This document shows, one piece after another, positions 1 to 64,000 of a stretch of 64,000 bases of DNA. The translations under genes were made by a program, and so were the position numbers. Below the pieces are notes generated by a model, which was not told the origin of the DNA, searched no databases, and was given only the letters and a program-made list of their open reading frames with translations. Origin of the DNA: Sphingomonas lacunae (GTDB lineage Bacteria > Pseudomonadota > Alphaproteobacteria > Sphingomonadales > Sphingomonadaceae); the NCBI RefSeq assembly GCF_012979535.1, contig NZ_CP053015.1, forward strand, positions 1,550,001 to 1,614,000, in the 5' to 3' direction. Numbering within the stretch: position 1 is the first letter of the stretch; each line of letters opens with the position of its first letter.

Positions 1-41
1 TGATGCGCAGCCCTGTCATCGTCAGGTCACAGGGCGGCGGC

Positions 42-1133
42 ATGCAGCATTTCATGCGCCATGCCATCTTTCTCCTTGCCGCTCTGCTGTTTGGACTGCC
101 TGCCATGGCTGATGCCCATGCCACACGGTCGGGTGAGCCACCGATCATCATCGCCCATCGCGGTGCCTCGGGCGAGCGGCCCGAACATACGCTGGCTGCC
201 TATGACCGCGCGATCGAACAGGGCGCCGACTATGTCGAGCCCGATCTGGTGCTGACCCGCGACGGGGTGCTTGTGGCGCGCCACGAGAATGAGATCAGCG
301 GTACCACCGATGTCGCCGACCATCCCGAATTCGCCGGTCGCCGCATGACCAAGATCATCGATGGCATAGAGGTGACCGGCTGGTTCACCGAGGATTTCAC
401 CCTCGCCGAACTGCGCACCCTTCGCGCCCGCGAACGCCTGCCGCAATTGCGCGACGCGAACACCGCCTTTGACGGTCTCTACCCGATCCCGACCTTTGAG
501 GAGGTCATCCGCCTCGTCCGCGCGCGGGAGGTGGAGATGGGGCGCACCATCGGCATCTATCCCGAGACCAAGCACCCCAGCTATTTCGCCAGCATTGGCC
601 TTCCGCATGAGGCGCCATTGCTCGAACTCCTGGCCCGTTATGGCTATGACAGCGCCGATGATGCGCTGTTCATCCAAAGCTTTGAGGTGGGGAATCTGAT
701 CGCGCTCAATGGCAAGACCAATGTCCGGCTGATCCAGCTGGTCGATGCCAGCGGCCACCCGGCAGACCGGCCTGACATGAGCTACGAGCGGATGATGACG
801 GCGGATGGCCTGACAGTCGTTGCCGCCTATGCCGATGGTATCGGTCCGCCCAAGGACATGCTGATTGCCCGCAATGCTGATGGCTCGCTGGGTGCTTCAA
901 CCGGACTGGTTGCGCGCGCGCATGCCGCGGGGCTCGACGTCCATCCCTGGACCTTCCGCCGCGAGAATTATTTCCTGCCCGCGAATTTGCGCAGTGGGGA
1001 AGATCCGCGTGCCGCTGGGGACCTCGCTGCCGAAATTCGCGCCTTCATTGCCGAAGGGGTCGATGGCCTGTTCACTGACAATCCGCTGGTGGGAGCGGCG
1101 GTAGTCCGCCCGGATGCTGGCGGATTGCATTGA
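42..1133 (+). CDS. glpQ: Glycerophosphodiester phosphodiesterase, periplasmic
   Basis: Hydrolyses glycerophosphodiesters to glycerol-3-phosphate and an alcohol, feeding on phospholipid breakdown products. The family signature is clear: an AHRGASGERPEHT segment puts the catalytic His near residue 39, an EPD metal-binding pair near residues 66-68 and a second His near 81. An IYPETK motif lies mid-protein and LFTDNP sits near the C-terminus. A hydrophobic signal peptide (MRHAIFLLAALL, ending near ADAHA) places it in the periplasm. The reading frame is open to an ATG at base 3, but the ATG at 42 (or 54) fits the signal peptide better. The length of about 363 residues matches periplasmic GlpQ. No transporter gene is next to it. 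Confidence 0.9.
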   Translation: MQHFMRHAIFLLAALLFGLPAMADAHATRSGEPPIIIAHRGASGERPEHTLAAYDRAIEQGADYVEPDLVLTRDGVLVARHENEISGTTDVADHPEFAGRRMTKIIDGIEVTGWFTEDFTLAELRTLRARERLPQLRDANTAFDGLYPIPTFEEVIRLVRAREVEMGRTIGIYPETKHPSYFASIGLPHEAPLLELLARYGYDSADDALFIQSFEVGNLIALNGKTNVRLIQLVDASGHPADRPDMSYERMMTADGLTVVAAYADGIGPPKDMLIARNADGSLGASTGLVARAHAAGLDVHPWTFRRENYFLPANLRSGEDPRAAGDLAAEIRAFIAEGVDGLFTDNPLVGAAVVRPDAGGLH

Positions 1134-1188
1134 TCTTGTCGGACCCTGCTGACACAGTGGGGCCACTGCACAGCGAGGAACCGCAAAC

Positions 1189-2139
1189 ATGACACAGCTT
1201 CGCCCTCTTGGCTCCAGCGGTTTTTCGACGCCTGCACTTGTGCTCGGCGGCAATGTCTTTGGCTGGACAGCGGATGAGGATGCGAGCTTTGCCGTGCTCG
1301 ACGCGTTCATGGCCGCTGGTGGCCGGATGGTCGACACCGCTGATGTCTATTCAGCCTGGGTGCCGGGCCACAAGGGGGGCGAATCCGAAGGGGTGATCGG
1401 CCGCTGGATTGCGGCGCGCGGCAGGCACCCCAATCTGCTGATCTCGACCAAGGTCGGCCTGTTGCCGGGCAAGGGAGGCAAGGGGCTGGCGCCCGAAAGG
1501 ATCGCCGCTGCCTGTGAGGAATCGCTCAACCGGCTCGGGGTCGATTGCATCGACCTCTATTTCTCGCACAAGGATGACCCCGACACGCCGCTCGACGAGG
1601 TGATGGGTGCCTTTGCCGAACTGGTCAGCGCCGGCAAGGTCAAGGCGCTCGGTGCGTCCCAGATCGGCGCCGAACGGTTGAGTGAGGCACTGGCCGCGTC
1701 GGACCGGCTTGGCCTGCCACGCTACAGCGTCATCCAGCCCGAACTGAACTTGATCCGCCGCGCGGATTATGAGGGGCCTTTGCAGGCACTGGCGATGGAG
1801 CAGAACCTCGGCGTCATTCCCTACTACGGCCTCGCCTCCGGATTCCTTACCGGCAAATATCGCTCGCCCGACGACTTGGGCAAAAGCCCGCGTGGCGGAG
1901 GCATGGCCAAGTTGCTCGAAGGCAAGGGCGCGACGGTGCTTGCGGCGATGGATGCGGTCGCCGCCGAAACCGGTGCCACGCTCGCCCAGATTGCTCTGGC
2001 GTGGAACGCCGCCCAGCCGGGCGTCACCGCGCCGATCGCCAGCGCGACATCGGTAGCGCAGTTGACCGAGCTGCTGGGCAGCCTGTCGCTGACCTTGACA
2101 GATGAGCAGCTCGCCAGCCTCGACGCTGCGTCGCGCTAA
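1189..2139 (+). CDS. Aldo/keto reductase
   Basis: NAD(P)H-dependent oxidoreductase of the aldo/keto reductase superfamily, 316 residues. The catalytic tetrad is visible as Asp49, Tyr54, Lys88 and His127 (VDTADVY, STKVG and YFSHKDD contexts). The substrate cannot be told from sequence. It is most like the bacterial group that includes YajO/Tas-type enzymes. The gene starts 55 bases after the phosphodiesterase. Its TAA stop overlaps the TAG stop of the opposing XRE gene by three bases, so the two genes converge with no room for a separate terminator. Confidence 0.92.
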   Translation: MTQLRPLGSSGFSTPALVLGGNVFGWTADEDASFAVLDAFMAAGGRMVDTADVYSAWVPGHKGGESEGVIGRWIAARGRHPNLLISTKVGLLPGKGGKGLAPERIAAACEESLNRLGVDCIDLYFSHKDDPDTPLDEVMGAFAELVSAGKVKALGASQIGAERLSEALAASDRLGLPRYSVIQPELNLIRRADYEGPLQALAMEQNLGVIPYYGLASGFLTGKYRSPDDLGKSPRGGGMAKLLEGKGATVLAAMDAVAAETGATLAQIALAWNAAQPGVTAPIASATSVAQLTELLGSLSLTLTDEQLASLDAASR

Positions 2140-2348
2140 TCGCCTTCCCACCGGAACACCTCTTCGAGCGGCTTGCCGAAGACGTGGGCGATGCGGAACG
2201 CAACTTCCAGACTGGGGGAATATTTGCCCTGTTCGATGGCGGCGATGGTCTGGCGGGTGACGCCGACCCGGTCCCCCAGATCGCCCTGCGTCATTTCGCC
2301 TGCCAGGAAGCGCAGCGTGCGAATGTCGTTGGTGAAGGGCAGCGCCAT
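2136..2348 (-). CDS. Short XRE-family HTH transcriptional regulator
   Basis: A 70-residue protein consisting almost wholly of a Cro/C1-type helix-turn-helix domain. The segment MTQGDLGDRVGVTRQTIAAI supplies helices 2 and 3, followed by EQGKYSPSLEVAFRIA and a short KPLEEVFRWE tail. It lies 2 bases downstream of the membrane-protein gene and must be co-transcribed with it. Such tiny regulators paired with a small multi-span membrane protein are common. The likely target is the palindrome just upstream of the pair (2802-2821), which would make it autoregulatory. That link is inference. Confidence 0.88.
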   Translation of the reverse strand: MALPFTNDIRTLRFLAGEMTQGDLGDRVGVTRQTIAAIEQGKYSPSLEVAFRIAHVFGKPLEEVFRWEGD

Positions 2349-2350
2349 GC

Positions 2351-2770
2351 TCAGCCTCTCCTGTACAGCCAGAGCTGCGCGCCGACGCGCACCAGCTCGG
2401 CCGAGACCACGACGGCCAGCACCAGATTGAGCAACAATGCCCCGCTCCAGCCCCAGAAGACGGCGACCAGCAGGCCATAGACGCCCAGCACCAGCGGATA
2501 ATAGGCCGCATGGGTGCCGCGGCGGTGGATGTCGCGCTCGCGCTCATCCTCTTTGAGGCTCGCTTCACGCGGGAAACGGATCGCCAGAAAGGCGGCCACC
2601 GCGCTCATGATCGCAATGATGATGATCGTCACGGGCACCAACATTCCCGCCACCGCGCCGATGCCTGCCCGGCTGTTCACAAGGCCCCATGGGTAGCTCA
2701 GGAAATACCAGCCAAAGGCACCGGCAATGCCGATGAACGCGGCCCAGTGGATCTTTTCGCGGAAGGACAT
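2351..2770 (-). CDS. Four-helix membrane protein paired with XRE regulator
   Basis: Hypothetical integral membrane protein of about 139 residues. Four hydrophobic segments are visible: near residues 7-25 (WAAFIGIAGAFGWYFL), 38-62 (VAGMLVPVTIIIIAIM), 88-110 and 113-130. A charged loop, EASLKEDERERDIHRRG, separates the second and third. The ATG at 2770 is preferred because GGAG lies six bases before it. ATGs at 2782 and 2797 are in frame, but the latter abuts the palindromic operator and has no ribosome binding site. The DERE(R)-type loop resembles the DUF2178-like proteins often found beside short XRE regulators. Function is unknown. Confidence 0.8.
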   Translation of the reverse strand: MSFREKIHWAAFIGIAGAFGWYFLSYPWGLVNSRAGIGAVAGMLVPVTIIIIAIMSAVAAFLAIRFPREASLKEDERERDIHRRGTHAAYYPLVLGVYGLLVAVFWGWSGALLLNLVLAVVVSAELVRVGAQLWLYRRG

Positions 2771-2801
2771 ATCAGACTCCATGTTCGATTTGCTCATCAG
2801 T

Positions 2802-2821
2802 ATGTAAAATATATTTTACAT
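2802..2821. promoter_or_regulatory. Perfect 20 bp palindrome, probable operator
   Basis: The half-site ATGTAAAATA is followed directly by its exact reverse complement TATTTTACAT, giving a perfect 20 bp palindrome in an otherwise GC-rich region. It lies just upstream of the membrane protein/XRE operon, where a promoter is expected. The best guess is an operator bound by the XRE protein as a dimer. The location and symmetry are directly visible; the identity of the binding protein is inferred. Confidence 0.7.
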
Positions 2822-2915
2822 TGAGTCAAGTACAACGGACATTGCCTCTCCGCCGCTTGCGGCAAATCCCTCGCGGGCTTGGGCTTTTGCGCCTGAGCCG
2901 CTATGCCTCTTGTCC

Positions 2916-3788
2916 ATGTCCACGACCTATACGCTCGATACCTCGACCAGCCGCGCCAACCCGACACCGGCGCCGATGAAGCGGCTCACCGTGCCCGCCA
3001 TCCAGCGGCGCAAGGCCGATGGCGTCACGGCCGAACCGCTGGTGATGCTCACCGCCTACACCGTGCGCATGGCGCAGCTGCTCGATCCGCACTGTGATTT
3101 GCTGCTGGTCGGTGATTCGCTGGGGCAGGTGATCTATGGCTTGCCGTCGACCGTGCCGGTCAGTCTCGACATGATGTGCGCCCATGGTGCTGCGGTGGTG
3201 CGCGGCAGTTATCACAGCGTGGTCGTCGTCGACATGCCCTTCGGCAGCTATGAGGCGAGCCCGGAAAAGGCGTTCGAGAGCGCCGCGCGTATCCTCAAGG
3301 AAACCGGTTGCGCCGCGGTCAAGCTCGAGGGTGGACAGGCGATGGCGCCGACCATCCGCTTCCTCACCGAACGCGGCATCCCGGTGATGGCGCATGTCGG
3401 CCTGACGCCACAGGCGGTCAATGCACTGGGAGGCTATGGCGCGCGGGGCCGCAACGATGCCGAAAAGGACAAGATTCTTGCCGATGCCCATGCCGTCGCC
3501 GATGCGGGTGCCTTTGCCGTGGTGGCTGAGGGCGTGCTCGAACCCATCGCCATCGCGATGACACAGGCGGTTGCCATCCCCGTCATTGGCATTGGCGCCT
3601 CGGCGCAATGCGATGGCCAGGTGTTGGTGACCGAGGACATGCTCGGCCTGTTTGACCGGGTGCCCCGCTTCGTCAAACGCTTTGCCGACATGGCCTCTTT
3701 TGTTGATGCGGCGGTGCAGGATTATGCCGCCGGAGTCAGGGACCGTTCATTCCCGACAGCCGATCAAACCTATCAGCCCAAGGGTTGA
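2916..3788 (+). CDS. panB: 3-methyl-2-oxobutanoate hydroxymethyltransferase
   Basis: Ketopantoate hydroxymethyltransferase, the first committed step of pantothenate and hence coenzyme A synthesis. It transfers a hydroxymethyl group from methylene-tetrahydrofolate to 2-oxoisovalerate. Family features are strong: MLTAYT near the start of the barrel, [10 protein letters not shown] (Mg-binding Asp), [20 protein letters not shown] and [15 protein letters not shown]. The length of about 290 residues is slightly longer than the usual 265-280 because of a 25-residue N-terminal extension. The ATG at 2916 is used; a TTG two codons earlier is also in frame. No panC or panE is visible nearby. Confidence 0.96.
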
Positions 3789-3871
3789 GCCGAAAGGCTT
3801 GGCCTTTGTGGCGGGCGCGGCTAAGGAAATTTGCCCGCCCTTACCCCAAGAGCGAATGAAGAGGACGCACC

Positions 3872-4600
3872 GTGGCGCTGCCGCCCAGCAATCCCGACAC
3901 TTTCATGCAGGAAGTCGATGACGCGGTCCGCGCGGACCGGCTGCAAAGCTTTGTCCGCAGCTATGGGCGCGGGCTGATCGCGCTCGTCATCGTCGCGTTT
4001 CTGGCTCTTGCCGGTTGGCTCTGGTGGCAAAATGATCAGGCAAGCAAGGCAGGCGAAACCGGCCGCAATTTCTCCATGGCCCTCGAAACATTGGGGCAGG
4101 GTCGGCCCAAGGCGGCTGCGGAGCAGTTCCAGCCGATCGTCAATGATGGCTCGCCGACCTATCGCGCGCTGGCCCTGATGGCGCAGGCCAATGCCGCGCT
4201 GGCCGAAAATGATGCCCGCACCGCTGCGGCCAAGTTCGGGCTGGTCGCCAACGACAGTGGCATTGACCAGCCGATCCGCGATGCCGCGCTGTTGCGTCAG
4301 ACGCTGGTTGAATTTGACCAGATGGATCCAGCTGCGGTTGTTGCCCGCCTGCGCAATCTCGTCTCGCAGCCCGGTCCTGCCTTTGCAAGCGCCGCTGAAC
4401 TCACCGCGCTGGCCGAAATGAAGCGCGGCAATGACCGTGCGGCCGGCCAGCTCTACAAGCGTATCACCGAAGCACCCGATGTGCCGGAATCGCTCAAATC
4501 GCGCGCGCTTCAGATGGTCAGCCTGCTCGGAGCGGACGCAGCCCGCCCGGCAGCCGCGACACCTGCCGCCGCCGCTGCCACTACCAAGACCGGGGAATGA
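3872..4600 (+). CDS. Membrane-anchored TPR protein (YfgM-like), bamB operon
   Basis: A 242-residue protein with one membrane helix near residues 34-51 (GLIALVIVAFLALAGWLWW) and a periplasmic helical region of tetratricopeptide type containing YRALALMAQANAALAEND and related repeats. The C-terminus is an Ala/Pro-rich tail. It matches the YfgM group, an inner-membrane protein encoded just before bamB and der in many Proteobacteria and thought to take part in envelope protein quality control. The start is GTG at 3872, after an AAGAGGA-type binding site. Its TGA overlaps the bamB ATG (ATGA), indicating translational coupling. Confidence 0.88.
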   Translation: MALPPSNPDTFMQEVDDAVRADRLQSFVRSYGRGLIALVIVAFLALAGWLWWQNDQASKAGETGRNFSMALETLGQGRPKAAAEQFQPIVNDGSPTYRALALMAQANAALAENDARTAAAKFGLVANDSGIDQPIRDAALLRQTLVEFDQMDPAAVVARLRNLVSQPGPAFASAAELTALAEMKRGNDRAAGQLYKRITEAPDVPESLKSRALQMVSLLGADAARPAAATPAAAAATTKTGE

Positions 4601-5937
4601 CAATGCAGACCAAGGCATGGAAAATCGCCGGAACGGCCGCGTTCACCGCCGTGATGCTCAGCGGTTGCAGCATATTTGAAGGCGATGGCGGGCCGACCAC
4701 GCCGACCGTCGGCAATCGTGTGCCGATTCTCGCCAACCAGTCCGACCTCGCGGTCGATCCGACGATTGCCGGGTTGCAGATCATCCTGCCCGCGCCGGTG
4801 CCCAATGCTGACTGGACCCAGCCCGGCGGCAATTCTGCCAAGGCCATGAGCCATGTCGCGCTGCCTGCCGAACTCACCACCGCCTGGACGGCCCAGATCC
4901 GTGGCGGCAATCTGCGTGCGCGTCTGGCGGCGGCGCCAGTGGTTGCCGGTGGCACCTTGTTCGCCATTGATACCGAAGCGACCGTGCATGCGTTCAATGC
5001 CGCCACCGGTCAGCGCCTCTGGTCGACCCAGGTCGGTGATACTGAACGGGATGGCCAGCGTGCCCGTTTTGGTGGCGGTGTCAGCGCCGAAGCCGGCACG
5101 GTCTACGCCGCCAGCGGTCTGGGCGATGTCGCGGCCATTGATGCCGCCACCGGCGCCGTCCGCTGGACAGTGCATCCCGCTGGTCCGCTGCGCGGCGCCC
5201 CGACTGTCGCCTTTGGCAACATCTATGTGATGGGCCAGGATAATCAGCTGTTTGCCCTGCGCACCAGCGACGGTAACGTCGAATGGCAGGAAGCTGGATC
5301 GCTCGCCCCCGGCAGCGTGTTTGGCGTTGCCGCACCGGCAGCGGGTCAGGGGACCATCGTCGCTGGCTATTCGTCGGGCGAACTCAATGCGTACCGGTAT
5401 GAAAATGGCCGCTCCCTGTGGGGTGATGCACTGGCCCGCACCAGCATTTCCATGTCGGTGTCGACCCTGACCGATATTGATGCCGATCCGGTGATTGATC
5501 GCGGCAGGGTTTTCGCCATTGGTCAGGGCGGTCGCATGGCCGCTTATGAACTGGTCACCGGCCAGCGCATCTGGGAAATGAACCTCACCGGCATCTCGAC
5601 CCCTTGGGTGGCGGGTGAATGGGTGTTCGTGTTGACCGATGATTCCCGCATTTTCGCCATTACCCGGGCGACTGGCAAGGTTCGCTGGATTGGCCAGCTG
5701 CCCCGCTGGCGTGATGAGGAAGACCGGGAAGGGATGATCCGCTGGACCGGCCCGGTCCTGGCTGGCGGCCGCCTGATCGCCGTTTCGACCGACGGCCGCA
5801 TGGCCCAGATCAATCCCGAGGACGGCAGCGTCCAGTCGCTGACTGACATCAGCGGCCCGACCCGTCTGGCCCCGGTTGTCGCCAATGGCATGCTCTATGT
5901 GATGGACGATAATGGTCGCATCACCGCCATGCGATGA
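4597..5937 (+). CDS. bamB: Outer membrane protein assembly factor BamB
   Basis: Lipoprotein of the BAM complex, which folds beta-barrel proteins into the outer membrane. The N-terminus is a lipoprotein signal with lipobox LSGC at about residues 23-26. The rest is a beta-propeller of PQQ-like repeats, visible as recurring FAIDTEATVHAFNAATG, AIDAATGAVRW and ITRATGKVRWIG units. The 446-residue length is somewhat above the E. coli protein. It overlaps the preceding TPR gene and the following der gene by 4 bases each, so the three form one translation-coupled operon, as in many Proteobacteria. Confidence 0.94.
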   Translation: MTMQTKAWKIAGTAAFTAVMLSGCSIFEGDGGPTTPTVGNRVPILANQSDLAVDPTIAGLQIILPAPVPNADWTQPGGNSAKAMSHVALPAELTTAWTAQIRGGNLRARLAAAPVVAGGTLFAIDTEATVHAFNAATGQRLWSTQVGDTERDGQRARFGGGVSAEAGTVYAASGLGDVAAIDAATGAVRWTVHPAGPLRGAPTVAFGNIYVMGQDNQLFALRTSDGNVEWQEAGSLAPGSVFGVAAPAAGQGTIVAGYSSGELNAYRYENGRSLWGDALARTSISMSVSTLTDIDADPVIDRGRVFAIGQGGRMAAYELVTGQRIWEMNLTGISTPWVAGEWVFVLTDDSRIFAITRATGKVRWIGQLPRWRDEEDREGMIRWTGPVLAGGRLIAVSTDGRMAQINPEDGSVQSLTDISGPTRLAPVVANGMLYVMDDNGRITAMR

Positions 5938-7640
5938 ACGCGCCGGCTGACCTGCCTGTCGTTGTCATCGTCGGGCGGCCCAATGTGGGCAAATCGACCC
6001 TGTTCAACCGGCTGGTCGGCAAAAAGCTGGCGCTGGTGGATGACCGTCCCGGTGTGACGCGGGACCGGCGCGAAGGCGTCGGCCATCTGCTGGGCTTGCA
6101 ATTCCGGATTGTCGATACCGCGGGTTTCGAGGAGGATGATCCGGCAAGTCTGCCCGGTCGGATGCGCGCCCAGACAGAGGCGGCGGTGCATATGGCCGAT
6201 GTCGCCCTGTTCCTGATTGACGCCCGTGTCGGGGTGACCCCGGTCGATGCCGAAATCGCCCGCTGGCTGCGTGACAGTGATACGCCGATTGTCGTTGTCG
6301 CCAACAAGGCTGAGGGCAAGGTTGGCGCGGCAGGCGTGAGCGAGGCCTATAGCCTGGGGCTGGGCGAACCATTTGGCCTGTCCGCTGAACATGGTGAGGG
6401 CATCGTCGACCTGTTCGACGCCCTTCGACCCCATGTCGAACAGCCCGAAGAGGAAAGCGATGTCCCCGCCGGCAAGCGGCGCGGCAAGTCGCAACGCGCT
6501 ACGACCAAGGCGAAACAGGTCGCGGCCGACCTCGCCGGAGAGGCCTTGCGGGCTGATCTGGTCATTCCCGATGGCGAGGATGATGGCGAGGAAATCGTCT
6601 GGCAGGGTGAGGAGCTGGACCCGGAATCGCCGCTCAAACTGGCGATTGTCGGTCGTCCCAACGCCGGCAAGTCGACTCTGGTCAACCGTATCCTCGGCGA
6701 GGAGCGGATGATCACCGGCCCCGAAGCGGGGCTGACTCGCGATTCCATCTCGATCGACTGGATGTGGACCGCGCCCGATGGTGCGCGTCGCCCGGTCCGC
6801 CTGATTGATACGGCCGGTCTGCGCAAGCGGGCCAAGGTGCAGGACAAGCTGGAAAAACTGTCGGTCGCCGATACGCTGCATTCGGTCGCCTTTGCTGAAG
6901 TTGTCGTGCTGATGCTCGACGCCACGCTGGGGCTGGAGGCGCAGGACCTGCGTATCGCTGACCGGGTGATCGACGAAGGGCGTGCGCTGATCATCGCGCT
7001 CAACAAATGGGACGTGGCAGAGGATGGCAGCGCCCTCTATCAGGGTATCCGCGCCGCGCTCGACGAGGGACTGGCCCAGGTCAAGGGCGTCCCCCTGATC
7101 ACTGTTTCCGCCGCGACCGGCAAGGGGCTCGACCAGTTGCTCGCCATTGCCTTTGACATTCGCGAACAATGGTCGCGGCGCGTGCCGACCGGTGAACTCA
7201 ACCGCTGGTTCGAACGGGCGACAGAGGCCAATCCTCCGCCCGCGCACAAGGGTCAGCGGATCAAGCTGCGCTATATCACCCAGGCCCGCAACCGCCCGCC
7301 CAGCTTTGTGGCCTTTGGCAGCAGGGTCGACATGCTTCCGGAAAGCTATCGCCGCTATTTGGTCAACGGGATCCGCCGCGAACTTGGCTTCGGCGCGGTG
7401 CCGGTCCGGCTGACGCTGCGCGCCTCGCGCAATCCCTTTGGTGCGGCATTGCGCAAATCGGCTCATAGCGCCCCGCGCAAGGCCGAAACGAGAGGGGCAG
7501 GGGGTGGCACCGGCAAATCGGGTCGCGCCGCGGCTCCCCGGGCAGCTCCCGGCCTGCGTGCTGTGACACCTATCGGCCAGGTCCGCCGTCCCGCCAGGCC
7601 AGGGGGTAAACCTGGTGGCAAGCCGGGTCGCAAGGGCTGA
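5934..7640 (+). CDS. der: Ribosome biogenesis GTPase Der, extended form
   Basis: Double-domain GTPase needed for 50S ribosome assembly. The first G domain has GRPNVGKS (14-21), DTAG (61-64) and NKAE (124-127). The second has GRPNAGKS (240-247), DTAG (291-294) and NKWD (356-359), followed by a KH-like domain to about residue 497. At 568 residues it is clearly longer than the usual 440-490. The extra length lies in an acidic and basic linker between the G domains (about 168-233) and in a Gly/Ala/Lys/Arg-rich tail (about 498-568) ending in KPGRKG. The start overlaps the bamB stop (ATGA). Confidence 0.96.
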   Translation: MNAPADLPVVVIVGRPNVGKSTLFNRLVGKKLALVDDRPGVTRDRREGVGHLLGLQFRIVDTAGFEEDDPASLPGRMRAQTEAAVHMADVALFLIDARVGVTPVDAEIARWLRDSDTPIVVVANKAEGKVGAAGVSEAYSLGLGEPFGLSAEHGEGIVDLFDALRPHVEQPEEESDVPAGKRRGKSQRATTKAKQVAADLAGEALRADLVIPDGEDDGEEIVWQGEELDPESPLKLAIVGRPNAGKSTLVNRILGEERMITGPEAGLTRDSISIDWMWTAPDGARRPVRLIDTAGLRKRAKVQDKLEKLSVADTLHSVAFAEVVVLMLDATLGLEAQDLRIADRVIDEGRALIIALNKWDVAEDGSALYQGIRAALDEGLAQVKGVPLITVSAATGKGLDQLLAIAFDIREQWSRRVPTGELNRWFERATEANPPPAHKGQRIKLRYITQARNRPPSFVAFGSRVDMLPESYRRYLVNGIRRELGFGAVPVRLTLRASRNPFGAALRKSAHSAPRKAETRGAGGGTGKSGRAAAPRAAPGLRAVTPIGQVRRPARPGGKPGGKPGRKG

Positions 7641-7809
7641 CGGACATCTGTTCCATTTTGACGCCACTTGACCGCTTTCCGGCCTGTTTGGACCGGTTTG
7701 GCGGCATTGGGTAACATTGTCTTTACCCGGTGACTCCTACGGTTGTGACAGGGACCGATGCAGTCTGCCGGAAATCCGGGGCTGGCAGACGATTGTCAAA
7801 GAGACTGAC

Positions 7810-8223
7810 ATGGCCAACATGGATTTGCACATTGTCGACTGGGCATCGCTCGCCGAAACCCGCGCGCAGCTCGGCGCCTCTTTCATCCGCATCCTCGGAT
7901 ATTTCCGGGAAGATGGACTGCGCTCAATCGAACTGATTGAATCCGCGATGCGCGCCTCTGATGCTCCGGCGATGGTGATGCCATCGCACAAGCTCAAAAG
8001 CGAAGCGCGCCAATTTGGCGGGGAACGGCTTGGCCAGTTGGCCGAGGACATTGAAATGTTCGCCCGCCAATGCGTCGAAACCCACGAAACGCCAGAGGAT
8101 TATGTTGACCGTGTGGTGCTGCTGCGCCCGTTGTTCAACAGCATGATGGACGCGATCGACGCGGAAACCAGTCCGTTGGTGCAACGCCACAAAGGCTTTG
8201 GCACCGCTCGCCGCGTCGCCTGA
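7810..8223 (+). CDS. HPt (histidine phosphotransfer) domain protein
   Basis: A small all-helical protein of about 137 residues with the histidine phosphotransfer signature PSHKLKSEARQFG. The putative phosphorylated residue is His60. HPt proteins relay phosphate between hybrid histidine kinases and response regulators. No kinase or regulator gene adjoins it, so its partners are elsewhere. The ATG at 7810 follows an AAAGAG-type site; a TTG further upstream at 7717 is in frame but unlikely. The surrounding intergenic stretch 7641-7809 shows no other feature I can support. Confidence 0.8.
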   Translation: MANMDLHIVDWASLAETRAQLGASFIRILGYFREDGLRSIELIESAMRASDAPAMVMPSHKLKSEARQFGGERLGQLAEDIEMFARQCVETHETPEDYVDRVVLLRPLFNSMMDAIDAETSPLVQRHKGFGTARRVA

Positions 8224-8245
8224 CTTCATCCTTGGTCGGGCAGGA

Positions 8246-9511
8246 CTAATGTGTCCGCCGCAATGGCTGCACCTTCCCGCGGGCCAGGGTGCGCCACAGC
8301 CACTCCATCGGTCCAAACCGGAAATGGTCGAGCCAGGGCTTGGACCACAGCAGCATGATCACCCAGACGGCGATCACCGCGCCATAGGTCTGAACCCGTG
8401 ACCATTCACCAAATTGGCCGAGGCCCCAGCCGTAAAACAATGCTGTCATCAACAAGGATGTGCCCAGATAGTTGGTGAAGGCGGCCCGCCCGGCAGCGGC
8501 CACGCGGATGATGAGGGGCGAAGAGGCAAAGCGTTGCGCCAGCGCCATGAACAGAGCGGCATAGCCAATGCTCATCGGCACATCGAATGGCACGGAAAAA
8601 CCGAAGGTTGTGCCCATGACAATGGCCGGCTCAAGGTCTACGGAAAATTGCAGTGCGAGCAGTGCGATCCCCCCGATCATGCCGATGCTCAGGCCCACAG
8701 TTGCCCATTTGGTCAGCCGTTCGATCGACCATTGGCCCTGCAGCAGGCCGTTTTTGAATAGGGCCATACCAATCAGCATCAGCCCCAATGTCTCTGCAAA
8801 ATACATCGGCATCAGGATCAGTGGCTGAAACAGCATCTCATCCAGCTTTACGGCGAGGATGGTGGCATAGTCGCTGCGATAGAGCTCATAATCTTCGCGA
8901 CCAAAGGCGCTATAGGGCGCGAAATCCGCAGCAAATTTTCCATAGGCGGTAGCTAGATCGGCCGGAGCACCGGGCCACGACCCCATGTGCAGCATGATCA
9001 TCGCGATCGACATCATGATGCTGTTGAGCGCGATCAACAGGATGCCCCAGATGGTCAACGCCTTCACCGACAGGTCGCGGAAAAGATAAAGCACCAGGCC
9101 GCAACAGGCATAAAGGAACAGGATGTCGCCGACCCACAGGAAAAAGAAATGGGCTAGGCCAAAAAGTGCCAGCACCACCATGCGGGCATAATGGGTCTGG
9201 GCCGCGCTGCGTCCGCCAGCTTCGGCCGCCTGGATCACCAACAGCGTCGACGCGCCAAACATGATCGAGAACAGGCCGCGCATCTTGCTGTCAAACAGGA
9301 CGAAGGCGATGGCCCAACTCCACAGGTCCGCCCCGGAATCGCCGCCCCAGTGGCGCGGCGTGATATAGGCGTTTTCCGGCATGGCAAAACTGATGATGTT
9401 CATCAGCAAAATGCCCATCACCGCGAATCCGCGTGTCGCGTCCAGTCCGGCGATACGGCTGGCCGGCGGACTGTCTGCAAATACGGCCGCCGTATCCGTT
9501 GCTGTCGTCAT
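8246..9511 (-). CDS. DUF418 (YeiB-type) membrane protein
   Basis: A 421-residue polytopic membrane protein. It opens with the family hallmark RIAGLDATRGFAVMGILLMNI and ends with the DUF418 pattern GPMEWLWRTLA near the C-terminus, with about ten hydrophobic segments in between. A mid-C-terminal GRAAFTNYLGTSLLMTALFY block is also typical. YeiB/DUF418 proteins are thought to be transporters or acyltransferase-like membrane proteins, but the substrate is not established. The gene runs leftward and has its own short upstream gap of about 60 bases from the DMT exporter. Confidence 0.9.
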   Translation of the reverse strand: MTTATDTAAVFADSPPASRIAGLDATRGFAVMGILLMNIISFAMPENAYITPRHWGGDSGADLWSWAIAFVLFDSKMRGLFSIMFGASTLLVIQAAEAGGRSAAQTHYARMVVLALFGLAHFFFLWVGDILFLYACCGLVLYLFRDLSVKALTIWGILLIALNSIMMSIAMIMLHMGSWPGAPADLATAYGKFAADFAPYSAFGREDYELYRSDYATILAVKLDEMLFQPLILMPMYFAETLGLMLIGMALFKNGLLQGQWSIERLTKWATVGLSIGMIGGIALLALQFSVDLEPAIVMGTTFGFSVPFDVPMSIGYAALFMALAQRFASSPLIIRVAAAGRAAFTNYLGTSLLMTALFYGWGLGQFGEWSRVQTYGAVIAVWVIMLLWSKPWLDHFRFGPMEWLWRTLARGKVQPLRRTH

Positions 9512-9573
9512 GCCCCACCCCTTCCAGCTGTATCAGTGGAATAATGCACCAAATCAGGGGGGATGCCAACACT

Positions 9574-10512
9574 CTATCGTGATGCGGGTCTCAGTGCGAC
9601 GATCAGTCCTGCCATGGCGAGGATCGCGCCGGCAACAGACAGGCCGGACCAGACATACCCCTCGGCCAGTGTCGACAGGCCCATGGCGATGACCGGGATG
9701 AGCACGCTTGACCAGGCCGCCGGGCCGGCGCCGACATCGCGGATGATGCCGAAATACAGCGGAAAGCAGATGACGCTGCCGAACAGGCCCAGATAGAGAA
9801 TGCCCGCGCTGTAGGTCCAGCGCGGGTCGAACGTCGGTGCGCCGACCGTCGCTATGGCAAACAGGCCGTTGGCCAGCGTGCCCCACAGCATCGCCCAGGC
9901 TATCAGCGCAAAGGAGGACTGCGCCTTGGCGAGCGGGGTTGCCTGCATCACATTGGCGGCGGAAGCGCTCATCACACCGGCAAGGGTCAGGACGGTGCCC
10001 AGGATGACGGTGCCGGTGTCCGCCTTGATCGCACTCGCTTCATGCACCAGCAACAGGATGATGCCGACCACGGCAATCGCCCCTCCGGTCAGGAAGCGCC
10101 GGTCGACTTCGGTCTTGAGGAACAGGCGGGAGAGGATGGTGTTGGGCACGATCAGAAGGGCAAAGATCACCGCCACGACGCCTGATGTCAGATAATGTTC
10201 GGCGCGATAGACGAAATTGAAATTGAGCATGAACTGCGCGAAGCCGACTGCCGCCGCGAACAGCATTGCCTTGGGCTCCAGTCCCATCCGTTCCCGCCGG
10301 ATGGCGAGCAACAGGAACATGGCGATGCTCGCCACGGCAAAGCGGTAGGTGACCGACCAGCTCGCCGGCACCGTGCCCAGCTGGTCGCGGATGACCAGCC
10401 AGGTCGATCCCCAGATCAGCGTGACGATGGTGAAGGGGATCAGAACGCGCGGGGACAGCAAGGTCAGCGGCGCGGGCTGGGCCGGCGCGTCTTCGGCAGG
10501 GGCCATGGTCAC
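9574..10512 (-). CDS. DMT-family (EamA) transporter
   Basis: Ten-helix drug/metabolite transporter of 312 residues made of two EamA repeats, one with VTLIWGSTWLVIRDQLGTVP near the N-terminus and one with GTLANGLFAIATVG near the middle. Members export amino acids, metabolites or drugs; the substrate here is unknown. The GTG start at 10512 overlaps the stop of the threonine aldolase gene by 4 bases (an ATG lies two codons inside). This couples it to the aldolase-argG operon and raises the possibility of an amino acid-related substrate, which is inference. Confidence 0.88.
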   Translation of the reverse strand: MTMAPAEDAPAQPAPLTLLSPRVLIPFTIVTLIWGSTWLVIRDQLGTVPASWSVTYRFAVASIAMFLLLAIRRERMGLEPKAMLFAAAVGFAQFMLNFNFVYRAEHYLTSGVVAVIFALLIVPNTILSRLFLKTEVDRRFLTGGAIAVVGIILLLVHEASAIKADTGTVILGTVLTLAGVMSASAANVMQATPLAKAQSSFALIAWAMLWGTLANGLFAIATVGAPTFDPRWTYSAGILYLGLFGSVICFPLYFGIIRDVGAGPAAWSSVLIPVIAMGLSTLAEGYVWSGLSVAGAILAMAGLIVALRPASR

Positions 10513-11516
10513 AGCGCGCGGATCGCGTCAGCCAGCGGCTGGACGTCGCCGACGGCATGCTGCCAGCTTGTCACCAGTCGCGCCGCCCCTTCACCCCAGT
10601 CATAGAAATCAAAGCCGGCGGCGCGCAAAGTCGCTGCCTCTTCAGCGGTCAGTCGGAGGAATATCTCGTTGGCTTCAACCGGGTGCAGCAGCCGCTCCCC
10701 CGCCGCCTGCGCGATGATCGCCGCGGCGCGGTTGGCACTGCGCGCATTGTCGAGCCACAGCCCACCCTCGATCATCGCCAATATCTGTGCCGCCAGATAG
10801 CGACCCTTGGACTGGAGGTGCCCGGACCGCTTGCGCATTTCCTTGACGCCCGCCGGCATGCCATTGAAAAACACCAGCGCCTCGGCGTTCATCCCGCCAT
10901 TTTTGACGCAACCGAACGACAGCACATCAACGCCCGCGCGCCATGTGACATCGGCCGGCGTGCAGCCAACATGTGCCACCGCATTGGCAAAGCGGGCCCC
11001 GTCCATGTGCAGCGCCAGCCCATGCCGCCGCGCGCATTCGCCCACAGTCGCAACCTCGTCCGGCGTCCAGGCGAGGCCATATTCACTCGCATTGGTGATG
11101 CTGATCGCCGCCGGTTGCACCTGGTGCACGTCCTTGCGGATCGCCCCCATGCGCGCATCGATGGTGGCGGCGTCGATCTTCGCGCCAGCACCGGGCAACA
11201 GCATCAGCTTGGCGCCGCCATTGAACAGCGCCGGCGCGCCGCACTCGTCAACCTCGATATGCGCTTCCTCATGGCACAGCACCGCCTGCCAGGGCCGCAC
11301 ATGGGCGGCGAGCGCGATGCTGTTGGCCGCCGTCCCCGTCGCCACCCACATCGCCTCGACCGGCTTGCCGAACAGGTCGGAAAATGCCGAATCGAGCCGC
11401 GCCGACAGCGCATCGCCGTCATAGGCGGTGTCGACCGCGTTGGCCGCTGCCAGCGCCTCCATCACCTGCGGGTGAACGGGCGCGGCATTGTCAGAGAAGA
11501 AGCGCTGGATCGTCAC
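10509..11516 (-). CDS. ltaE: Low-specificity L-threonine aldolase (beta-eliminating lyase)
   Basis: PLP-dependent enzyme that splits threonine or allo-threonine into glycine and acetaldehyde. The 335-residue sequence begins [17 protein letters not shown] and carries [22 protein letters not shown] (PLP-binding Asp) and [10 protein letters not shown], where the Lys forms the Schiff base. The start is GTG at 11516, overlapping the argG stop by 4 bases. It belongs to the aldolase subgroup with the FGCVKNGG rather than the SKGLGAPVG active-site context. Function on threonine versus a related beta-hydroxy amino acid is not decided by sequence. Confidence 0.88.
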
Positions 11517-12727
11517 CGGTCCCGCGCAGCCAGCAGCCGCAAGCGCAGCGCATTCAATCGGATGAAGCCCGCCGCGTCCTTCTGGTCATAGGCGCCGGCA
11601 TCATCCTCGAACGTCACATGGCGCTCCGAATAGAGGCTGTTGGGGGACTTGCGGCCGACCACGCTGGCGCTGCCCTTGTAGAGCTTGAGCCGCACCGTGC
11701 CGCTGACCTTCTCCTGGCTGAGGTCGATGGCGGCCTGCAGCATTTCGCGCTCGGGCGCGAACCAAAAGCCATTGTAGATCAGCTCGGCATATTTGGGCAT
11801 CAGCTCGTCCTTGAGGTGCGCCGCACCCCGGTCGAGCGTGATCTGTTCAATGCCGCGATGCGCGCGGGCGTAAATCTCCCCGCCCGGCGTCTCGTACATG
11901 CCGCGCGACTTCATGCCGACAAAGCGGTTCTCGACGAGGTCGAGCCGGCCGATGCCATGCTTGCGGCCCAGCTCGTTGAGCGCCGCCAGCAGCGTGGCGG
12001 GCGACATGGCGACGCCGTTCAGCGCGACGCCGTCACCACGCTCGAAATCGATGGTGATATATTCGGGCGCGTCGGGCGCATCCTCGGGGTTGACCGTGCG
12101 CGAATAGACATAGTCGGGCGTTTCTTCCCACGGATCCTCAAGCACCTTGCCCTCGGACGAGGTGTGCAACAGGTTCGCGTCGGTCGAGAAGGGGCTTTCG
12201 CCACGCTTGTCCTTGGGCACGGGGATCTGGTGCTTTTCCGCCCAGTCGATCAGCGCGGTGCGGCTGGTCAAATCCCATTCGCGCCAGGGGGCGATGACCT
12301 TGATGTCGGGCGCGAGCGCGGCCACGCCCAGCTCGAAACGCACCTGGTCATTGCCCTTTCCGGTCGCGCCATGCGCCACGGCATCGGCGCCGGTTTCGCG
12401 GGCGATCTCGACCAGACGCTTGGAAATCAGAGGACGGGCGATTGACGTGCCGAGCAGATAATCGCCCTCATAACGGGCATTGGCGCGCATCATCGGAAAG
12501 ACGAAATCGCGGACAAACTCCTCGCGCACATCGTCGATATAGATGTGCTCGGGCTTCACGCCCATCATCACCGCCTTCTCGCGCGCCGGTTCCAGTTCCC
12601 CTTCCTGGCCCAGGTCGGCGGTAAAGGTGACGACCTCGCAACCATAGGTCACCTGCAACCATTTCAGGATCACGCTCGTGTCGAGCCCCCCCGAATAGGC
12701 CAATACCACCCGCTTCACGTCGCTCAT
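11513..12727 (-). CDS. argG: Argininosuccinate synthase
   Basis: Joins citrulline and aspartate, with ATP, to make argininosuccinate in arginine synthesis. The ATP pyrophosphatase P-loop [13 protein letters not shown] is at the N-terminus. [13 protein letters not shown] and [11 protein letters not shown] are further family blocks. About 404 residues, the normal size. The frame stays open to 12835, but the ATG at 12727 (MSDVKRVVL) or 12736 matches the family start; an upstream leader would be atypical. It heads a leftward operon with threonine aldolase and a DMT transporter. Confidence 0.96.
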
Positions 12728-12859
12728 CGTCTTCATCCACCCCGAAAGGAAAGTCGCGCGCCGCCTATCAGGCGAGCGCGCGGCGGGCAAGGCACAGCTT
12801 GACCTGCGGCTGCCATCGCCGCATCCTCTTGCCACCTGCCATCATGGGGTGCAGCGATC

Positions 12860-13309
12860 ATGGCCAACAAGACTGCCAAAACCCTGCCGACCGCTGCTGA
12901 CGTGTCGGCGTTCATTGCCGCAGTCCCGGATGAGCGCCGCCGTTCGGAAGCCGGTGTGATCGACACATTGCTGCGCCGGATCACCGGGGAGGCGCCCTCG
13001 ATGTGGGGGCCGACGATCATCGGCTATGGCAGCTATGATTACACCTATGACAGCGGCCATTCCGGTACCTCGTGCCGCATCGGCTTTTCGCCGCGCAAGG
13101 CCCAGCTGGTCGTCTATCTCATCCCCGTGTTCGAGGGATCGGACAAGGCCGAAGCCGACAGGCTGCTGGACTGCTTGGGCCCGCACAGCATGGGCAAGTC
13201 CTGCCTCTATATCCGTCGTCTCGACAAGATCGACCTGACGGCTCTGGAACAGCTGCTCGCCCTCAGCTGGCGGCTGATGGGCGAGCGCTATCCGACCAGA
13301 CCGGCTTAG
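12860..13309 (+). CDS. DUF1801 domain protein
   Basis: A 149-residue cytoplasmic protein with the DUF1801 features VPDERRRSEAGVIDTLLRRIT, MWGPTIIGYGSYDY and SFHPRKAQL-like (here GFSPRKAQLVVYLIP). The fold is related to YdhG/frataxin-like proteins; no reaction is established. It ends with GKSCLYIRRLDKID and a short tail. The gene faces the acyl-CoA ligase, and its TAG stop overlaps that gene's TAA stop by three bases. Confidence 0.88.
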   Translation: MANKTAKTLPTAADVSAFIAAVPDERRRSEAGVIDTLLRRITGEAPSMWGPTIIGYGSYDYTYDSGHSGTSCRIGFSPRKAQLVVYLIPVFEGSDKAEADRLLDCLGPHSMGKSCLYIRRLDKIDLTALEQLLALSWRLMGERYPTRPA

Positions 13310-15012
13310 CCTTCCGCGGCGAACTTCGCCTGATAGGTCTTGCGCAGGCCGACCCGGTCGAGCTTGCCCGTGCCGAGCACCGGCAGCGGCTCATCGACCA
13401 GCCAGATGCGGGCCGGCACCTTGAACGCTGCAAGGGTGGCGTTCAGATGCTCGCGCAGCGCCTCTTCGGTTGATGGCTCGTCGGGCTTGAAGCGGACGAC
13501 CGCGCCGACAATCTCGCCGAACCGCTCGTCGGGCAGGCCGAACACCGAACATTCGGCGACCGGCGCATGGGCATAGATGGCGCTTTCCACTTCCGGGCAG
13601 CTGATATTCTCGCCGCCACGGATGATAATGTCCTTCTTGCGATCAACGATGAACAGATAACCGTCCTCGTCAAGATAACCCAGGTCGCCGGTGCGGAAGC
13701 GGCCGTCATCGGTAAAGGCGGCCTTGGTCGCCGCCTCATTGTTCCAATAGCCTTCGAAATTGGCGATGGTGCGGATCGACACCTCACCGACCTGTCCCTG
13801 CGGCAGGACATTGCCGGCATCATCGATGATGGCAAGGTCCACCAGCGGCAGGCTGGCGGGGCCGGTGCTGTCGGGCTTGGCGATATAATTGTCGTTGAGG
13901 TTGCCGCAGCCGACGCCATTGGTCTCGGTCAGACCATAGCCGAGCAGCGGCATGCCGCCACCCATGCCATCGGCCAGCCGCTTGACGTGATCGCGCGGGC
14001 GTGGCGCACCACCAGCGGCAAAGCTTTTGCAGCTCGACAGGTCATATTTGTCGCGGTTGGGGTGGATCAGCATTTCATAGCTCATCAGCGGCACGCCGAC
14101 GAAATAGGTGATCTTTTCCTTTTCGATCAGCCGCATCGCCTCTTCGGCATCCCATTTGGGCATCATCACCAGCTTGCGGCCAATGGCAAAGCTCTGGAGG
14201 AATACCGGCACCTCGCCCGTCACATGGAACAGGGGAACGTTGAGCAGCGTGGAGGCTTGACCCTCGGGTGCGTTGCCGACCGATGTCAGTACATGGACGA
14301 TGGTGGCGGTCTGCACGATATAGTTGAACGTGCCCTGCACCACCGCCTGATGGGTTGACCAGGCTCCCTTCGACTGGCCGGTCGAGCCCGACGTGAACAA
14401 TATGGTGGCGACATCATCGCCCATCACCATTGGTAGCTGGGTCGCGTCCGATCCGCCTTTGGCGGTCAGCGGGGCAATGGCCTCGGCAATTGGCTTGCCA
14501 ATGTCGAGCGTCACCACCTGGGCACCATGCGCGATTCCGCTCTCGGCGAGGCGGCGCGCGCGCGGCTCATCCGCCAGAACCAGCGAACAACCGACATCGG
14601 TGACCCCGGCGGCCAACTCGCCGCCCTGCCACCAGCCGTTGAGCAGCGTGGCGACACCGCCCGCCATCACAACGCCCATATAGGTCACGACCCAGGATGG
14701 CGCGTTGCGCATGGCAATGCCGATGCGGTCGCCTTTCTTGACGCCAAAGCCATCTACCAGCGCGCGGGCGACATCGGTCGCGCGGGCATAGGTTTCGGCA
14801 AAGCTAAGCCGCTCCTCGCCATCGACCAGAAAGTCTGCGCTGCCATGCAGGTTACAGAAATAGGCAAAGTAAAAGGGCAGGCTTGGCGGCGCATTGCTGA
14901 TCACCGGCATGGTGACACCGCGTTTTTCCACGGTGCCGAGCTGGAACATTTTTCCGTCACCAACGACGGCGTCCAGTCCGGCGGCGATCATCTGGTCCAG
15001 GGGGGTTGGCAT
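13306..15012 (-). CDS. Class I adenylate-forming acyl-CoA ligase
   Basis: Fatty acyl- or aryl-CoA synthetase of 568 residues that activates a carboxylic acid through an acyl-adenylate. The AMP-binding P-loop ILFTSGSTGQSKGA, the GYGLTETNG motif, FRTGDLGYLDEDGY and DRKKDIIIRGGENI are all present. The C-terminal domain has the catalytic Lys in GTGKLDRV. The substrate cannot be told. It is divergently arranged with lgt, with about 40 bases between the starts, so the two promoters must overlap or lie inside the coding regions. Confidence 0.92.
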   Translation of the reverse strand: MPTPLDQMIAAGLDAVVGDGKMFQLGTVEKRGVTMPVISNAPPSLPFYFAYFCNLHGSADFLVDGEERLSFAETYARATDVARALVDGFGVKKGDRIGIAMRNAPSWVVTYMGVVMAGGVATLLNGWWQGGELAAGVTDVGCSLVLADEPRARRLAESGIAHGAQVVTLDIGKPIAEAIAPLTAKGGSDATQLPMVMGDDVATILFTSGSTGQSKGAWSTHQAVVQGTFNYIVQTATIVHVLTSVGNAPEGQASTLLNVPLFHVTGEVPVFLQSFAIGRKLVMMPKWDAEEAMRLIEKEKITYFVGVPLMSYEMLIHPNRDKYDLSSCKSFAAGGAPRPRDHVKRLADGMGGGMPLLGYGLTETNGVGCGNLNDNYIAKPDSTGPASLPLVDLAIIDDAGNVLPQGQVGEVSIRTIANFEGYWNNEAATKAAFTDDGRFRTGDLGYLDEDGYLFIVDRKKDIIIRGGENISCPEVESAIYAHAPVAECSVFGLPDERFGEIVGAVVRFKPDEPSTEEALREHLNATLAAFKVPARIWLVDEPLPVLGTGKLDRVGLRKTYQAKFAAEG

Positions 15013-15052
15013 GATAGAATCTCTCCGCTTGGTCTAGTTGTATCCGCCGTAT

Positions 15053-15955
15053 ATGAGGATCAAAACCACTGGGGAAAAGACCTTGCTCGTTTCGCTTGCA
15101 GCTGACGCTACGGCTTATGTGAATTTTGCCGATCTTGGCCTGTCACCGGTCGCCTTTTCGCCGTTCGGGCTGGACATTCGCTGGTACAGCCTCGCCTATA
15201 TCGTCGGGATATTTGCCGGTTATTGGCTGGTTCGCAAAATGTGCCGGCAACCCGGTGCACCGATGACCGACCGGCATATCGACGACCTGCTGTTCTACGC
15301 CATGCTCGGCGTGATTGTCGGCGGGCGGATAGGCTATGTGCTGTTCTACAACCTGTCCGAATATCTTGCCGACCCGCTCGCCGTGTTCCGCCTCTGGGAT
15401 GGCGGCATGTCGTTCCACGGCGGCGCTGCCGGCGTCACGCTGGCGATCTGGTGGATCGCCCGCCGCGACCGGCTCAGCTTCCTGCGCGTCTGCGACTATG
15501 TCGCGGTGGTCGTGCCGATTGGCATGTTGCTTGGCCGGCTCGCGAACTTCGTCAATGGCGAACTGTGGGGCCGGGTAAGCGATGTGCCCTGGGCGATGAT
15601 CTTCCCTGATGCCCTGACCGCTGATCCGCGTCACCCCAGCCAGCTCTATCAGGCGGGGCTGGAAGGGCTGTTGATGCTGGTGATCCTCAGCTATCTCTTC
15701 TGGCGCACCCATGCCCGCTATTATCCCGGTCGTTTGGTCGGTGTCTTTGCCGTTGGCCTTGGTCTGGCGCGCTTCATCGTCGAATTCGTCCGTGAACCCG
15801 ATGCGCAATTGGCCGAATTCACGGCCACCACTGGCCTTTCTATGGGCCAGTGGCTGACCATTCCGCTGATCCTGCTTGGCCTCTGGCTGGTCTGGACGTC
15901 AAAGGGCCGCCGTCAGCGCATCGAACCCATTGCCGGTCCTGACAGCGTCGCCTGA
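15053..15955 (+). CDS. lgt: Prolipoprotein diacylglyceryl transferase
   Basis: Inner-membrane enzyme that attaches diacylglycerol to the lipobox Cys of prolipoproteins, the first step of lipoprotein maturation. The signature GRLANFVNGELWGR (about 161-174) and the SFHGG segment are intact, and the protein has seven hydrophobic segments. The ATG at 15053 gives 300 residues but lacks a good binding site. A TTG at 15083 follows GGGGAAAAGA with ideal spacing and may be the true start. It heads an operon with the MidA-like methyltransferase, an acetyltransferase, pgeF and a transporter. Confidence 0.95.
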   Translation: MRIKTTGEKTLLVSLAADATAYVNFADLGLSPVAFSPFGLDIRWYSLAYIVGIFAGYWLVRKMCRQPGAPMTDRHIDDLLFYAMLGVIVGGRIGYVLFYNLSEYLADPLAVFRLWDGGMSFHGGAAGVTLAIWWIARRDRLSFLRVCDYVAVVVPIGMLLGRLANFVNGELWGRVSDVPWAMIFPDALTADPRHPSQLYQAGLEGLLMLVILSYLFWRTHARYYPGRLVGVFAVGLGLARFIVEFVREPDAQLAEFTATTGLSMGQWLTIPLILLGLWLVWTSKGRRQRIEPIAGPDSVA

Positions 15956-15958
15956 TCC

Positions 15959-17026
15959 ATGGTTGCGGCAACGCACGCGGCGCGCGGGCCCCTATCCCGC
16001 CGCCTCGAAAGGCTGATTGCCCAAGGCGGATCGATCCCGGTCAGCCTGTTCATGGCCTATGCCAACGCCCATTATTATGCGACGCGCGATCCTCTCGGCG
16101 CCGACGGGGACTTCATCACCGCGCCGGAAATCAGCCAGATGTTCGGCGAACTCATCGGCCTTTGGTGCGCTGATCTGTGGATGCGCGCCGGCCAGCCCGA
16201 TGCCGCTTGGGTCGAGCTGGGGCCGGGACGCGGCACGCTGGCCAGCGACGCCTTGCGTTCAATGCGTCGCTTCGGGCTCGACCCGGCGGTGCATCTGGTC
16301 GAAACCAGCCCGGTGCTGCGCGATCAACAGGCGGCAAGGGTGCCGGCAGCGGTTTTTCACGATGATGTGTCGAGCTTGCCGGCTGACCGGCCGTTGATCA
16401 TCGTCGCCAATGAATTTTTCGATGCCTTGCCGATCCGGCAGCTGGTGCGCTCGCGCGAGGGCTGGCGCGAGCGGGTGGTAACGATGGACGGCGGGCGCTT
16501 TGTTCCCGCCATCGGCCAGCAGCCGATGGACGCTGCCGTGCCGTCGCTGCTCCGCATGCAGCCGCCGGGGACGATCCTTGAAAGCTGCCCTGCCGGGTCT
16601 GCGATCATGGCGGACCTTGCCGGGACACTGGCGCGGCAGGGTGGGGCCTTGCTGGTCATCGACTATGGTTATCCCGCCACTGCGCCCGGCGACACATTAC
16701 AGGCGGTCAAGGGGCACAATCATGTCGATCCCTTCGCCGATCTGGGGGAGGTCGATCTGACGGCTCATGTCGATTTCGGCGCATTGGCTGCCGTGGCGCG
16801 CGGGGTTGGCCTGCGGGTGTCCGGGCCGGTGGGGCAGGGGCCATTCCTGCGTGCGCTTGGGCTGGATCAGCGCGCCAATGCGTTGATGGCTGGACAGCCG
16901 GACCGGCGCGATGCCATTGCGTCCCAGCGCGACAGGCTGGCGGAGGATGAACAAATGGGTCAATTGTTCAAGGTGATGGCAGCCGCTGCTCCCGGCTGGC
17001 CGGTGCCGGAGGGGTTTGCCGGATGA
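15959..17026 (+). CDS. SAM-dependent methyltransferase, MidA/NDUFAF7 family
   Basis: A 355-residue class I methyltransferase of the DUF185 family. GDFITAPEISQMFGELIG and WVELGPGRGTLASD (SAM-binding glycine loop) are diagnostic, followed by IIVANEFFDALP and LLVIDYGY. The mitochondrial homologue NDUFAF7 methylates an arginine of a complex I subunit; bacterial members often sit beside lgt and pgeF, as here. The starting ATG lies 3 bases after the lgt stop. Its own stop overlaps the acetyltransferase start (ATGA). The bacterial substrate is not known to me. Confidence 0.9.
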   Translation: MVAATHAARGPLSRRLERLIAQGGSIPVSLFMAYANAHYYATRDPLGADGDFITAPEISQMFGELIGLWCADLWMRAGQPDAAWVELGPGRGTLASDALRSMRRFGLDPAVHLVETSPVLRDQQAARVPAAVFHDDVSSLPADRPLIIVANEFFDALPIRQLVRSREGWRERVVTMDGGRFVPAIGQQPMDAAVPSLLRMQPPGTILESCPAGSAIMADLAGTLARQGGALLVIDYGYPATAPGDTLQAVKGHNHVDPFADLGEVDLTAHVDFGALAAVARGVGLRVSGPVGQGPFLRALGLDQRANALMAGQPDRRDAIASQRDRLAEDEQMGQLFKVMAAAAPGWPVPEGFAG

Positions 17027-17562
17027 CGATGGTTGCGGATTTTTCGGTTGCCGAACCGGTGCTGGCTGATGCGGAGGCACTGTCCGCCATGGCGCAGGCC
17101 AGCTTTTGCGATACTTTTGCCTATCGCAATTATCCGGCGGATGATCTTGCCGGATTTCTCGCCACGGCGATGGGGCCGGAGCGTTATGCGGCACAAATCG
17201 CCGATCCTGCCTACGGCTTGCGGATTGTCCGCAATTTATCCAATGAAATCATTGGCTTCATCAAAATGGGGCCGAATGACCTGCCCCTGGTCGATGGTGA
17301 TCAAAATGATGCGGTCCGCGAACTCCACCAACTTTACCTTCTGCCTGCGGCAAAAGGTACGGGAATGGCTGATTTCCTCATGAATTGGGGTGTTGAATGG
17401 GCCCGGGCAGAGGGCGCAAGGTCGCTCTATCTCAGCGTCTACTTCGAAAATATCCGCGCCCAGAAATTCTACGCCCGCCACGGCTTTGTCGAAATCGGAA
17501 AAAATCCCTTCTGGGTTGGCCAAACCTGCGATGACGACCGCGTCTGGCGCCGCCCGCTATGA
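17023..17562 (+). CDS. GNAT-family N-acetyltransferase
   Basis: Acetyl-CoA-dependent acetyltransferase of 179 residues. The core motif A region reads YLLPAAKGTGMADFLMNWG, followed by a C-terminal LYLSVYFENIRAQKFYARHGF stretch typical of motif B. The acceptor is unknown. It overlaps the methyltransferase stop and the pgeF start by 4 bases each, so it is an internal member of the lgt operon. Its order between the methyltransferase and pgeF might reflect envelope function, but that is only a guess. Confidence 0.88.
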   Translation: MTMVADFSVAEPVLADAEALSAMAQASFCDTFAYRNYPADDLAGFLATAMGPERYAAQIADPAYGLRIVRNLSNEIIGFIKMGPNDLPLVDGDQNDAVRELHQLYLLPAAKGTGMADFLMNWGVEWARAEGARSLYLSVYFENIRAQKFYARHGFVEIGKNPFWVGQTCDDDRVWRRPL

Positions 17563-18332
17563 CCGAATCCGTCCCCCTCTGGCGCTCCGCCGCGCTCGAT
17601 GGCATCCCCCACGGCTTCGCAGGTCGCCGAGGCGGCATCTCGACCGGTGCCTTCGCCAGTCTCAATGTGGGCACCGGGTCCGGTGAGGATGAGGCCATCG
17701 TGATGGAAAACCGCCGCCGCGCCGCCGCCGCTGTGCTCCCCGGCGCCGACCTCGCCACCGTTTATCAGGTGCATGGCCGCACCTGCATCACCACCGATCA
17801 CGCCTGGCCGATGGACGAGCGTCCGCACGCGGATGCGCTCGTCACCGCCACGCCCGGCCTCATCCTCGGCATATTGACCGCCGACTGCGTCCCGGTGCTT
17901 TTCGCCGATCGCACCGCGCGCGTCGTCGGTGCGGCCCACGCCGGCTGGAAGGGCGCGCTGGCTGGCGTCACCGACGCTACAATCGACGCCATGGAGGCGT
18001 TGGGAGCGGATCCGAGCTACATCATCGCGGCAATCGGCCCCAGTATCGCACGTGCCTCTTATGAGGTCGACGTACCGCTACGCGATGCCGTCTGCGCTGA
18101 CGATCCGTCGAATGAACGATTCTTCACCGACGGACTCCGCCCCGATCGCTGGCAGTTCGATTTGCCTGCCTATGTGGCATCACGCCTTGCCAACCGCGGT
18201 ATTCGCCGGGTCGACATGCTCGGGCTGGATACTTATGCAGGGAACACTGATTTCTTCAGCTTCCGCCGCGCAACCCATGGCGGAGAGCCGGCGTACGGAC
18301 GTCAGCTCAGCATGATTGGGCTAGCAGGATGA
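17559..18332 (+). CDS. pgeF: Peptidoglycan editing factor PgeF (multicopper polyphenol oxidase family)
   Basis: A 257-residue member of the YfiH/laccase-domain family, known as peptidoglycan editing factor, which removes mis-incorporated L-Ser from the peptidoglycan precursor stem. Visible landmarks are QVHGRTCI (His ligand), DALVTATPGLILGILTADCVPVLF (Cys ligand), VGAAHAGWKGALAGV and IGPSIARASYEVD. The family's zinc-binding His/Cys/His set is therefore intact. Its position downstream of lgt and the MidA-like gene is typical for alphaproteobacteria. The start overlaps the acetyltransferase stop (ATGA). Confidence 0.92.
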   Translation: MTESVPLWRSAALDGIPHGFAGRRGGISTGAFASLNVGTGSGEDEAIVMENRRRAAAAVLPGADLATVYQVHGRTCITTDHAWPMDERPHADALVTATPGLILGILTADCVPVLFADRTARVVGAAHAGWKGALAGVTDATIDAMEALGADPSYIIAAIGPSIARASYEVDVPLRDAVCADDPSNERFFTDGLRPDRWQFDLPAYVASRLANRGIRRVDMLGLDTYAGNTDFFSFRRATHGGEPAYGRQLSMIGLAG

Positions 18333-19735
18333 ACGCCAAACTCGCGGGCTTGCTGGGCGGTATTGCGGTCTTTGCATCGATGCTGCTGCTGCCAGCGCCG
18401 GACGGCATGTCGGCCACTGCATGGATGGTGGCTGCGCTGACGATTTTGATGGCGATATGGTGGATGACAGAAGCTGTGCCGCTGACAGTCACTGCTTTGC
18501 TGCCTTTCCTCATGGTGCCGCTGTTCGGGATTATGCCGGCTGGCGCAATAGCCAAGGAATATTACTCACCAATCCTCTTTCTTATCCTGGGTGGGGCTTT
18601 CATCGCCCTGGCAATTGAAAGGGTCGGACTGCATCGCCGCTTGGCGCTGGCGTTGCTTGCGCGCGCCGGTGGCACGGCATGGGGTCTTTTGTTTGCGTTC
18701 ATGATGGCTACCGCCATTCTGTCTATGTTCATTTCGAATACGTCGACCGCGCTGATCATGATGCCTATTGCCATTGCGGTGCTGGCGGCGGCGAAGACAG
18801 CTGAGGGCGAGACCTCTGGCATGGCTGGCGCCTTGGCCATGGGCATTGCCTTTGCCGCGTCGATTGGCGGATTGGGCACCTTGGTCGGATCACCCACCAA
18901 TGCCATCGCCGCTGGACTCATCGAAAAGGCTCTTAACCTCCAGATCAACTTTGCCTTGTGGGCGGCCTATGGTGTCCCGATCGTTCTGTTGGCGATCCCG
19001 CTTGCCATGGTGATACTGATCCGCGTCCAACGATTGCCAAGGGATGGTTTCGATGTCGCAAGTGCCAAGGCAGCCATTGGTCATGCCGGCACATGGACTG
19101 TCGCGGAAAAGCGATTGGTGCCCGTCTTCCTTCTCGTCTTTACTTCCTGGGTTGCGCAGCCCTGGGTCGAGCCTCTTCTGCCCGCAGGGGCATTGACCGA
19201 CGGTACGATTGCAGTTGCGGGAGCGATGCTGCTCTTTGTGGTGCCCGATGGAACCGGCCGTCCGCTTCTGGTTTGGAAGGAAGCTGATCGAGCCCCGTGG
19301 GGAGTGATCATGATGTTCGGTGGCGGTTTGGCTCTGGCTGCGGCCATTACCGAGTCTGGTCTGGCGGCGTGGCTGGGAGACGTGCTGGCCCCCCTCCGCC
19401 ATGTTAATCCTATCGTGATAGCCTTGATCTTGTGCGGTTTGGTTGTGCTTATCACCGAATTTGCTTCCAATGTGGCGACGGCCAGTGGCGTCATGCCAGT
19501 GGTTGCGGCCCTGATCGGAGCGACAGGCGTAGATCCTCTTGTTCTTGCAATGCCCGCAGCATTGGCTGCCAGCTGGGGCTTCATGCTGCCGTCGGGCACG
19601 GGGCCAAACGCCATCGCTTGGGCGAGTGGCCACATAGCTTTGCCACGGATGTTGAAAGCTGGCTTGTGGCTTGATTTTGCTGGCATCCCCCTCATCGTTG
19701 GCGTCTGCTGGGCAGTTACCGCTATCCTGCGTTGA
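18329..19735 (+). CDS. DASS/SLC13 sodium-coupled anion symporter
   Basis: Twelve-segment transporter of 468 residues related to dicarboxylate, citrate and sulfate carriers. Signature blocks are MTEAVPLTVTALLPF, a SNTSTALIMMPIAIAV Na-binding motif and SNVATASGVMPV with a following LPSGTGPNAIAWASG hairpin, which is the second SNT-like site. The transported anion cannot be read from sequence. The ATG overlaps the pgeF stop, so it is the last gene of the lgt operon. From here to about 22.9 kb base use becomes somewhat less GC-rich than in the genes upstream. Confidence 0.93.
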   Translation: MNAKLAGLLGGIAVFASMLLLPAPDGMSATAWMVAALTILMAIWWMTEAVPLTVTALLPFLMVPLFGIMPAGAIAKEYYSPILFLILGGAFIALAIERVGLHRRLALALLARAGGTAWGLLFAFMMATAILSMFISNTSTALIMMPIAIAVLAAAKTAEGETSGMAGALAMGIAFAASIGGLGTLVGSPTNAIAAGLIEKALNLQINFALWAAYGVPIVLLAIPLAMVILIRVQRLPRDGFDVASAKAAIGHAGTWTVAEKRLVPVFLLVFTSWVAQPWVEPLLPAGALTDGTIAVAGAMLLFVVPDGTGRPLLVWKEADRAPWGVIMMFGGGLALAAAITESGLAAWLGDVLAPLRHVNPIVIALILCGLVVLITEFASNVATASGVMPVVAALIGATGVDPLVLAMPAALAASWGFMLPSGTGPNAIAWASGHIALPRMLKAGLWLDFAGIPLIVGVCWAVTAILR

Positions 19736-19992
19736 TTCCATTGTGTGCATGCACGATGGTTTCGCATTAGCTGGCTCGGCAGGGCTTTCGAATCCCGACG
19801 CGATTTCATTCTTGGCGCTGTCCTTCACAGTGGTAACCGACGAGCGATCGGTGACCCTTGGCATGAGCGGACATCGGGTTATCAGGGCCGGTCCTGACGA
19901 TCTGACCGTTGGCTTCGCCCCGCCAAACGATCATGTCTGCCACACAATAAGCGCTTGCCGAGAGCTGCCATTTTCCCCACTCTGGCTGTGGC

Positions 19993-21111
19993 ATGACGAT
20001 GGTGGCAGACTTTGCTGTAGAAAAAGCTGAAGGCCGAACAACCTTGCGTTTGTTCGGTCGCTACACGCTTGCGCGAATTGGTGGCGTCCATGACCGTCTG
20101 ATGGCTGATGTCGGCGGAGATCGCAGCATAGCGGAAATCGACCTTTCGGCGATTGAGCGTATCGATACGGTTGGCGCCTGGGTTGTGGGCCGACTGGTTG
20201 CCTCGACAGGTGCCCGAGTTGTGGGCGCCAGTCCCGAGGCCAGGCTGCTGATCGAAGCAGTGGAGAGAGCCGACCAACCGGTTACGATCAGGCCTGATAG
20301 GGTGCATCCCTTTGTCCGAGTTGTTTCCGACATAGGCGGTAGCGTTCGTGGCAATTTGGCTGAGTTGGCTGGTTTGCTGGCACTCTTTGGCGGAACAATT
20401 TTGTCAGGCCTTGCTCTGCTGCGGCATCCTGGCCGTATTCGCTGGAGCGCTGTTGTTACCCGCTTCGAGGCTGTAGGGCTGCATGCCCTCGGCATTGTCG
20501 GATTGATGAGTTTTCTGATCGGCATCGTCATTGCGCAACAGGGGGCAACCCAGTTGCGCCAGTTCGGCATGGAGATATTCACCATCAATCTGGTGGGTCG
20601 TGCCTCGATCAGGGAGCTTGGTCTTTTGATGACCGCTATCATGGTTGCCGGACGTTCTGGCTCAGCCTTTGCTGCCCAGATTGGTACCATGAAGCTCACC
20701 GAAGAAGTCGATGCAATGCGCACCATCGGCGTTTCGCCAATGGAAGCTCTGGTGCTGCCGAGAGTGATTGCAACAACTCTGATGATGCCATTGCTGGGCT
20801 TTTATGCCTCAATCGCCGCGATATTGGGCGGCGGGTTGTTCTGCTGGATCGGTCTCGAGATTCCACCGCTTACATATGTGCAGCGCCTGCGTGAGATCAT
20901 TCCCATGACAGATTTGTGGGCGATGCTGATCAAGGCTCCTGTGTTCGGGATGATCGTGGCTGTGACGGGTTGCTATCATGGACTTCAGGTCAAAGGAAAT
21001 GCGGAGCAGGTTGGGCGGCGGACTACAGCCGCTGTTGTTCAAGGCATATTCCTAGTCATCGTACTTGATGCCTTCTTCGCTGTGTTTTTCACTTCGATCG
21101 GTTGGGAATGA
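19993..21111 (+). CDS. mlaE: MlaE-type lipid ABC transporter permease with fused STAS domain
   Basis: Inner-membrane permease of a Mla/phospholipid transporter, 372 residues. Residues 1-100 form a STAS domain (AEIDLSAIERIDTVGAWVVGR) equivalent to the separate MlaB protein of E. coli. The permease follows, with IAQQGATQLRQFGMEIFTINLVGRASIRELG, MVAGRSGSAFAAQIGTMKLTEE and VLPRVIATTLMMPLL. The ATG at 19993 begins MTMVADFAV. Its stop overlaps the mlaF ATG. About 260 bases before the gene (19736-19992) hold no supported feature; the operon promoter is probably there. Confidence 0.92.
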   Translation: MTMVADFAVEKAEGRTTLRLFGRYTLARIGGVHDRLMADVGGDRSIAEIDLSAIERIDTVGAWVVGRLVASTGARVVGASPEARLLIEAVERADQPVTIRPDRVHPFVRVVSDIGGSVRGNLAELAGLLALFGGTILSGLALLRHPGRIRWSAVVTRFEAVGLHALGIVGLMSFLIGIVIAQQGATQLRQFGMEIFTINLVGRASIRELGLLMTAIMVAGRSGSAFAAQIGTMKLTEEVDAMRTIGVSPMEALVLPRVIATTLMMPLLGFYASIAAILGGGLFCWIGLEIPPLTYVQRLREIIPMTDLWAMLIKAPVFGMIVAVTGCYHGLQVKGNAEQVGRRTTAAVVQGIFLVIVLDAFFAVFFTSIGWE

Positions 21112-22004
21112 TGACTGGCCTCCATAGAGTTTCGGAAGCTGCCCCTGATGTGACGAATCAGGATGGCTTGCATGCTCCGGAAACGGATGACGGTCTGGCT
21201 ATTAAAGTGCGTGGTCTTCGCAACGCCTTTGGCGCGCAGGTCATTCATGATCAGCTCGATTTGGACGTACGTAGAGGCGAGATTTTGGGGGTCGTTGGTG
21301 GCTCGGGTACCGGCAAATCGGTTTTGATGCGCTCGATCATCGGACTGCAAGTGCCCGAACACGGTGAGATTACGGTTTTCGGAACGTCGACACTCGATTT
21401 GTCGGACGATGCCGCGACAAGGGACGTCAGAAGGCGATGGGGAGTGTTGTTTCAAGGCGGCGCTCTTTTTTCAACTCTGACCGTTGCGGAGAATGTTCAG
21501 GTTCCGATCCGGGAATTTTATCCCGAACTCGGTCAGCAGTTGCTGGATGACATTTCTGCTTACAAGGTGGTTCTGGCCGGCCTACCTGCTAATGCCGGTC
21601 CAAAATATCCTTCGGAGCTCTCTGGAGGCATGGTCAAGCGCGCGGCGCTTGCAAGGGCGCTCGCCCTCGATCCGGCCTTGCTTTTCCTTGATGAACCGAC
21701 GGCCGGTCTGGATCCCATCAGTGCCGCGGCTTTTGATGAACTGATCCGCGACTTGGCGGACACATTGGGACTGACGGTTCTGCTCATTACCCATGATCTG
21801 GATACCTTGCACAGCGTGTGCGACAGGGTCGCCGTCCTTGCTGATCGCCGGGTGATCGCGATCGGCACGATTGACCAGTTGGTTGCCACCGATCATCCTT
21901 GGATACAGGAGTATTTCATGGGGCCGCGCGGCAGGGCAGCGCAATTGGCGGACACCAGAAGGTCTGCCGGCAATTCGCCGGATATTCAGGCGAGCGGAGG
22001 CTGA
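21108..22004 (+). CDS. mlaF: Mla-type ABC transporter ATP-binding protein
   Basis: ATPase of the phospholipid transporter, about 298 residues. Walker A is GGSGTGKS, the signature is LSGGMVKR, Walker B is LLFLDEPTAGLDP, and ITHD forms the switch His. LSGGMVKRAALARALALDP is the classic MlaF variant. The ATG at 21108 overlaps the mlaE stop; a TTG two codons earlier opens the frame. A 30-residue N-terminal extension (HRVSEAAPDVTNQDGL) precedes the domain. Confidence 0.93.
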   Translation: MMTGLHRVSEAAPDVTNQDGLHAPETDDGLAIKVRGLRNAFGAQVIHDQLDLDVRRGEILGVVGGSGTGKSVLMRSIIGLQVPEHGEITVFGTSTLDLSDDAATRDVRRRWGVLFQGGALFSTLTVAENVQVPIREFYPELGQQLLDDISAYKVVLAGLPANAGPKYPSELSGGMVKRAALARALALDPALLFLDEPTAGLDPISAAAFDELIRDLADTLGLTVLLITHDLDTLHSVCDRVAVLADRRVIAIGTIDQLVATDHPWIQEYFMGPRGRAAQLADTRRSAGNSPDIQASGG

Positions 22005-22009
22005 CACCA

Positions 22010-22963
22010 ATGGAAACACGTTCGAACAATTTCCTTGTTGGCGTCGTCACGCTGATCCTGTTGCTGGCCGTCGCAGGTTTTACCGTGTGGTTGGCCAATG
22101 CTGGCGGGCGTGACCGCGTCGAGTATGACATTTTTTTCAAGCAGTCGGTTGAGGGCCTCAACAAGGGTTCCGCTGTACTCTTTTCTGGTGTGCCGGCGGG
22201 GCAGGTGACGGAGATAGCCCTCTGGCAGCCCGATCCGCAATTTGTCCGGGTGCGCATAGAAGTTGATGACAAGATTCCGATCTTACAGGGTACCACCGCC
22301 TCGATCAGTGGCGTTGGCTTCACAGGTGTTTCCCAAATTGCCCTTGATGGTGCTGTCAAGGATGCGCCACCAATTACCGAGGATGGGCCGGCGGGGCGAC
22401 CGGTCATCCCGACCAAGTTGGCGGGGCTGGGCGAATTATTGAATTCGGCGCCTATGCTGTTGCAGCGCCTGTCGACGCTGACCGAACGGCTTACAGAACT
22501 GGCCGATGACCGAAACCAACAGAGTTTGGCGAATATTCTCGACAATATCGAAGCCGCGTCGGGAACCTTGGCACGCAATGGCCCGCAACTCGAGCAGGCG
22601 CTGGCGGAAGCGCGGCTTGCGGTGCAGCAGGCCGGCATAGCTGCGCAGCAAGTCGGGCAACTGGCCGCCACGACGGATGGTTTGTTGAATGAGCAAGGAC
22701 GACCGATGATTGCGGACTTGCGGCGTGCTGTGACCGCTGCCGAACGCTCGATCACCACACTTGACGCTGCGATCAATGACGCTCGGCCAGGTTTGCAGGC
22801 GTTCAGCAGCCGGACCATTCCGGAAGCCAATGCGCTGATCCGCGATCTGCGGCGCAGTGCGACGACATTGTCTGCCGTGGCCGATCGGCTCGACCAGCAA
22901 GGCGCTGGAGGCATCCTCTCGCCGCAGCTGCCTGATTATGAAGAAGGGGATGATCGCCCATGA
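22010..22963 (+). CDS. mlaD: MCE-domain lipid transport protein, MlaD-type
   Basis: Periplasmic substrate-binding protein of the Mla transporter, about 317 residues. An N-terminal membrane helix (NFLVGVVTLILLLAVAGFTVWLA) is followed by the MCE domain, with NKGSAVLFSGVPAGQVTEI and SISGVGFTGVSQIAL. A long helical C-terminal region with repeated Ala/Gln-rich heptads follows. It is larger than E. coli MlaD (183 residues), as in the MCE proteins of other alphaproteobacteria. The frame is open upstream to 21899, but GGAGG lies before the ATG at 22010. It begins 5 bases after the mlaF stop. Confidence 0.9.
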   Translation: METRSNNFLVGVVTLILLLAVAGFTVWLANAGGRDRVEYDIFFKQSVEGLNKGSAVLFSGVPAGQVTEIALWQPDPQFVRVRIEVDDKIPILQGTTASISGVGFTGVSQIALDGAVKDAPPITEDGPAGRPVIPTKLAGLGELLNSAPMLLQRLSTLTERLTELADDRNQQSLANILDNIEAASGTLARNGPQLEQALAEARLAVQQAGIAAQQVGQLAATTDGLLNEQGRPMIADLRRAVTAAERSITTLDAAINDARPGLQAFSSRTIPEANALIRDLRRSATTLSAVADRLDQQGAGGILSPQLPDYEEGDDRP

Positions 22964-23556
22964 GTCATTTTGCCAAAAGCCTGATCGTGCTGCCCGGAGC
23001 GGCGCTGTTGCTGGCGGGATGCCTGAACCTGGGTGGCAATGTTCCTCCGCGATTGCTGAACCTGACCGCTACTTCGGCACCGGCCAACGACGCGGCGCGG
23101 AGCGGGACGGCGCAGTCGGCACTCACGGTTGTCATTCCGGCGGTGCCGCAAAAGCTGAGGACGGCGCGAGTGCCAGTCGAGACGGGCGGGTCGGCCGTGG
23201 CGTATCTCAAGGATGCGCAATGGGTCGAGCCGCCGGCGCGGTTGTTCCAGCGGCTGTTGTCGGAGACGCTGTCGGCGACGCAGAACCGGCTGGTGCTGAC
23301 CGAGACTGAACTGATCAGTGCACCGGGGGAGTTGCTGAGCGGCGACCTGCTCAACTTTGGTGTGGATGCGGACCGCAATGAGGCGGTGGTGACCTATCAG
23401 GCGCTGCGGTTGACCAATGACGGTGCGACCATCTCGCAAAGGCGATTTGAGGCGCGGGAGTCGGTGGGGGAATTGACGCCGGGTAATGCCGGAGCGGCGC
23501 TCAACCGGGCGGCGAACCGGGTCGCGGGTGACGTAGCGGTTTGGATGGCGCAGTAG
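22960..23556 (+). CDS. ABC-type transport auxiliary lipoprotein (PqiC/Mla-associated)
   Basis: Outer-membrane lipoprotein of 198 residues with lipobox LLAGC at about residue 21. The rest has the pattern of the ABC transport auxiliary component family: TVVIPAVPQKLRTARVPV near the N-terminus and a WVEPPARLFQRLLSETL block. Such proteins are the outer partner of MCE transporters. The ATG overlaps the mlaD stop (ATGA), completing an operon of permease, ATPase, MCE protein and lipoprotein. An A/T-rich stretch at 23590-23630 follows, which may belong to the promoter of the next gene. Confidence 0.88.
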   Translation: MSHFAKSLIVLPGAALLLAGCLNLGGNVPPRLLNLTATSAPANDAARSGTAQSALTVVIPAVPQKLRTARVPVETGGSAVAYLKDAQWVEPPARLFQRLLSETLSATQNRLVLTETELISAPGELLSGDLLNFGVDADRNEAVVTYQALRLTNDGATISQRRFEARESVGELTPGNAGAALNRAANRVAGDVAVWMAQ

Positions 23557-23703
23557 AGGGCGAGATAGAGCGACCAATCGCCATCGATGAAAATATAAGT
23601 CATTGAAATATAAACAATAAAGTCCGCGCACTGGAAACGCGCACGCGCCGGAAAGCGGGGTTGCCTTTGGTGCCGCATGCAGGGAATTTTGAGGGAGTTG
23701 GTC

Positions 23704-24537
23704 ATGGATTTGAACGGTCGCATCGCCTGGGTCACCGGCGCGTCTTCGGGCATTGGCAAGGCACTGGCGGTGGCGCTGGCCGCGGAAGGGGCGTCGCTGA
23801 TCCTCTCGGGCCGACGTGCCGACGCGCTGGAGGACACGGCCAACGCGGTGCGCGACGCGGGCGGCGGCGAGAGCCTGATCCTGCCGTTCGACACGACCGA
23901 TCTTGCCGCGCTGCCCGCTGTGGTCGCCAAGGCGGCGGGGTGGCGCGGCGGCATCGACGTGCTGGTCAACAATGCCGGGATCAGCCAGCGCAGCCTGGCG
24001 GTCGATACCGAGACGGGCGTCTATGACAAGGTGATCGCCACCGATTTGATGGCGCCGATCCACCTGACCCAGCATTGCCTGCCACACCTGACCGCCCAGC
24101 GCGAAGGTGGGGCAGGGGCGATGGTCGTGGCGATCTCCTCGGTCGCCGGGAGGGCCGGCGTGCCGTTGCGTACCGCCTATTGCGCGGCGAAGCATGGCAT
24201 CATCGGTTATATGGACGCACTCAGGGCCGAAGCGGAGATCGCGCATGGCCTGAGGGTGCTCAACGTGTTGCCGGGCTCGATTGCCACCGATGTCGCCCGC
24301 AACGCGCTGACCGCCGGGGGCGACAAGCAGGGCCATAGCGACCCGCAGATCGACAATGGCATTCCGGCGGAAGAGTGCGCCGCGGCGATTGTTGCCGCGA
24401 TGAAGGCCGATCAGCGCGAACTGATCTTTGCCCAGGGCGTTGAGGCAGAGATTGCCCGATTGCGCCACGATGACCCGGAGACGCTGTTTGGCATGACGGC
24501 GAAACTGGGCGCACGGATTGCCGGGGTTGAGGGGTAA
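23704..24537 (+). CDS. SDR-family oxidoreductase
   Basis: Short-chain dehydrogenase of about 277 residues. The NAD(P)-binding glycine motif is TGASSGIG, NNAG follows in the middle, and the catalytic Ser and Tyr-x-x-x-Lys appear in ISSVAGRAGVPLRTAYCAAKHG. The start at 23704 is chosen because GGGAG lies seven bases before it; an ATG at 23677 is in frame. The substrate is not predictable. The closest recognisable group is the classical SDRs that include the DltE-type enzymes. Confidence 0.9.
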   Translation: MDLNGRIAWVTGASSGIGKALAVALAAEGASLILSGRRADALEDTANAVRDAGGGESLILPFDTTDLAALPAVVAKAAGWRGGIDVLVNNAGISQRSLAVDTETGVYDKVIATDLMAPIHLTQHCLPHLTAQREGGAGAMVVAISSVAGRAGVPLRTAYCAAKHGIIGYMDALRAEAEIAHGLRVLNVLPGSIATDVARNALTAGGDKQGHSDPQIDNGIPAEECAAAIVAAMKADQRELIFAQGVEAEIARLRHDDPETLFGMTAKLGARIAGVEG

Positions 24538-24564
24538 GGCAACACGGCCCTGACGGAGACAAAC

Positions 24565-24855
24565 ATGGCGCAGCGTGTCGTCCGTATGGGAACGGTCTTG
24601 CTGGCATTAGCCGTTGCCGGTTGCGCCGATGATTCCGCGCCAAAGGGTTATGAAGCATTCGAACGCGACGTCTCGCAGAACCGCCTTGGCAGCCAGCCGG
24701 ACACATGGATAGAGATAAAGAACCTCTCAGGCGAATGGGAGAAAACCGGCCTGATTTTTGGATATGTGAATGATTACGAGGAATGCCAAAAGGCCATCGC
24801 GGGGTTGAAGGCGGAGAATTACGCCCGGGAGTATCGTTGTAGTCCTGCGAACTAA
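24565..24855 (+). CDS. Small hypothetical lipoprotein
   Basis: A 96-residue protein with a short lipoprotein signal, MAQRVVRMGTVLLALAVAGC, whose lipobox is AVAGC. The mature part carries two further Cys residues (ECQK and YRCSPAN at the end), which could form a disulfide. No family is recognised. It lies 27 bases after the SDR gene on the same strand, so may share its transcript. The next gene downstream runs the other way. Confidence 0.68.
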   Translation: MAQRVVRMGTVLLALAVAGCADDSAPKGYEAFERDVSQNRLGSQPDTWIEIKNLSGEWEKTGLIFGYVNDYEECQKAIAGLKAENYAREYRCSPAN

Positions 24856-24921
24856 GGCCCCTCCGCCAGTCACTGCGTGCCTGCCACCTCCCCATCGCAA
24901 GTCGATGGGGAGAATAACGCT

Positions 24922-25461
24922 TTAGGGGTTTGGAACCGGCGCGACCGCGCGGCTGAAGTGGCGGTAGATGGCTTCGGGCTTGCGGCTGGCCGCGTTGCGC
25001 CATGTAGGCGCGTCTTCAAGATTGGTGGCTGTGCCCTGGGGGGTCAGGATGAGGACGGTCGGTGTCCCTTCGAGCGGGGGCAGGCCAAAGCGGCGGGCGA
25101 TGTCGAGGTTGCGGTCCCGGTGGCCGACATCGACCCAGACCAGTTCATACCGGGCATCAAGCATGGTGGCGAAGCGAGGCGTGTCGAACAGGTCCCACAG
25201 CGCCATGCTGTCATGGCACCAGTCACCGCCCATGATCAGGAGGACATGCCTGCCCGACGCCCGCGCCGCGGCGAGAGCGGCGTTGACGTCGGCTGTGGCA
25301 GCGCGGCTGGGGTCATAAGCCGGGGCACCACCCACAGCTTCGGCAGGGTCTATAGCAGCAGCCTCCACAGCGGCCTGTTCAGGTGCGCTCGGCGTGGCGC
25401 CGGCACTGGCAGGGGCGGCGAGTGCAAAAAGCGTTGTCGCCGTCCACTGCCGCAGCTTCAC
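24922..25461 (-). CDS. Thioredoxin-like periplasmic protein, single active-site Cys
   Basis: A secreted thioredoxin-fold protein of about 179 residues with a signal peptide (LRQWTATTLFALAAPASAG). The active-site region reads GGDWCHDSMALWD, so only one Cys remains of the usual CxxC. The cis-Pro loop EGTPTVLIL is present. Members of this family are often annotated as thioredoxin family proteins with a WC(H/G)D motif. The GTG at 25461 overlaps the stop of the SDR gene upstream by 4 bases; the frame opens earlier at 25512. A monothiol or non-redox role is possible. Confidence 0.8.
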   Translation of the reverse strand: MKLRQWTATTLFALAAPASAGATPSAPEQAAVEAAAIDPAEAVGGAPAYDPSRAATADVNAALAAARASGRHVLLIMGGDWCHDSMALWDLFDTPRFATMLDARYELVWVDVGHRDRNLDIARRFGLPPLEGTPTVLILTPQGTATNLEDAPTWRNAASRKPEAIYRHFSRAVAPVPNP

Positions 25462-26237
25462 TTTTTGAAGCCTCCGCCAGAGCCATCGATGCTGAGCATC
25501 TGGCCCGAGCAATAGGGGTTTGCGGGGGAAACGAACCAGAGCACGGCGGCGGCGACATCATCGGGCGTGGGCACCCGGCCAAAGGGGAAGCCCTTGTCGA
25601 GTTCGTGAATGTCGGCGACGCCGGTGACCGCGCGGGCGAGCCGTTCACCCATGTCGGTGACGGTCAGCGCCGGTTTGACGATGTTGACGCGAACGCCGTT
25701 GGGCATTTCCTCCTTCGCCAGCGTGAGGGCGAGCGATTCCATCGCCGCCTTGCCCATATTATAGGGCGCGCCATTGGCGGCATGACCATCCGTGGCGACC
25801 GAAGAGATCATGATGATGTCTGACCGCGCCGCCTTGCGCAGGTGCGGCAGGGCATAGTGACTGACATAATGCGGGGCGAGGGCGTGGACCGCCATGACGC
25901 GTTGCAATTCGGCAGGGTCGGTATCGGCAACACTGCGGCCCGATGAGGCAATGCCGGCATTGTTGACGAGAATGTCGAGCACGCCAAAATCCCGGATGAC
26001 CTCTCCGATCATCGCTTCGCAGGCCTCGGCCTCACCGACGCTGGCCGAATAGATTTCGGCCTTGCGGCCCATGCCGCGGATCTCGGCGGCGACCGCCTGG
26101 GCGGCATCCTCGTCACGGCGATAGTTGATCGCGACGTCGGCGCCGGCGCGGGCGAGGGCAAGCGCGATGCCACGGCCAATGCCGCGTGATCCGCCGGTGA
26201 CAAGGGCAGTGCGCCCGGAGAGGTCAATGCTGTTCAT
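25458..26237 (-). CDS. SDR-family oxidoreductase
   Basis: Short-chain dehydrogenase/reductase of 259 residues. It carries TGGSRGIGRG for cofactor binding, NNAGIASSG in the core, an ISSVATDG catalytic Ser block and YNMGKAAMESL as the Tyr-x-x-x-Lys site. The C-terminal FVSPANPYCSGQMLSIDGSGG block is typical of the FabG-like group, which often reduces 3-oxoacyl thioesters, but the substrate here is unknown. It is translationally coupled to the thioredoxin-like gene downstream by a GTGA overlap. Confidence 0.9.
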   Translation of the reverse strand: MNSIDLSGRTALVTGGSRGIGRGIALALARAGADVAINYRRDEDAAQAVAAEIRGMGRKAEIYSASVGEAEACEAMIGEVIRDFGVLDILVNNAGIASSGRSVADTDPAELQRVMAVHALAPHYVSHYALPHLRKAARSDIIMISSVATDGHAANGAPYNMGKAAMESLALTLAKEEMPNGVRVNIVKPALTVTDMGERLARAVTGVADIHELDKGFPFGRVPTPDDVAAAVLWFVSPANPYCSGQMLSIDGSGGGFKK

Positions 26238-26359
26238 GGGCGTGAGTTTTGGCGCGGGGGTGGGCTTTGTCCAGCGTGAAGTGGGGGCAGCTGGCGGGAG
26301 TGACAGGGTGCCCCTCCATCACCCTCCGGTAGGCCCCCTTCCCATCGCACGTCGATGGC

Positions 26360-26490
26360 GACGGTTGCGCCCGTCCACCCACCCCGCTGCGACTAATTCG
26401 TTTCGCTCATAAGTCTCGCGCCCCTCCCGCCAGCGGGAGGGGGGAAGGAGGAGGGAGGTCTTTGCGCATCTTCGGCCAGCGGGAGGGGGC
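26360..26490. repeat. Direct repeat copy 1, left of the DUF559 gene
   Basis: About 130 bases, nearly identical to 26963-27093 at an offset of 603 bases. The shared block begins GACGGTTGCGCCCG, runs through GCTGCGACTAATTCG and TTTCGCTCATAAGTC, and ends in a CCCTCCCGC-CA-GCGGGAGGG palindrome (near 26421-26442). It makes up much of the 26238-26549 gap, which otherwise has no gene. It looks like an interspersed intergenic repeat; the remainder of the gap has further GGGAG/CTCCC inverted repeats. Confidence 0.85.
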
Positions 26491-26549
26491 ATTCCTTTCC
26501 CGCTGGCGGGAGAGGATAGGGGAGGTTGGCGGTTTGCCGCCTACCGGAC

Positions 26550-26906
26550 CTAGGTGAGGGTGGCAGAGCGACGCTGGAGTTCCGCGAGCAGCACCGTCAG
26601 CACCCCCTCGATATTGCCCATGACCTCATTGTTCCAGAAGCGCACGACACGATAGCCTTGGTCCTCCAACCAGGCCGTGCGGGCTGCGTCGGTTTCCTCT
26701 GTGTGCTGGCCACCATCGACCTCGACGATAAGTCTGGCAGAGATGCAGAGGAAATCAGCGATATAGGGGCCTATGCTGGCCTGCCTTCTGAATTTGTAGC
26801 CTGACAATTGCCGGTTGCTGATGGACCGCCAGAGGCACCGCTCAGCCTCGGTGCTGTCGCGGCGGAAGCGAGCGGCATGAGGGTTGGTCTGACGGGTGAT
26901 GGGCAT
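26550..26906 (-). CDS. DUF559 (Vsr/restriction endonuclease-like) protein
   Basis: A 118-residue protein with the DUF559 fold, which is related to the Vsr and PD-(D/E)xK nucleases. The pattern WRSISNRQLSGYKFRRQASIGPY then IADFLCISARLIVEVDGGQH supplies the Asp, the Glu-x-Asp cluster and the terminal Gln-His typical of the family. It then has GYRVVRFWNNEVMGNIEGV near the C-terminus. Such genes are common, scattered single genes of unknown role. It is bracketed by two near-identical direct repeats, which suggests insertion as a small cassette. Confidence 0.88.
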   Translation of the reverse strand: MPITRQTNPHAARFRRDSTEAERCLWRSISNRQLSGYKFRRQASIGPYIADFLCISARLIVEVDGGQHTEETDAARTAWLEDQGYRVVRFWNNEVMGNIEGVLTVLLAELQRRSATLT

Positions 26907-26962
26907 GGCGCGATGATGTCTTTGGGGGACGACAGGTCAAGCCGAGGTTGGTTCATTGTGGT

Positions 26963-27093
26963 GACGGTTGCGCCCGTCCACCCACCCCGCTGCGACTAAT
27001 TCGTTTCGCTCATAAGTCTCGCCCCCCTCCCGCCAGCGGGAGGGGGGAAGGAGGGGGAGGCCTTGCGCGTCTCCCGCCAGCGGGAGGGGCGGC
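26963..27093. repeat. Direct repeat copy 2, right of the DUF559 gene
   Basis: Matches 26360-26490 over about 130 bases with a few differences, mostly in the GGGAG/CTCCC tracts. The embedded perfect inverted repeat CCCCCCTCCCGC-CA-GCGGGAGGGGGG lies at 27022-27047, and a shorter CTCCCGC-CA-GCGGGAG follows at 27071-27086. The region 26907-27146 has no gene. Confidence 0.85.
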
Positions 27094-27146
27094 TCCCCCA
27101 CCATTATCAGCTTGCGCGCACAGGCTGTGCCAATAGGTTGGCGGGC

Positions 27147-28670
27147 ATGACTGACTGGACACCGGAAATCGAGGAACTCCACCTGCGCCAGCAAATGGCC
27201 GAGCGCATGGGCGGGGAGGAGAAGGTTGCGCGACAGCACAGCCGGGGCAAGATGGATGCGCGGGCGCGGCTGGCCGCCATCGTCGATCCGGGCAGTTTTC
27301 GCGAGATTGGCAAGATTGCCGGGCGGGGCAGCTATGATGCCGATGGCAATCTGGTGGACCTCGCCGCGTCGAACTTCATCTTTGGCCGGGCCAATGTGAA
27401 CGGTCGCCCGGTGGTGGCGTCGGCCGATGACTTCACCGTGCGCGGCGGGGCGGCGGATGCGGCGTTGCACCGCAAATTCATCCAGTGTGAGGCGATGGCG
27501 CATGAAATGGGCCTGCCGCTGATCCGCATGATCGATGGCACGGGTGGCGGCGGATCGGTCAAGACGCTCGAGGAAACGGGCTATACCTATGTCCCCGCCG
27601 TGCCGGGCTGGGGTGACATCATCGCCAATCTCGACACGGTGCCGGTGGTGGCGCTTGCACTGGGGCCGACCGCCGGGCTGGGCGCGGCGCGGGTGGTCGC
27701 GAGCCATTATTCGATCATGGTCAAGGGCCTGTCGCAACTGTTTGCCGCCGGGCCTGCAGTGGCGGCGGCGATTGGCGACACGCTCGACCGCGAGCAGCTT
27801 GGCGGGGTCGAAGTCCATGCGCGCAATGGCGTGGTGGACGAGGAAGTCGCCAGTGAGGCCGAAGCGTTCGCGGCGGCGCGGCGGTTCCTCTCCTACCTGC
27901 CCGACAATGTGAACCGGTTGGCACAGCGGACCCAGCCGACCGACCGGGTCGGGCGGCGCGACCAGTCCTTGCTCGCCGCCGTGCCGCGCGATGCCAAGCA
28001 GGTCTATTCGATGCGGCGCATATTGGAGAGCGTTGTCGACAAGGGATCGCTGTTCATCATGGGCGCGCGCTGGGGGCGGGCGGCGATCACCGCCTTTGCC
28101 CGGCTCGATGGCTGGCCGGTGGCGGTGCTGGCGAGCGACCCGAGCTATCTCGGCGGATCATGGGATGCGCGGACCAGCGAGAAGGCCGAACGCTTCGTCA
28201 AGCTGGCCGACCAGTTCCGCCTGCCCATCGTCCATCTGGTCGACAATCCCGGTTTCATGATCGGCGGGGAGGCCGAGCGGACGGGGACGATCCGCTATGG
28301 CGTTCAGGCGATGAACGCGATTTACCGGGCAAAAGTGCCGCTGGCGTCGGTCATCATCCGCCGCGCCTATGGCATCGCCGGCAGCGCGATGAGCAATGCC
28401 GAACGGTTCCAGTACCGCTTTGCCTGGCCGAGCGGGGACTGGGGCAGCCTGCCGATCGAGGGTGGGGTCGAGGTCGCCTACAAGAGCGAGCTGGCAGCGG
28501 CCGAGGACCCGGCGGCGCATCTGGAGGCTATCCGCGCGCGATTGAACAAGGTGCGCAGCCCGTTCCGCACGGCCGAGAAGTTCGGCGTCGAGGACATCAT
28601 CGACCCGCGCGACACGCGGCCCTTGCTGTGCGAATTTGCCGAGCTGGCGTGGCGCAAGCTGGGGGCGTGA
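27147..28670 (+). CDS. Acyl-CoA carboxylase carboxyltransferase subunit (beta)
   Basis: About 507 residues, the carboxyltransferase half of a biotin-dependent acyl-CoA carboxylase. The enzyme moves carboxyl from carboxybiotin to acetyl-, propionyl- or methylcrotonyl-CoA. The blocks ARLAAIVDPGSFREIG, GGSVKTLEETGYTY and the C-terminal VPLASVIIRRAYGIAGSAMSN fit the family. The frame opens at 27063, but the ATG at 27147 is the natural start. No biotin carboxylase or biotinyl carrier gene is near, so its partner is elsewhere. The exact acyl-CoA is not decided. Confidence 0.88.
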   Translation: MTDWTPEIEELHLRQQMAERMGGEEKVARQHSRGKMDARARLAAIVDPGSFREIGKIAGRGSYDADGNLVDLAASNFIFGRANVNGRPVVASADDFTVRGGAADAALHRKFIQCEAMAHEMGLPLIRMIDGTGGGGSVKTLEETGYTYVPAVPGWGDIIANLDTVPVVALALGPTAGLGAARVVASHYSIMVKGLSQLFAAGPAVAAAIGDTLDREQLGGVEVHARNGVVDEEVASEAEAFAAARRFLSYLPDNVNRLAQRTQPTDRVGRRDQSLLAAVPRDAKQVYSMRRILESVVDKGSLFIMGARWGRAAITAFARLDGWPVAVLASDPSYLGGSWDARTSEKAERFVKLADQFRLPIVHLVDNPGFMIGGEAERTGTIRYGVQAMNAIYRAKVPLASVIIRRAYGIAGSAMSNAERFQYRFAWPSGDWGSLPIEGGVEVAYKSELAAAEDPAAHLEAIRARLNKVRSPFRTAEKFGVEDIIDPRDTRPLLCEFAELAWRKLGA

Positions 28671-28682
28671 CGCCCTCTTGCC

Positions 28683-29162
28683 TCAGGCGGCGGCGAGGCC
28701 GGTGAGGGCATCCCCGTCAACGCGCATGACCGTCCATTCGTCCATCAGCCGGGCGCCGAGTTTCTTGTAAAAGCCGATGGCGGGTTCGTTCCAGTCGAGC
28801 ACGCTCCATTCGAGGCGGGCGCAATCGCGCTCGACCGCGATGGCAGCGAGTCGGCTGAGCAGCGCCTTGCCGAGGCCCGAGCCGCGCGCGGCAGGGCGAA
28901 CGAACAGATCCTCGAGATAGACGCCCGGCTTCCCCTCAAAGGTCGAGAAATTGTGGAAGAAGAGGGCGAACCCCTGCGGCTCTCCGTCAATCTCCCCGAT
29001 GATGACTTCGGCATAGGGGCGGGCACCGAACAGCTTCTCCCCCATCACCGCTTCATCAAAGCGTACCTCGTCGGCCAGCTTCTCATAGTCGGCGAGGTCG
29101 CGGATGAATTGCGCGATGAGCGACAGGTCGGCGCGGCTTGCGGGGCGGATCGAGAGGGTCAT
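28683..29162 (-). CDS. GNAT-family N-acetyltransferase
   Basis: A 159-residue acetyltransferase. The acetyl-CoA-binding motif appears as LEDLFVRPAARGSGLGKALLSRLA, followed by LEWSVLDWNEPAIGFYKKLGA. The sequence resembles the diamine acetyltransferase-like group, but the acceptor is unknown. It lies 8 bases from ispG, downstream on the same strand, so may be co-transcribed with it. Confidence 0.92.
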   Translation of the reverse strand: MTLSIRPASRADLSLIAQFIRDLADYEKLADEVRFDEAVMGEKLFGARPYAEVIIGEIDGEPQGFALFFHNFSTFEGKPGVYLEDLFVRPAARGSGLGKALLSRLAAIAVERDCARLEWSVLDWNEPAIGFYKKLGARLMDEWTVMRVDGDALTGLAAA

Positions 29163-29169
29163 GCGCTGA

Positions 29170-30306
29170 TCAGCTGTGCTTGCCGTGGGTCACGTCCATG
29201 CTGACGGCGCGGCCAGCGTCGATCTCCGCCGCCTTGGCTTCGACGAGGCTGACGATATGGGCGATCATGTCGTCATCCTGGACATGATGGTCGGTCACGC
29301 CTGACAGATAGACCATATGCTTGCCATTGCCGCCGCCGGTGATGCCGATGTCGGTCTCCCGCGCCTCGCCGGGTCCATTGACAACGCAGCCAAGGACCGA
29401 GAGCGACATGGGGGTGCGGATGTGGCTGAGCGCGTCTTCAAGCTTTTCGACCGTGCGGATCACGTCAAAACCCTGTCGCGCGCAGCTGGGGCAGGAGACA
29501 ATGCGGACACCGCGGGTACGCAGGCCGAGGGCCTTGAGGATGTCGTAACCGACGCGCACTTCCTGTTCGGGCTCTGCCGAGAGGGAGACTCGGATGGTAT
29601 CGCCGATGCCGAACCACAACAGGCTGCCGAGGCCGATGGCCGACTTGACCGTGCCCGAGATCAGCCCGCCGGCTTCGGTGATGCCAAGGTGCAGCGGGCA
29701 ATCGACCGCTTCGGCAAGCTGTTGGTAAGCGGCGACGGCGAGGAAGACGTCCGACGCCTTTACCGCGACCTTGTACTCGTGAAAATCATGGTCCTGCAGC
29801 AGCTTGATATGGTCGAGCGCGGATTCGACCAGCGCCTCGGGGCAAGGCTCGCCATATTTTTCGAGCAGGTCCTTTTCGAGGCTGCCGGCGTTGACACCGA
29901 TGCGGATGGCGCAACCATTCGCCTTGGCCGCGCGGACGACTTCGGCGACACGCTCGCTGCTGCCGATATTGCCGGGATTGATGCGGAGACAGGCGGCACC
30001 AGCGTCGGCAGCCTCAAGCGCACGCTTGTAGTGGAAATGGATGTCGGCGACGATCGGAACGGTCGATGCGCGGACAATCTGTTTGAAGCCGGCGGTCGCT
30101 TCCTCGGTCGGGCAGGAGACACGGATGATATCCGCCCCGGCTTCCTCACAGCGGCGAATCTGCTCGACGGTGGCCTTGACGTCCTCGGTCGGCGTGTTGG
30201 TCATCGTCTGCACCGTGATCGGCGCATTGCCGCCAACGGGCACATTGCCAACCATGATCTGGCGCGAGGGACGGCGGATGATATCGCGCCAGGGACGAAT
30301 GGACAT
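29170..30306 (-). CDS. ispG: (E)-4-hydroxy-3-methylbut-2-enyl-diphosphate synthase (flavodoxin)
   Basis: Iron-sulfur enzyme of the non-mevalonate isoprenoid pathway, converting methylerythritol cyclodiphosphate to HMBPP. About 378 residues. The [4Fe-4S] Cys ligands are in [12 protein letters not shown] and [11 protein letters not shown], and the [20 protein letters not shown]-terminal block is diagnostic. The frame extends to 30549, but the ATG at 30306 (MSIRPWRD) has AGAGG before it. It is divergent from the porin gene, with about 245 bases between the two starts (30307-30551) that should contain both promoters. Confidence 0.97.
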
Positions 30307-30551
30307 GAGGCCTCTCTGAGCAGGGTGGCAACCGGGGGGAATGATGGCGCCGCTATACCGCCCCCTGTTGCGCCGATGCAACATGATGCGCCGCTTTGAC
30401 ACGCATGAACTGCTTTTTTCCTTGTGCGCCGCAGCATGGCTGTGCACAAAGCCGTTGACGCGAATGACTTTCCGGCGGGGCGCAGCCCGGCGACAGAGAA
30501 AAGCGGCGCGCGCAGGTGGGACGGAACGCAACAACCTGAAGGGGTTCAATA

Positions 30552-31313
30552 ATGCGCACGTCCATGAAGGGTCTGGTGGCCCTCGCTCTCCTTTCGTCTT
30601 CCGTTCCTGCTTTCGCGCAGGACGAAGCTCCGCCCAGCGACATCACCGTTACCGGCAGCGTCACTGTTGTCAGCGACTATCGTTTCCGCGGCATCTCCCA
30701 GACTGACGAGGATTTTGCCGTGCAGGGCGGCATCACCGTCTCGCACGCGTCGGGCGTCTATGCCGGTATCTGGGGTTCGAGCATCAGCGATTATGTGGCC
30801 GCCGGCGGCGATCAGGAAATCGACTTCTCGCTGGGTTACAGCACCGAAGTGGCTCCCGGCACGGTGATCGATGTCGGTGCCATCTATTATTACTATCCCG
30901 GCGCCGAATCGGTGATTCCGGGATACAACTCGGACTTCCTGGAAACCTATGCCAGCGTGAAGCACAGCTTCGGTCCGGCATCGGCCAAGCTGCTGGTCGC
31001 CTATGCCCCCAAGCAGAGCGCGCTTAGCATCGGCGCCGGCAAGGAAGATAATCTGTACATCGGTACCGACCTGTCGATCGGCATTCCCGATACGCCGGTC
31101 AGCCTGTCGGCCCACTTTGGCCACAGCTTTGGCCCCAGCTATCTGACCATCGGTAGCGAGTATAGCGACTGGAGCATCGGCGCATCCTATGCGGCCGGGC
31201 CGGTGACCTTCGGTGTCAGCTATGTTGATGCCAGCGGTGGTGCCTTTGTCTCCCCGTCAGGTCGCGACATCGCCGATGGCGCGCTGTTGTTCAGCGTCGG
31301 CGCCAGCTTCTGA
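30552..31313 (+). CDS. TorF-family putative outer-membrane porin
   Basis: Outer-membrane beta-barrel protein of 253 residues with a signal peptide ([19 protein letters not shown]). The N-terminal motif [20 protein letters not shown] and repeated aromatic beta-strand segments ending at a C-terminal FSVGASF are typical of the TorF/Gcw_chp family. Members are common, sometimes highly expressed, in sphingomonads and related bacteria; no substrate is established. The ATG follows GAAGGGGTTCAATA. The C-terminal Phe is the usual barrel assembly signal. Confidence 0.9.
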
Positions 31314-31330
31314 GCTGAACGGGACCAGAC

Positions 31331-31352
31331 CCGCCGCGGCTAACCGCGGCGG
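31331..31352. terminator. GC-rich hairpin after the porin gene
   Basis: CCGCCGCGG-CTAA-CCGCGGCGG: a perfect 9 bp stem with a 4-base loop, 18 bases after the porin stop codon. There is no T tract after it, so it may stabilise the transcript or act only as a weak terminator. Confidence 0.45.
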
Positions 31353-31414
31353 TCATGCGGCAGGCGGCGCTTCCGGGGGGATGCGCTGCCTGTTGTGTTT
31401 GCAAACATCAGCAC

Positions 31415-32185
31415 TCACCCATAGGCCCGGACAAAGAACACCGCTGTCGTCGCCGCCGTCACCGCCAGCGTCCACCAGCGGATGGCAAGCGCGGGCAGGC
31501 GGTTGCCGATCTTGGCCCCTGCCCAGCCGCCGATCAGCGCGCCGAGCAGCATCGGCACGCACCAGCGCCAGTCCACCATGCCGAGCCCGATGAAGATCAG
31601 CGCGGCGGCGGTGTTGGCGATGCCGAGCATCAGCGTGCGCGGCGCCATCAGCCGGTGCGGCGGCAGATGGGCGAGCAGACCATAGGTCGCCGTCGTCATG
31701 ATGCCGACCCCGCCGCCGAAATAGCCGCCATAAAGGCCGAGCAGCGCCTGCGCGACGAGCAGCGTCCGCGCGCCGATGCTGACCCGCTCATGCAGCCATC
31801 CCGCAACCGACTTGCCAAAGGCGATGGCGAGAAAGGCGATCAGCAACAGCCAGGGGATAATGATGTCAAAAGTGTGCGTCGGCGTCGCCACCAGCAACAA
31901 CGACCCGCCCAGCCCACCGGCAAAGGTGATCAGCCCCAGCGTGCGGATCGACACGCCGCCCAGCGGCTTCAGATCATGGCGAAACCCCCAGGCAGCGGAA
32001 AGCGCCCCCGGCTGCAACGCGACATTGCTGGTCGCATTGGCCGTGGTCGACGGCAGCCCCAGCGCAATCAGCGCCGGTAGTGTCGCAAAGGTCCCACCCC
32101 CTGCCAAGGCATTCATCGCCCCGCCCAGAAATCCGGCGCCCGCAGCGAGGGCAAGCGTGGCAGGGGTGAGCGCGGCAAAGTCCAT
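31415..32185 (-). CDS. Sulfite exporter TauE/SafE family membrane protein
   Basis: A 256-residue membrane protein with eight hydrophobic segments. The N-terminus has AGFLGGAMNALAGGGTFATLPALIALG, the family's first repeat, and a second half-repeat GLYGGYFGGGVGIMTTATYGLL follows. The two GGG-rich blocks mark it as TauE/SafE. Members export sulfite or organosulfonates, but the substrate is usually unassigned. It faces the TorF porin across a 100-base gap that contains the hairpin. Confidence 0.93.
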   Translation of the reverse strand: MDFAALTPATLALAAGAGFLGGAMNALAGGGTFATLPALIALGLPSTTANATSNVALQPGALSAAWGFRHDLKPLGGVSIRTLGLITFAGGLGGSLLLVATPTHTFDIIIPWLLLIAFLAIAFGKSVAGWLHERVSIGARTLLVAQALLGLYGGYFGGGVGIMTTATYGLLAHLPPHRLMAPRTLMLGIANTAAALIFIGLGMVDWRWCVPMLLGALIGGWAGAKIGNRLPALAIRWWTLAVTAATTAVFFVRAYG

Positions 32186-32290
32186 CGCGCGGCGTTAGGG
32201 GATTTTGGGTGGTGTGGCGAGGGGGTGCTAACCAACTGGCAAGGCGCGTGAGGCTATTGATGGCGAGACGGCGGATGTGATGGGGCGCAT

Positions 32291-32866
32291 GTGGACAAGA
32301 TGATGGATCATGGCGGACTGCGCCTGTCGGGCAGGGTACTGCTGCTGTCTGCCACGCCTTTTGTCCTGCCGCTGCTGCTGACCTTTGCCCTGGCCCTGAC
32401 CATCGGCGAAAGCTGGCCACGTCAGATCGCGCCGGGATCTGGCCTCAAACTGGCGGGGCTGCTGGCAACGGCGGGGGTAACGGCGCTGGTCGCGCTGTGG
32501 GTGGGCCGGGGATTGCCGACACCGATGCGGCGCTTTGTCGCGCTGTTCGCGATGGTCACCGGCCTGATGGGCTGGCCGGTGTGGAGCGTCGGAATCCTGC
32601 CCAGCCTCAACGGCGCACAACTCGGCCCGCGCCAGACGGTGACAATGGCCGTGGAAGGGCTTGAAACCTCGCGCCGCACCAAATCCAACGTGATCGATCA
32701 TTGGGCCAGATTGCGCCCGATCGAACCCGATGCGCCAGTGGCGGCGGGCCGTTACTTCATTGACGAGGCAAGCCACGTACGCTGGACAGCGACACGCGCC
32801 ACCACGGTGAAGTTGGAGGTGGCAAGCGGTGCCTTGGGCGCGGTGGTGGTGACGGGGACGGAGTGA
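32291..32866 (+). CDS. Hypothetical membrane-associated protein
   Basis: A 191-residue protein with three hydrophobic segments near residues 15-40, 52-70 and 83-102, then a soluble C-terminal domain of about 85 residues (QTVTMAVEGLETSRRTKSNV onward) ending in beta-rich sequence. No family is recognised. The start is GTG at 32291, with an ATG at 32300. It lies on the opposite strand to its neighbours and ends 25 bases from the rlmN stop. Confidence 0.65.
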   Translation: MDKMMDHGGLRLSGRVLLLSATPFVLPLLLTFALALTIGESWPRQIAPGSGLKLAGLLATAGVTALVALWVGRGLPTPMRRFVALFAMVTGLMGWPVWSVGILPSLNGAQLGPRQTVTMAVEGLETSRRTKSNVIDHWARLRPIEPDAPVAAGRYFIDEASHVRWTATRATTVKLEVASGALGAVVVTGTE

Positions 32867-32891
32867 AGATCGGCGTTGGGGCTTCTATCGT

Positions 32892-34163
32892 TCAGCCCAG
32901 CGCGGCCTGTTTTTCCTCGGCGAGGCGGTCGAGTTCGGCGCGGCTCATCTTTTGCGCCTGCGTTTTCAACTGGCCGCAGGCGGCGGCAATGTCCCGCCCG
33001 CGCGGGGTGCGGACCGGGGCGCTGATGCCGGCGTTGAATATGATGTCGCTGAACCGCTGGATGCGCTCGGGCGTCGAGCATTCGTACAGCGCGCCGGGCC
33101 AGGGGTTGAAGGGGATCAGGTTGACCTTGGCCGGCAGGCGGTACTGGCGGATCAGGCGGACCAGTTCCTGTGCATCCTCGTCGCTGTCATTCTTGTCCTT
33201 GAGCATGACATATTCGAAGGTGATGCGCCGGGCATTGTTGGCGCCGGGGTAGGCGGCACAGGCGCCGAGCAACTCGTCGATGCCATATTTGCGGTTGATC
33301 GGCACGATCTCGTCGCGAATCTCCTTGCTCACCGCGTGCAGGCTGACGGCGAGGTTGACGCCGATTTCCTCGCCCGCGCGGGCCATCATCGGCACGACGC
33401 CGCTGGTCGACAGGGTGATGCGCCGCTTGGACAGGGCGAGGCCGTCGCCGTCCATGACGATCTTCATCGCGTCACGCACATTGTCGAAATTGTAGAGCGG
33501 TTCGCCCATGCCCATCAGCACGATATTGGTCAGCAGGCGGCCATCGGGGGTATAGTGGGGGGCGTCGTCATCCTCGGCCTCGTCAGCCTCCGGGCTGGCG
33601 CTGGCCATGCTGCCCTTGGGCCATTCGCCGAGCGAATCGCGGGCGAGCATCACCTGCCCAACTATCTCCCCGGCGGTGAGATTACGGACGAGGCGCATCG
33701 TGCCGGTGTGACAGAAACGGCAGTTCAGGGTGCAGCCGACCTGGCTGGAGATGCACAGCGTGCCACGATCGGCATCAGGGATGAACACCATCTCGAACTC
33801 ATGCCCGTCGGCAGTGGCGAGCAGCCATTTGCGGGTGCCGTCGGACGAGACCTGAGCGGTGACGATGTCGGGACGGCCGACAACGAAGCGCTCGGCAAGC
33901 CAGGGACGCATCGCCTTGGCAATGTCGGTCATCGCGTCAAAGCTGTCGACGCCGCGATGATATATCCAGTGCCAGATCTGCTTGGCGCGCAGTTTCGCCT
34001 GTTTGGTATCGAGCCCCGCATCGGCCAGCACCTGGCGGATCGTGTCCCGCGGCAGGCCGACGAGGTCGATGCGGCCGTCCGGGCGGACAGGCACATCGCG
34101 GGCGACGGGGACAGGATCAATGGCGCCGGCGATCGGCATCAGGGGCGTGGCAATGGTGGACAT
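32892..34163 (-). CDS. rlmN: 23S rRNA/tRNA adenine-C2 methyltransferase RlmN
   Basis: Radical SAM enzyme that methylates C2 of A2503 in 23S rRNA and A37 in some tRNAs. The radical SAM cluster is [12 protein letters not shown], with the CxxxCxxC spacing. The [10 protein letters not shown] and [13 protein letters not shown] blocks follow. About 423 residues; an acidic insert near the middle ([19 protein letters not shown]) is longer than in typical members. The catalytic Cys of the C-terminal ASYEC-like site is in [16 protein letters not shown] at 34163 is used; the frame opens at 34175. Confidence 0.95.
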
Positions 34164-34252
34164 GCGCCGCCACATAGCGTGAAATGCGGCAACTTGCCAT
34201 CCATCTGCGCAGCCTATCTGGCCGCGCCATCACGCCACCCCGGAGTTTCCGC

Positions 34253-34675
34253 ATGATCGACCGACTGTTTACCCGAATCGCCAGCCGCACCGCCCAATTT
34301 GCCGGGCAACCGCTGGCGTTCATCGTCGCGCTCAGCGTGATCATCCTGTGGGGGGTGACCGGTCCGCTGTTCGGCTATTCCGATACCTGGCAGCTGGTGA
34401 TCAACACATCGACGACGATCATCACCTTTCTGATGGTATTTGTTATCCAGAACAGCCAGAATCGGGATGCGGCGGCATTGCAGGCGAAGCTGGACGAGTT
34501 GATCCGCGCGGTTGCCCATGCGCGCAACGAGTTCATAGGAATCGAGCATTTGTCCGATCATGAGGTGGAGGGCATTCGTGCCGCGCTGGAAAAGGAGGTG
34601 GCAGTGGCGGCTGACCAGATAGACCAGCGCCACCGTCGCCGGTCGACCTTGCAACGTCTGGCAAAGCGGCTGTGA
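34253..34675 (+). CDS. Low-affinity iron permease family membrane protein
   Basis: A 140-residue protein with two strongly hydrophobic segments (AFIVALSVIILWGVTGPLF and VINTSTTIITFLMVFVIQ) followed by a charged cytosolic helix with QNSQNRDAAALQAKLDEL. This two-helix plus QNSQNRD pattern matches the family that includes the yeast Fet4-like iron permease region, though the bacterial function is uncertain. The ATG at 34253 follows CCGGAG; the frame opens at 34184. It sits divergently from rlmN. Confidence 0.85.
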   Translation: MIDRLFTRIASRTAQFAGQPLAFIVALSVIILWGVTGPLFGYSDTWQLVINTSTTIITFLMVFVIQNSQNRDAAALQAKLDELIRAVAHARNEFIGIEHLSDHEVEGIRAALEKEVAVAADQIDQRHRRRSTLQRLAKRL

Positions 34676-34708
34676 CCGCTGACGATCCGGGAAGGAAAGG
34701 GCCAAACC

Positions 34709-35629
34709 ATGTGTGATGATCTGACAGAGAGCGACAACAGCCTGTTTTTTGCGCGGCGCGATGTCGCCAAGCTGGGGGCCGGAGCCGGACTCGCCGCGAT
34801 GCTTGGCAGCTATGCGACGGCGGCCATGGGTGCGGAGACGACTCCTGTTGTCGCAGAAACGCCGGCGCTGCCGGTGACATCCGCCATGGTCGAGATTCCG
34901 ACCCTCGATGGCACCGCAGACGCCTTTTTCGTCCACCCGGACAGCGGGCGGCATCCGGCCGTCATTCTGTGGCCGGATATTGCCGGGTTGCGTCCCGCCT
35001 ATCAACAGATGGCTAATCGACTGGCGTCGGCTGGCTATGCCGTACTGGCGGTCAACCAATATTATCGTCGCGCCCGTTCACCGGTTTTGTCGAGCTTTGC
35101 CGAATGGCGTTCAGAGGCCGGACGTGCCCGGTTGCAACCGATGATCAATGACCTGATCCCGTGGGCGACGATGCGCGACGCCGACAGCTTTGTCAGCTGG
35201 CTCGATGCCCAGCCCAGCGTTGATGTGCGACGCGAAATCGGCAGTGCCGGCTATTGCATGGGTGGACCACATGCTTTTCGTACCGCTGCCGCAAGTGCCG
35301 GCCGGGTCGGGGCCATCGCGTCCTTCCATGGCGGTGGGCTGGTGACCGATGCTGGCGACAGTCCGCACCGGCTGATGGACCGGTTCACGGCTATCATGCT
35401 GATCGCCATTGCCCAGAATGACCATGACCGACGGCCTGGCGACAAGGACGCGCTGATCGCCGCGATGGAAGCGAATGACCGCCCCGGCGAGGTAGAGGTC
35501 TATCCCGCGCAGCATGGCTGGTGCACCATCGATTCACCGGTGTTTGATCCGGTTCAGGCCGAGCGGGCGTGGAGCCGCATGCTGGCGATGTTCGGCGAAC
35601 GGTTGCAGGGACGAACCGAAGCAGCCTGA
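34709..35629 (+). CDS. Dienelactone hydrolase family protein with Tat-like signal
   Basis: An alpha/beta hydrolase of 306 residues. The nucleophile is Cys183 in GYCMGG, as in dienelactone hydrolase. The catalytic His lies in YPAQHGWC near the C-terminus; Asp is expected in the AIAQNDHD region. The N-terminal RRDVAKLGAGAGLAAMLG segment resembles a twin-arginine signal peptide, which would place it outside the cytoplasm. It lies 33 bases after the iron permease-like gene and may be co-transcribed with it. The natural substrate is unknown. Confidence 0.86.
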   Translation: MCDDLTESDNSLFFARRDVAKLGAGAGLAAMLGSYATAAMGAETTPVVAETPALPVTSAMVEIPTLDGTADAFFVHPDSGRHPAVILWPDIAGLRPAYQQMANRLASAGYAVLAVNQYYRRARSPVLSSFAEWRSEAGRARLQPMINDLIPWATMRDADSFVSWLDAQPSVDVRREIGSAGYCMGGPHAFRTAAASAGRVGAIASFHGGGLVTDAGDSPHRLMDRFTAIMLIAIAQNDHDRRPGDKDALIAAMEANDRPGEVEVYPAQHGWCTIDSPVFDPVQAERAWSRMLAMFGERLQGRTEAA

Positions 35630-35664
35630 AGAGCGGAACGGCAGCTCAGGCGGGCGTCAGCAAA

Positions 35665-36162
35665 CTAGCGACGGGCGCAGCCGAGCGCGGCGGCGTCGAT
35701 CGCGGTGGCGGCGCCGCGCAGGCGCCAACTGGCGGTCATGGTTCCGCCGCGCTGGCCAATGGCGGTGACAGACATGGCGGTCGAGCTGCGCATCGCGGCG
35801 ACGATGGCGGCGTCCATGCGGGCGTCGCGCGCCCAGGCACCTGCGCCGCGCGGGCTGAGCAGGAATCGCTGGCTGCCGATGGTCAGCGCGGGGGCGCGGC
35901 GGGTGTCGAGCGGGCGAGGGAAACGCAGGAAAATCTGGCTGCGGACGCGGTCGGCGGGCCAAAAGCCGATGGTGGCATAGCCGCCGGCTATGGTGGCGGA
36001 TTCGGGCTCGGCAATGGCGTAGCAGCGCGGCGTTTCGGGATCGCGGAAGGCGCCCCAGTCGCCGAAGACGCCGAGTGAATCGCGGGCGAGGGCGGGGGTG
36101 GCGGGGAGCGCGGCGGTGAGGGTGGTGAGGGCGGCGAAAGTGAAGGCGAGATAGAGCCTCAT
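35665..36162 (-). CDS. Hypothetical periplasmic protein, IalB-like
   Basis: A 165-residue protein with a signal peptide (YLAFTFAALTTLTAALPATPALA) and a mature region containing FGDWGAFRDPETPRCYAIAE. This W-G-x-x-x-D/C-Y-A pattern resembles the invasion-associated locus B family, in which a Cys-rich, small beta-protein is exported. It is compact, with GSQRFLLSPRGAGAWARD and a closing LGCARR. The start ATG overlaps the stop of the phosphatase gene upstream by 4 bases (ATGA). Function is unknown. Confidence 0.68.
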   Translation of the reverse strand: MRLYLAFTFAALTTLTAALPATPALARDSLGVFGDWGAFRDPETPRCYAIAEPESATIAGGYATIGFWPADRVRSQIFLRFPRPLDTRRAPALTIGSQRFLLSPRGAGAWARDARMDAAIVAAMRSSTAMSVTAIGQRGGTMTASWRLRGAATAIDAAALGCARR

Positions 36163-36899
36163 TCCACCTCTCCATGGGGGTCCAGCCGGATCAGGGTTTC
36201 GCCGACATTACCGTTGTTATTCAATGCGTTACAGTCAATCAGAACGAAGCTGCCCTGCGGAATCCCCGGCGCCGCGGGCGCACCGAACCGTGCGTCGGTT
36301 TCCCGCCCCAAAAGCAGGCCGCGCAGCACCCGGCTCGACATGCCGTGCATGACGACGAGCCGGTCAACATCATCGCCGCCCACCGCGCCCAGCCAGTCGC
36401 TGAGCCGCGCCGCGACATCGCCATAGCTTTCCCCACCGGGCCCGACCCGGGTGAACAGGCCGGTGTCGGGACAGATGAAACTGCCATGCTCCACCGCCAG
36501 ATCGGGGTAGTAGAGGCCCGACCAGTCCCCCACGTCAATTTCCTCCAGCCGCCGGTCGGCGCGGACGCTGTGCCAATCGGCGCCGGGCAGATGTTCGGCC
36601 ATCACCGCGAGGGTTTGCAGCGCGCGGCCGGCGCTCGACGCGTGCAGCTCAAGCGGGGCATCGGCGGCGCGGCGGCCGGCGGCGGCTTCCTCTGCCAGCC
36701 AGCGGGCGAGCGCGGCGCCCATCGCATCCGCCTGGGCAAAGCCGGTGCGGGTCAGCGGCGTGTGCACCTGTCCCTGCCCCTGCATCCGCCGGGCCGCGTT
36801 GAACACGGTTTCACCATGGCGGGCGATGAACAGGCGGCCGCGCACAGGCGGCAAAGACGGGAGGGCATGGGGCGGCGCGCTGGTCATCGAGAGGTTCAT
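36159..36899 (-). CDS. Histidine phosphatase family protein
   Basis: A 246-residue protein of the phosphoglycerate mutase-like histidine phosphatase superfamily. The RHG motif is FIARHGETVFNAA (Arg27, His28, Gly29). The second His appears in VVMHGMSSRVLRG, and a Glu in LEEIDVGDWSG fits the general acid. The substrate is not assigned; related proteins include cobalamin phosphatases and phosphoglycerate mutases. It lies 237 bases from the divergent dnaN gene. Confidence 0.9.
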   Translation of the reverse strand: MNLSMTSAPPHALPSLPPVRGRLFIARHGETVFNAARRMQGQGQVHTPLTRTGFAQADAMGAALARWLAEEAAAGRRAADAPLELHASSAGRALQTLAVMAEHLPGADWHSVRADRRLEEIDVGDWSGLYYPDLAVEHGSFICPDTGLFTRVGPGGESYGDVAARLSDWLGAVGGDDVDRLVVMHGMSSRVLRGLLLGRETDARFGAPAAPGIPQGSFVLIDCNALNNNGNVGETLIRLDPHGEVE

Positions 36900-37136
36900 C
36901 CGCGCGACTTATCCCCCAAAATCGGCCCCGCACAACAAAATCCGTTCCACCATGGTGACGGATAGTCCCGCGCGCCTTGCGACTCGCGCGCGAGCCGTTA
37001 AGGATAGTCCGCCACGGATGGGGGGAATCGGCCACGCGCCGGACGGCATTCGGCACCATCGCCGGAACCGCTTTCTCCCCGCACACACAGGTGACGGGTC
37101 GCACCCGTCAGGCATGAAGAGACGGACACAAACGGC

Positions 37137-38252
37137 ATGCAGGCGAAAATTGAACGGGCGGTCTTGTTGCGGTGCCTGGGCCACATCCAGTCAGTGGTCG
37201 AACGGCGCAACACCATCCCCATCCTGTCCAACGTGCTGATCGAGGCGATCGGCACTTCGGTCATCCGGGTGATGGCGACCGACCTCGACATGCAGATTGT
37301 CGAAACGATCGATGCCAAGGTGGAAGTGCCCGGCGCGACGACCGTGTCGGCCCACCTGCTGTTCGAAATCGCCCGCAAGCTGCCCGAAGGCAGCGAAGTC
37401 GCGCTGAGCGCCGCCGACGGCGAAATGCTGGTCCGCGCCGGCCGTTACCAGTCCAAGCTGAAGACGCTGCCGCGCGATGACTTCCCGGTTATTGCCGAAG
37501 GCGACCTGCCGACCAGTTTCGAACTGGACGCCAAGGATATCGTCAGGATCATCGAAAAGACGCGCTTTGCCATCTCGACCGAGGAAACGCGTTATTATCT
37601 CAACGGCATTTTCCTGCATGTCTCGGACGAGGGCGAGGGCCTGCTGCGCGCCGCAGCGACCGATGGCCACCGCCTCGCCCGCTATACGCTGCCCCGGCCC
37701 GCCGGTGCGGAATCCATGCCCGACGTGATCGTGCCGCGCAAATGCGTGGGTGAGCTGCACAAGCTGCTCCAGGAAGTGGGCGATGCGCGGGTGCAGGTGG
37801 AACTTTCCCCCAGCAAGATCCGCTTCACGCTGGGCAGCGCGGTGCTGACCAGCAAGCTGATCGACGGCACCTTCCCCGATTACAGCCGCGTCATCCCGAC
37901 GCAGAATGACAAGATACTGAAGGTGGATCCCAAGGCGTTCGGCCAGGGCGTTGACCGTGTGGCGACCATCGCCACCGACAAGACGCGCGCGGTGAAAATG
38001 GCGCTCGACAATGACCGCGTCACCCTCTCCGTCACCAGCCCCGAAAATGGCACGGCGAGCGAGGAAGTCTCCGGCGGATACAGCAGCGCGCCGATCGAAA
38101 TCGGCTTCAACGCCCGTTACCTCAAAGACATCATCGACCAGATCGACGGCGACAGCGTGGAACTCCACCTGGCCGACGCCAGCGCGCCGACGCTGATCAA
38201 GGAAAATGACAAGTCACCGGCACTGTATGTACTGATGCCGATGCGGGTTTGA
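37137..38252 (+). CDS. dnaN: DNA polymerase III sliding clamp, beta subunit
   Basis: The ring-shaped processivity clamp of the replicative polymerase, 371 residues. The N-terminus IERAVLLRCLGHIQSVVERRN and the C-terminal ALYVLMPMRV are the usual marks, and the three repeated clamp domains are continuous. No dnaA, recF or gyrB is beside it, so this is not the usual origin cluster. A strong terminator follows, closing the transcript. The gap of 237 bases before it should hold its promoter. Confidence 0.97.
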   Translation: MQAKIERAVLLRCLGHIQSVVERRNTIPILSNVLIEAIGTSVIRVMATDLDMQIVETIDAKVEVPGATTVSAHLLFEIARKLPEGSEVALSAADGEMLVRAGRYQSKLKTLPRDDFPVIAEGDLPTSFELDAKDIVRIIEKTRFAISTEETRYYLNGIFLHVSDEGEGLLRAAATDGHRLARYTLPRPAGAESMPDVIVPRKCVGELHKLLQEVGDARVQVELSPSKIRFTLGSAVLTSKLIDGTFPDYSRVIPTQNDKILKVDPKAFGQGVDRVATIATDKTRAVKMALDNDRVTLSVTSPENGTASEEVSGGYSSAPIEIGFNARYLKDIIDQIDGDSVELHLADASAPTLIKENDKSPALYVLMPMRV

Positions 38253-38277
38253 TCCAAACTAAACTGTGCAATTGTTT

Positions 38278-38313
38278 GGCCCGGCGAGGTTGCTCGCCGG
38301 GCCGTTTTTTTTT
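38278..38313 (+). terminator. Rho-independent terminator of dnaN
   Basis: GGCCCGGCGAG (38278-38288), loop GTTG, CTCGCCGGGCC (38293-38303), then G and nine T. The 11 bp GC-rich stem with a T tract is a textbook terminator, 25 bases after the dnaN stop. Confidence 0.93.
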
Positions 38314-38340
38314 GCCGAAACTGGTCCGGTCCGTCCACTC

Positions 38341-38369
38341 TTGCCTAATACATAACACAACGATATTGT
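38341..38369 (+). promoter_or_regulatory. Possible promoter of the ImmA/IrrE cassette
   Basis: TTGCCT (38341-38346) and TATTGT (38364-38369) are spaced 17 bases apart, matching sigma70 -35 and -10 spacing, the second with 4 of 6 matches. The transcription start would fall near 38376, which is the first ATG, so the mRNA may have little or no leader. Inference from spacing only. Confidence 0.45.
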
Positions 38370-38378
38370 TGTGTTATG
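38351..38378. promoter_or_regulatory. 28 bp near-palindrome, probable operator over the first start codon
   Basis: Arms CATAACACAAC (38351-38361) and GTTGTGTTATG (38368-38378) are perfect reverse complements. The six-base centre GATATT pairs at four positions too, leaving just one mismatched pair over 28 bases. It covers the presumed -10 region and the ATG at 38376. The most likely ligand is the HTH protein of the cassette, giving autorepression, as in toxin-antitoxin operons. Confidence 0.75.
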
Positions 38379-38822
38379 TCGCCGCTGATCCTATCGCCAT
38401 CTGGAGCCCCCCAACACATACTTCCCCCGGGCCTACACCGAATGGCGCTCCGGGAATTCAGAGCCCAGTTCGTTACAAATGCTTGTAGATCATGGATTTA
38501 CGATGGTTTTATAAATGCTTGCCGCTCTCTCCACCAAGCTGGATGCAAGCGCATTTTTGTCGGAGGGAGTTTCGTGACAAGCAAGGAAGAGCCGGGGGAT
38601 TTTGACGCCTGTTGGGATCCCGTCGGGGTTCTGCCTAGCTTAGATCGGATCATCTATGACGAGTCCTGCAGGGTAGAGCGTCGGCAAATATACAGAGGGG
38701 ACTTGCTGATCGGCGGCGTGGATAGTGTCCACTATAAATTTTTGGCGCGAGACAAAATAACAGGAGAGGAGCGAGGAATGGTAGGCATTCAGCTACGAGC
38801 AGTGGATTTGCTAAACTCATGA
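38376..38822 (+). CDS. Nucleotidyltransferase-like protein (DUF6932-like), cassette gene 1
   Basis: A 148-residue protein. Residues 64-77 read GSFVTSKEEPGDFD, a G-S-x(9)-D-x-D pattern of minimal nucleotidyltransferases. This is preceded by ILPPGLHRMALREFRAQF, a conserved N-terminal block of the DUF6932 family, which argues for the ATG at 38376 inside the palindrome rather than the ATG at 38442. The AMP or nucleotide acceptor is unknown; relatives of such proteins act as toxins, antitoxins or defence effectors. Its stop overlaps the next start (ATGA), and base use is A/T-rich compared with neighbours. Confidence 0.78.
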   Translation: MSPLILSPSGAPQHILPPGLHRMALREFRAQFVTNACRSWIYDGFINACRSLHQAGCKRIFVGGSFVTSKEEPGDFDACWDPVGVLPSLDRIIYDESCRVERRQIYRGDLLIGGVDSVHYKFLARDKITGEERGMVGIQLRAVDLLNS

Positions 38823-40111
38823 TAAGGAACGAGCGGGAATATAAAATATCTAAGTCTGCCATGAGCATGTATCAGCAGGCTCTGGATGATTTTGATTTAA
38901 TAAAATCCATTCAAGAGGGTATTTCTCCAGTTATTGTCAAGGCTCAACGGGATTCATATATACAGCAAATCGAAGAACTCAGCAAGGAATTGAATGAGTA
39001 CGAACAACTCAAGTCTCGTCATTTCAATGAATTGGAGTTCGAATCGATCTATGATATTGGTAAGGCGCTCATTCAAGCGCGCATTTCCAAGCGCTTCACG
39101 CAAAGTGCTCTAGCCAATGCTGCAGGTCTTCGAGAGCAACAAATACAAAAATACGAAAAAGAATTTTACGAGTCGGCTAGTTTACGCCGTCTTTCGGAAA
39201 TCGCTGTTGCATTGGGACTTTCTGTTAACGGGAAATTCCAGTTATCCTCTGTATATGACCAAAGAGCGATGCTGCCTGAAGGGTTGAGCCTTGAGGATTT
39301 TCCCATTGCAGAAATGAATAGCAAGGGATGGTTCAACGAAAAGCTAAATTTACGCCGCCTAGATAAGCAAGAGCGACAGCAGGCGATATCTGAATTTATT
39401 CAGTCTGCACCGAGAGAGATGACAGCTGTTTTGCATCGCAAGACTAGCGGAAGAATGACGACAGAACGATTGGCAGCTCTGCTGGCATGGCAAGCTCGTA
39501 TTCTGACACTGGCTCGTGCGCGGGTGCATCTTGCGAATCGATTCACCGTACTGCCCGCAGATATATGCGGCCGGATTGCGCAATTAAGCAGTCAAAACAA
39601 TGGGATAATTGATGCTATAGAATTGCTTCTCAGCTATGGCATCATCGTAGTTTTTGCGCCTCATCTTCAAAAAACCAAAATAGACGGCGCCGCTATGTCA
39701 CTCGATGGTCAGTATGGTGTCATCGGTATGAGTCTCCGTCATGACCGCGTTGATAATTTCTGGTTCGTGTTGTTGCATGAGCTTGGACATTTGGTGAGAC
39801 ATTGGGATAAGGTTATTGCTGAGGCGATGATCGATGAGTCATCAGCTTCTGGATCAGAAGATCGACTTGAAAAGGAAGCAGATGAATTTGCTGAGAATGC
39901 CATTTTACCAACAGTAATTTGGCGTTCATCACTAGTAAGATTCACGACAAAGGTGGCGGACGTTAAGAGTTTCGCAGCACGACACAATTTGCATCCTGCT
40001 CTAATTGCCGGCCGGATACGTAGGGAGCGAGGATACAATGAGTTTTCCGGACTTTTAGGTTCCGGAGAAGTTAGAGCGGTATTGGCGCAACATCAACTTT
40101 GGGATAGCTGA
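38819..40111 (+). CDS. HigA-type HTH and ImmA/IrrE metallopeptidase fusion, cassette gene 2
   Basis: A 430-residue protein with three parts: a helical N-terminal region (about 1-70) resembling HigA antitoxins; an XRE-type helix-turn-helix (about 78-138, FTQSALANAAGLREQQIQKY); and a C-terminal ImmA/IrrE zinc metallopeptidase domain. The zinc site is intact: LLHELGHLV with His320-Glu321 and His324, and the third ligand in EKEADEFAE (about 351-359). ImmA/IrrE proteases cut HTH repressors or similar proteins after a stress signal. This suggests both DNA-binding and proteolytic switch functions. Base use is A/T-rich. The likely target is the palindrome at 38351-38378. Confidence 0.9.
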   Translation: MIRNEREYKISKSAMSMYQQALDDFDLIKSIQEGISPVIVKAQRDSYIQQIEELSKELNEYEQLKSRHFNELEFESIYDIGKALIQARISKRFTQSALANAAGLREQQIQKYEKEFYESASLRRLSEIAVALGLSVNGKFQLSSVYDQRAMLPEGLSLEDFPIAEMNSKGWFNEKLNLRRLDKQERQQAISEFIQSAPREMTAVLHRKTSGRMTTERLAALLAWQARILTLARARVHLANRFTVLPADICGRIAQLSSQNNGIIDAIELLLSYGIIVVFAPHLQKTKIDGAAMSLDGQYGVIGMSLRHDRVDNFWFVLLHELGHLVRHWDKVIAEAMIDESSASGSEDRLEKEADEFAENAILPTVIWRSSLVRFTTKVADVKSFAARHNLHPALIAGRIRRERGYNEFSGLLGSGEVRAVLAQHQLWDS

Positions 40112-40112
40112 A

Positions 40113-41243
40113 ATGAGAGTCGCAAGCGCTGTCTATATGCCCCAGCTGAAGTGGAAAGCAGGTGAACGCTGGAGTTTGGCATCGCTTCCTGAGCGACGCA
40201 GAGAATTTGTGATACCTGCTTTCACGATACCGCCTGCTGGGAGCTTCGACATAGAAGCGAAGAAGGTTGAGACTGTAACTGAGTATATATGCGGTTTCGG
40301 TAAGAAACTTTTTGAGGCTTGGGGTAAGAGATTAGTATTTATCGATGCGTCGTTGATCGATGATGATCGCCATTGCGAAGGGTTTCATGTTCATCCTTTG
40401 ACCGAGTTAATCAATCGTGCGGCGCTATTTGGCGCAAGGGCTGCACCTATATTTTCACTTAATAGCACTCCTGCCTATATGGCTGCAGTTTCCCGTTTCG
40501 TTAAGCAAAACGAGATTTCGATAGTATGTCTAAAGGTTTCACTTTTTGATTTAGAGACCATAGAGACCAGCTCAGCTCTAGAGCAAATTGTAGAGAATAT
40601 TGGAAGTGTATCGGCTAATTCCATTCTTTTAATAGATGCATCGTCTTTGGCACAGATAGATTCAAGTGACCTACAAGATATAGCTTCCTATCACCTAGCT
40701 CGTCTCGTTGATGAAAAGAAGTGGGCGAAAGTTTTTTGGGGAGCCACTTCATTCCCGGATCAACTAAAATTGAAGGCAGGGGAGACGGGCGTATTTCCTA
40801 GGAGTGATTGGCGATTATATAGAGAGATGCAGGACACTTTGCTCAATCATGGGTTGGAGCTTGGGTTTTCTGACTATGCGTTGGAATTTCCTGGTCAATA
40901 CGGGCCATCCAAAGGGCGAACGGTCGCCCATTTGCGTTACTCGGATGAGAATAATTATTATGTTTTCAAAGGCCCTCGTGTTGCCGATGAAAGTTATAAG
41001 GCCATTTTTGGAGTGGCACAGAGATTGGTTAAGTCTGATATCTTTAAGGGCGAGGATTTCAGTCTCGGTGACGCATATATTGCTGAACTTGCGAAAGCGA
41101 GCGGGCGCACTGGTGGTGCTAGCAACTGGAGATGGTGTGCCACGGATCATCATTTCAAGATGATCCTTGATGAGTTAGTTGGATCTGATCGGTTGGCGGC
41201 GGTTCCTGAGGAAGACGCTCAGTTGGCATTGTTTCCAGTTTGA
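40113..41243 (+). CDS. Beta-family protein (T4 beta-like), cassette gene 3
   Basis: A 376-residue soluble protein beginning VYMPQLKWKAGERWSLASLP, which matches the start of the family of proteins annotated as beta family protein, after a T4 phage protein. The fold includes FVIPAFTIPP and repeated barrel-like strands, with ending GASNWRWCATDHHFKMIL. Whether it has a known enzymatic function is not clear. It starts 1 base after the stop of the peptidase gene, so is coupled, and it is A/T-rich. It may be the effector or sensor of the cassette. The gene ends at 41243, one base before the next stop on the other strand. Confidence 0.72.
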   Translation: MRVASAVYMPQLKWKAGERWSLASLPERRREFVIPAFTIPPAGSFDIEAKKVETVTEYICGFGKKLFEAWGKRLVFIDASLIDDDRHCEGFHVHPLTELINRAALFGARAAPIFSLNSTPAYMAAVSRFVKQNEISIVCLKVSLFDLETIETSSALEQIVENIGSVSANSILLIDASSLAQIDSSDLQDIASYHLARLVDEKKWAKVFWGATSFPDQLKLKAGETGVFPRSDWRLYREMQDTLLNHGLELGFSDYALEFPGQYGPSKGRTVAHLRYSDENNYYVFKGPRVADESYKAIFGVAQRLVKSDIFKGEDFSLGDAYIAELAKASGRTGGASNWRWCATDHHFKMILDELVGSDRLAAVPEEDAQLALFPV

Positions 41244-42581
41244 TTACCGCCGCACAACCCGCCAGATCACATTCCCCACATCATCCGCGACCAGCAGCGC
41301 GCCGTCCCTGGCGGGCTGGGCGTCGGCGGGGCGACCCATGGCTTCGCCCTGGGCGTTGAGGAAGCCGGTGAGGATATCGATGGGCAGGGCGTCCATCGGC
41401 TTGTTGTCGGGGCCAAAGGCGACGAACACCACCTTGTACCCCGCCGCGGGGACGCGGTTCCAGCTGCCGTGGAGCGCGGCGAAGGTGCCGTTGCCATAGC
41501 GGGCGCCCAGGCGGGTGGCGGTGGCGGGGGTGGCAAAGCTGATCCCCAGCGGGGCGACGTGGGTGCCGAGCGCATAGTCCGGGCGGCGGACATATTGGCG
41601 GCGATCATCGATATCGGCTTCCTTCACCCGATCATCGACAAAGCCGCCCCAATAATACCAGGGCCAGCCATAGAAATCGCCCAGATCGACGCGGGTCAGA
41701 TAATCGGGCACCATGTCCGACCCCAGCATGTCGCGTTCATTGACCGAGGCCCACAGTTGCCCCGTGCCGGGCTGTATGGCGAGGCCGGAGGGATTGCGCA
41801 GGCCGGTGGCAAAGGGCCGCTTATATTTGATGCGAGGCCGCACTTCGAGCACGGCGGCGCGATTTTGCTCCCACGCCATGCCGCCTTCGGCGATATTGCT
41901 GTTCGATCCGACGCCGACATAGAGGATGCCATCGGGCCCGGCGACCAGCGTCTTGGTCCAGTGGCTGTTGGACCCGGCAGCGGGCAGATCAACGATCTTT
42001 TCCCCCGGCGCGGTGATGCTGGTGGCGCCGGGCGTATAGGGATAGGCCATCAACGCATCGGTATTGGCGACGTAGAGCGTGCTCCCCACCAGCGCCATGC
42101 CATAGGGCGAATTGAGCCCGGTGAGGAAGGCGGTGCGCACTTCGGCCACGCCATCGCCATCCGCATCACGGAGCAGGGTGATGCGGTTGGCCGAGGGGAC
42201 GCCCGCGCCCGCCTTGCCCATGATCTGTTTTCCGATCCAGCCGGCGATGCCGCCCTGTTTGCGGCGGGTGATGTTGGTTTCCGCCACCAGCACATCGCCA
42301 TTGGGCAGGACATAGATGTTGCGCGGATGTTCAAGATCGCGCGCAAAGGCGGCGACGCTGAGGCCGGGGGCGGCGACCGGGGTCTTGCCCGCGGGCCAGC
42401 CGACGGCGGTCGCGATCCTTACCGTGGGGAAGGCCTCTGGCCGGGGTGTCGAGAGGGTCGGCACGCGCCCGGTCAGCTCCGCATTGGACAGGCGGGCCTG
42501 ATCGGGCCGGCTCATCACCCACAGGGTGACACCGGCGAGGAGCAGGAGGGCGAGCAGGGTGAGGAGGATCTTGCGCAACAT
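41244..42581 (-). CDS. PQQ-dependent sugar dehydrogenase/sorbosone dehydrogenase family
   Basis: Periplasmic beta-propeller oxidoreductase of about 445 residues with an N-terminal membrane or signal helix (ILLTLLALLLLAGVTLWVM). The blocks ARDLEHPRNIYVLPNGDVLVAETN and FATGLRNPSGLAIQPGTGQLWASVNERDM are typical of the soluble glucose/sorbosone dehydrogenase-like family, which uses PQQ. The ATG at 42581 replaces an earlier in-frame start at 42647. The gene converges with the beta-family gene; no terminator is visible between their adjoining stops. Confidence 0.88.
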   Translation of the reverse strand: MLRKILLTLLALLLLAGVTLWVMSRPDQARLSNAELTGRVPTLSTPRPEAFPTVRIATAVGWPAGKTPVAAPGLSVAAFARDLEHPRNIYVLPNGDVLVAETNITRRKQGGIAGWIGKQIMGKAGAGVPSANRITLLRDADGDGVAEVRTAFLTGLNSPYGMALVGSTLYVANTDALMAYPYTPGATSITAPGEKIVDLPAAGSNSHWTKTLVAGPDGILYVGVGSNSNIAEGGMAWEQNRAAVLEVRPRIKYKRPFATGLRNPSGLAIQPGTGQLWASVNERDMLGSDMVPDYLTRVDLGDFYGWPWYYWGGFVDDRVKEADIDDRRQYVRRPDYALGTHVAPLGISFATPATATRLGARYGNGTFAALHGSWNRVPAAGYKVVFVAFGPDNKPMDALPIDILTGFLNAQGEAMGRPADAQPARDGALLVADDVGNVIWRVVRR

Positions 42582-42744
42582 GAGGCGACGGTAAGGGCGC
42601 GCGGCGCGCTGTGCAATGGGGGAGTGTGGTGGGGTGGCGAAGGGCACCTCCGTCCGCCCGCAGGGTGCCGGGTTTTTCAGGGTTAGCCGGGCGTTTACCC
42701 TGCCTCTTGGCGGGATCGTTCATCCCCTCGCGCTAGGAGGGGGC

Positions 42745-43011
42745 ATGGACGCACCCACCTTTGCCAGTCGCCAGCAGCCCATTGATGTTGCTGGACATTC
42801 CCCCATCCTCAGCGGCCGAAAGGCGGTCGAGGCGGCGCAGGCGCTGACCCGCGAATTCGGCGAGGATGCGGCGATGGCTGCGGCGCTGAGGGCGGCACAG
42901 AGCCGGGCGCGCGACAATGCCGTCACCTATTGCCACTGGCGCGAGGTCGAGCGGCTGCTCGGCTGGATGAACGGTGACGACAGCGCCGTCCGGGGCGCGA
43001 CCCGCCACTGA
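42745..43011 (+). CDS. Small conserved hypothetical protein
   Basis: An 88-residue acidic-to-neutral protein, mostly helical, including [32 protein letters not shown] and YCHWREVERLLGWMNGD. AGGAGGGGGC lies directly before the ATG at 42745, which makes it a convincing gene; the longer frame from 42616 has no such site. No family is recognised. It is divergent from the sugar dehydrogenase. Confidence 0.75.
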   Translation: MDAPTFASRQQPIDVAGHSPILSGRKAVEAAQALTREFGEDAAMAAALRAAQSRARDNAVTYCHWREVERLLGWMNGDDSAVRGATRH

Positions 43012-43049
43012 CGGCGGTCGGGGCGCGGCAGGTGGCAGGCTGCGCGCGA

Positions 43050-43072
43050 CCTCTCCCGTCAGGCGGGAGAGG
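43050..43072. terminator. CTCCCG-type hairpin between converging genes
   Basis: CCTCTCCCG-TCAGG-CGGGAGAGG: a perfect 9 bp stem with a 5-base loop between two converging stop codons. No T tract. It shares the CTCCCG-CGGGAG core seen in the repeats around 26.4 and 27.0 kb. Confidence 0.5.
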
Positions 43073-43083
43073 GGCGGCGCCGG

Positions 43084-43836
43084 TCAGTTGCCGCCGCTGG
43101 CGACAATATCCACATCGACGATGCCGCCGGCTTCATTGCGCAGCATGATGACATAGGCGAAATCGCCCTTGGTCCCGCCGAGATAATGTTCGCTGCCCCG
43201 CAACAGATGTTCGGCGCTGTACCCGTCACGCGTGGCGCGGGTGTAATAATAATCGAGCACCGCCTGCATCGGCACGCGGGTGCGGAAATTGACGACGCGG
43301 ACGTTGCAGGTGCCGTTGGCGACACCGGCCGCTTCGACCAGATTGGCGCGCGGATAGACGGGGAAGGTCGCCGGCATGCGGTTGGCCCATTCGGCGCCAT
43401 AGCGGATGTCGGCAGCGCAGCCATTGCCCGCCTGTTCACGGGCGAGGCCGCCCAGCGTGGCGGGGCGGGCGGCGGCGCGGCTGCAATTGGTGTCGCACGT
43501 ATCCTCCCACCGGCCCGGCGCCGGGGTGGACAGCAAGGTGCCGACCTGGGTGCGGACGTCGTTGACCGCGTCCTGCGGCGACCCGCCAGCCCGCGCGGCA
43601 GGCACGCCGCCGGTCACAGGCTGTGCACCGACGGTGGCAGCAGCGGCATTGGACCGGCCGGCCAGCGCGGGATCGACCATGATCTGGTCTTCGATCGCAC
43701 CGCGCACGGCGGGATCATTCGAGGTCAGGCCATCATCCTGCACCGCAAGCTGTGCGCGCTCGGCATTGTCGCGGCAGGCGCCGAGGGAAAGGCTCAACAG
43801 GACGGCGGTACCGGCCAGCATGAGGCGAGGTGACAT
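43084..43836 (-). CDS. Hypothetical lipoprotein
   Basis: A 250-residue protein whose N-terminus has a lipoprotein signal, LAGTAVLLSLSLGAC, with lipobox SLGAC. The mature domain begins with low-complexity Ala/Gly-rich sequence, includes CDTNCSRAAARPATLG and ends in a conserved-looking FPVYPRANLVEAAGVANGTCNVRVVNFRTRVPMQAVLDYYYTRA region. The latter resembles beta-rich domains of unknown function widespread in sphingomonads. The ATG at 43836 is favoured over an upstream one at 43863. Function is unknown. Confidence 0.7.
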   Translation of the reverse strand: MSPRLMLAGTAVLLSLSLGACRDNAERAQLAVQDDGLTSNDPAVRGAIEDQIMVDPALAGRSNAAAATVGAQPVTGGVPAARAGGSPQDAVNDVRTQVGTLLSTPAPGRWEDTCDTNCSRAAARPATLGGLAREQAGNGCAADIRYGAEWANRMPATFPVYPRANLVEAAGVANGTCNVRVVNFRTRVPMQAVLDYYYTRATRDGYSAEHLLRGSEHYLGGTKGDFAYVIMLRNEAGGIVDVDIVASGGN

Positions 43837-44019
43837 GGCTAACACTCCCAGAACGGTCCCCATGACGGGGGAGCGTGGGCGGACTCTGACCCATCTGCCA
43901 TGCCCAAAACAAGGTGAAAGACTGGTTAAGGGCGGCGGATTTCTGTGCAGTTTCGGGACTCATGCCACAGTCAGACGTGCCAGCTTGCCAAGCAGGCGGT
44001 GCGCAGCCATGATGCCGCC

Positions 44020-44241
44020 ATGCTCAACATCATTTCGATCATCATCGGCTCCATCGCCCTCTTGCTGGGGATCTTGGCCTTTTTTCCGTTCCTTGGCTGG
44101 GCCTATTGGCTGATCATCCCGCTGGCACTTGTCGGCCTGGCGTTCGGTCAATTGTCGAGCAGCCGCGGCGGCCGCAACCTCAACCTGATTGTCGTCATCA
44201 TCGGCGTGGTCCGCCTGTTCATGGGCGGCGGCATCATCTGA
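44020..44241 (+). CDS. Small two-helix membrane protein
   Basis: A 73-residue protein with hydrophobic segments near residues 1-22 (NIISIIIGSIALLLGILAFFPFLGW) and 24-45 and a third, GGRNLNLIVVIIGVVRLFMGGGII, at the end. No family is recognised. The ATG at 44020 fits the start of the hydrophobic region; the frame opens upstream. It ends 8 bases before the RarD gene and is probably in the same transcript. Confidence 0.68.
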   Translation: MLNIISIIIGSIALLLGILAFFPFLGWAYWLIIPLALVGLAFGQLSSSRGGRNLNLIVVIIGVVRLFMGGGII

Positions 44242-44248
44242 TCAGGCC

Positions 44249-45151
44249 ATGACGCCATCAGCCGCGCCGGATGCGCAGCGCGGCTTTTGGGCTGCGTTAG
44301 GCGCCTATGCCTGGTGGGGGAGCCTGCCGCTCTATTTCCGGTCGCTGCATGGCGTGCCGTCGATGGAAGTGGTGGCGCACCGGGTGGTCTGGTCGTTGCT
44401 GCTGGTGATGGGTATATTGCTGATCCGCCGCAGCCTCTCCGAACTGATCACCGTGTTCCGCAGCCGCACGCTGTTGCTGCCGCTGGTGGCGAGCGCCCTG
44501 CTGATCGCGGGCAATTGGCTGATCTATGTCTGGGCGGTCAATGCCGGGCATGTCGTGGCGGCGAGCCTGGGCTATTATCTGATCCCGATGCTCAATGTGC
44601 TGATGGGCTATGCGTTGCTCGGCGAACGGCTGAGCCGGGTGCAGTGGCTTGCGGTTGCGTTTGCCGGAGCCGGGGTGGCGGTGCTGGCCGCGGGGGCGCT
44701 CACGTCGCTGTGGATCGGCGTAAGCCTGGCACTGACCTTTGGCATTTACGGGTTGATCCGCAAGCTGATCCCTACGGGGCCGTTGGTCGGTCTGGCGGCG
44801 GAAACGGTGCTCTTGGCGCCTGTGGCCCTTGCCGCGCTGTTGTGGTGGCAATGGCAGGGCAATCTTGCCTTTGGTCAGGCCGGCCCCGCGACAAACTGGC
44901 TGTTGGTGGCGAGCGGGATCATCACCACCGTGCCCTTGCTGATGTTCGCCTATGGCGCGCAGCGGCTGACGCTGGTGACACTGGGTCTGCTGCAATATGT
45001 CGGGCCAACGATCCAGCTGGCGATCGGCCTGTTTCTGTTCAACGAGCCATTGACGCTCGCCCACACAATCGCCTTTCCGCTTATCTGGTGCGGTCTGGCG
45101 CTCTATAGCTGGGCCTCGTTGCGCCAACGCCGTCCCGCCCAGCCGGCCTGA
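44249..45151 (+). CDS. rarD: EamA-family transporter, RarD type
   Basis: About 300 residues with ten membrane segments. The N-terminus, GFWAALGAYAWWGSLPLYFRSL, is the RarD hallmark, followed by HRVVWSLLLVMG, NWLIYVWAVNAGHVVAASLGYY and YVGPTIQLAIGLFLFNEPL. RarD is annotated as chloramphenicol-sensitive protein, but the natural substrate is unknown. A hairpin at 45143-45179 follows the stop codon. Confidence 0.9.
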   Translation: MTPSAAPDAQRGFWAALGAYAWWGSLPLYFRSLHGVPSMEVVAHRVVWSLLLVMGILLIRRSLSELITVFRSRTLLLPLVASALLIAGNWLIYVWAVNAGHVVAASLGYYLIPMLNVLMGYALLGERLSRVQWLAVAFAGAGVAVLAAGALTSLWIGVSLALTFGIYGLIRKLIPTGPLVGLAAETVLLAPVALAALLWWQWQGNLAFGQAGPATNWLLVASGIITTVPLLMFAYGAQRLTLVTLGLLQYVGPTIQLAIGLFLFNEPLTLAHTIAFPLIWCGLALYSWASLRQRRPAQPA

Positions 45152-45179
45152 GCGCCGGGCGTGCGCCGGGTCAGGCCGG
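45143..45179. terminator. Hairpin at the end of rarD
   Basis: CCGGCCTGA (45143-45151) and TCAGGCCGG (45171-45179) form a perfect 9 bp stem around a GC-rich 19-base loop, with the rarD stop codon in the left arm. There is no T tract, so termination strength is uncertain. Confidence 0.4.
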
Positions 45180-45316
45180 ATGCCGGCAGCGCCGCGGCGC
45201 GAAAAACGATGCAATGTTTACTTTTCGTTCCCCTGCCTGCCGCTGCTTGTGCTAGAGGGATTTGATCATGCCCCCGTTGAGCAATTGCCCCCATCCCCGC
45301 TGTTTCGCCTGTCTCC

Positions 45317-48082
45317 ATGGCTGAGCCATTGCCCTATCCCGCGCTCCACGCGAGCCATGCCGGCATCTGGCTGGCGAGCCCCGATGGGGAGACGCGGACA
45401 TTGGGCCGGGGCGAGGCGATCCGGCTGGTTGCCGACACGCCCGCCATAGTGCTCGGCGCGCCGATTGTCGGACAGCGATTGGGCTATCCCGACCTTTCGG
45501 GGCTCGATCTGCTTGAACTTTTTGCCTTTGTGCATCCCGCCCGCTTTGCCGTGCCGACGCCACGCGGGCTGGCGACGGCGTTGCAGATTGGCGTGGCCGA
45601 AGTACGTGATCCTGATGTGCCGCGCCTGTTGCTGGCCTGTGCCGGTAAATTACTGGCGATGCTGACCGACCCTGACTGGCCGGAACGGGGCGGCGCATGG
45701 GATGTGGCGCAGGGACTGGCGCGGGCCCGCTGGCCATGGTCGGCCGAGGTCAGCGCGCGGCTGCCGACGCCGAAGGCGGCAGAGCCAGGTCTGTTTGCCC
45801 GGCTGCCCGAATGGGAAGAGAGCGCGCCCCGCCCTCAGCCACGCCCCATTGTCATCCCGCCCGCTGCAGCCGCCGAGCGGCTGGCCGACCTGACGGGGCA
45901 TGGCGCGGAACAGCGGCCCGGCCAGCGGGCCATGGCCGAAGCTGTGGCCGACATTTTCAAACCGCGTGCCAAGGGCGGATCGCCGGCGATGCTTTTGGCC
46001 GAGGCGGGGACCGGCATCGGCAAGACGCTGGCCTATCTGGCACCCGCGGCCGAATGGAGCGAGGCGTCGGGCGGCGCCGTTCATATTTCCACCTATACCA
46101 AGGCATTGCAGCGCCAACTCGCGCGCGAGACGCGGCGGCTCTACGCCAGCGATAAGGAACATCGTGCCAAGGTGGCGGTGCGCAAGGGGCGGGAAAACTA
46201 CCTGTGCCTGCTCAATCTGGAAGATGCGCTGCAAGGCGGATTTTCCGGGCGCGCGGCGATTTTTGCACGGCTGGCCTCTCGCTGGGCCGCCTATACGCGC
46301 GACGGCGACATGGTTGGGGGTGATCTGCCCGGCTGGCTGCCCACTCTGTTCCGCAGGGCAGGCGCAACCGCGCTGACCGACCGGCGCGGCGAATGTGTCT
46401 ATGCCGGATGTCCGCACTGGCGCCGATGCTTCATCGAGCGATCGGCGCGGGCGGCACGCGAGGCCGACATTGTCATCGCCAACCATGCGCTGGTGATGGT
46501 CAACGCCGCACGGGGACGGGAAGGGGAGAGCCCGCCGACGCGGATCATCTTTGACGAAGGCCATCATGTGTTTGATGCGGCGGATTCCATCTTTGCTGCC
46601 GCGTTGACTGGGCAGGAAGCGATCGAGCTGAGGCGATGGGTGATCGGGCCGGAGGGCAAGACCAAGGGCCGTCGCCGCGGTCTCGCCGCGCGGCTGGGCG
46701 ATGTCGCCAGCTATGATGACGCCGGCGGTGAGGCGATTGAGGCGGCCCGGCTGGCGGCACTGGCACTGCCGGGAGAGGGCTGGCTGCAACGGCTGACCGA
46801 AGGGTGCCCGGAGGGGCCGGTCGAGCATTTGCTCGCGGCCGTCAGGGCGCTGGTATACGCCCGCGATGCAGCCAGTGACAGTAGCGGTGCCGATGCCGGC
46901 TATGGTCTGGAGACCGAACTGGCGGAACCTGATGGGCCATTGGTGGCGGCCGCGGCAGAGGCGGCACTGGCGCTGGACCGATTGCTGCGCCCGCTGACCT
47001 TGCTGGGTCAGCGGATGGAGGCTTTGCTCGATGAACCGCCAGACTGGCTTGATGGCCAGGCACGCGCGCGGGTCGAGGGTGCGCTGTCGAGTCTGGGTTG
47101 GCGGCGTGACACGGTGCGCGCCTGGATGCAGTTGGTCGCGCGGATCGGCGGACCGGCTGATCCGGCCTTTATCGACTGGCTGGCGGTTGACAGGATTGAC
47201 GGGCGCGAGGTGGACATTGGCCTGCATCGGCGGTGGCTGGACCCGAGCCGGCCACTGGCGGAGACGGTGCTGGCGCCGGCTCATGGTGTTCTGGTGACGT
47301 CAGCGACGCTGGCCCTTGGCGATTGGGACCGAGCCGACCAGCGCAGCGGTGCGTTGCATCTGCCGCAACCGCCACAGCATTTCCTCGCCGAAAGTCCGTT
47401 CGATTATGCCCGTTCTGCGGAGGTGCTGATTGTCACCGACATAAAGCGGGGCGACATGGCGGCGCTGGCCAACGCCTATGCCCGGCTGATCAGTGCGTCA
47501 CAGGGCGGGACATTGGGCCTGTTCACCGCGATCCGACGGCTGCGTGCCGTGCATGCTCGCATCGCCGACCATCTTGCCCGGTCGGGCCTGCCCATCCATG
47601 CCCAGCATGTCGACCCGATCGATACGGGCACATTGGTCGATATTTTCCGTGACGATCCGCGCGCCTCGCTGCTCGGCACCGATGCGTTGCGCGATGGTGT
47701 GGACGTGCCGGGAGACTCGTTGCGGCTGGTGGTGATGGAGGGCGTACCCTGGGTCAAGCCATCTGTGCTGCACGCCGCGCGGCGCATGGCACATCAGGCG
47801 GTAACCGGGAGGGGAACGCTGTATGACGATGATCTGGTCCGCACCCGACTGGCGCAGGCTTTTGGCCGTCTGATCCGGCGGGCTGGTGATCGCGGTCAAT
47901 TTGTCCTCTTGTCCGGGGCTGTGCCATCCCGCTTCCTCAGCGCCTTTCCCAGCGGTACGCCGATCCACCGGGTCACGCTGGATGATGCGATCCGTCGGGT
48001 TGCCGCTTCGCGCGCCGGTGATGCCAGTGCCGCCTTTTCCCGGCAGCCGCTTTCGGGCATGAGCAATCAGCAGGACGCCTGA
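45317..48082 (+). CDS. XPD/DinG-type ATP-dependent DNA helicase
   Basis: A superfamily 2 helicase of 921 residues. Walker A is AEAGTGIGKT (Lys236) and the Walker B equivalent is FDEGHH (DEGH 413-416). Four Cys at 297, 360, 365 and 371 (YLC, GEC, AGC, RRC) are placed as the [4Fe-4S] ligands of XPD/DinG enzymes. The C-terminal half contains the second RecA domain, with LGTDALRDGVDVPGDSLRLV and QAFGRLIRRAGDRG. Such enzymes unwind DNA or RNA:DNA structures during repair or replication. It is followed by a SixA-like phosphatase gene 57 bases later. Confidence 0.93.
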   Translation: MAEPLPYPALHASHAGIWLASPDGETRTLGRGEAIRLVADTPAIVLGAPIVGQRLGYPDLSGLDLLELFAFVHPARFAVPTPRGLATALQIGVAEVRDPDVPRLLLACAGKLLAMLTDPDWPERGGAWDVAQGLARARWPWSAEVSARLPTPKAAEPGLFARLPEWEESAPRPQPRPIVIPPAAAAERLADLTGHGAEQRPGQRAMAEAVADIFKPRAKGGSPAMLLAEAGTGIGKTLAYLAPAAEWSEASGGAVHISTYTKALQRQLARETRRLYASDKEHRAKVAVRKGRENYLCLLNLEDALQGGFSGRAAIFARLASRWAAYTRDGDMVGGDLPGWLPTLFRRAGATALTDRRGECVYAGCPHWRRCFIERSARAAREADIVIANHALVMVNAARGREGESPPTRIIFDEGHHVFDAADSIFAAALTGQEAIELRRWVIGPEGKTKGRRRGLAARLGDVASYDDAGGEAIEAARLAALALPGEGWLQRLTEGCPEGPVEHLLAAVRALVYARDAASDSSGADAGYGLETELAEPDGPLVAAAAEAALALDRLLRPLTLLGQRMEALLDEPPDWLDGQARARVEGALSSLGWRRDTVRAWMQLVARIGGPADPAFIDWLAVDRIDGREVDIGLHRRWLDPSRPLAETVLAPAHGVLVTSATLALGDWDRADQRSGALHLPQPPQHFLAESPFDYARSAEVLIVTDIKRGDMAALANAYARLISASQGGTLGLFTAIRRLRAVHARIADHLARSGLPIHAQHVDPIDTGTLVDIFRDDPRASLLGTDALRDGVDVPGDSLRLVVMEGVPWVKPSVLHAARRMAHQAVTGRGTLYDDDLVRTRLAQAFGRLIRRAGDRGQFVLLSGAVPSRFLSAFPSGTPIHRVTLDDAIRRVAASRAGDASAAFSRQPLSGMSNQQDA

Positions 48083-48139
48083 ATTTGAGTCGGCGCCTGA
48101 TCGGGAGAGCAACAGAGTGCAACAGGACCAGCAGCCCCA

Positions 48140-48685
48140 ATGAAAACGCTCAGCCTGTTGCGCCATGCCAAATCCGGATGGGATGACCCGGTAGCCCGCG
48201 ATTTCGACCGTCCGCTCAACGAACGCGGCCGCCGAGCCGCCGAAGCCATTGGCGTCCATGCCCGTCGGCTGGGACTGGCGGTGGATGCCATTGTTGCCTC
48301 GCCTGCGGTGCGGGTGGTGGAGACGCTGGACGTGTTCATCCCGGTAGCCGGGCTCGACGATGTCGAGCCGCACTGGGACCGGCGGATTTATCTGGCGTCA
48401 TCAGTGACGCTGATCGACTGTTTGCGCGATTGCCCGGTCGAGGCGCAGCATGTGCTGATGGCGGGGCATAACCCAGGCCTGGAGGATCTGATCCTCGATC
48501 TGGTGCCCGATAATGGCACGTCGCCGTTGCGTGACGAGGTGGAAATCAAGTTTCCAACCGCCGCGCTGGCGACGATCGAACTCGACATTGATGATTGGTC
48601 GTCGGTCGACAGCCGCTGTGGCCGGCTGGTGCATTTGTGCCGCCCGCGCGATCTCGATCCCGCATTGGGTCCTGAAGAGGATTGA
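48140..48685 (+). CDS. SixA-like histidine phosphatase
   Basis: A 181-residue phosphatase of the SixA/phosphoglycerate mutase-like group. The active-site motif LLRHAKSGWDDP (Arg8, His9) is at the N-terminus; VLMAGHNPGLEDLILDLV holds the second His. SixA dephosphorylates phosphohistidine in an HPt domain in E. coli, but no partner is visible beside the gene. The related HPt protein at 7810-8223 is a possible substrate only in principle. It ends with a charged tail. Confidence 0.88.
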   Translation: MKTLSLLRHAKSGWDDPVARDFDRPLNERGRRAAEAIGVHARRLGLAVDAIVASPAVRVVETLDVFIPVAGLDDVEPHWDRRIYLASSVTLIDCLRDCPVEAQHVLMAGHNPGLEDLILDLVPDNGTSPLRDEVEIKFPTAALATIELDIDDWSSVDSRCGRLVHLCRPRDLDPALGPEED

Positions 48686-48713
48686 GCAGCCGCTGGCCGG
48701 AGCCAGCGACCAG

Positions 48714-49121
48714 TCAGGCGTTGCGTTCCAGCGAATCGTGCAGCCGGTCGCGAATGTCGCGCAATCGGGCCAGCGAAATGGCGCCGTCGCCCCGCGCCCC
48801 GTTGGCCATGCTGGCATAGACGGGATCGGAGGCAGGGGCCACTTTTGTGCCGGTAGTGCGCTTGCGGCCCGTTGCCGCACGGGCAGCTCCGTCGAGCGTA
48901 TAGCCCTCATCATTGATCAGCCGAGCCATTTCGCTGATCAGCGCCACATCTTCTGCGCGGTAATAGCGGCGGTCTCCGGCCCGCCGCACTGGCCGCAGCG
49001 CGGAAACCTGACGCTCCCAGTAGCGCAGGACATGGGCGGCAATCCCGGTTTCCTCTACCACTTCGCCAATGGTGCGCAGCGCGTTCGCCGCCTTGCGTCT
49101 GGAATTTGTTGTCCCATTCAT
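48714..49121 (-). CDS. MerR-family transcriptional regulator
   Basis: A 135-residue MerR-type regulator. The winged helix-turn-helix occupies about residues 17-85: TIGEVVEETGIAAHVLRYWERQVSALRPVRRAGDRRYYRAED. Only a short tail follows, so no metal or effector domain is visible. It is the last gene of the leftward cluster with rpmF, plsX, fabH and ihfA, an order common in alphaproteobacteria. It is located 7 bases from the ihfA stop and is likely co-transcribed with it. Confidence 0.9.
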   Translation of the reverse strand: MNGTTNSRRKAANALRTIGEVVEETGIAAHVLRYWERQVSALRPVRRAGDRRYYRAEDVALISEMARLINDEGYTLDGAARAATGRKRTTGTKVAPASDPVYASMANGARGDGAISLARLRDIRDRLHDSLERNA

Positions 49122-49128
49122 GGCCGGC

Positions 49129-49425
49129 TCAGGACTGTCGGGCGATACGGTCGCGTACTGACTGACTCGCTCGGAAGCCCAGCACCCGGCGTGGAGTTAT
49201 CGGCACTTCGACCCCGGTCTTGGGATTGCGGCCAATGCGTTCGCGTTTGTCGCGCAGGACAAAGGTGCCGAAGCCGGTCAACTTGACCTGCTCTCCGTTT
49301 GCCAATGCAGCGGTGATATGCTCAAGGATCGATTCCACCATGCGTGAAGAATCCGCACGGGAAAGCCCAACACCACGATTGATGGCATCAGCCAATTCGG
49401 CCCTGGTCAGTGTCGATAAAGTCAT
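49129..49425 (-). CDS. ihfA: Integration host factor alpha subunit
   Basis: A 98-residue DNA-bending protein of the HU/IHF family. The fold blocks [49 protein letters not shown] and [15 protein letters not shown] are as in IHF alpha. It acts with IHF beta in recombination, replication and transcription. The ATG at 49425 matches the family; the frame opens 33 codons earlier. It lies downstream of fabH, with about 250 bases between (49426-49672), probably containing its own promoter. Confidence 0.95.
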
Positions 49426-49672
49426 ATGCGCCCGGTCCCCATTTTTGGCAATTCTGGTATGACAGAGCGAATGGCTAATGACATCTTGACCATTCTGCAA
49501 GATGATTGCGTGATGACGCCGCAAATTGCGGTGTTTTTGGATAAAATCGACATGTTAGGGCAACTGATCCGTCAATTCAGCTCAGGTTAAGCGCCAAGAC
49601 ATGCAGTTGATTTGAACTATTGCTGGGGATGGTGCCGGGATAGTCAAAGACCATTGTTCCCGCTCACTTTTT

Positions 49673-50638
49673 TCAAAGGCGGATGACGCTGGCACCCCAA
49701 GTGAAACCGCCGCCCATTGCTTCCAGCACGATCAGTTGACCGGGACGGATACGCCCGTCGCGCACCGCGCAATCGAGAGCGAGGGGGACCGAGGCCGCTG
49801 ACGTATTGGCGTGCTGGTCAACGGTCATGACAACGCGGTCCGGTGACAGGCCCAATTTCTTTGCCGTGGCATCAATGATGCGCCGATTGGCCTGATGCGG
49901 CACCACCCAGTCGACATCATCAGGCGCAACACCGGCGGCATCGAGCGTTTCGGTCAGGACGCTGGCAAGGTTGGTCACCGCATGGCGGAACACTTCGCGC
50001 CCCTGCATCCGGATGAAGCCAACGGTCTGGGTGGTCGACGGACCGCCGTCAACATAGAGCATGGGGCCGTGGCGGCCATCAGCATGGAGTTTCGAGGCAA
50101 GCACACCCTTGCTTCCGTCACCTTCCTCGGCAGACAGGACAATCGCGCCGGCGCCATCGCCGAACAGGACGCAGGTGGTGCGATCCTCCCAGTCGAGGAT
50201 GCGGCTCATCGTTTCCGCACCGATCACCAGCGCGTGGCGGGCAACACCATTTTTGATCATGCTGTCGGCAACGCTGACGGCATAGAGAAAGCCGGAACAA
50301 ACCGCTGCAACGTCAAACGCGACGCAATCGTCGATGCCAAGCAGGGCCTGAACCTTGGTGGCAGTGGCGGGAAAAGTGTTGTCGGGCGTTGTCGTTGCCA
50401 GCACGATCAGGCCGATATCACCGGCGGCGATGCCAGCGGCAGACAGGGCGGCCCGGGCGGCGTCGGTCGCCAAGGTGGCAGTGGTTTCCCCCTGTCCGGC
50501 AATATGACGTTGGCGGATGCCGGTGCGTTCAATGATCCATTCGTCGGTTGTGTCGACTTTCTGGGCGAGGTCGGCATTGGTTACACAGCGCGCCGGCAGG
50601 GCGCTGCCGGTTCCCTTTATCACCGACTGAAGAGTCAT
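49673..50638 (-). CDS. fabH: Beta-ketoacyl-ACP synthase III
   Basis: Condenses acetyl-CoA with malonyl-ACP to start fatty acid chains. 321 residues. The catalytic Cys lies in [12 protein letters not shown], the His in [11 protein letters not shown] and the Asn in [10 protein letters not shown], all in the right order. The start overlaps the plsX stop by 4 bases, so fabH and plsX form one operon with rpmF, the common alphaproteobacterial order linking fatty acid initiation, phospholipid synthesis and ribosome growth. Confidence 0.97.
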
Positions 50639-51717
50639 TGGGCATCCTCTATGGACGCGGCCGGGGCTGCGCTGTCCGCCTTTGTGGCCGATTCAAGCTT
50701 GCGCAGCTCGGCAAGGTCAGCCTGCACCTGGCCGACAATATCCTGTTCGACCAGTTCGGCGCAGACGTGGATGGCATTGGCGACACCCACCGCATTGGCG
50801 CTGCCATGGCTTTTCAGCACCACGCCATTGAGCCCGAGGAAGACCGCTCCATTATGGTTGTTGGGATCAAGATGATGCTTGAGCAGCTCGGTCGCAGGGC
50901 GGGAGATGAGGAAGCCGAATTTGGAACGCAGAGAGCTGGTGAATGCCCGGCGCAGCAGATCGGTGACAAAACGGGCCGTGCCTTCGATCGTCTTGAGAGC
51001 GATATTGCCTGAAAAGCCGTCGTGCACGACCACATCGACATCACCACGCGACAGCTTGTCGCCTTCGATATACCCTTTGAACTCCAGCGGGAGCCCCTGG
51101 GTGGCGCGAAGGATCGCCGCGGCCTCGCGGACCGATTCGATGCCCTTTTGATCTTCGGTGCCGATGTTGAGCAGGGCAACCCGGGGGCGCTGGACGCCCA
51201 GGGCGGTGCGCGAATAGGCTGCGCCCATCAGGGCGAACTGGACAAGGTTATTGGCGTCGCATTCGGTGTTGGCGCCCAGATCGAGCATCACCACATCATT
51301 GTCACCGAGGGAGGGCAGCATCGCCGCGAGTGCCGGACGGTCTATCCCGGGCATGGTGCGCAGCGCCAGCTTCGCCATCGCCATCAGCGCGCCGGTATTG
51401 CCCGAGGACACAGCGCCGCCGGCCCGGCCCTGTTTCACCGCGTCAATCGCCAATCCCATAGAGCTGCCGCGCGCCTTGCGCAGTGCCTGGCTGGGCTTGT
51501 CGTCACCGGAAACGACCTGATCGGTATGAATGATCTCACTGATCGGGCGCAGTTCGGGGTGTTCGTCAATGCGACGCGCGATGCGCTCTTCGTCGCCGAC
51601 AAACAGAAAACGCAGGTGCGGATGGCGCTGAAAAGCGATGGCCGCACCGGCGACCATTACGCGCACACCTTCATCCCCGCCCATCGCATCTATGGCGATC
51701 CGCGGTTCAGTTGCCAC
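50635..51717 (-). CDS. plsX: Phosphate acyltransferase PlsX
   Basis: Makes acyl-phosphate from acyl-ACP for glycerophospholipid synthesis. 360 residues. The N-terminus [13 protein letters not shown] and the blocks [14 protein letters not shown] and [11 protein letters not shown] are diagnostic. The start is GTG at 51717, preceded by AAAGGA. It lies 44 bases downstream of rpmF and overlaps fabH. Confidence 0.96.
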
Positions 51718-51761
51718 CTTTGCGGTCCTTTCGCTTCAGGCTGACCGGCAGGGCGCCAGTC

Positions 51762-51941
51762 TCAGGCGCCGACCGCGACCACTTCGCGGCCATTATAATG
51801 GCCACATGCCGTGCACAGATGGTGCGGACGCTTCAGTTCACCGCAGTTCGAGCATTCCTGGAAAGCCTCAACGGCGATCGAGTCGTGGCTGCGGCGCATG
51901 CCGCGCTTCGACGGAGAGGTCTTTCGCTTGGGGACGGCCAT
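51762..51941 (-). CDS. rpmF: 50S ribosomal protein L32
   Basis: A 59-residue zinc-binding ribosomal protein. The N-terminus [20 protein letters not shown] is unmistakable, and the zinc-ribbon pairs CSNCG and CTACG are present, so this is the C+ form. The gene leads the plsX-fabH operon. Its ATG is at 51941 and its stop is at 51762-51764. Confidence 0.98.
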
Positions 51942-52261
51942 GGGATTACCTGTCTAGAATCTGTTCAAATAAGGTCGGCGGCCCTTAACGTGCCCAAGCC
52001 TACTTGGCAAATCCGCCGTCACCGTCTCCCCGTCTCTATCGGGGGCGGCGCCGGTCATTGTTGCGCAACAGGAGGGAATCGCAAAAGCCGATTGCCCGCT
52101 CCATTACCGATTTCCCGCGACTTTGCAAGTGCGGAGCCGAGGCGGTCGTTGACCATTGCCGGCCGTGGCCGGGTAACACAGGGCCCTTGGACAGGCATTG
52201 CCTCCCTCCGCACTTTGCCCCATGATCGCTGAAACAAAAGGCAGACAGGGGGAGAGACATC
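51942..52261. other. Gene-free intergenic region
   Basis: About 320 bases between the diverging rpmF and MAPEG genes. It should hold both promoters. I see no further gene, repeat or structured RNA that I can support. Confidence 0.6.
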
Positions 52262-52693
52262 ATGACATTACCTGCGATCACGCTGATTTTCGCCGCTGCG
52301 GCGGTGCTCGTCAATTTCTGGCTGGGCATGCGCTGTGGCCAGGTCCGCATGGCGGAAAAGATCAATCATGGCGATGGCGGCAATACCCTGTTGCATCGAC
52401 GGATGCGGGCCCAGCTCAATTTCGCCGAAAACACGCCCGGAATCCTGATCCTGTTCGCGGCGCTGGAACTGTGCGGTGCCAACACCACCGTGCTGATGGT
52501 CGTTGCCCCGCTCTATATCGTTGCGCGCATCTGTCATGGGCTCGGCATGGATGCTGACAGCAGCAAACTCAGGACGATCGGAGTTGTCGTCACCATGCTC
52601 GTGGCGCTGGGTCTTGCCGGCTATGGTGTCTATCTCGGCTATGGATTGCTCAATGCCGGTGACATGCCCGCCGCTATGGGCGCTGCTGTCTGA
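52262..52693 (+). CDS. MAPEG family membrane protein
   Basis: A 143-residue protein with four hydrophobic segments, of the MAPEG family (membrane-associated proteins in eicosanoid and glutathione metabolism). The conserved middle block RMRAQLNFAENTPGILILFAALELCGA is clear, with an ERxQRAHxNxxE-like HRRMRAQLNFAEN. Bacterial members are often glutathione S-transferase-like, but the reaction is not assigned. It faces the MBL hydrolase with a 10-base gap between the stops. Confidence 0.9.
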   Translation: MTLPAITLIFAAAAVLVNFWLGMRCGQVRMAEKINHGDGGNTLLHRRMRAQLNFAENTPGILILFAALELCGANTTVLMVVAPLYIVARICHGLGMDADSSKLRTIGVVVTMLVALGLAGYGVYLGYGLLNAGDMPAAMGAAV

Positions 52694-52703
52694 GCCGACA
52701 GCC

Positions 52704-53384
52704 TCAGCTCAGTGCATAATCGCTCACGAACGCATTGACCTTTCGTTCGTGGGCGAATGTGCTGGTCGGGCCATGACCGGGAATGAAGGTCGTGTCGCCG
52801 CCGAGCGGCCACAGCCGTTGGGTGATGGCGTCGATCAGCTGCTGATGGTTACCCATCGGGAAATCGGTCCGGCCGATCGACCCCTGGAACAGCACATCGC
52901 CGACAATCGCCAGCTTTGAAGGGCCATGGTAAAACACAACATGGCCCGGCGTGTGGCCGGGGCAATGGATGACGTCGAGCACCAGATCGCCGACGGTCAC
53001 CGTATCACCCTGATCCAGCCAGCGGTCGGGTTCAAAGACGGCGCCATTGACGCCATAGCGTTGCCCGTCCTCATCCAGCCGGGCGATCCAGAAACGGTCG
53101 GCCTCGTGCGGGCCCTCGATCGGCACGCCCATTTCCTTGGCCAAGGTCCCGGCTTCGCCGCAATGGTCGATATGGCCGTGGGTGATTAGGATTTTTTCCA
53201 GCTCGACCCCGGTCTTGGCCAGTGCGTCCTTCAAACGGAACAGATCGCCGCCCGGATCAACCAGCGCCGCCTTGTTGGTTTTGGTGCACCACAACAGGGT
53301 GCAATTCTGTTGCAGCGGCGTCACCGGAATCATAACGGCGCGCATCGGCGGCAGGGGCTGGGCGGTTTGGTTCTGATCAGTCAT
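52704..53384 (-). CDS. MBL-fold metallo-hydrolase
   Basis: A 226-residue metallo-beta-lactamase-fold hydrolase of the glyoxalase II type. The dinuclear zinc site begins with THGHIDHCGEAG (HxHxDH). The following CPGHTPGHVVFY holds another His and PGHGPTS a further one. These suggest a hydroxyacylglutathione hydrolase-like thioesterase, but the substrate is not fixed. The ATG at 53384 is chosen over a TTG at 53393. Confidence 0.9.
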   Translation of the reverse strand: MTDQNQTAQPLPPMRAVMIPVTPLQQNCTLLWCTKTNKAALVDPGGDLFRLKDALAKTGVELEKILITHGHIDHCGEAGTLAKEMGVPIEGPHEADRFWIARLDEDGQRYGVNGAVFEPDRWLDQGDTVTVGDLVLDVIHCPGHTPGHVVFYHGPSKLAIVGDVLFQGSIGRTDFPMGNHQQLIDAITQRLWPLGGDTTFIPGHGPTSTFAHERKVNAFVSDYALS

Positions 53385-53427
53385 GCCAGACAAATGGCGC
53401 GGCCCGGCCCGCCATGCAAGCTGTCGA

Positions 53428-53982
53428 TCAGCGCAGGCGCATCACATCATCGCGGATTGTTACTTCGGACAATTGCGCGAGATAGCTTTGCCCGAGCAGC
53501 GACTGGCCGAGCAGGCCCGCCGGCACGACGGCACCGGCAATATTGCGCCTTTCTATGCCATTGACCGACAGGCGGTCGATGGTCACTGGTGCCATCTTGA
53601 CCTCGCCACCCGCGGTTCGGGCGGTGGCGGTGAAATCGGACGGGGACAGGTAGATGCCGACGGTGCGTGCATCGGCCTCTGTCAAGACGACCAGACTGGC
53701 CCCCGAATCGACCAGCATCGTCAAAGGTCGGCCGTTGACCGTCGCATTGGCACGGAAATGCGAGTCAGCATCGCGCCGCAATTCTACCAGTGCCAGTGGT
53801 GTTGTCGACGCCCTGTCCGGCCTTGCTGGATGAGCGGCGCCTCCGCTGGAGACGGTTCGGGCATCACCGTCATCGTTCATTAGTGCAGCGACATGGGTCG
53901 CATCCTGGCGGGCCAGCAGCTGCACAGCCCAAAGGGCCGCCGAAAAGCCGAAAAAGGCAATGAGGAACGCGCGCGTGACCAT
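53428..53982 (-). CDS. Retropepsin-like aspartic protease, membrane anchored
   Basis: A 184-residue protein with an N-terminal membrane helix (FLIAFFGFSAALWAVQLLA) and a C-terminal domain with the retropepsin signature MLVDSGASLVVLT, an Asp-Ser/Thr-Gly active site. The AGAVVPAGLLGQSLLGQSYLAQL region forms the usual flap and C-terminal block. Bacterial TIGR02281-type clan AA proteases are thought to work as dimers in the periplasm; targets are unknown. ATG at 53982 is favoured. Confidence 0.88.
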   Translation of the reverse strand: MVTRAFLIAFFGFSAALWAVQLLARQDATHVAALMNDDGDARTVSSGGAAHPARPDRASTTPLALVELRRDADSHFRANATVNGRPLTMLVDSGASLVVLTEADARTVGIYLSPSDFTATARTAGGEVKMAPVTIDRLSVNGIERRNIAGAVVPAGLLGQSLLGQSYLAQLSEVTIRDDVMRLR

Positions 53983-54022
53983 GGCGCTGCATAGCATCGG
54001 CGCCCTACCATCGGGTTAAGTG

Positions 54023-55003
54023 TCAGGGTTCGTCGGCGCCGGATTGCGATTGGAAGGTGCCAAAGCTGGCGCGTGCATCTTCACCCCGTCCGTTCAGGTG
54101 GATGCGGGTGCAGGCATAGGGACGACCGGCCATATTGTCGGCATCCTTGCTGTCGATCGGCCACAGCCCTGTGGCGCCGGGGCGCGCTGAAAAACAGGCG
54201 ATGGCGTCCGCACCGGTTGCCCGCGTTTGTTGATCGTGCCAGCCAGCATCGGCCCACAGGGGCGGTTTCCAGCCGAATATTTCCATGCTGATCGTCCCGG
54301 CACCGGCACCGGCACCGGCACCGGCGCGAAACGGCGCGAAAGGGCTGTTTTCCGTGTCGAGGATCAGCGCCAGCGACGCATCGACACTGCGTGCAGCGAG
54401 GCGACCATCGGGGCCGCCGCCATGCATAGCGACAAGCAACGGTCTGTTTCCGGAGCGGATTGCATCGAGGAACCGGTTGGCTTCTGCTGTCATCCGTGAT
54501 CGAACCTCGCCTTCACCCAATGGGGCAAGGTTGCCGAGGTCTTCACCCGCGCTGGCCGGCAGCAGTCGGCGCAGACGCGCCGGGCCCAGCGGTTCGACCG
54601 CCGTTGCCGTCAGAAAACGTCCAAGGGCATAGTGGCAATATCCTGTCATCATGACGATGACATTGCTGTCCCGCGCCTGAAGCGCCGCCTGCGCGCTCGC
54701 GCAATCGCCGATGCGCCCGGTCACCCGCACGCGTGTGGGTTCTGCAAAGTCTGCTGAGGCGTAGAAACCCAGAGCGGCGCCGCTGCTTGTCGGATCATTG
54801 GCAATCCGTTCCAGCCGGTATCGTGCGCGGTCATCCTCCACCAGCACGCGGCCAATGGCGATACCTTCCATCGTGACACACGCACCATCAAGCGAGCCGG
54901 AGGTGGCTTCGGCAAAGGTTGCTGCCTGTGTCGACGACGCGTCACAACCGGCCGGAGAAGCGGCCTGGGCCGTGGCGAGCGTGGCGAAGAGCAGCAACGA
55001 CAT
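54023..55003 (-). CDS. Hypothetical secreted protein with Ala-Gly repeat
   Basis: A 326-residue protein with a short N-terminal signal (LLLFATLATAQAAS). No family is recognised. A mid-C-terminal run AGAGAGAG is encoded by a hexanucleotide tandem repeat (see the feature at 54297-54326). It has several Cys residues (CDASSTQ, CASAQAA, GYCHYAL, YACTR), consistent with export and disulfides. The gene shares its strand with the retropepsin and starts about 60 bases from the ygfZ stop. Confidence 0.72.
   Translation of the reverse strand: MSLLLFATLATAQAASPAGCDASSTQAATFAEATSGSLDGACVTMEGIAIGRVLVEDDRARYRLERIANDPTSSGAALGFYASADFAEPTRVRVTGRIGDCASAQAALQARDSNVIVMMTGYCHYALGRFLTATAVEPLGPARLRRLLPASAGEDLGNLAPLGEGEVRSRMTAEANRFLDAIRSGNRPLLVAMHGGGPDGRLAARSVDASLALILDTENSPFAPFRAGAGAGAGAGTISMEIFGWKPPLWADAGWHDQQTRATGADAIACFSARPGATGLWPIDSKDADNMAGRPYACTRIHLNGRGEDARASFGTFQSQSGADEP
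54297..54326. repeat. Hexanucleotide tandem repeat inside a coding region
   Basis: CCGGCA repeated four times (54297-54320), followed by CCGGCG. It encodes alternating Ala and Gly on the minus strand. Slippage would change the protein by two residues without breaking the frame. Confidence 0.9.
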
Positions 55004-55065
55004 GCAGCAAGGCTAAGCCCGGCTTCATTGCCTGTCGATGAATGGGATGGAGCGGGCGGTCGGGC

Positions 55066-55788
55066 CTAAACCTCCACCTCCCCCATCCATTCACGGCGGC
55101 CATGGGCGGGAATGTCGGTCACGCGCCAATGCTCGACGCTCAGGCCAAGTTCGGGATAGGCCGCCATTTGACGCTTGGGGTCGGTATCGACCAGTGGCAG
55201 GACAACGATCCGCCGGTTGACCTTTTGCCGCCAGTTCATCCGCGCTGTATTTTCCTGCCCGACATAGCAACCCTTGGAAAAACTGACGCCATGCAGTTCG
55301 GCGGCATTGCATTCGAGCCACAATGTCTCGCCGCTGCCCAGTTCGGCGACACCCTCTGCCACTCCAAGCGCCAGACGATGGGCGCGCCAGCCTTGCGACG
55401 CGTCGTCGCCGGCGGGCTCGGCCAGCCAGCGCTTGCCCAGGGCGGCGAGGCGCGGGTCTGCGGTGCCAGCATCCCCGGTTGCCGACCAATGCACGGCAAG
55501 ACGCGGTTCGGGTGACAGGGCGATCGGGCGGCGCAGGCGATAAAGGGTCAGCCGCTTCATCAGCGGTTCTGCCGCCGCGGCTTCGCAATCTATCAACAGG
55601 TCATCGCCGCCTGCGGGGTCGGACCAGACAAGGAAATCGAACAGGCATTTGCCCTGGGGGGTCAACAGCGCGGTCCAGACGGGGAGCGGTCCGGTGACAT
55701 CATTGGTCACCAAAGCCTGCAAAAATCCGCGCACATCCTCCCCCGACAGGCGGATCAGGGCGCGGTCCAGGAGCATGGTCTCGGTCAT
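55066..55788 (-). CDS. ygfZ: Folate-binding YgfZ/CAF17 family protein
   Basis: A 240-residue protein that helps assemble or repair iron-sulfur clusters in a folate-dependent way. The signature KGCYVGQE, containing the key Cys, is intact. The N-terminus LIRLSGEDVRGFLQALVTNDV and LTPQGKCLFDFLV are typical. The ATG at 55788 is favoured over an earlier frame start at 55854. It is divergent from pyrC, with about 130 bases between the starts. Confidence 0.93.
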   Translation of the reverse strand: MTETMLLDRALIRLSGEDVRGFLQALVTNDVTGPLPVWTALLTPQGKCLFDFLVWSDPAGGDDLLIDCEAAAAEPLMKRLTLYRLRRPIALSPEPRLAVHWSATGDAGTADPRLAALGKRWLAEPAGDDASQGWRAHRLALGVAEGVAELGSGETLWLECNAAELHGVSFSKGCYVGQENTARMNWRQKVNRRIVVLPLVDTDPKRQMAAYPELGLSVEHWRVTDIPAHGRREWMGEVEV

Positions 55789-55920
55789 CCGCAACAGATA
55801 GGATGGAAACCGCCCCATGTCATCGGGTAGCGAGCGCCAAAGCATTCGGCCCAAGCTTGTCGAAGGACCGCTTTTCCTCCTAGGGGGGAGGTGACTTCAT
55901 CCCGTGACGAAAGCCCAGCC

Positions 55921-56955
55921 ATGAACCGCCTGACGATCCGCCGCCCCGATGACTGGCATGTCCATTTGCGCGATGGGGCGATGCTTGCCTCGGTCGCGCC
56001 GGCCACCGCCCGCCAGTTTGGGCGGGCAATTGTCATGCCCAACCTGTCGCCGCCGGTGACGACGGCCGCTGCCGCTGCCGCCTATCGGACCCGTATCCTG
56101 GCCGCTGTGCCCGAAGGGGTCAGCTTCATGCCGCTGATGACCTGTTACCTCGTCGATCATATCGACCCGGAGGAACTGGCGCAGGGCCATGGTGAGGGGA
56201 TTTTCACCGCCGCCAAACTCTATCCTGCCCATGCCACTACGGGCAGCGCGCATGGCGTGACCAACGTTGCGCACATTTACCCTGCGCTCGAACGGATGCA
56301 GGCGATCGGCATGCCTTTGCTGATCCATGGTGAGGTGACAGACAATCATGTCGATATTTTCGACCGGGAAGCCGTGTTCATCGAACGGACGCTGAAGGGC
56401 ATAGTCCGCGACTTTCCCGAGCTGCGCATCGTCTTTGAACATATCACCACGGCGGAAGCGGTGGATTTTGTCGATGCTGCCGGGCCGAACATCGCCGCGA
56501 CGATCACGCCGCAGCATCTCCATATCAACCGCAATGCGATGTTTGCAGGAGGACTTCGTCCGCATGCCTATTGCCTGCCGGTTGCCAAGCGTGAGAAACA
56601 CCGGCTGGCGCTGCGCAAGGCGGCGACGTCGGGCAGTGGCAAATATTTCCTCGGCACCGACAGCGCGCCGCATGCCCAATCGGCGAAGGAAAGTGCCTGT
56701 GGCTGCGCCGGTATCTATAACGCCCCCTTTGCGCTCGAAAGTTACCTGGCAGTGTTCGAGGAGGAAGGGGCAATTGACCGGTTCGAAGGCTTTGCCAGCC
56801 TCAACGGCCCGGCCTTTTACCGCCTGCCACTCAACGAGGGCACGGTCACGCTGGTGCGTGAGGATCATGTCGTGCCTGACGCGCTGGAGGCAGGGGGACA
56901 GCCGATCATCCCGTTCCATGCCGGAGAGACTTTGCACTGGCGCATGGTGGAGTGA
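55921..56955 (+). CDS. pyrC: Dihydroorotase
   Basis: Third step of pyrimidine synthesis, closing carbamoyl aspartate to dihydroorotate. 344 residues, class II (PyrC) type. DDWHVHLRDG gives the first metal His pair; the carboxylated Lys lies in AAKLYPAHATTGS; GTDSAPH holds the Asp. The start at 55921 (MNRLTIRRP) is favoured over 55891. No other pyr gene is in the window. Confidence 0.96.
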   Translation: MNRLTIRRPDDWHVHLRDGAMLASVAPATARQFGRAIVMPNLSPPVTTAAAAAAYRTRILAAVPEGVSFMPLMTCYLVDHIDPEELAQGHGEGIFTAAKLYPAHATTGSAHGVTNVAHIYPALERMQAIGMPLLIHGEVTDNHVDIFDREAVFIERTLKGIVRDFPELRIVFEHITTAEAVDFVDAAGPNIAATITPQHLHINRNAMFAGGLRPHAYCLPVAKREKHRLALRKAATSGSGKYFLGTDSAPHAQSAKESACGCAGIYNAPFALESYLAVFEEEGAIDRFEGFASLNGPAFYRLPLNEGTVTLVREDHVVPDALEAGGQPIIPFHAGETLHWRMVE

Positions 56956-57030
56956 GCCCGCCAGCCGGCAGGTTGGGCCGGGCGCGATGATTTTCTTGCA
57001 ATGCAGCATGAACGGCGCAAAGGACGCGGC

Positions 57031-58626
57031 ATGACTGATACTGCCGCACTGCAAGCCGCCGCCCTCAAGTCCAAGGCCTGGCCTTTCGAGGAAGCCCGCA
57101 AGATTGCCAAGCGTTACCCGAACGGGAAACGCGATGCATCCGGCGCGCTGGTGCCGGTGCTGTTCGAAACCGGCTATGGCCCGTCGGGTCTGCCGCATAT
57201 CGGCACGTTCAACGAAGTGCTGCGCACAACCATGGTGCGCCGCGCCTATGAGGCGCTGACCGGCGGGCATCCAACGCGGCTGGTGGCGTTCAGCGACGAC
57301 ATGGACGGCCTCAGGAAGGTGCCCGACAATGTACCGCAGCAGGATGTTCTTGCCGCGCAACTGGGCAAGCCGCTGACCGCGATCAGCGATCCGTTCGGCG
57401 AGTATCAGAGCTTCGCGCACCACAACAACGCCATGCTGTGCCGCTTCCTCGACCAGTTCGGTTTCGAGTATGAGTTTGTCAGCTCGACCGAGCAGTATAG
57501 GTCCGGGGCGTTCGACCAGGCGCTGAAGGGCGTGTTGCGCCATTATCAGGCAATCATGGACATCATGCTGCCAACACTGCGCGCTGAGCGGGCGGCGACC
57601 TATTCTCCTGTCCTGCCGATCAGCCCGACCAGCGGCATCGTGCTGCAGGTGCCGGTGGAGGTGGTCGATGCAGAGGCGGGTATCGTCCGTTTCGAGGATG
57701 AGGGGCGGACCATCGAACATTGCATCCTCTCGGGCGGCGCCAAGCTGCAATGGAAAGTCGACTGGGCGATGCGCTGGGTCGCGCTCGGTGTCGATTATGA
57801 AATGTATGGCAAGGACCTGACCGACAGCGGCGTCCAGTCTGGCAAGATTGCCCGCGTGCTCGGCGGGCAAAAGCCCGAGGGGCTGATCTATGAGATGTTC
57901 CTCGACGAAAAGGGCGAGAAAATCTCAAAGTCCAAGGGCAATGGCCTCTCGCTTGAGCAGTGGCTGACCTATGGCACGCAGGAGAGCCTGGCTTTCTATG
58001 CGTTCCGCGAGCCCAAGTCGGCCAAGCAGTTGCACGTCGGCGTGATCCCCCGCGCGGTCGATGAATATGAGCAGTTCCGCGCCAGCTATGCCGCGCAGGA
58101 TCTCGACAAGCAGCTCGGCAATCCGGTGCACCATATCCACAATGGCGCGGTGCCGGATGTCGCGCCACCAGTGACATTCGGCCTGTTGCTCAATCTGGTC
58201 GGCGTGCTCGGCGGTGATGCCACGGCGGAACAGGTTTGGGCCTATCTCGGCAACTATGTCGAAGGAGCCAGCGCGGCGACACATCCGGCGCTCAATGCGT
58301 TGATCGGCCACGCGCTTGCCTATAACCGCGACTATGTCGCCCCGACGCTCAAGCGGCGCGCACCGGCAGGTGGCGAGGTCGGCGCATTGCAGGCACTCGA
58401 CGCCGCGCTCGGGCAGCTGGGCGAAGGCGCCAACGCCGAGGACATCCAGAATGCCGTCTATGAGATTGGCAAGGATGAGGCGCATGGCTTTGCGTCTTTG
58501 CGCGACTGGTTCAAGGCGCTCTATGAAATCCTGCTCGGCAGTGAACAGGGCCCGCGCATGGGCAGTTTTATTGCGCTTTACGGTGTTGCCAATACGCGCA
58601 AGCTGATTGCGGAAGCGCTGGGCTGA
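57031..58626 (+). CDS. lysK: Class I lysyl-tRNA synthetase
   Basis: Charges tRNA(Lys) with lysine. 531 residues. The class I HIGH-like motif is SGLPHIGTF (near residue 56) and the KMSKS equivalent is GEKISKSKGN. This is the archaeal-type enzyme, also used by many alphaproteobacteria in place of the class II LysS. The ATG at 57031 follows AAAGGA; the frame opens at 57001. It starts 75 bases after pyrC. Confidence 0.94.
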   Translation: MTDTAALQAAALKSKAWPFEEARKIAKRYPNGKRDASGALVPVLFETGYGPSGLPHIGTFNEVLRTTMVRRAYEALTGGHPTRLVAFSDDMDGLRKVPDNVPQQDVLAAQLGKPLTAISDPFGEYQSFAHHNNAMLCRFLDQFGFEYEFVSSTEQYRSGAFDQALKGVLRHYQAIMDIMLPTLRAERAATYSPVLPISPTSGIVLQVPVEVVDAEAGIVRFEDEGRTIEHCILSGGAKLQWKVDWAMRWVALGVDYEMYGKDLTDSGVQSGKIARVLGGQKPEGLIYEMFLDEKGEKISKSKGNGLSLEQWLTYGTQESLAFYAFREPKSAKQLHVGVIPRAVDEYEQFRASYAAQDLDKQLGNPVHHIHNGAVPDVAPPVTFGLLLNLVGVLGGDATAEQVWAYLGNYVEGASAATHPALNALIGHALAYNRDYVAPTLKRRAPAGGEVGALQALDAALGQLGEGANAEDIQNAVYEIGKDEAHGFASLRDWFKALYEILLGSEQGPRMGSFIALYGVANTRKLIAEALG

Positions 58627-58632
58627 TGGAGG

Positions 58633-59670
58633 CTAGTGCGCCGTCACCACACGGCGCATGACTTGCGCATAGCCATCAGCCAGCGTCATCCTCTCCCCAT
58701 AGCCACGATCGATGAGAAGCTGGTGGACGCGAGGGAGGTTGTAACAGGGCACGCCCATGAACAGGTGATGTTCGGCGTGGAAGTTGACGTAATAAGGCGC
58801 GACCAGCGCCCGCTCGGTCCAGCTCGCCAAGGTGGTGCGGGCGTGGGTGAAGGGGTCGGCGCTGCCGGTCGTGGTGCAGGCATGTTCGGCGATATTGCGG
58901 ATGCGCAGGGCAAGCTGGAATGTCGTCGCCAGTGCCGCTAGCCACAACAGGAACGGCGTCCAGCCCCACAGGGCGAGTGACAGGGCGAGCAGGATCGCCT
59001 GCACGACGAGGAAGCGCCCGACGGTTTTGGTCACCGCCATCGCGCCCGCCGCGCTTGCCTCGGCAGGACCGTTGATCCCGGCCGCACCCTGGCGGTTGAA
59101 GGGCGTGCCGGCGGTGGCATCTTTTTTGGCGGCCGTCTCGCCACCTTCGCCGCGCAGCATTGCCTTAAGGCCGATGATCGCGATGCCGAATTGCGCCATA
59201 CGCTGCTTGAAAAAGGTTTGCCCGGTCATGTCGCGCAGCACCTTGCGCCAAAGGCTGGCAGCGGTGGTCGGGAAAGGCTTGCTGAGCCCGAGATCGGGGT
59301 CCTCGGGCTGTTGGGTGTAGCGGTGGTGGGTGAGGTGATAGGCGCGATAGCTTTTGAGGTCGCTGCCAACCGCGGCACCTGTCAGCCATTCGCCAGCGAA
59401 ATTGTTGAGCCGGCGATTGGGATGGGTGCATCCATGCGCCGCATCATGCATCAATATGGCAAGGCCGAGCTGCCGGCCGCCAAGGAGAAAGATGGCGGGA
59501 ATGAAGGCGAGCCAGTGGCCCACCCACAGCGTCGCGGCAATAATCAGCGCGACACAGATCCAGCCGTGAGCGATCAGCGCAAGACCGCGCCACCGGGACA
59601 CATGGGTGAGCGCGCGCCATTCCTGGGCTGAGAAAATGTCGGTTGGTCTGACAGCGGCAACAGCGGGCAT
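58633..59670 (-). CDS. Membrane fatty acid desaturase family protein
   Basis: A 345-residue integral membrane di-iron desaturase. The three histidine boxes are HDAAH, HLTHH and HAEHH, and four or more hydrophobic segments are present. A loop of low complexity (GGETAAKKDATAG) lies in the middle. The chain position introduced, or whether a carotenoid or fatty acyl substrate is used, is not decided. The stop faces the lysK stop with 6 bases between, and the start is divergent from the TIR gene. Confidence 0.92.
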   Translation of the reverse strand: MPAVAAVRPTDIFSAQEWRALTHVSRWRGLALIAHGWICVALIIAATLWVGHWLAFIPAIFLLGGRQLGLAILMHDAAHGCTHPNRRLNNFAGEWLTGAAVGSDLKSYRAYHLTHHRYTQQPEDPDLGLSKPFPTTAASLWRKVLRDMTGQTFFKQRMAQFGIAIIGLKAMLRGEGGETAAKKDATAGTPFNRQGAAGINGPAEASAAGAMAVTKTVGRFLVVQAILLALSLALWGWTPFLLWLAALATTFQLALRIRNIAEHACTTTGSADPFTHARTTLASWTERALVAPYYVNFHAEHHLFMGVPCYNLPRVHQLLIDRGYGERMTLADGYAQVMRRVVTAH

Positions 59671-59792
59671 GGCAGGATGCTAGCCGGGAGGTCGCCATGA
59701 AGCAATTGCACAGATGCGACATTGACCACGCGTTGTTGTTGCGGTTTGCAGGCAAAGTGGCATGATATGGCAAGGCTAATGGGGTCAGCTAC

Positions 59793-61388
59793 ATGTCATC
59801 TCTCGGGAACGAAACGGCGGTGGCGCCGCCAATCGCTGCCGCGTCGCGTCACTTTGCCGCCTTTATAAGCTATTCCCATGATGATGAGGCGATCGCCCGC
59901 TGGCTACAGGGCAAGCTGGAAACCTATCGCTTGCCGCGCGGGCTGCGGCCGTCGGGCAGTGCGGATGTGGGTCAGCCCATGGGCAGGGACGGCGACCGGC
60001 TGGGCGCCATCTTTCGCGACCGGGAGGATTTTGCCGCCGCCACCAGCCTGTCCGACGCGATCCGGCAGGCGCTGGCGGATTCGCAGGCACTGATCGTCCT
60101 GTGTTCACCGGCTGCTCGGGCATCGGCCTGGGTCAATGCGGAGATCGAGCTGTTCCGGCAAGTGCATCCTGACCGGCCAGTGCTGGCGGCAATTGTTGAT
60201 GGCGAACCAGATGAAGCGATGCCGGCCGCCCTGTTGGCCGATGGGCGTGAGCCATTGGCAGCCGATTTGCGCAAGGTTGGCGATGGACGACGGGTGGGCC
60301 TGCTGAAGATTGTGGCGGCGCTGTGGAGCTTGCCGCTCGGTGCGCTGATCGACCGGGATTCGCGACGACGGCTGCGCACCGTGATAGCGGTCACGGTCGC
60401 CGGCGTGATCGCCATGGCAAGCATGGCAACTATGACCGCCTTTGCCATCCAGTCCCGAAACGATGCCCAGCGCCAGCGCGCTGAGGCAGAGGGGCTGGTC
60501 GAATATATGCTGACCGATCTGCGCACCCGGTTGCGCGGGGTGGGCAGCTTGTCGGTGATGAGCGCGGTCAATGATCGGGCGCTGGATTATTATCGCAACC
60601 AGGGGGATCTGGACGCCCTGCCTGACGATAGCCTGGAACGGCGTGCCCGCGTGTTGCAGGCGATGGGCGAGGACGAGATGCGCCGAGACCGGCTGGATGT
60701 GGCGCAAGAGAGGGTGCAGGCTGCCTTTGCCTCGACCGAGGCGCTGATGCGGCGTGATCCCAGCAATCCCGACCGGGTTTTTGCCCATGCGCAGAGCGAG
60801 TTCTGGATGGGGGAACTGGCCCGGCGACAGGGTGACGAGGCGGAGGGTGCGCGCCGGATGCGCAACTATGCCGTTCTGGCAGGTCGGCTGCGCGCCATTG
60901 ATCCAGACCATGTGCGGGCCTTGCGCGAAGTCGGCTATGCCAACGGTAATCTGTGTTCACTGGCCGTGCGCTCGCCCGAGCCGGTGGTCAGCAACAATTG
61001 CGCCATAGCGCTGGAAGCCATGCGGGAGGTGCGGGCGCTGCGCACCGAAGATCCGCAGGCGCAGGTTGACCTCATCAACCGGCTGACCTGGCATGGCGAA
61101 TATGAGCATCGGGCCGGCCGGATCGAGCGCGCCAATGGTGCCTGGGCCGAAGCGCTGACCCTTTCGCGGCAGCTTGTTGAGCGCAATCCGGGAAATCGCG
61201 ATTCGCTGGATATGCTGGTCGCTGTGTTGCTGACGTCCAGCAAATTCAGACTGGAAAGCGACCCGGCTGAATCGCGGCAGCAGCTCGCCGAAGCCGAATC
61301 CATCATCAATGATCTGAGCCGGTTCGACCCTAGCAATGAACGCTGGCGCCGGCTGCGCAAGGATGTTGCAGAGCTGCGGTCCCGGTAG
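59793..61388 (+). CDS. TIR-domain protein with membrane helix and TPR-like region
   Basis: A 531-residue protein. Residues about 20-175 form a TIR domain: AAFISYSHDDEAIARWLQ, FRDREDFAAATSLSD, then SQALIVLCSPAARASAWVNAEIEL, whose Glu117 aligns with the catalytic Glu of NAD-cleaving TIRs. A membrane helix follows near 195-219 (TVIAVTVAGVIAMASMATMTA). The rest is helical, with TPR-like repeats, including EAEGLVEYMLTDLRTRLRGVG. TIR enzymes break down NAD+ to trigger cell death in bacterial immunity, so this may be a membrane-bound sensor or effector. It leads the three-gene cluster. Confidence 0.9.
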   Translation: MSSLGNETAVAPPIAAASRHFAAFISYSHDDEAIARWLQGKLETYRLPRGLRPSGSADVGQPMGRDGDRLGAIFRDREDFAAATSLSDAIRQALADSQALIVLCSPAARASAWVNAEIELFRQVHPDRPVLAAIVDGEPDEAMPAALLADGREPLAADLRKVGDGRRVGLLKIVAALWSLPLGALIDRDSRRRLRTVIAVTVAGVIAMASMATMTAFAIQSRNDAQRQRAEAEGLVEYMLTDLRTRLRGVGSLSVMSAVNDRALDYYRNQGDLDALPDDSLERRARVLQAMGEDEMRRDRLDVAQERVQAAFASTEALMRRDPSNPDRVFAHAQSEFWMGELARRQGDEAEGARRMRNYAVLAGRLRAIDPDHVRALREVGYANGNLCSLAVRSPEPVVSNNCAIALEAMREVRALRTEDPQAQVDLINRLTWHGEYEHRAGRIERANGAWAEALTLSRQLVERNPGNRDSLDMLVAVLLTSSKFRLESDPAESRQQLAEAESIINDLSRFDPSNERWRRLRKDVAELRSR

Positions 61389-61416
61389 GGCGCGCAGAAA
61401 TTATGGGGAACAGAGC

Positions 61417-61956
61417 ATGAGCAGGATGTCTGTCGAGTTGACCAAACAATGGCCCGGTGCCCAGCCGCAGCTTGCATGGATTTTCAGCGTGGGTGAAACT
61501 GCGGGAAAGGCGCTGAACATCGTCTATAAAAATGCCCGCAGCGTGACCGGCGCAATCAATATGCCAGCCGAACTGGCTGCGGGCGCCGGCAACAAGGCGC
61601 CTGTCTATGCGAGTTCCCCAAACCGCAATCCGACACCGACCGCGCTCAGCCTCAAGGCCAATCAGGACCTTATTCTGGGTTTTGTGCTGGATGCGAAAAT
61701 GGGCGCGATATTTGCCGATGCGCCATTTTCCGGCGGCTACAGGGGGGCTGAGAACGATTATTATTCTGTCACCCGTGTGTCGGATACGACGGCCTATCTG
61801 GTGATCAAGGGATCGTCATTTGGTGCAGGTGACTATAGCAAGCCGTTCAATATTCACCTGGTGGCAAAGGGGACCCAGGGCAACAATGTCGCCTATGTGA
61901 CTCCTTTGATCATTGATCCTGACACGCGTTGGCCGGATGGTTGGGGTCCGCCGTGA
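61417..61956 (+). CDS. Uncharacterised protein between TIR and TPR-SLOG genes
   Basis: A 179-residue protein with no recognised domain. It starts at ATG 61417 after GGGGAACAGAGC. Sequence features are mostly beta-type: GKALNIVYKNARSVTGAINM, NQDLILGFVLDAKMGAIF, DYYSVTRVSDTTAYLVIKGSS and a C-terminal DPDTRWPDGWGPP. No signal peptide or membrane segment. It lies 28 bases after the TIR gene and 49 before the next, so almost surely is co-transcribed with them. It might be a partner or ligand of the TIR protein. Confidence 0.7.
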   Translation: MSRMSVELTKQWPGAQPQLAWIFSVGETAGKALNIVYKNARSVTGAINMPAELAAGAGNKAPVYASSPNRNPTPTALSLKANQDLILGFVLDAKMGAIFADAPFSGGYRGAENDYYSVTRVSDTTAYLVIKGSSFGAGDYSKPFNIHLVAKGTQGNNVAYVTPLIIDPDTRWPDGWGPP

Positions 61957-62005
61957 TCCCGCAGGCCCGTTCCAGACTCATGACCATAGCCATTGTCCGT
62001 GTTGC

Positions 62006-63388
62006 ATGACTGACCTGTCCCTTATCCGCCGACTGGCCCGCGTTGGTGCGGTCGAGCGGGCGTGGGCGCTGTTGGTCGATGCGGGACTGGACAGGGTGTT
62101 GGGTGATGCGCGTGTGTTGACCTTGAAGGGTCGCCTGCTCAAGGACCGGGCAATGGCCATGTCCGCGCCTGAAGAACGGCATGAACGCGATGAATTGTTG
62201 CGCGCGGCCGCCGAAGCTTATGCCGCCGCCGCTGCCTTGACCGGGGACAGCTACCCCCGGATCAATGCGGCGGCGCTGGCCCATCTGCGCGGGGACAGGG
62301 CCGGTGCTGCGGGGCAGGCGACTGAGTTGCTGGGCCTGATCGATACCGGCCACCATGGCGGCGAGACACCCTATTGGCTGGAGGCTACACGCGCCGAAGC
62401 CTATTTGCTGAGTGGCCAAGTGCCAGCAGCCGAGGCAAGTCTGGCCAAAGCGGTTGCGCTGGCCCCGCGGGCGCGGGAGGACCGCGCCATAACCCTGCGT
62501 CAATTCCGCCGGCTGTTACAGGCAGGGGGTGGCGATTGCAGCTGGCTGGACCGGTTTGCCCTGCCGCCGGTGATGCATTTCCGCGGGCCAATGGCGGTTG
62601 CGGACGATCCGGGCGCTGCCGATGTGGCGGCAGCGGTGGCCGACATAGGTCCGGGCGTGGCGATCGGCGCGCTGGCCGCGGGCACGGACATTATCGCTGC
62701 GGAAGCGGCGGTCGCGGAAGGCGCGGAGCTGCATATCGTCCTGCCCAGTGAGATTGAGGCGTTTCGCCATGGATCGGTTCTGCCGTTTGACGGCGATTGG
62801 AATGCGCGGTTCGATGCTCTGCTCGATCAGGCGGCCAGTATCGAATGGCTGGAAGAAGAAGGCGGATTGACCGACGCCGCCGTGCGCATGGCCGATGATA
62901 TGGCGATGGGCCTCGCAGGGATTGAGGCGCAGGCGGCCGATGACGAGCCCGTATTGTTGCGGGCCAGATGGGCCGGTGCGGATGCTGTTCCCAATCTGGG
63001 TGCCCCACATCGTCAGGTTCTCGTCGACCTGCCTCGTCCAGACAACATGCCGACATGCGCATTGCCGCCGCCGATGGAGCCGGTTGTAGCAGTGGCACGG
63101 GCAGGTGATGGCATGATCGAGTCCCGTTCCATCAACGATTTGGCCCAATTGCGTGGTGAATTGGCGGCAGGCGATAGCATTGATGTTGTCGTGACCACTG
63201 CCTTGCCCCTCGATCCCGCGCCGCCACGCATCGCGGCGATGCAGCAGTTGGACAATGACATGACCGTGCTGGCTTCGCGCCCGGCAGCCCTGTTGCTGTG
63301 GGCCCATTGTCCCGGCAGCCGCCCGGTCCTGGCGGGCAGCGCCATGGCGACGACTGGCGCATTCGAACTTTACGACATGCTGGTTTGA
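62006..63388 (+). CDS. TPR plus SLOG/Rossmann-like protein (TRAFs-binding domain-like)
   Basis: A 460-residue protein. Residues about 1-175 are TPR-like helices. Residues about 188-285 fit the bacterial TPR-linked Rossmann or SLOG-type domain called MAP3K TRAFs-binding domain: MHFRGPM, then VAIGALAAGTDIIAAEAAVAEGAELHIVLP and FDGDWNARFDALLDQAASI. In other bacteria such proteins occur with TIR, cyclase or caspase-type conflict genes. The domain could sense a nucleotide. Family placement is from recalled motif similarity, so moderate. ATG at 62006 chosen; the frame opens at 61913. Confidence 0.7.
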   Translation: MTDLSLIRRLARVGAVERAWALLVDAGLDRVLGDARVLTLKGRLLKDRAMAMSAPEERHERDELLRAAAEAYAAAAALTGDSYPRINAAALAHLRGDRAGAAGQATELLGLIDTGHHGGETPYWLEATRAEAYLLSGQVPAAEASLAKAVALAPRAREDRAITLRQFRRLLQAGGGDCSWLDRFALPPVMHFRGPMAVADDPGAADVAAAVADIGPGVAIGALAAGTDIIAAEAAVAEGAELHIVLPSEIEAFRHGSVLPFDGDWNARFDALLDQAASIEWLEEEGGLTDAAVRMADDMAMGLAGIEAQAADDEPVLLRARWAGADAVPNLGAPHRQVLVDLPRPDNMPTCALPPPMEPVVAVARAGDGMIESRSINDLAQLRGELAAGDSIDVVVTTALPLDPAPPRIAAMQQLDNDMTVLASRPAALLLWAHCPGSRPVLAGSAMATTGAFELYDMLV

Positions 63389-63415
63389 TGCGTCAGGTGG
63401 CGGTTTGGCGCTTCG

Positions 63416-64000
63416 TCAGACAACCAGTTCTTCGAGCATCCGGGGGGACTGAATGACCAGCCGTCCGGCTTCGCGCCGGATGATGCCGCGACGTTCAAGG
63501 TTGGAAATGGCGCGGGACGCAGTTTCGCGGGTGGTTTGCACGCTGACCGCCAGAGCCGCGACAATCGGTGCGGGCTCAATGACATGGTCCGGACCAGCCA
63601 TTTCGAGCAGTCGGGCATGGATACGCCCGACCGCCGTCAGGCTGATGCGTGCCGCGAGCCTGTCGAGCAATGTGCCCGACTGTCGGGCATAACTGCGAGC
63701 CACGGCCAGCGCGAAGTCACTGTCCGCCAGACCCAACCTTTCGATCTGACTCGTCCCGACCGTGAGCAGGCGGGTTATGCCATGAGTGGTCAATGATGCG
63801 CTCATCGCCCGTGGACGGCGTCCGAAATGGCCGATCAGATCGCCAGGCGGGTGGGTCGCCACGACGGTGTTGCGCCCTTCCGGAGACAGGACCTCACACC
63901 GGACATTACCATCGAGAATCAACCAGTTGCTGTCGGCCTCGTCCCCCTGGTGAACCAAGGTCACAGCATGGGGGGCAATGCGGGGCTGACCCATGGCATA
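63416..64000 (-). CDS. Crp/Fnr-family transcriptional regulator, cut by the window edge
   Basis: The C-terminal HTH and most of a cyclic nucleotide-type sensor domain. The effector domain has LVHQGDEADSNWLILDGNVRCEV and HPPGDLIG, and the winged HTH has VSVQTTRETASRAISNLERRGIIRREAGRLVI. An ATG at 63994 opens the frame, but the usual N-terminal beta-roll start is missing and the frame continues to the window edge, so the gene is probably longer. No Cys cluster is visible in the part seen. It points towards the TIR cluster end and converges with it. Confidence 0.82.
   Translation of the reverse strand, partial: YAMGQPRIAPHAVTLVHQGDEADSNWLILDGNVRCEVLSPEGRNTVVATHPPGDLIGHFGRRPRAMSASLTTHGITRLLTVGTSQIERLGLADSDFALAVARSYARQSGTLLDRLAARISLTAVGRIHARLLEMAGPDHVIEPAPIVAALAVSVQTTRETASRAISNLERRGIIRREAGRLVIQSPRMLEELVV

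Follow-up and report, generated by a model that had tools for sequence, protein, structure and literature searches.

Several described prokaryotic systems and protein families come close to the locus analysed here. Thoeris combines a ThsB-type TIR protein with a SLOG-bearing effector that carries a Sir2, Macro or membrane domain. Another is a single protein, SO1698 of Shewanella oneidensis, which we take to belong to Pfam family DP-EP (PF08985, formerly DUF1888) and which, according to work attributed to Osipiuk and colleagues (J Biol Chem 2012), reportedly cuts itself between Asp116 and Pro117. Two further Pfam families, PF20301 (pNTSase1, ‘Predicted novel nucleotide synthetase’) and PF20308 (TPR-S), are said to originate from the 2020 survey of prokaryotic immune systems by Burroughs and Aravind. 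Searches of the literature covered few subscription papers; they returned nothing on PF20301, pNTSase1 or PF20308, and passing mention only of DUF1888, PF08985, DP-EP or SO1698. Passages in PMC7159879 and PMC7824862 deal with TIR and SLOG signalling in general and do not concern the family described below.

The window is a 64,000-nt stretch of the Sphingomonas lacunae chromosome, and its last three plus-strand genes form an operon at the right end. Gene 1 (59793–61388, +) encodes a 531-residue protein with a TIR domain, a hydrophobic segment and a TPR region. The TIR domain scores above the Pfam cut-offs for both PF13676 (50.8 bits) and PF08937 (ThsB_TIR, 35.8 bits), and Glu117 and Trp113 are invariant in 22 homologues. 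The second gene, which we call the slot gene, is a 179-codon open reading frame at 61417–61956 (+), separated from the stop codon of gene 1 by 28 nt. Its ATG at 61417 is preceded by GGGGA at 61405–61409 (+), read directly from the sequence as a probable ribosome-binding site; the longest frame (206 residues from 61336) was rejected as the gene start because it would overlap the TIR gene. Gene 3 (62006–63388, +) encodes a TPR-S protein with a SLOG-like domain, and its start is probably the ATG at 62006 rather than the in-frame TTG at 61913. The first-pass annotation had placed the slot gene between a TIR and a TPR-SLOG gene, and these assignments bear it out; its statement that the slot protein has no signal peptide also holds, none being visible.

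Gene 3 matches PF20308 with 39.4 bits (cut-off 27.6), which places it among the TPR-S conflict-system proteins. A G-L-A-A-G-x-D motif, from Gly236 to Asp243 in the translation from 61961, is invariant in 22 homologues. Judged by sequence, the C-terminal part (about 63020–63388) is a degenerate class III cyclase: it aligns with ten relatives of the long class (hhalign Prob 97.9, E 4.6e-13), and a detectable Guanylate_cyc domain is retained in five of the six long relatives scanned, and in L177 (L177:4663–6342) as well. A Crp/Fnr-type regulator follows on the opposite strand (63416–63994, −; 192 residues from the ATG seen in the window), with PF13545 and PF00027 above cut-off. Among the 79 loci of the L084–L163 series with at least 900 nt of downstream sequence, 73 carry a BLAST relative of this regulator within 800 nt of gene 3, convergent in 69; it is absent downstream in L092, L097, L120, L133, L143 and L157. 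The convergent gene often overlaps gene 3 by 4 nt, in Caulobacterales too, and the regulator is apparently a fourth component of the module.

The arrangement of the three genes recurs well beyond the window. A search with gene 3 gave matches in 53 of 199 genomes of the same family (Sphingomonadaceae). We fetched 51 family regions, leaving out G116, G135 and the window's own region, and 25 of them contain, on one strand, a TIR gene, a middle ORF of at least 145 residues and a TPR-S/SLOG gene; one of these 25 has two middle ORFs. A scan of named genomes with the gene 3 alignment gave 269 loci, of which the best 80 were retained; these belong to Sphingomonadales, Caulobacterales and some unplaced metagenome bins. 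A TIR gene lies upstream of gene 3 in 73 of the best 80, and a middle gene is present in 74: 70 were found by a script requiring a middle ORF with a C-terminal signature of the Asp-Pro or HGGIHP type, and four (L094, L104, L108 and L160) by eye. The window gene is thus a member of a conserved slot and not the ‘orphan’ that the first-pass annotation took it for, and most of its family is known to Pfam.

The exceptions are of several kinds. In L129 and L137 gene 3 stands without TIR or middle gene. The regions L098, L114, L121 and L153 begin at contig ends, and a contig end also accounts for the missing TIR part of L123. In the own-family set, the gap in L059 holds a 68-residue frame only, L078 has no middle gene and its TIR gene and gene 3 adjoin, the TIR gene lies elsewhere in L058, L061 and L064, and it is on the other strand in L069 and L075. 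Apparent fusions of the middle gene to gene 3 in L093, L094 and L116 were rejected, as the gene 3 frame had been extended too far and the middle gene has an ORF of its own. Two operons carry tandem middle genes (L099:3312–3971 and 4209–4898; L060:4945–5664 and 5689–6426).

Direct sequence comparison finds few relatives of the slot protein of the window. It has no match in Pfam (at E ≤ 1 or at E ≤ 10), PADLOC or NCBIfam, and a BLAST search found, besides its own genome, one of the 199 family genomes (E 1.2e-5). A direct homology search of plasmids and viral contigs gave no relatives. Against the PDB, its sequence returned only hydrogenases (E 0.08–0.1) and an epimerase (E 1.7), and a profile of the subfamily returned a capsid match (E 0.94). 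Even when 385 genomes of the class were searched with a 46-member profile, matches came solely from the window's genome and G014. As the neighbour-based search makes clear, direct and profile searches of this kind overlook divergent members.

A further set was defined by operon position. It comprised 90 slot proteins: that of the window, 75 from the named loci, and own-family proteins, which entered only if their last 60 residues were not already present. An iterated profile started from the window protein joined 76 of the 90, itself included, in five rounds, with a small database and a lenient threshold. As a control, the final profile was applied to the complete set of 4623 ORFs from the 80 loci; it recovered 65 slot proteins together with the second tandem copy in L099, a partial copy in L098 and a single off-target ORF (E 0.9). 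A loose C-terminal pattern fits 190 of 1980 other ORFs of at least 120 residues and is weak by itself, so the claim of homology rests on the profile. Fourteen of the 90 proteins stay outside the profile family, ten of them with an HGGIHPP-like end. Slot proteins of this HGGIHPP type occur in L104, L110, L123, L128, L130, L145, L156, L157, L052 and L053.

PF20301 provides the family with a name. It matches 38 of 46 aligned members (E ≤ 0.1), and the nearest named relative of the window protein, that of Sphingomonas parva (L148; phmmer E 1.5e-9), reaches 30.8 bits against a cut-off of 25. The window protein does not reach this cut-off. By iterated-profile homology and common operon slot it does belong with PF20301, and on this sequence evidence we file it as a divergent relative rather than a member. 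The earlier statement that no domain is recognisable accordingly stands for the window sequence and fails for the family. PF20301 also allows the gene order to be examined from the other side: it is above cut-off in 10 of the 199 family genomes, and by coordinates all ten matches are the slot ORF beside a TIR gene that had been found independently through gene 3. Across the phylum it is above cut-off in 3 of 398 genomes, and the only new case, G846, again has the order TIR, middle gene, TPR-S. The co-occurrence with TIR genes proposed for the slot gene is thereby upheld for the PF20301 type.

Only two residues, Asp167 and Pro168, are invariant across the 46 aligned members (codons at 61915–61920, +). 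They lie in DPDTRWPDGW, one of two blocks singled out as conserved in the first-pass annotation; for the other, GKALNIVYKNARSVTG, similarity judged by eye extends to a small number of relatives only (L048 and L055). Asp167 stands 12 residues before the C-terminal end of the window protein, and by alignment column the tail after the invariant Asp measures at most 20 residues in 42 of the 46 members. The Pro/Gly-rich tail of the window protein, residues 168–179 (61918–61953, +), is the part that cleavage at this pair would release or nick.

The fold of the slot protein had been guessed to be beta-rich, and structure prediction for a relative supports this. The model of the window protein has low confidence (pLDDT 46.9), so its fold is read from relatives at about 20% identity. 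The model of one of these, L103, built with 30 sequences, is all-beta and well defined (pLDDT 88.5, pTM 0.84). Ranks 1–12 of a Foldseek search of the PDB with this model are all SO1698 of Shewanella (E 6.8e-5 to 2.9e-3), titled in the PDB as an aspartic peptidase, with moderate scores (TM about 0.5 by query length, 10–15% identity); the next match is a multicopper oxidase (E 1.8e-2). VIA-align superimposes L103 on the best SO1698 chain with Z 10.0 and rmsd 3.0 over 115 aligned residues, and on the other chains with Z 8.9–10.0. Proteins of the Mak operon (8rqy, Z 9.1; MakD, 6tct, Z 8.9) and PixA (PF12306, Z 8.8) follow closely, so that by this model comparison the three are near ties, and the near tie with the Mak proteins slightly lowers the odds that we give to the working model set out below. 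A viral fold library gave nothing significant (best E 0.055). A PixA family search gave no match in 120 genomes, and none in its controls either. By inference from L103, the window protein is predicted to be a beta-sandwich of the SO1698/DP-EP kind.

The Asp-Pro pair may fall at a comparable place in SO1698 and in the L103 model. If the ends of the alignment are gapless, Asp116 of SO1698 lies within one residue of Asp155 of L103, the invariant Asp of the slot family. According to the PDB titles, residues Y26, D37, K98, S114, P115, D116, P117 and Q118 of SO1698 were mutated by its depositors. In 16 DP-EP proteins the Asp-Pro pair is near the C-terminus and is followed by 7–15 residues, a range into which the 12 of the window protein fit. 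Besides a Phe, only the Ser, Asp and Pro of the motif are invariant in these 16; the Ser stands two residues before the Asp, where the window protein has Ile165. Sequence profiles do not join the two families: neither the window protein nor any of the 46 aligned members matches PF08985 (E ≤ 0.1), and hhalign of the slot family against DP-EP gave Prob 4.3 and 3.0, with a control at 0.1.

The genes that precede DP-EP provide a link of a different sort. A scan of 249 genomes of the phylum gave DP-EP in three. In an order that does not belong to the window's class, 15 of 177 genomes have it, those three included, and the genes number 16 in total. For fifteen of the 16, the gene immediately before it in the operon encodes a protein with a C-terminal part recognised by an HMM for the membrane-TPR region of the gene 1 family (E 7.2e-50 to 5.5e-35); the remaining gene is the second of a tandem pair, behind one of the 15. 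The N-terminal part of this partner is composed of Trans_reg_C and nSTAND1 domains in the two proteins scanned from three long regions. No TIR part was seen upstream of DP-EP, at loci that mostly reach 1.5 kb upstream. Because DP-EP genes also follow it, the membrane-TPR chassis, and not the TIR domain, is the constant partner in the loci examined; a TIR neighbour is characteristic of the PF20301-type slot, as the first-pass annotation expected, and is not obligatory in the wider fold family. Proteins with the order Trans_reg_C, nSTAND1, membrane segment and TPR are found at L182:1743–5000, L183:2061–5321 (by eye) and L184:5485–8823. The second tandem DP-EP copy in L183 (5778–6230) starts with a signal-peptide-like segment, and the first does not. 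A PAS-GGDEF diguanylate cyclase adjoins DP-EP in L182 (5509–6462, GGDEF by Pfam) and in L184 (3903–4997, by eye).

Divergence within the operon also points to the membrane-TPR region. In 69 operons (2346 pairs), namely that of the window and those of 68 loci whose neighbouring genes were of sufficient length, we compared the divergence of the slot protein with that of six neighbouring regions. It tracks the TPR region of gene 1 best, with a rank correlation of 0.546 against 0.31–0.45 for the five other regions and partial correlations of 0.43–0.49; for the 45 operons that do not belong to the main subfamily the values are 0.452 against 0.23–0.29. Each of the six correlations exceeds those of 300 permutations, which means that shared descent contributes and may explain much of the signal. 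Rate alone does not explain the ranking, since the C-terminus of gene 3 has diverged further than the TPR region (median distance 0.82 versus 0.70) and yet less correlated (0.345).

Together, these observations suggest that the slot protein is a DP-EP-like adaptor or trigger of a TIR conflict module that acts with the membrane-TPR protein and is perhaps self-cleaving at Asp167-Pro168; we give this reading a probability of about 45%. The slot protein would be the variable component of the module, working beside the membrane-anchored TIR-TPR protein, with most of its sequence diverging along with the TPR region of gene 1 while the Asp-Pro pair before the tail stays fixed. The analogy with SO1698 suggests that the protein may itself cut the Asp167-Pro168 bond, which would nick or free the tail. 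Whether NAD+ is consumed by the TIR domain would then depend on this cleavage or on the state of the tail, and the product would be read by the TPR-S/SLOG protein. The docking of the slot protein and its control of the TIR domain are, like the cleavage, putative. The TIR domain, the SLOG-like domain and the divergence suggest defence as the purpose of the operon. Hydropathy hints, by a crude test that in gene 1 of the window picked residues 168–186, possibly part of the TIR domain, that the TPR region may be outside the cytoplasm. A strongly hydrophobic N-terminus is absent in 87 of the 90 slot proteins, and simple docking would be prevented if the TPR region were indeed extracytoplasmic.

A broader reading is that PF20301-type slot proteins and DP-EP form one superfamily of self-cleaving Asp-Pro triggers, mounted on a common membrane-TPR chassis, which is joined to a TIR NADase in one case and to a DNA-binding STAND ATPase in the other. 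We hold this to be rather doubtful. If it were true, self-proteolysis of a small, fast-diverging partner would switch a membrane immune effector, and the ‘nucleotide synthetase’ label would be wrong. The more restricted reading, of an adaptor or trigger in the TIR module, would already have practical value: the middle component of this TIR system so far carries a predicted name only, and a single Asp-Pro bond would offer a biochemical handle on a widespread system. It would also tie SO1698, a protein of solved structure, to immune-type signalling through the common membrane-TPR partner.

The slot protein could instead act as a sensor in the cytosol that uses its variable surface to bind invader proteins directly, with the Asp-Pro region a fixed structural or docking element that is never cut. 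Over the 2346 pairs the median identity is 17.8% for the slot protein, compared with 43.7% for gene 1 and 36.4% for gene 3, and the slot protein is the least conserved of the three in 92.9% of pairs, as a sensing surface might be. The short, Pro/Gly-rich tail also suits this explanation, and D37 and K98, the catalytic candidates of SO1698, have no invariant counterpart in the 16 DP-EP proteins. Among close operons, however, gene 3 varies at least as much as the slot protein (79% versus 81% in 13 pairs with gene 1 identity of at least 80%), unlike what a current arms race would give, and divergence that tracks gene 1 is expected of an internal partner too. We regard the sensor as unlikely.

Less probable still is the activity implied by the Pfam name, in which the slot protein would be a novel nucleotide synthetase whose signal is sensed by the TPR-S/SLOG protein of a TIR/SLOG conflict system. 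The name covers most of the aligned members and the neighbours resemble nucleotide-signal proteins. In addition, several polar positions of the main PF20301 subfamily (T87, K89, Y96, H130, N133, D137, D155, D157 and N160 in L103 numbering) are conserved and could form an active site. In the window protein, whose row in the subfamily alignment is divergent enough to make single columns uncertain, T87, K89, H130, D137 and N160 are replaced by F, D, K, V and W, and Y96, N133, D155, P156 and D157 are retained. The label is weakened for the window protein because the residues conserved in the main subfamily are mostly missing. Asp and Pro alone are invariant over the 46 members, and SO1698, which heads the structural matches, carries a peptidase annotation. 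An assigned, unrelated function was to count against the partnership with TIR when the gene was first annotated; the Pfam name touches on this point and is itself a prediction. Least probable is a dedicated antitoxin-like inhibitor that holds off the TIR NADase until it is lost: the slot protein does stand beside the TIR gene in nearly all operons and follows gene 1 best in its divergence, but its gene comes after gene 1 and not before it, L078 does without it, and the Trans_reg_C–nSTAND1 partner of DP-EP (two scanned) is no NADase, so that TIR inhibition is not the common denominator.

The adaptor or trigger proposed here finally has to be placed beside the known systems. The operon resembles Thoeris (ThsA/ThsB) in the TIR domain of gene 1, which is above the ThsB_TIR cut-off, and in the SLOG-like domain of gene 3. 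It differs in that gene 3 has no Sir2 or Macro match and in the presence of the additional slot protein. PADLOC gave no match for gene 3 and weak ones only for gene 1, and the Thoeris type III model reached 17.7 of 220 bits; by these sequence comparisons the operon falls outside the Thoeris definition. The likeness to DP-EP consists of SO1698 as the best structural match of L103, an Asp-Pro pair near the C-terminus and a position behind the same membrane-TPR module, whereas the slot family has no sequence-profile match to DP-EP and the window protein lacks the invariant Ser before the Asp. The domains joined to that module also differ, being nSTAND1 and Trans_reg_C (two proteins scanned) in front of DP-EP and TIR in front of the slot protein. 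The Mak-operon proteins and PixA are the next structural relatives of the L103 model, within about one Z unit of SO1698.
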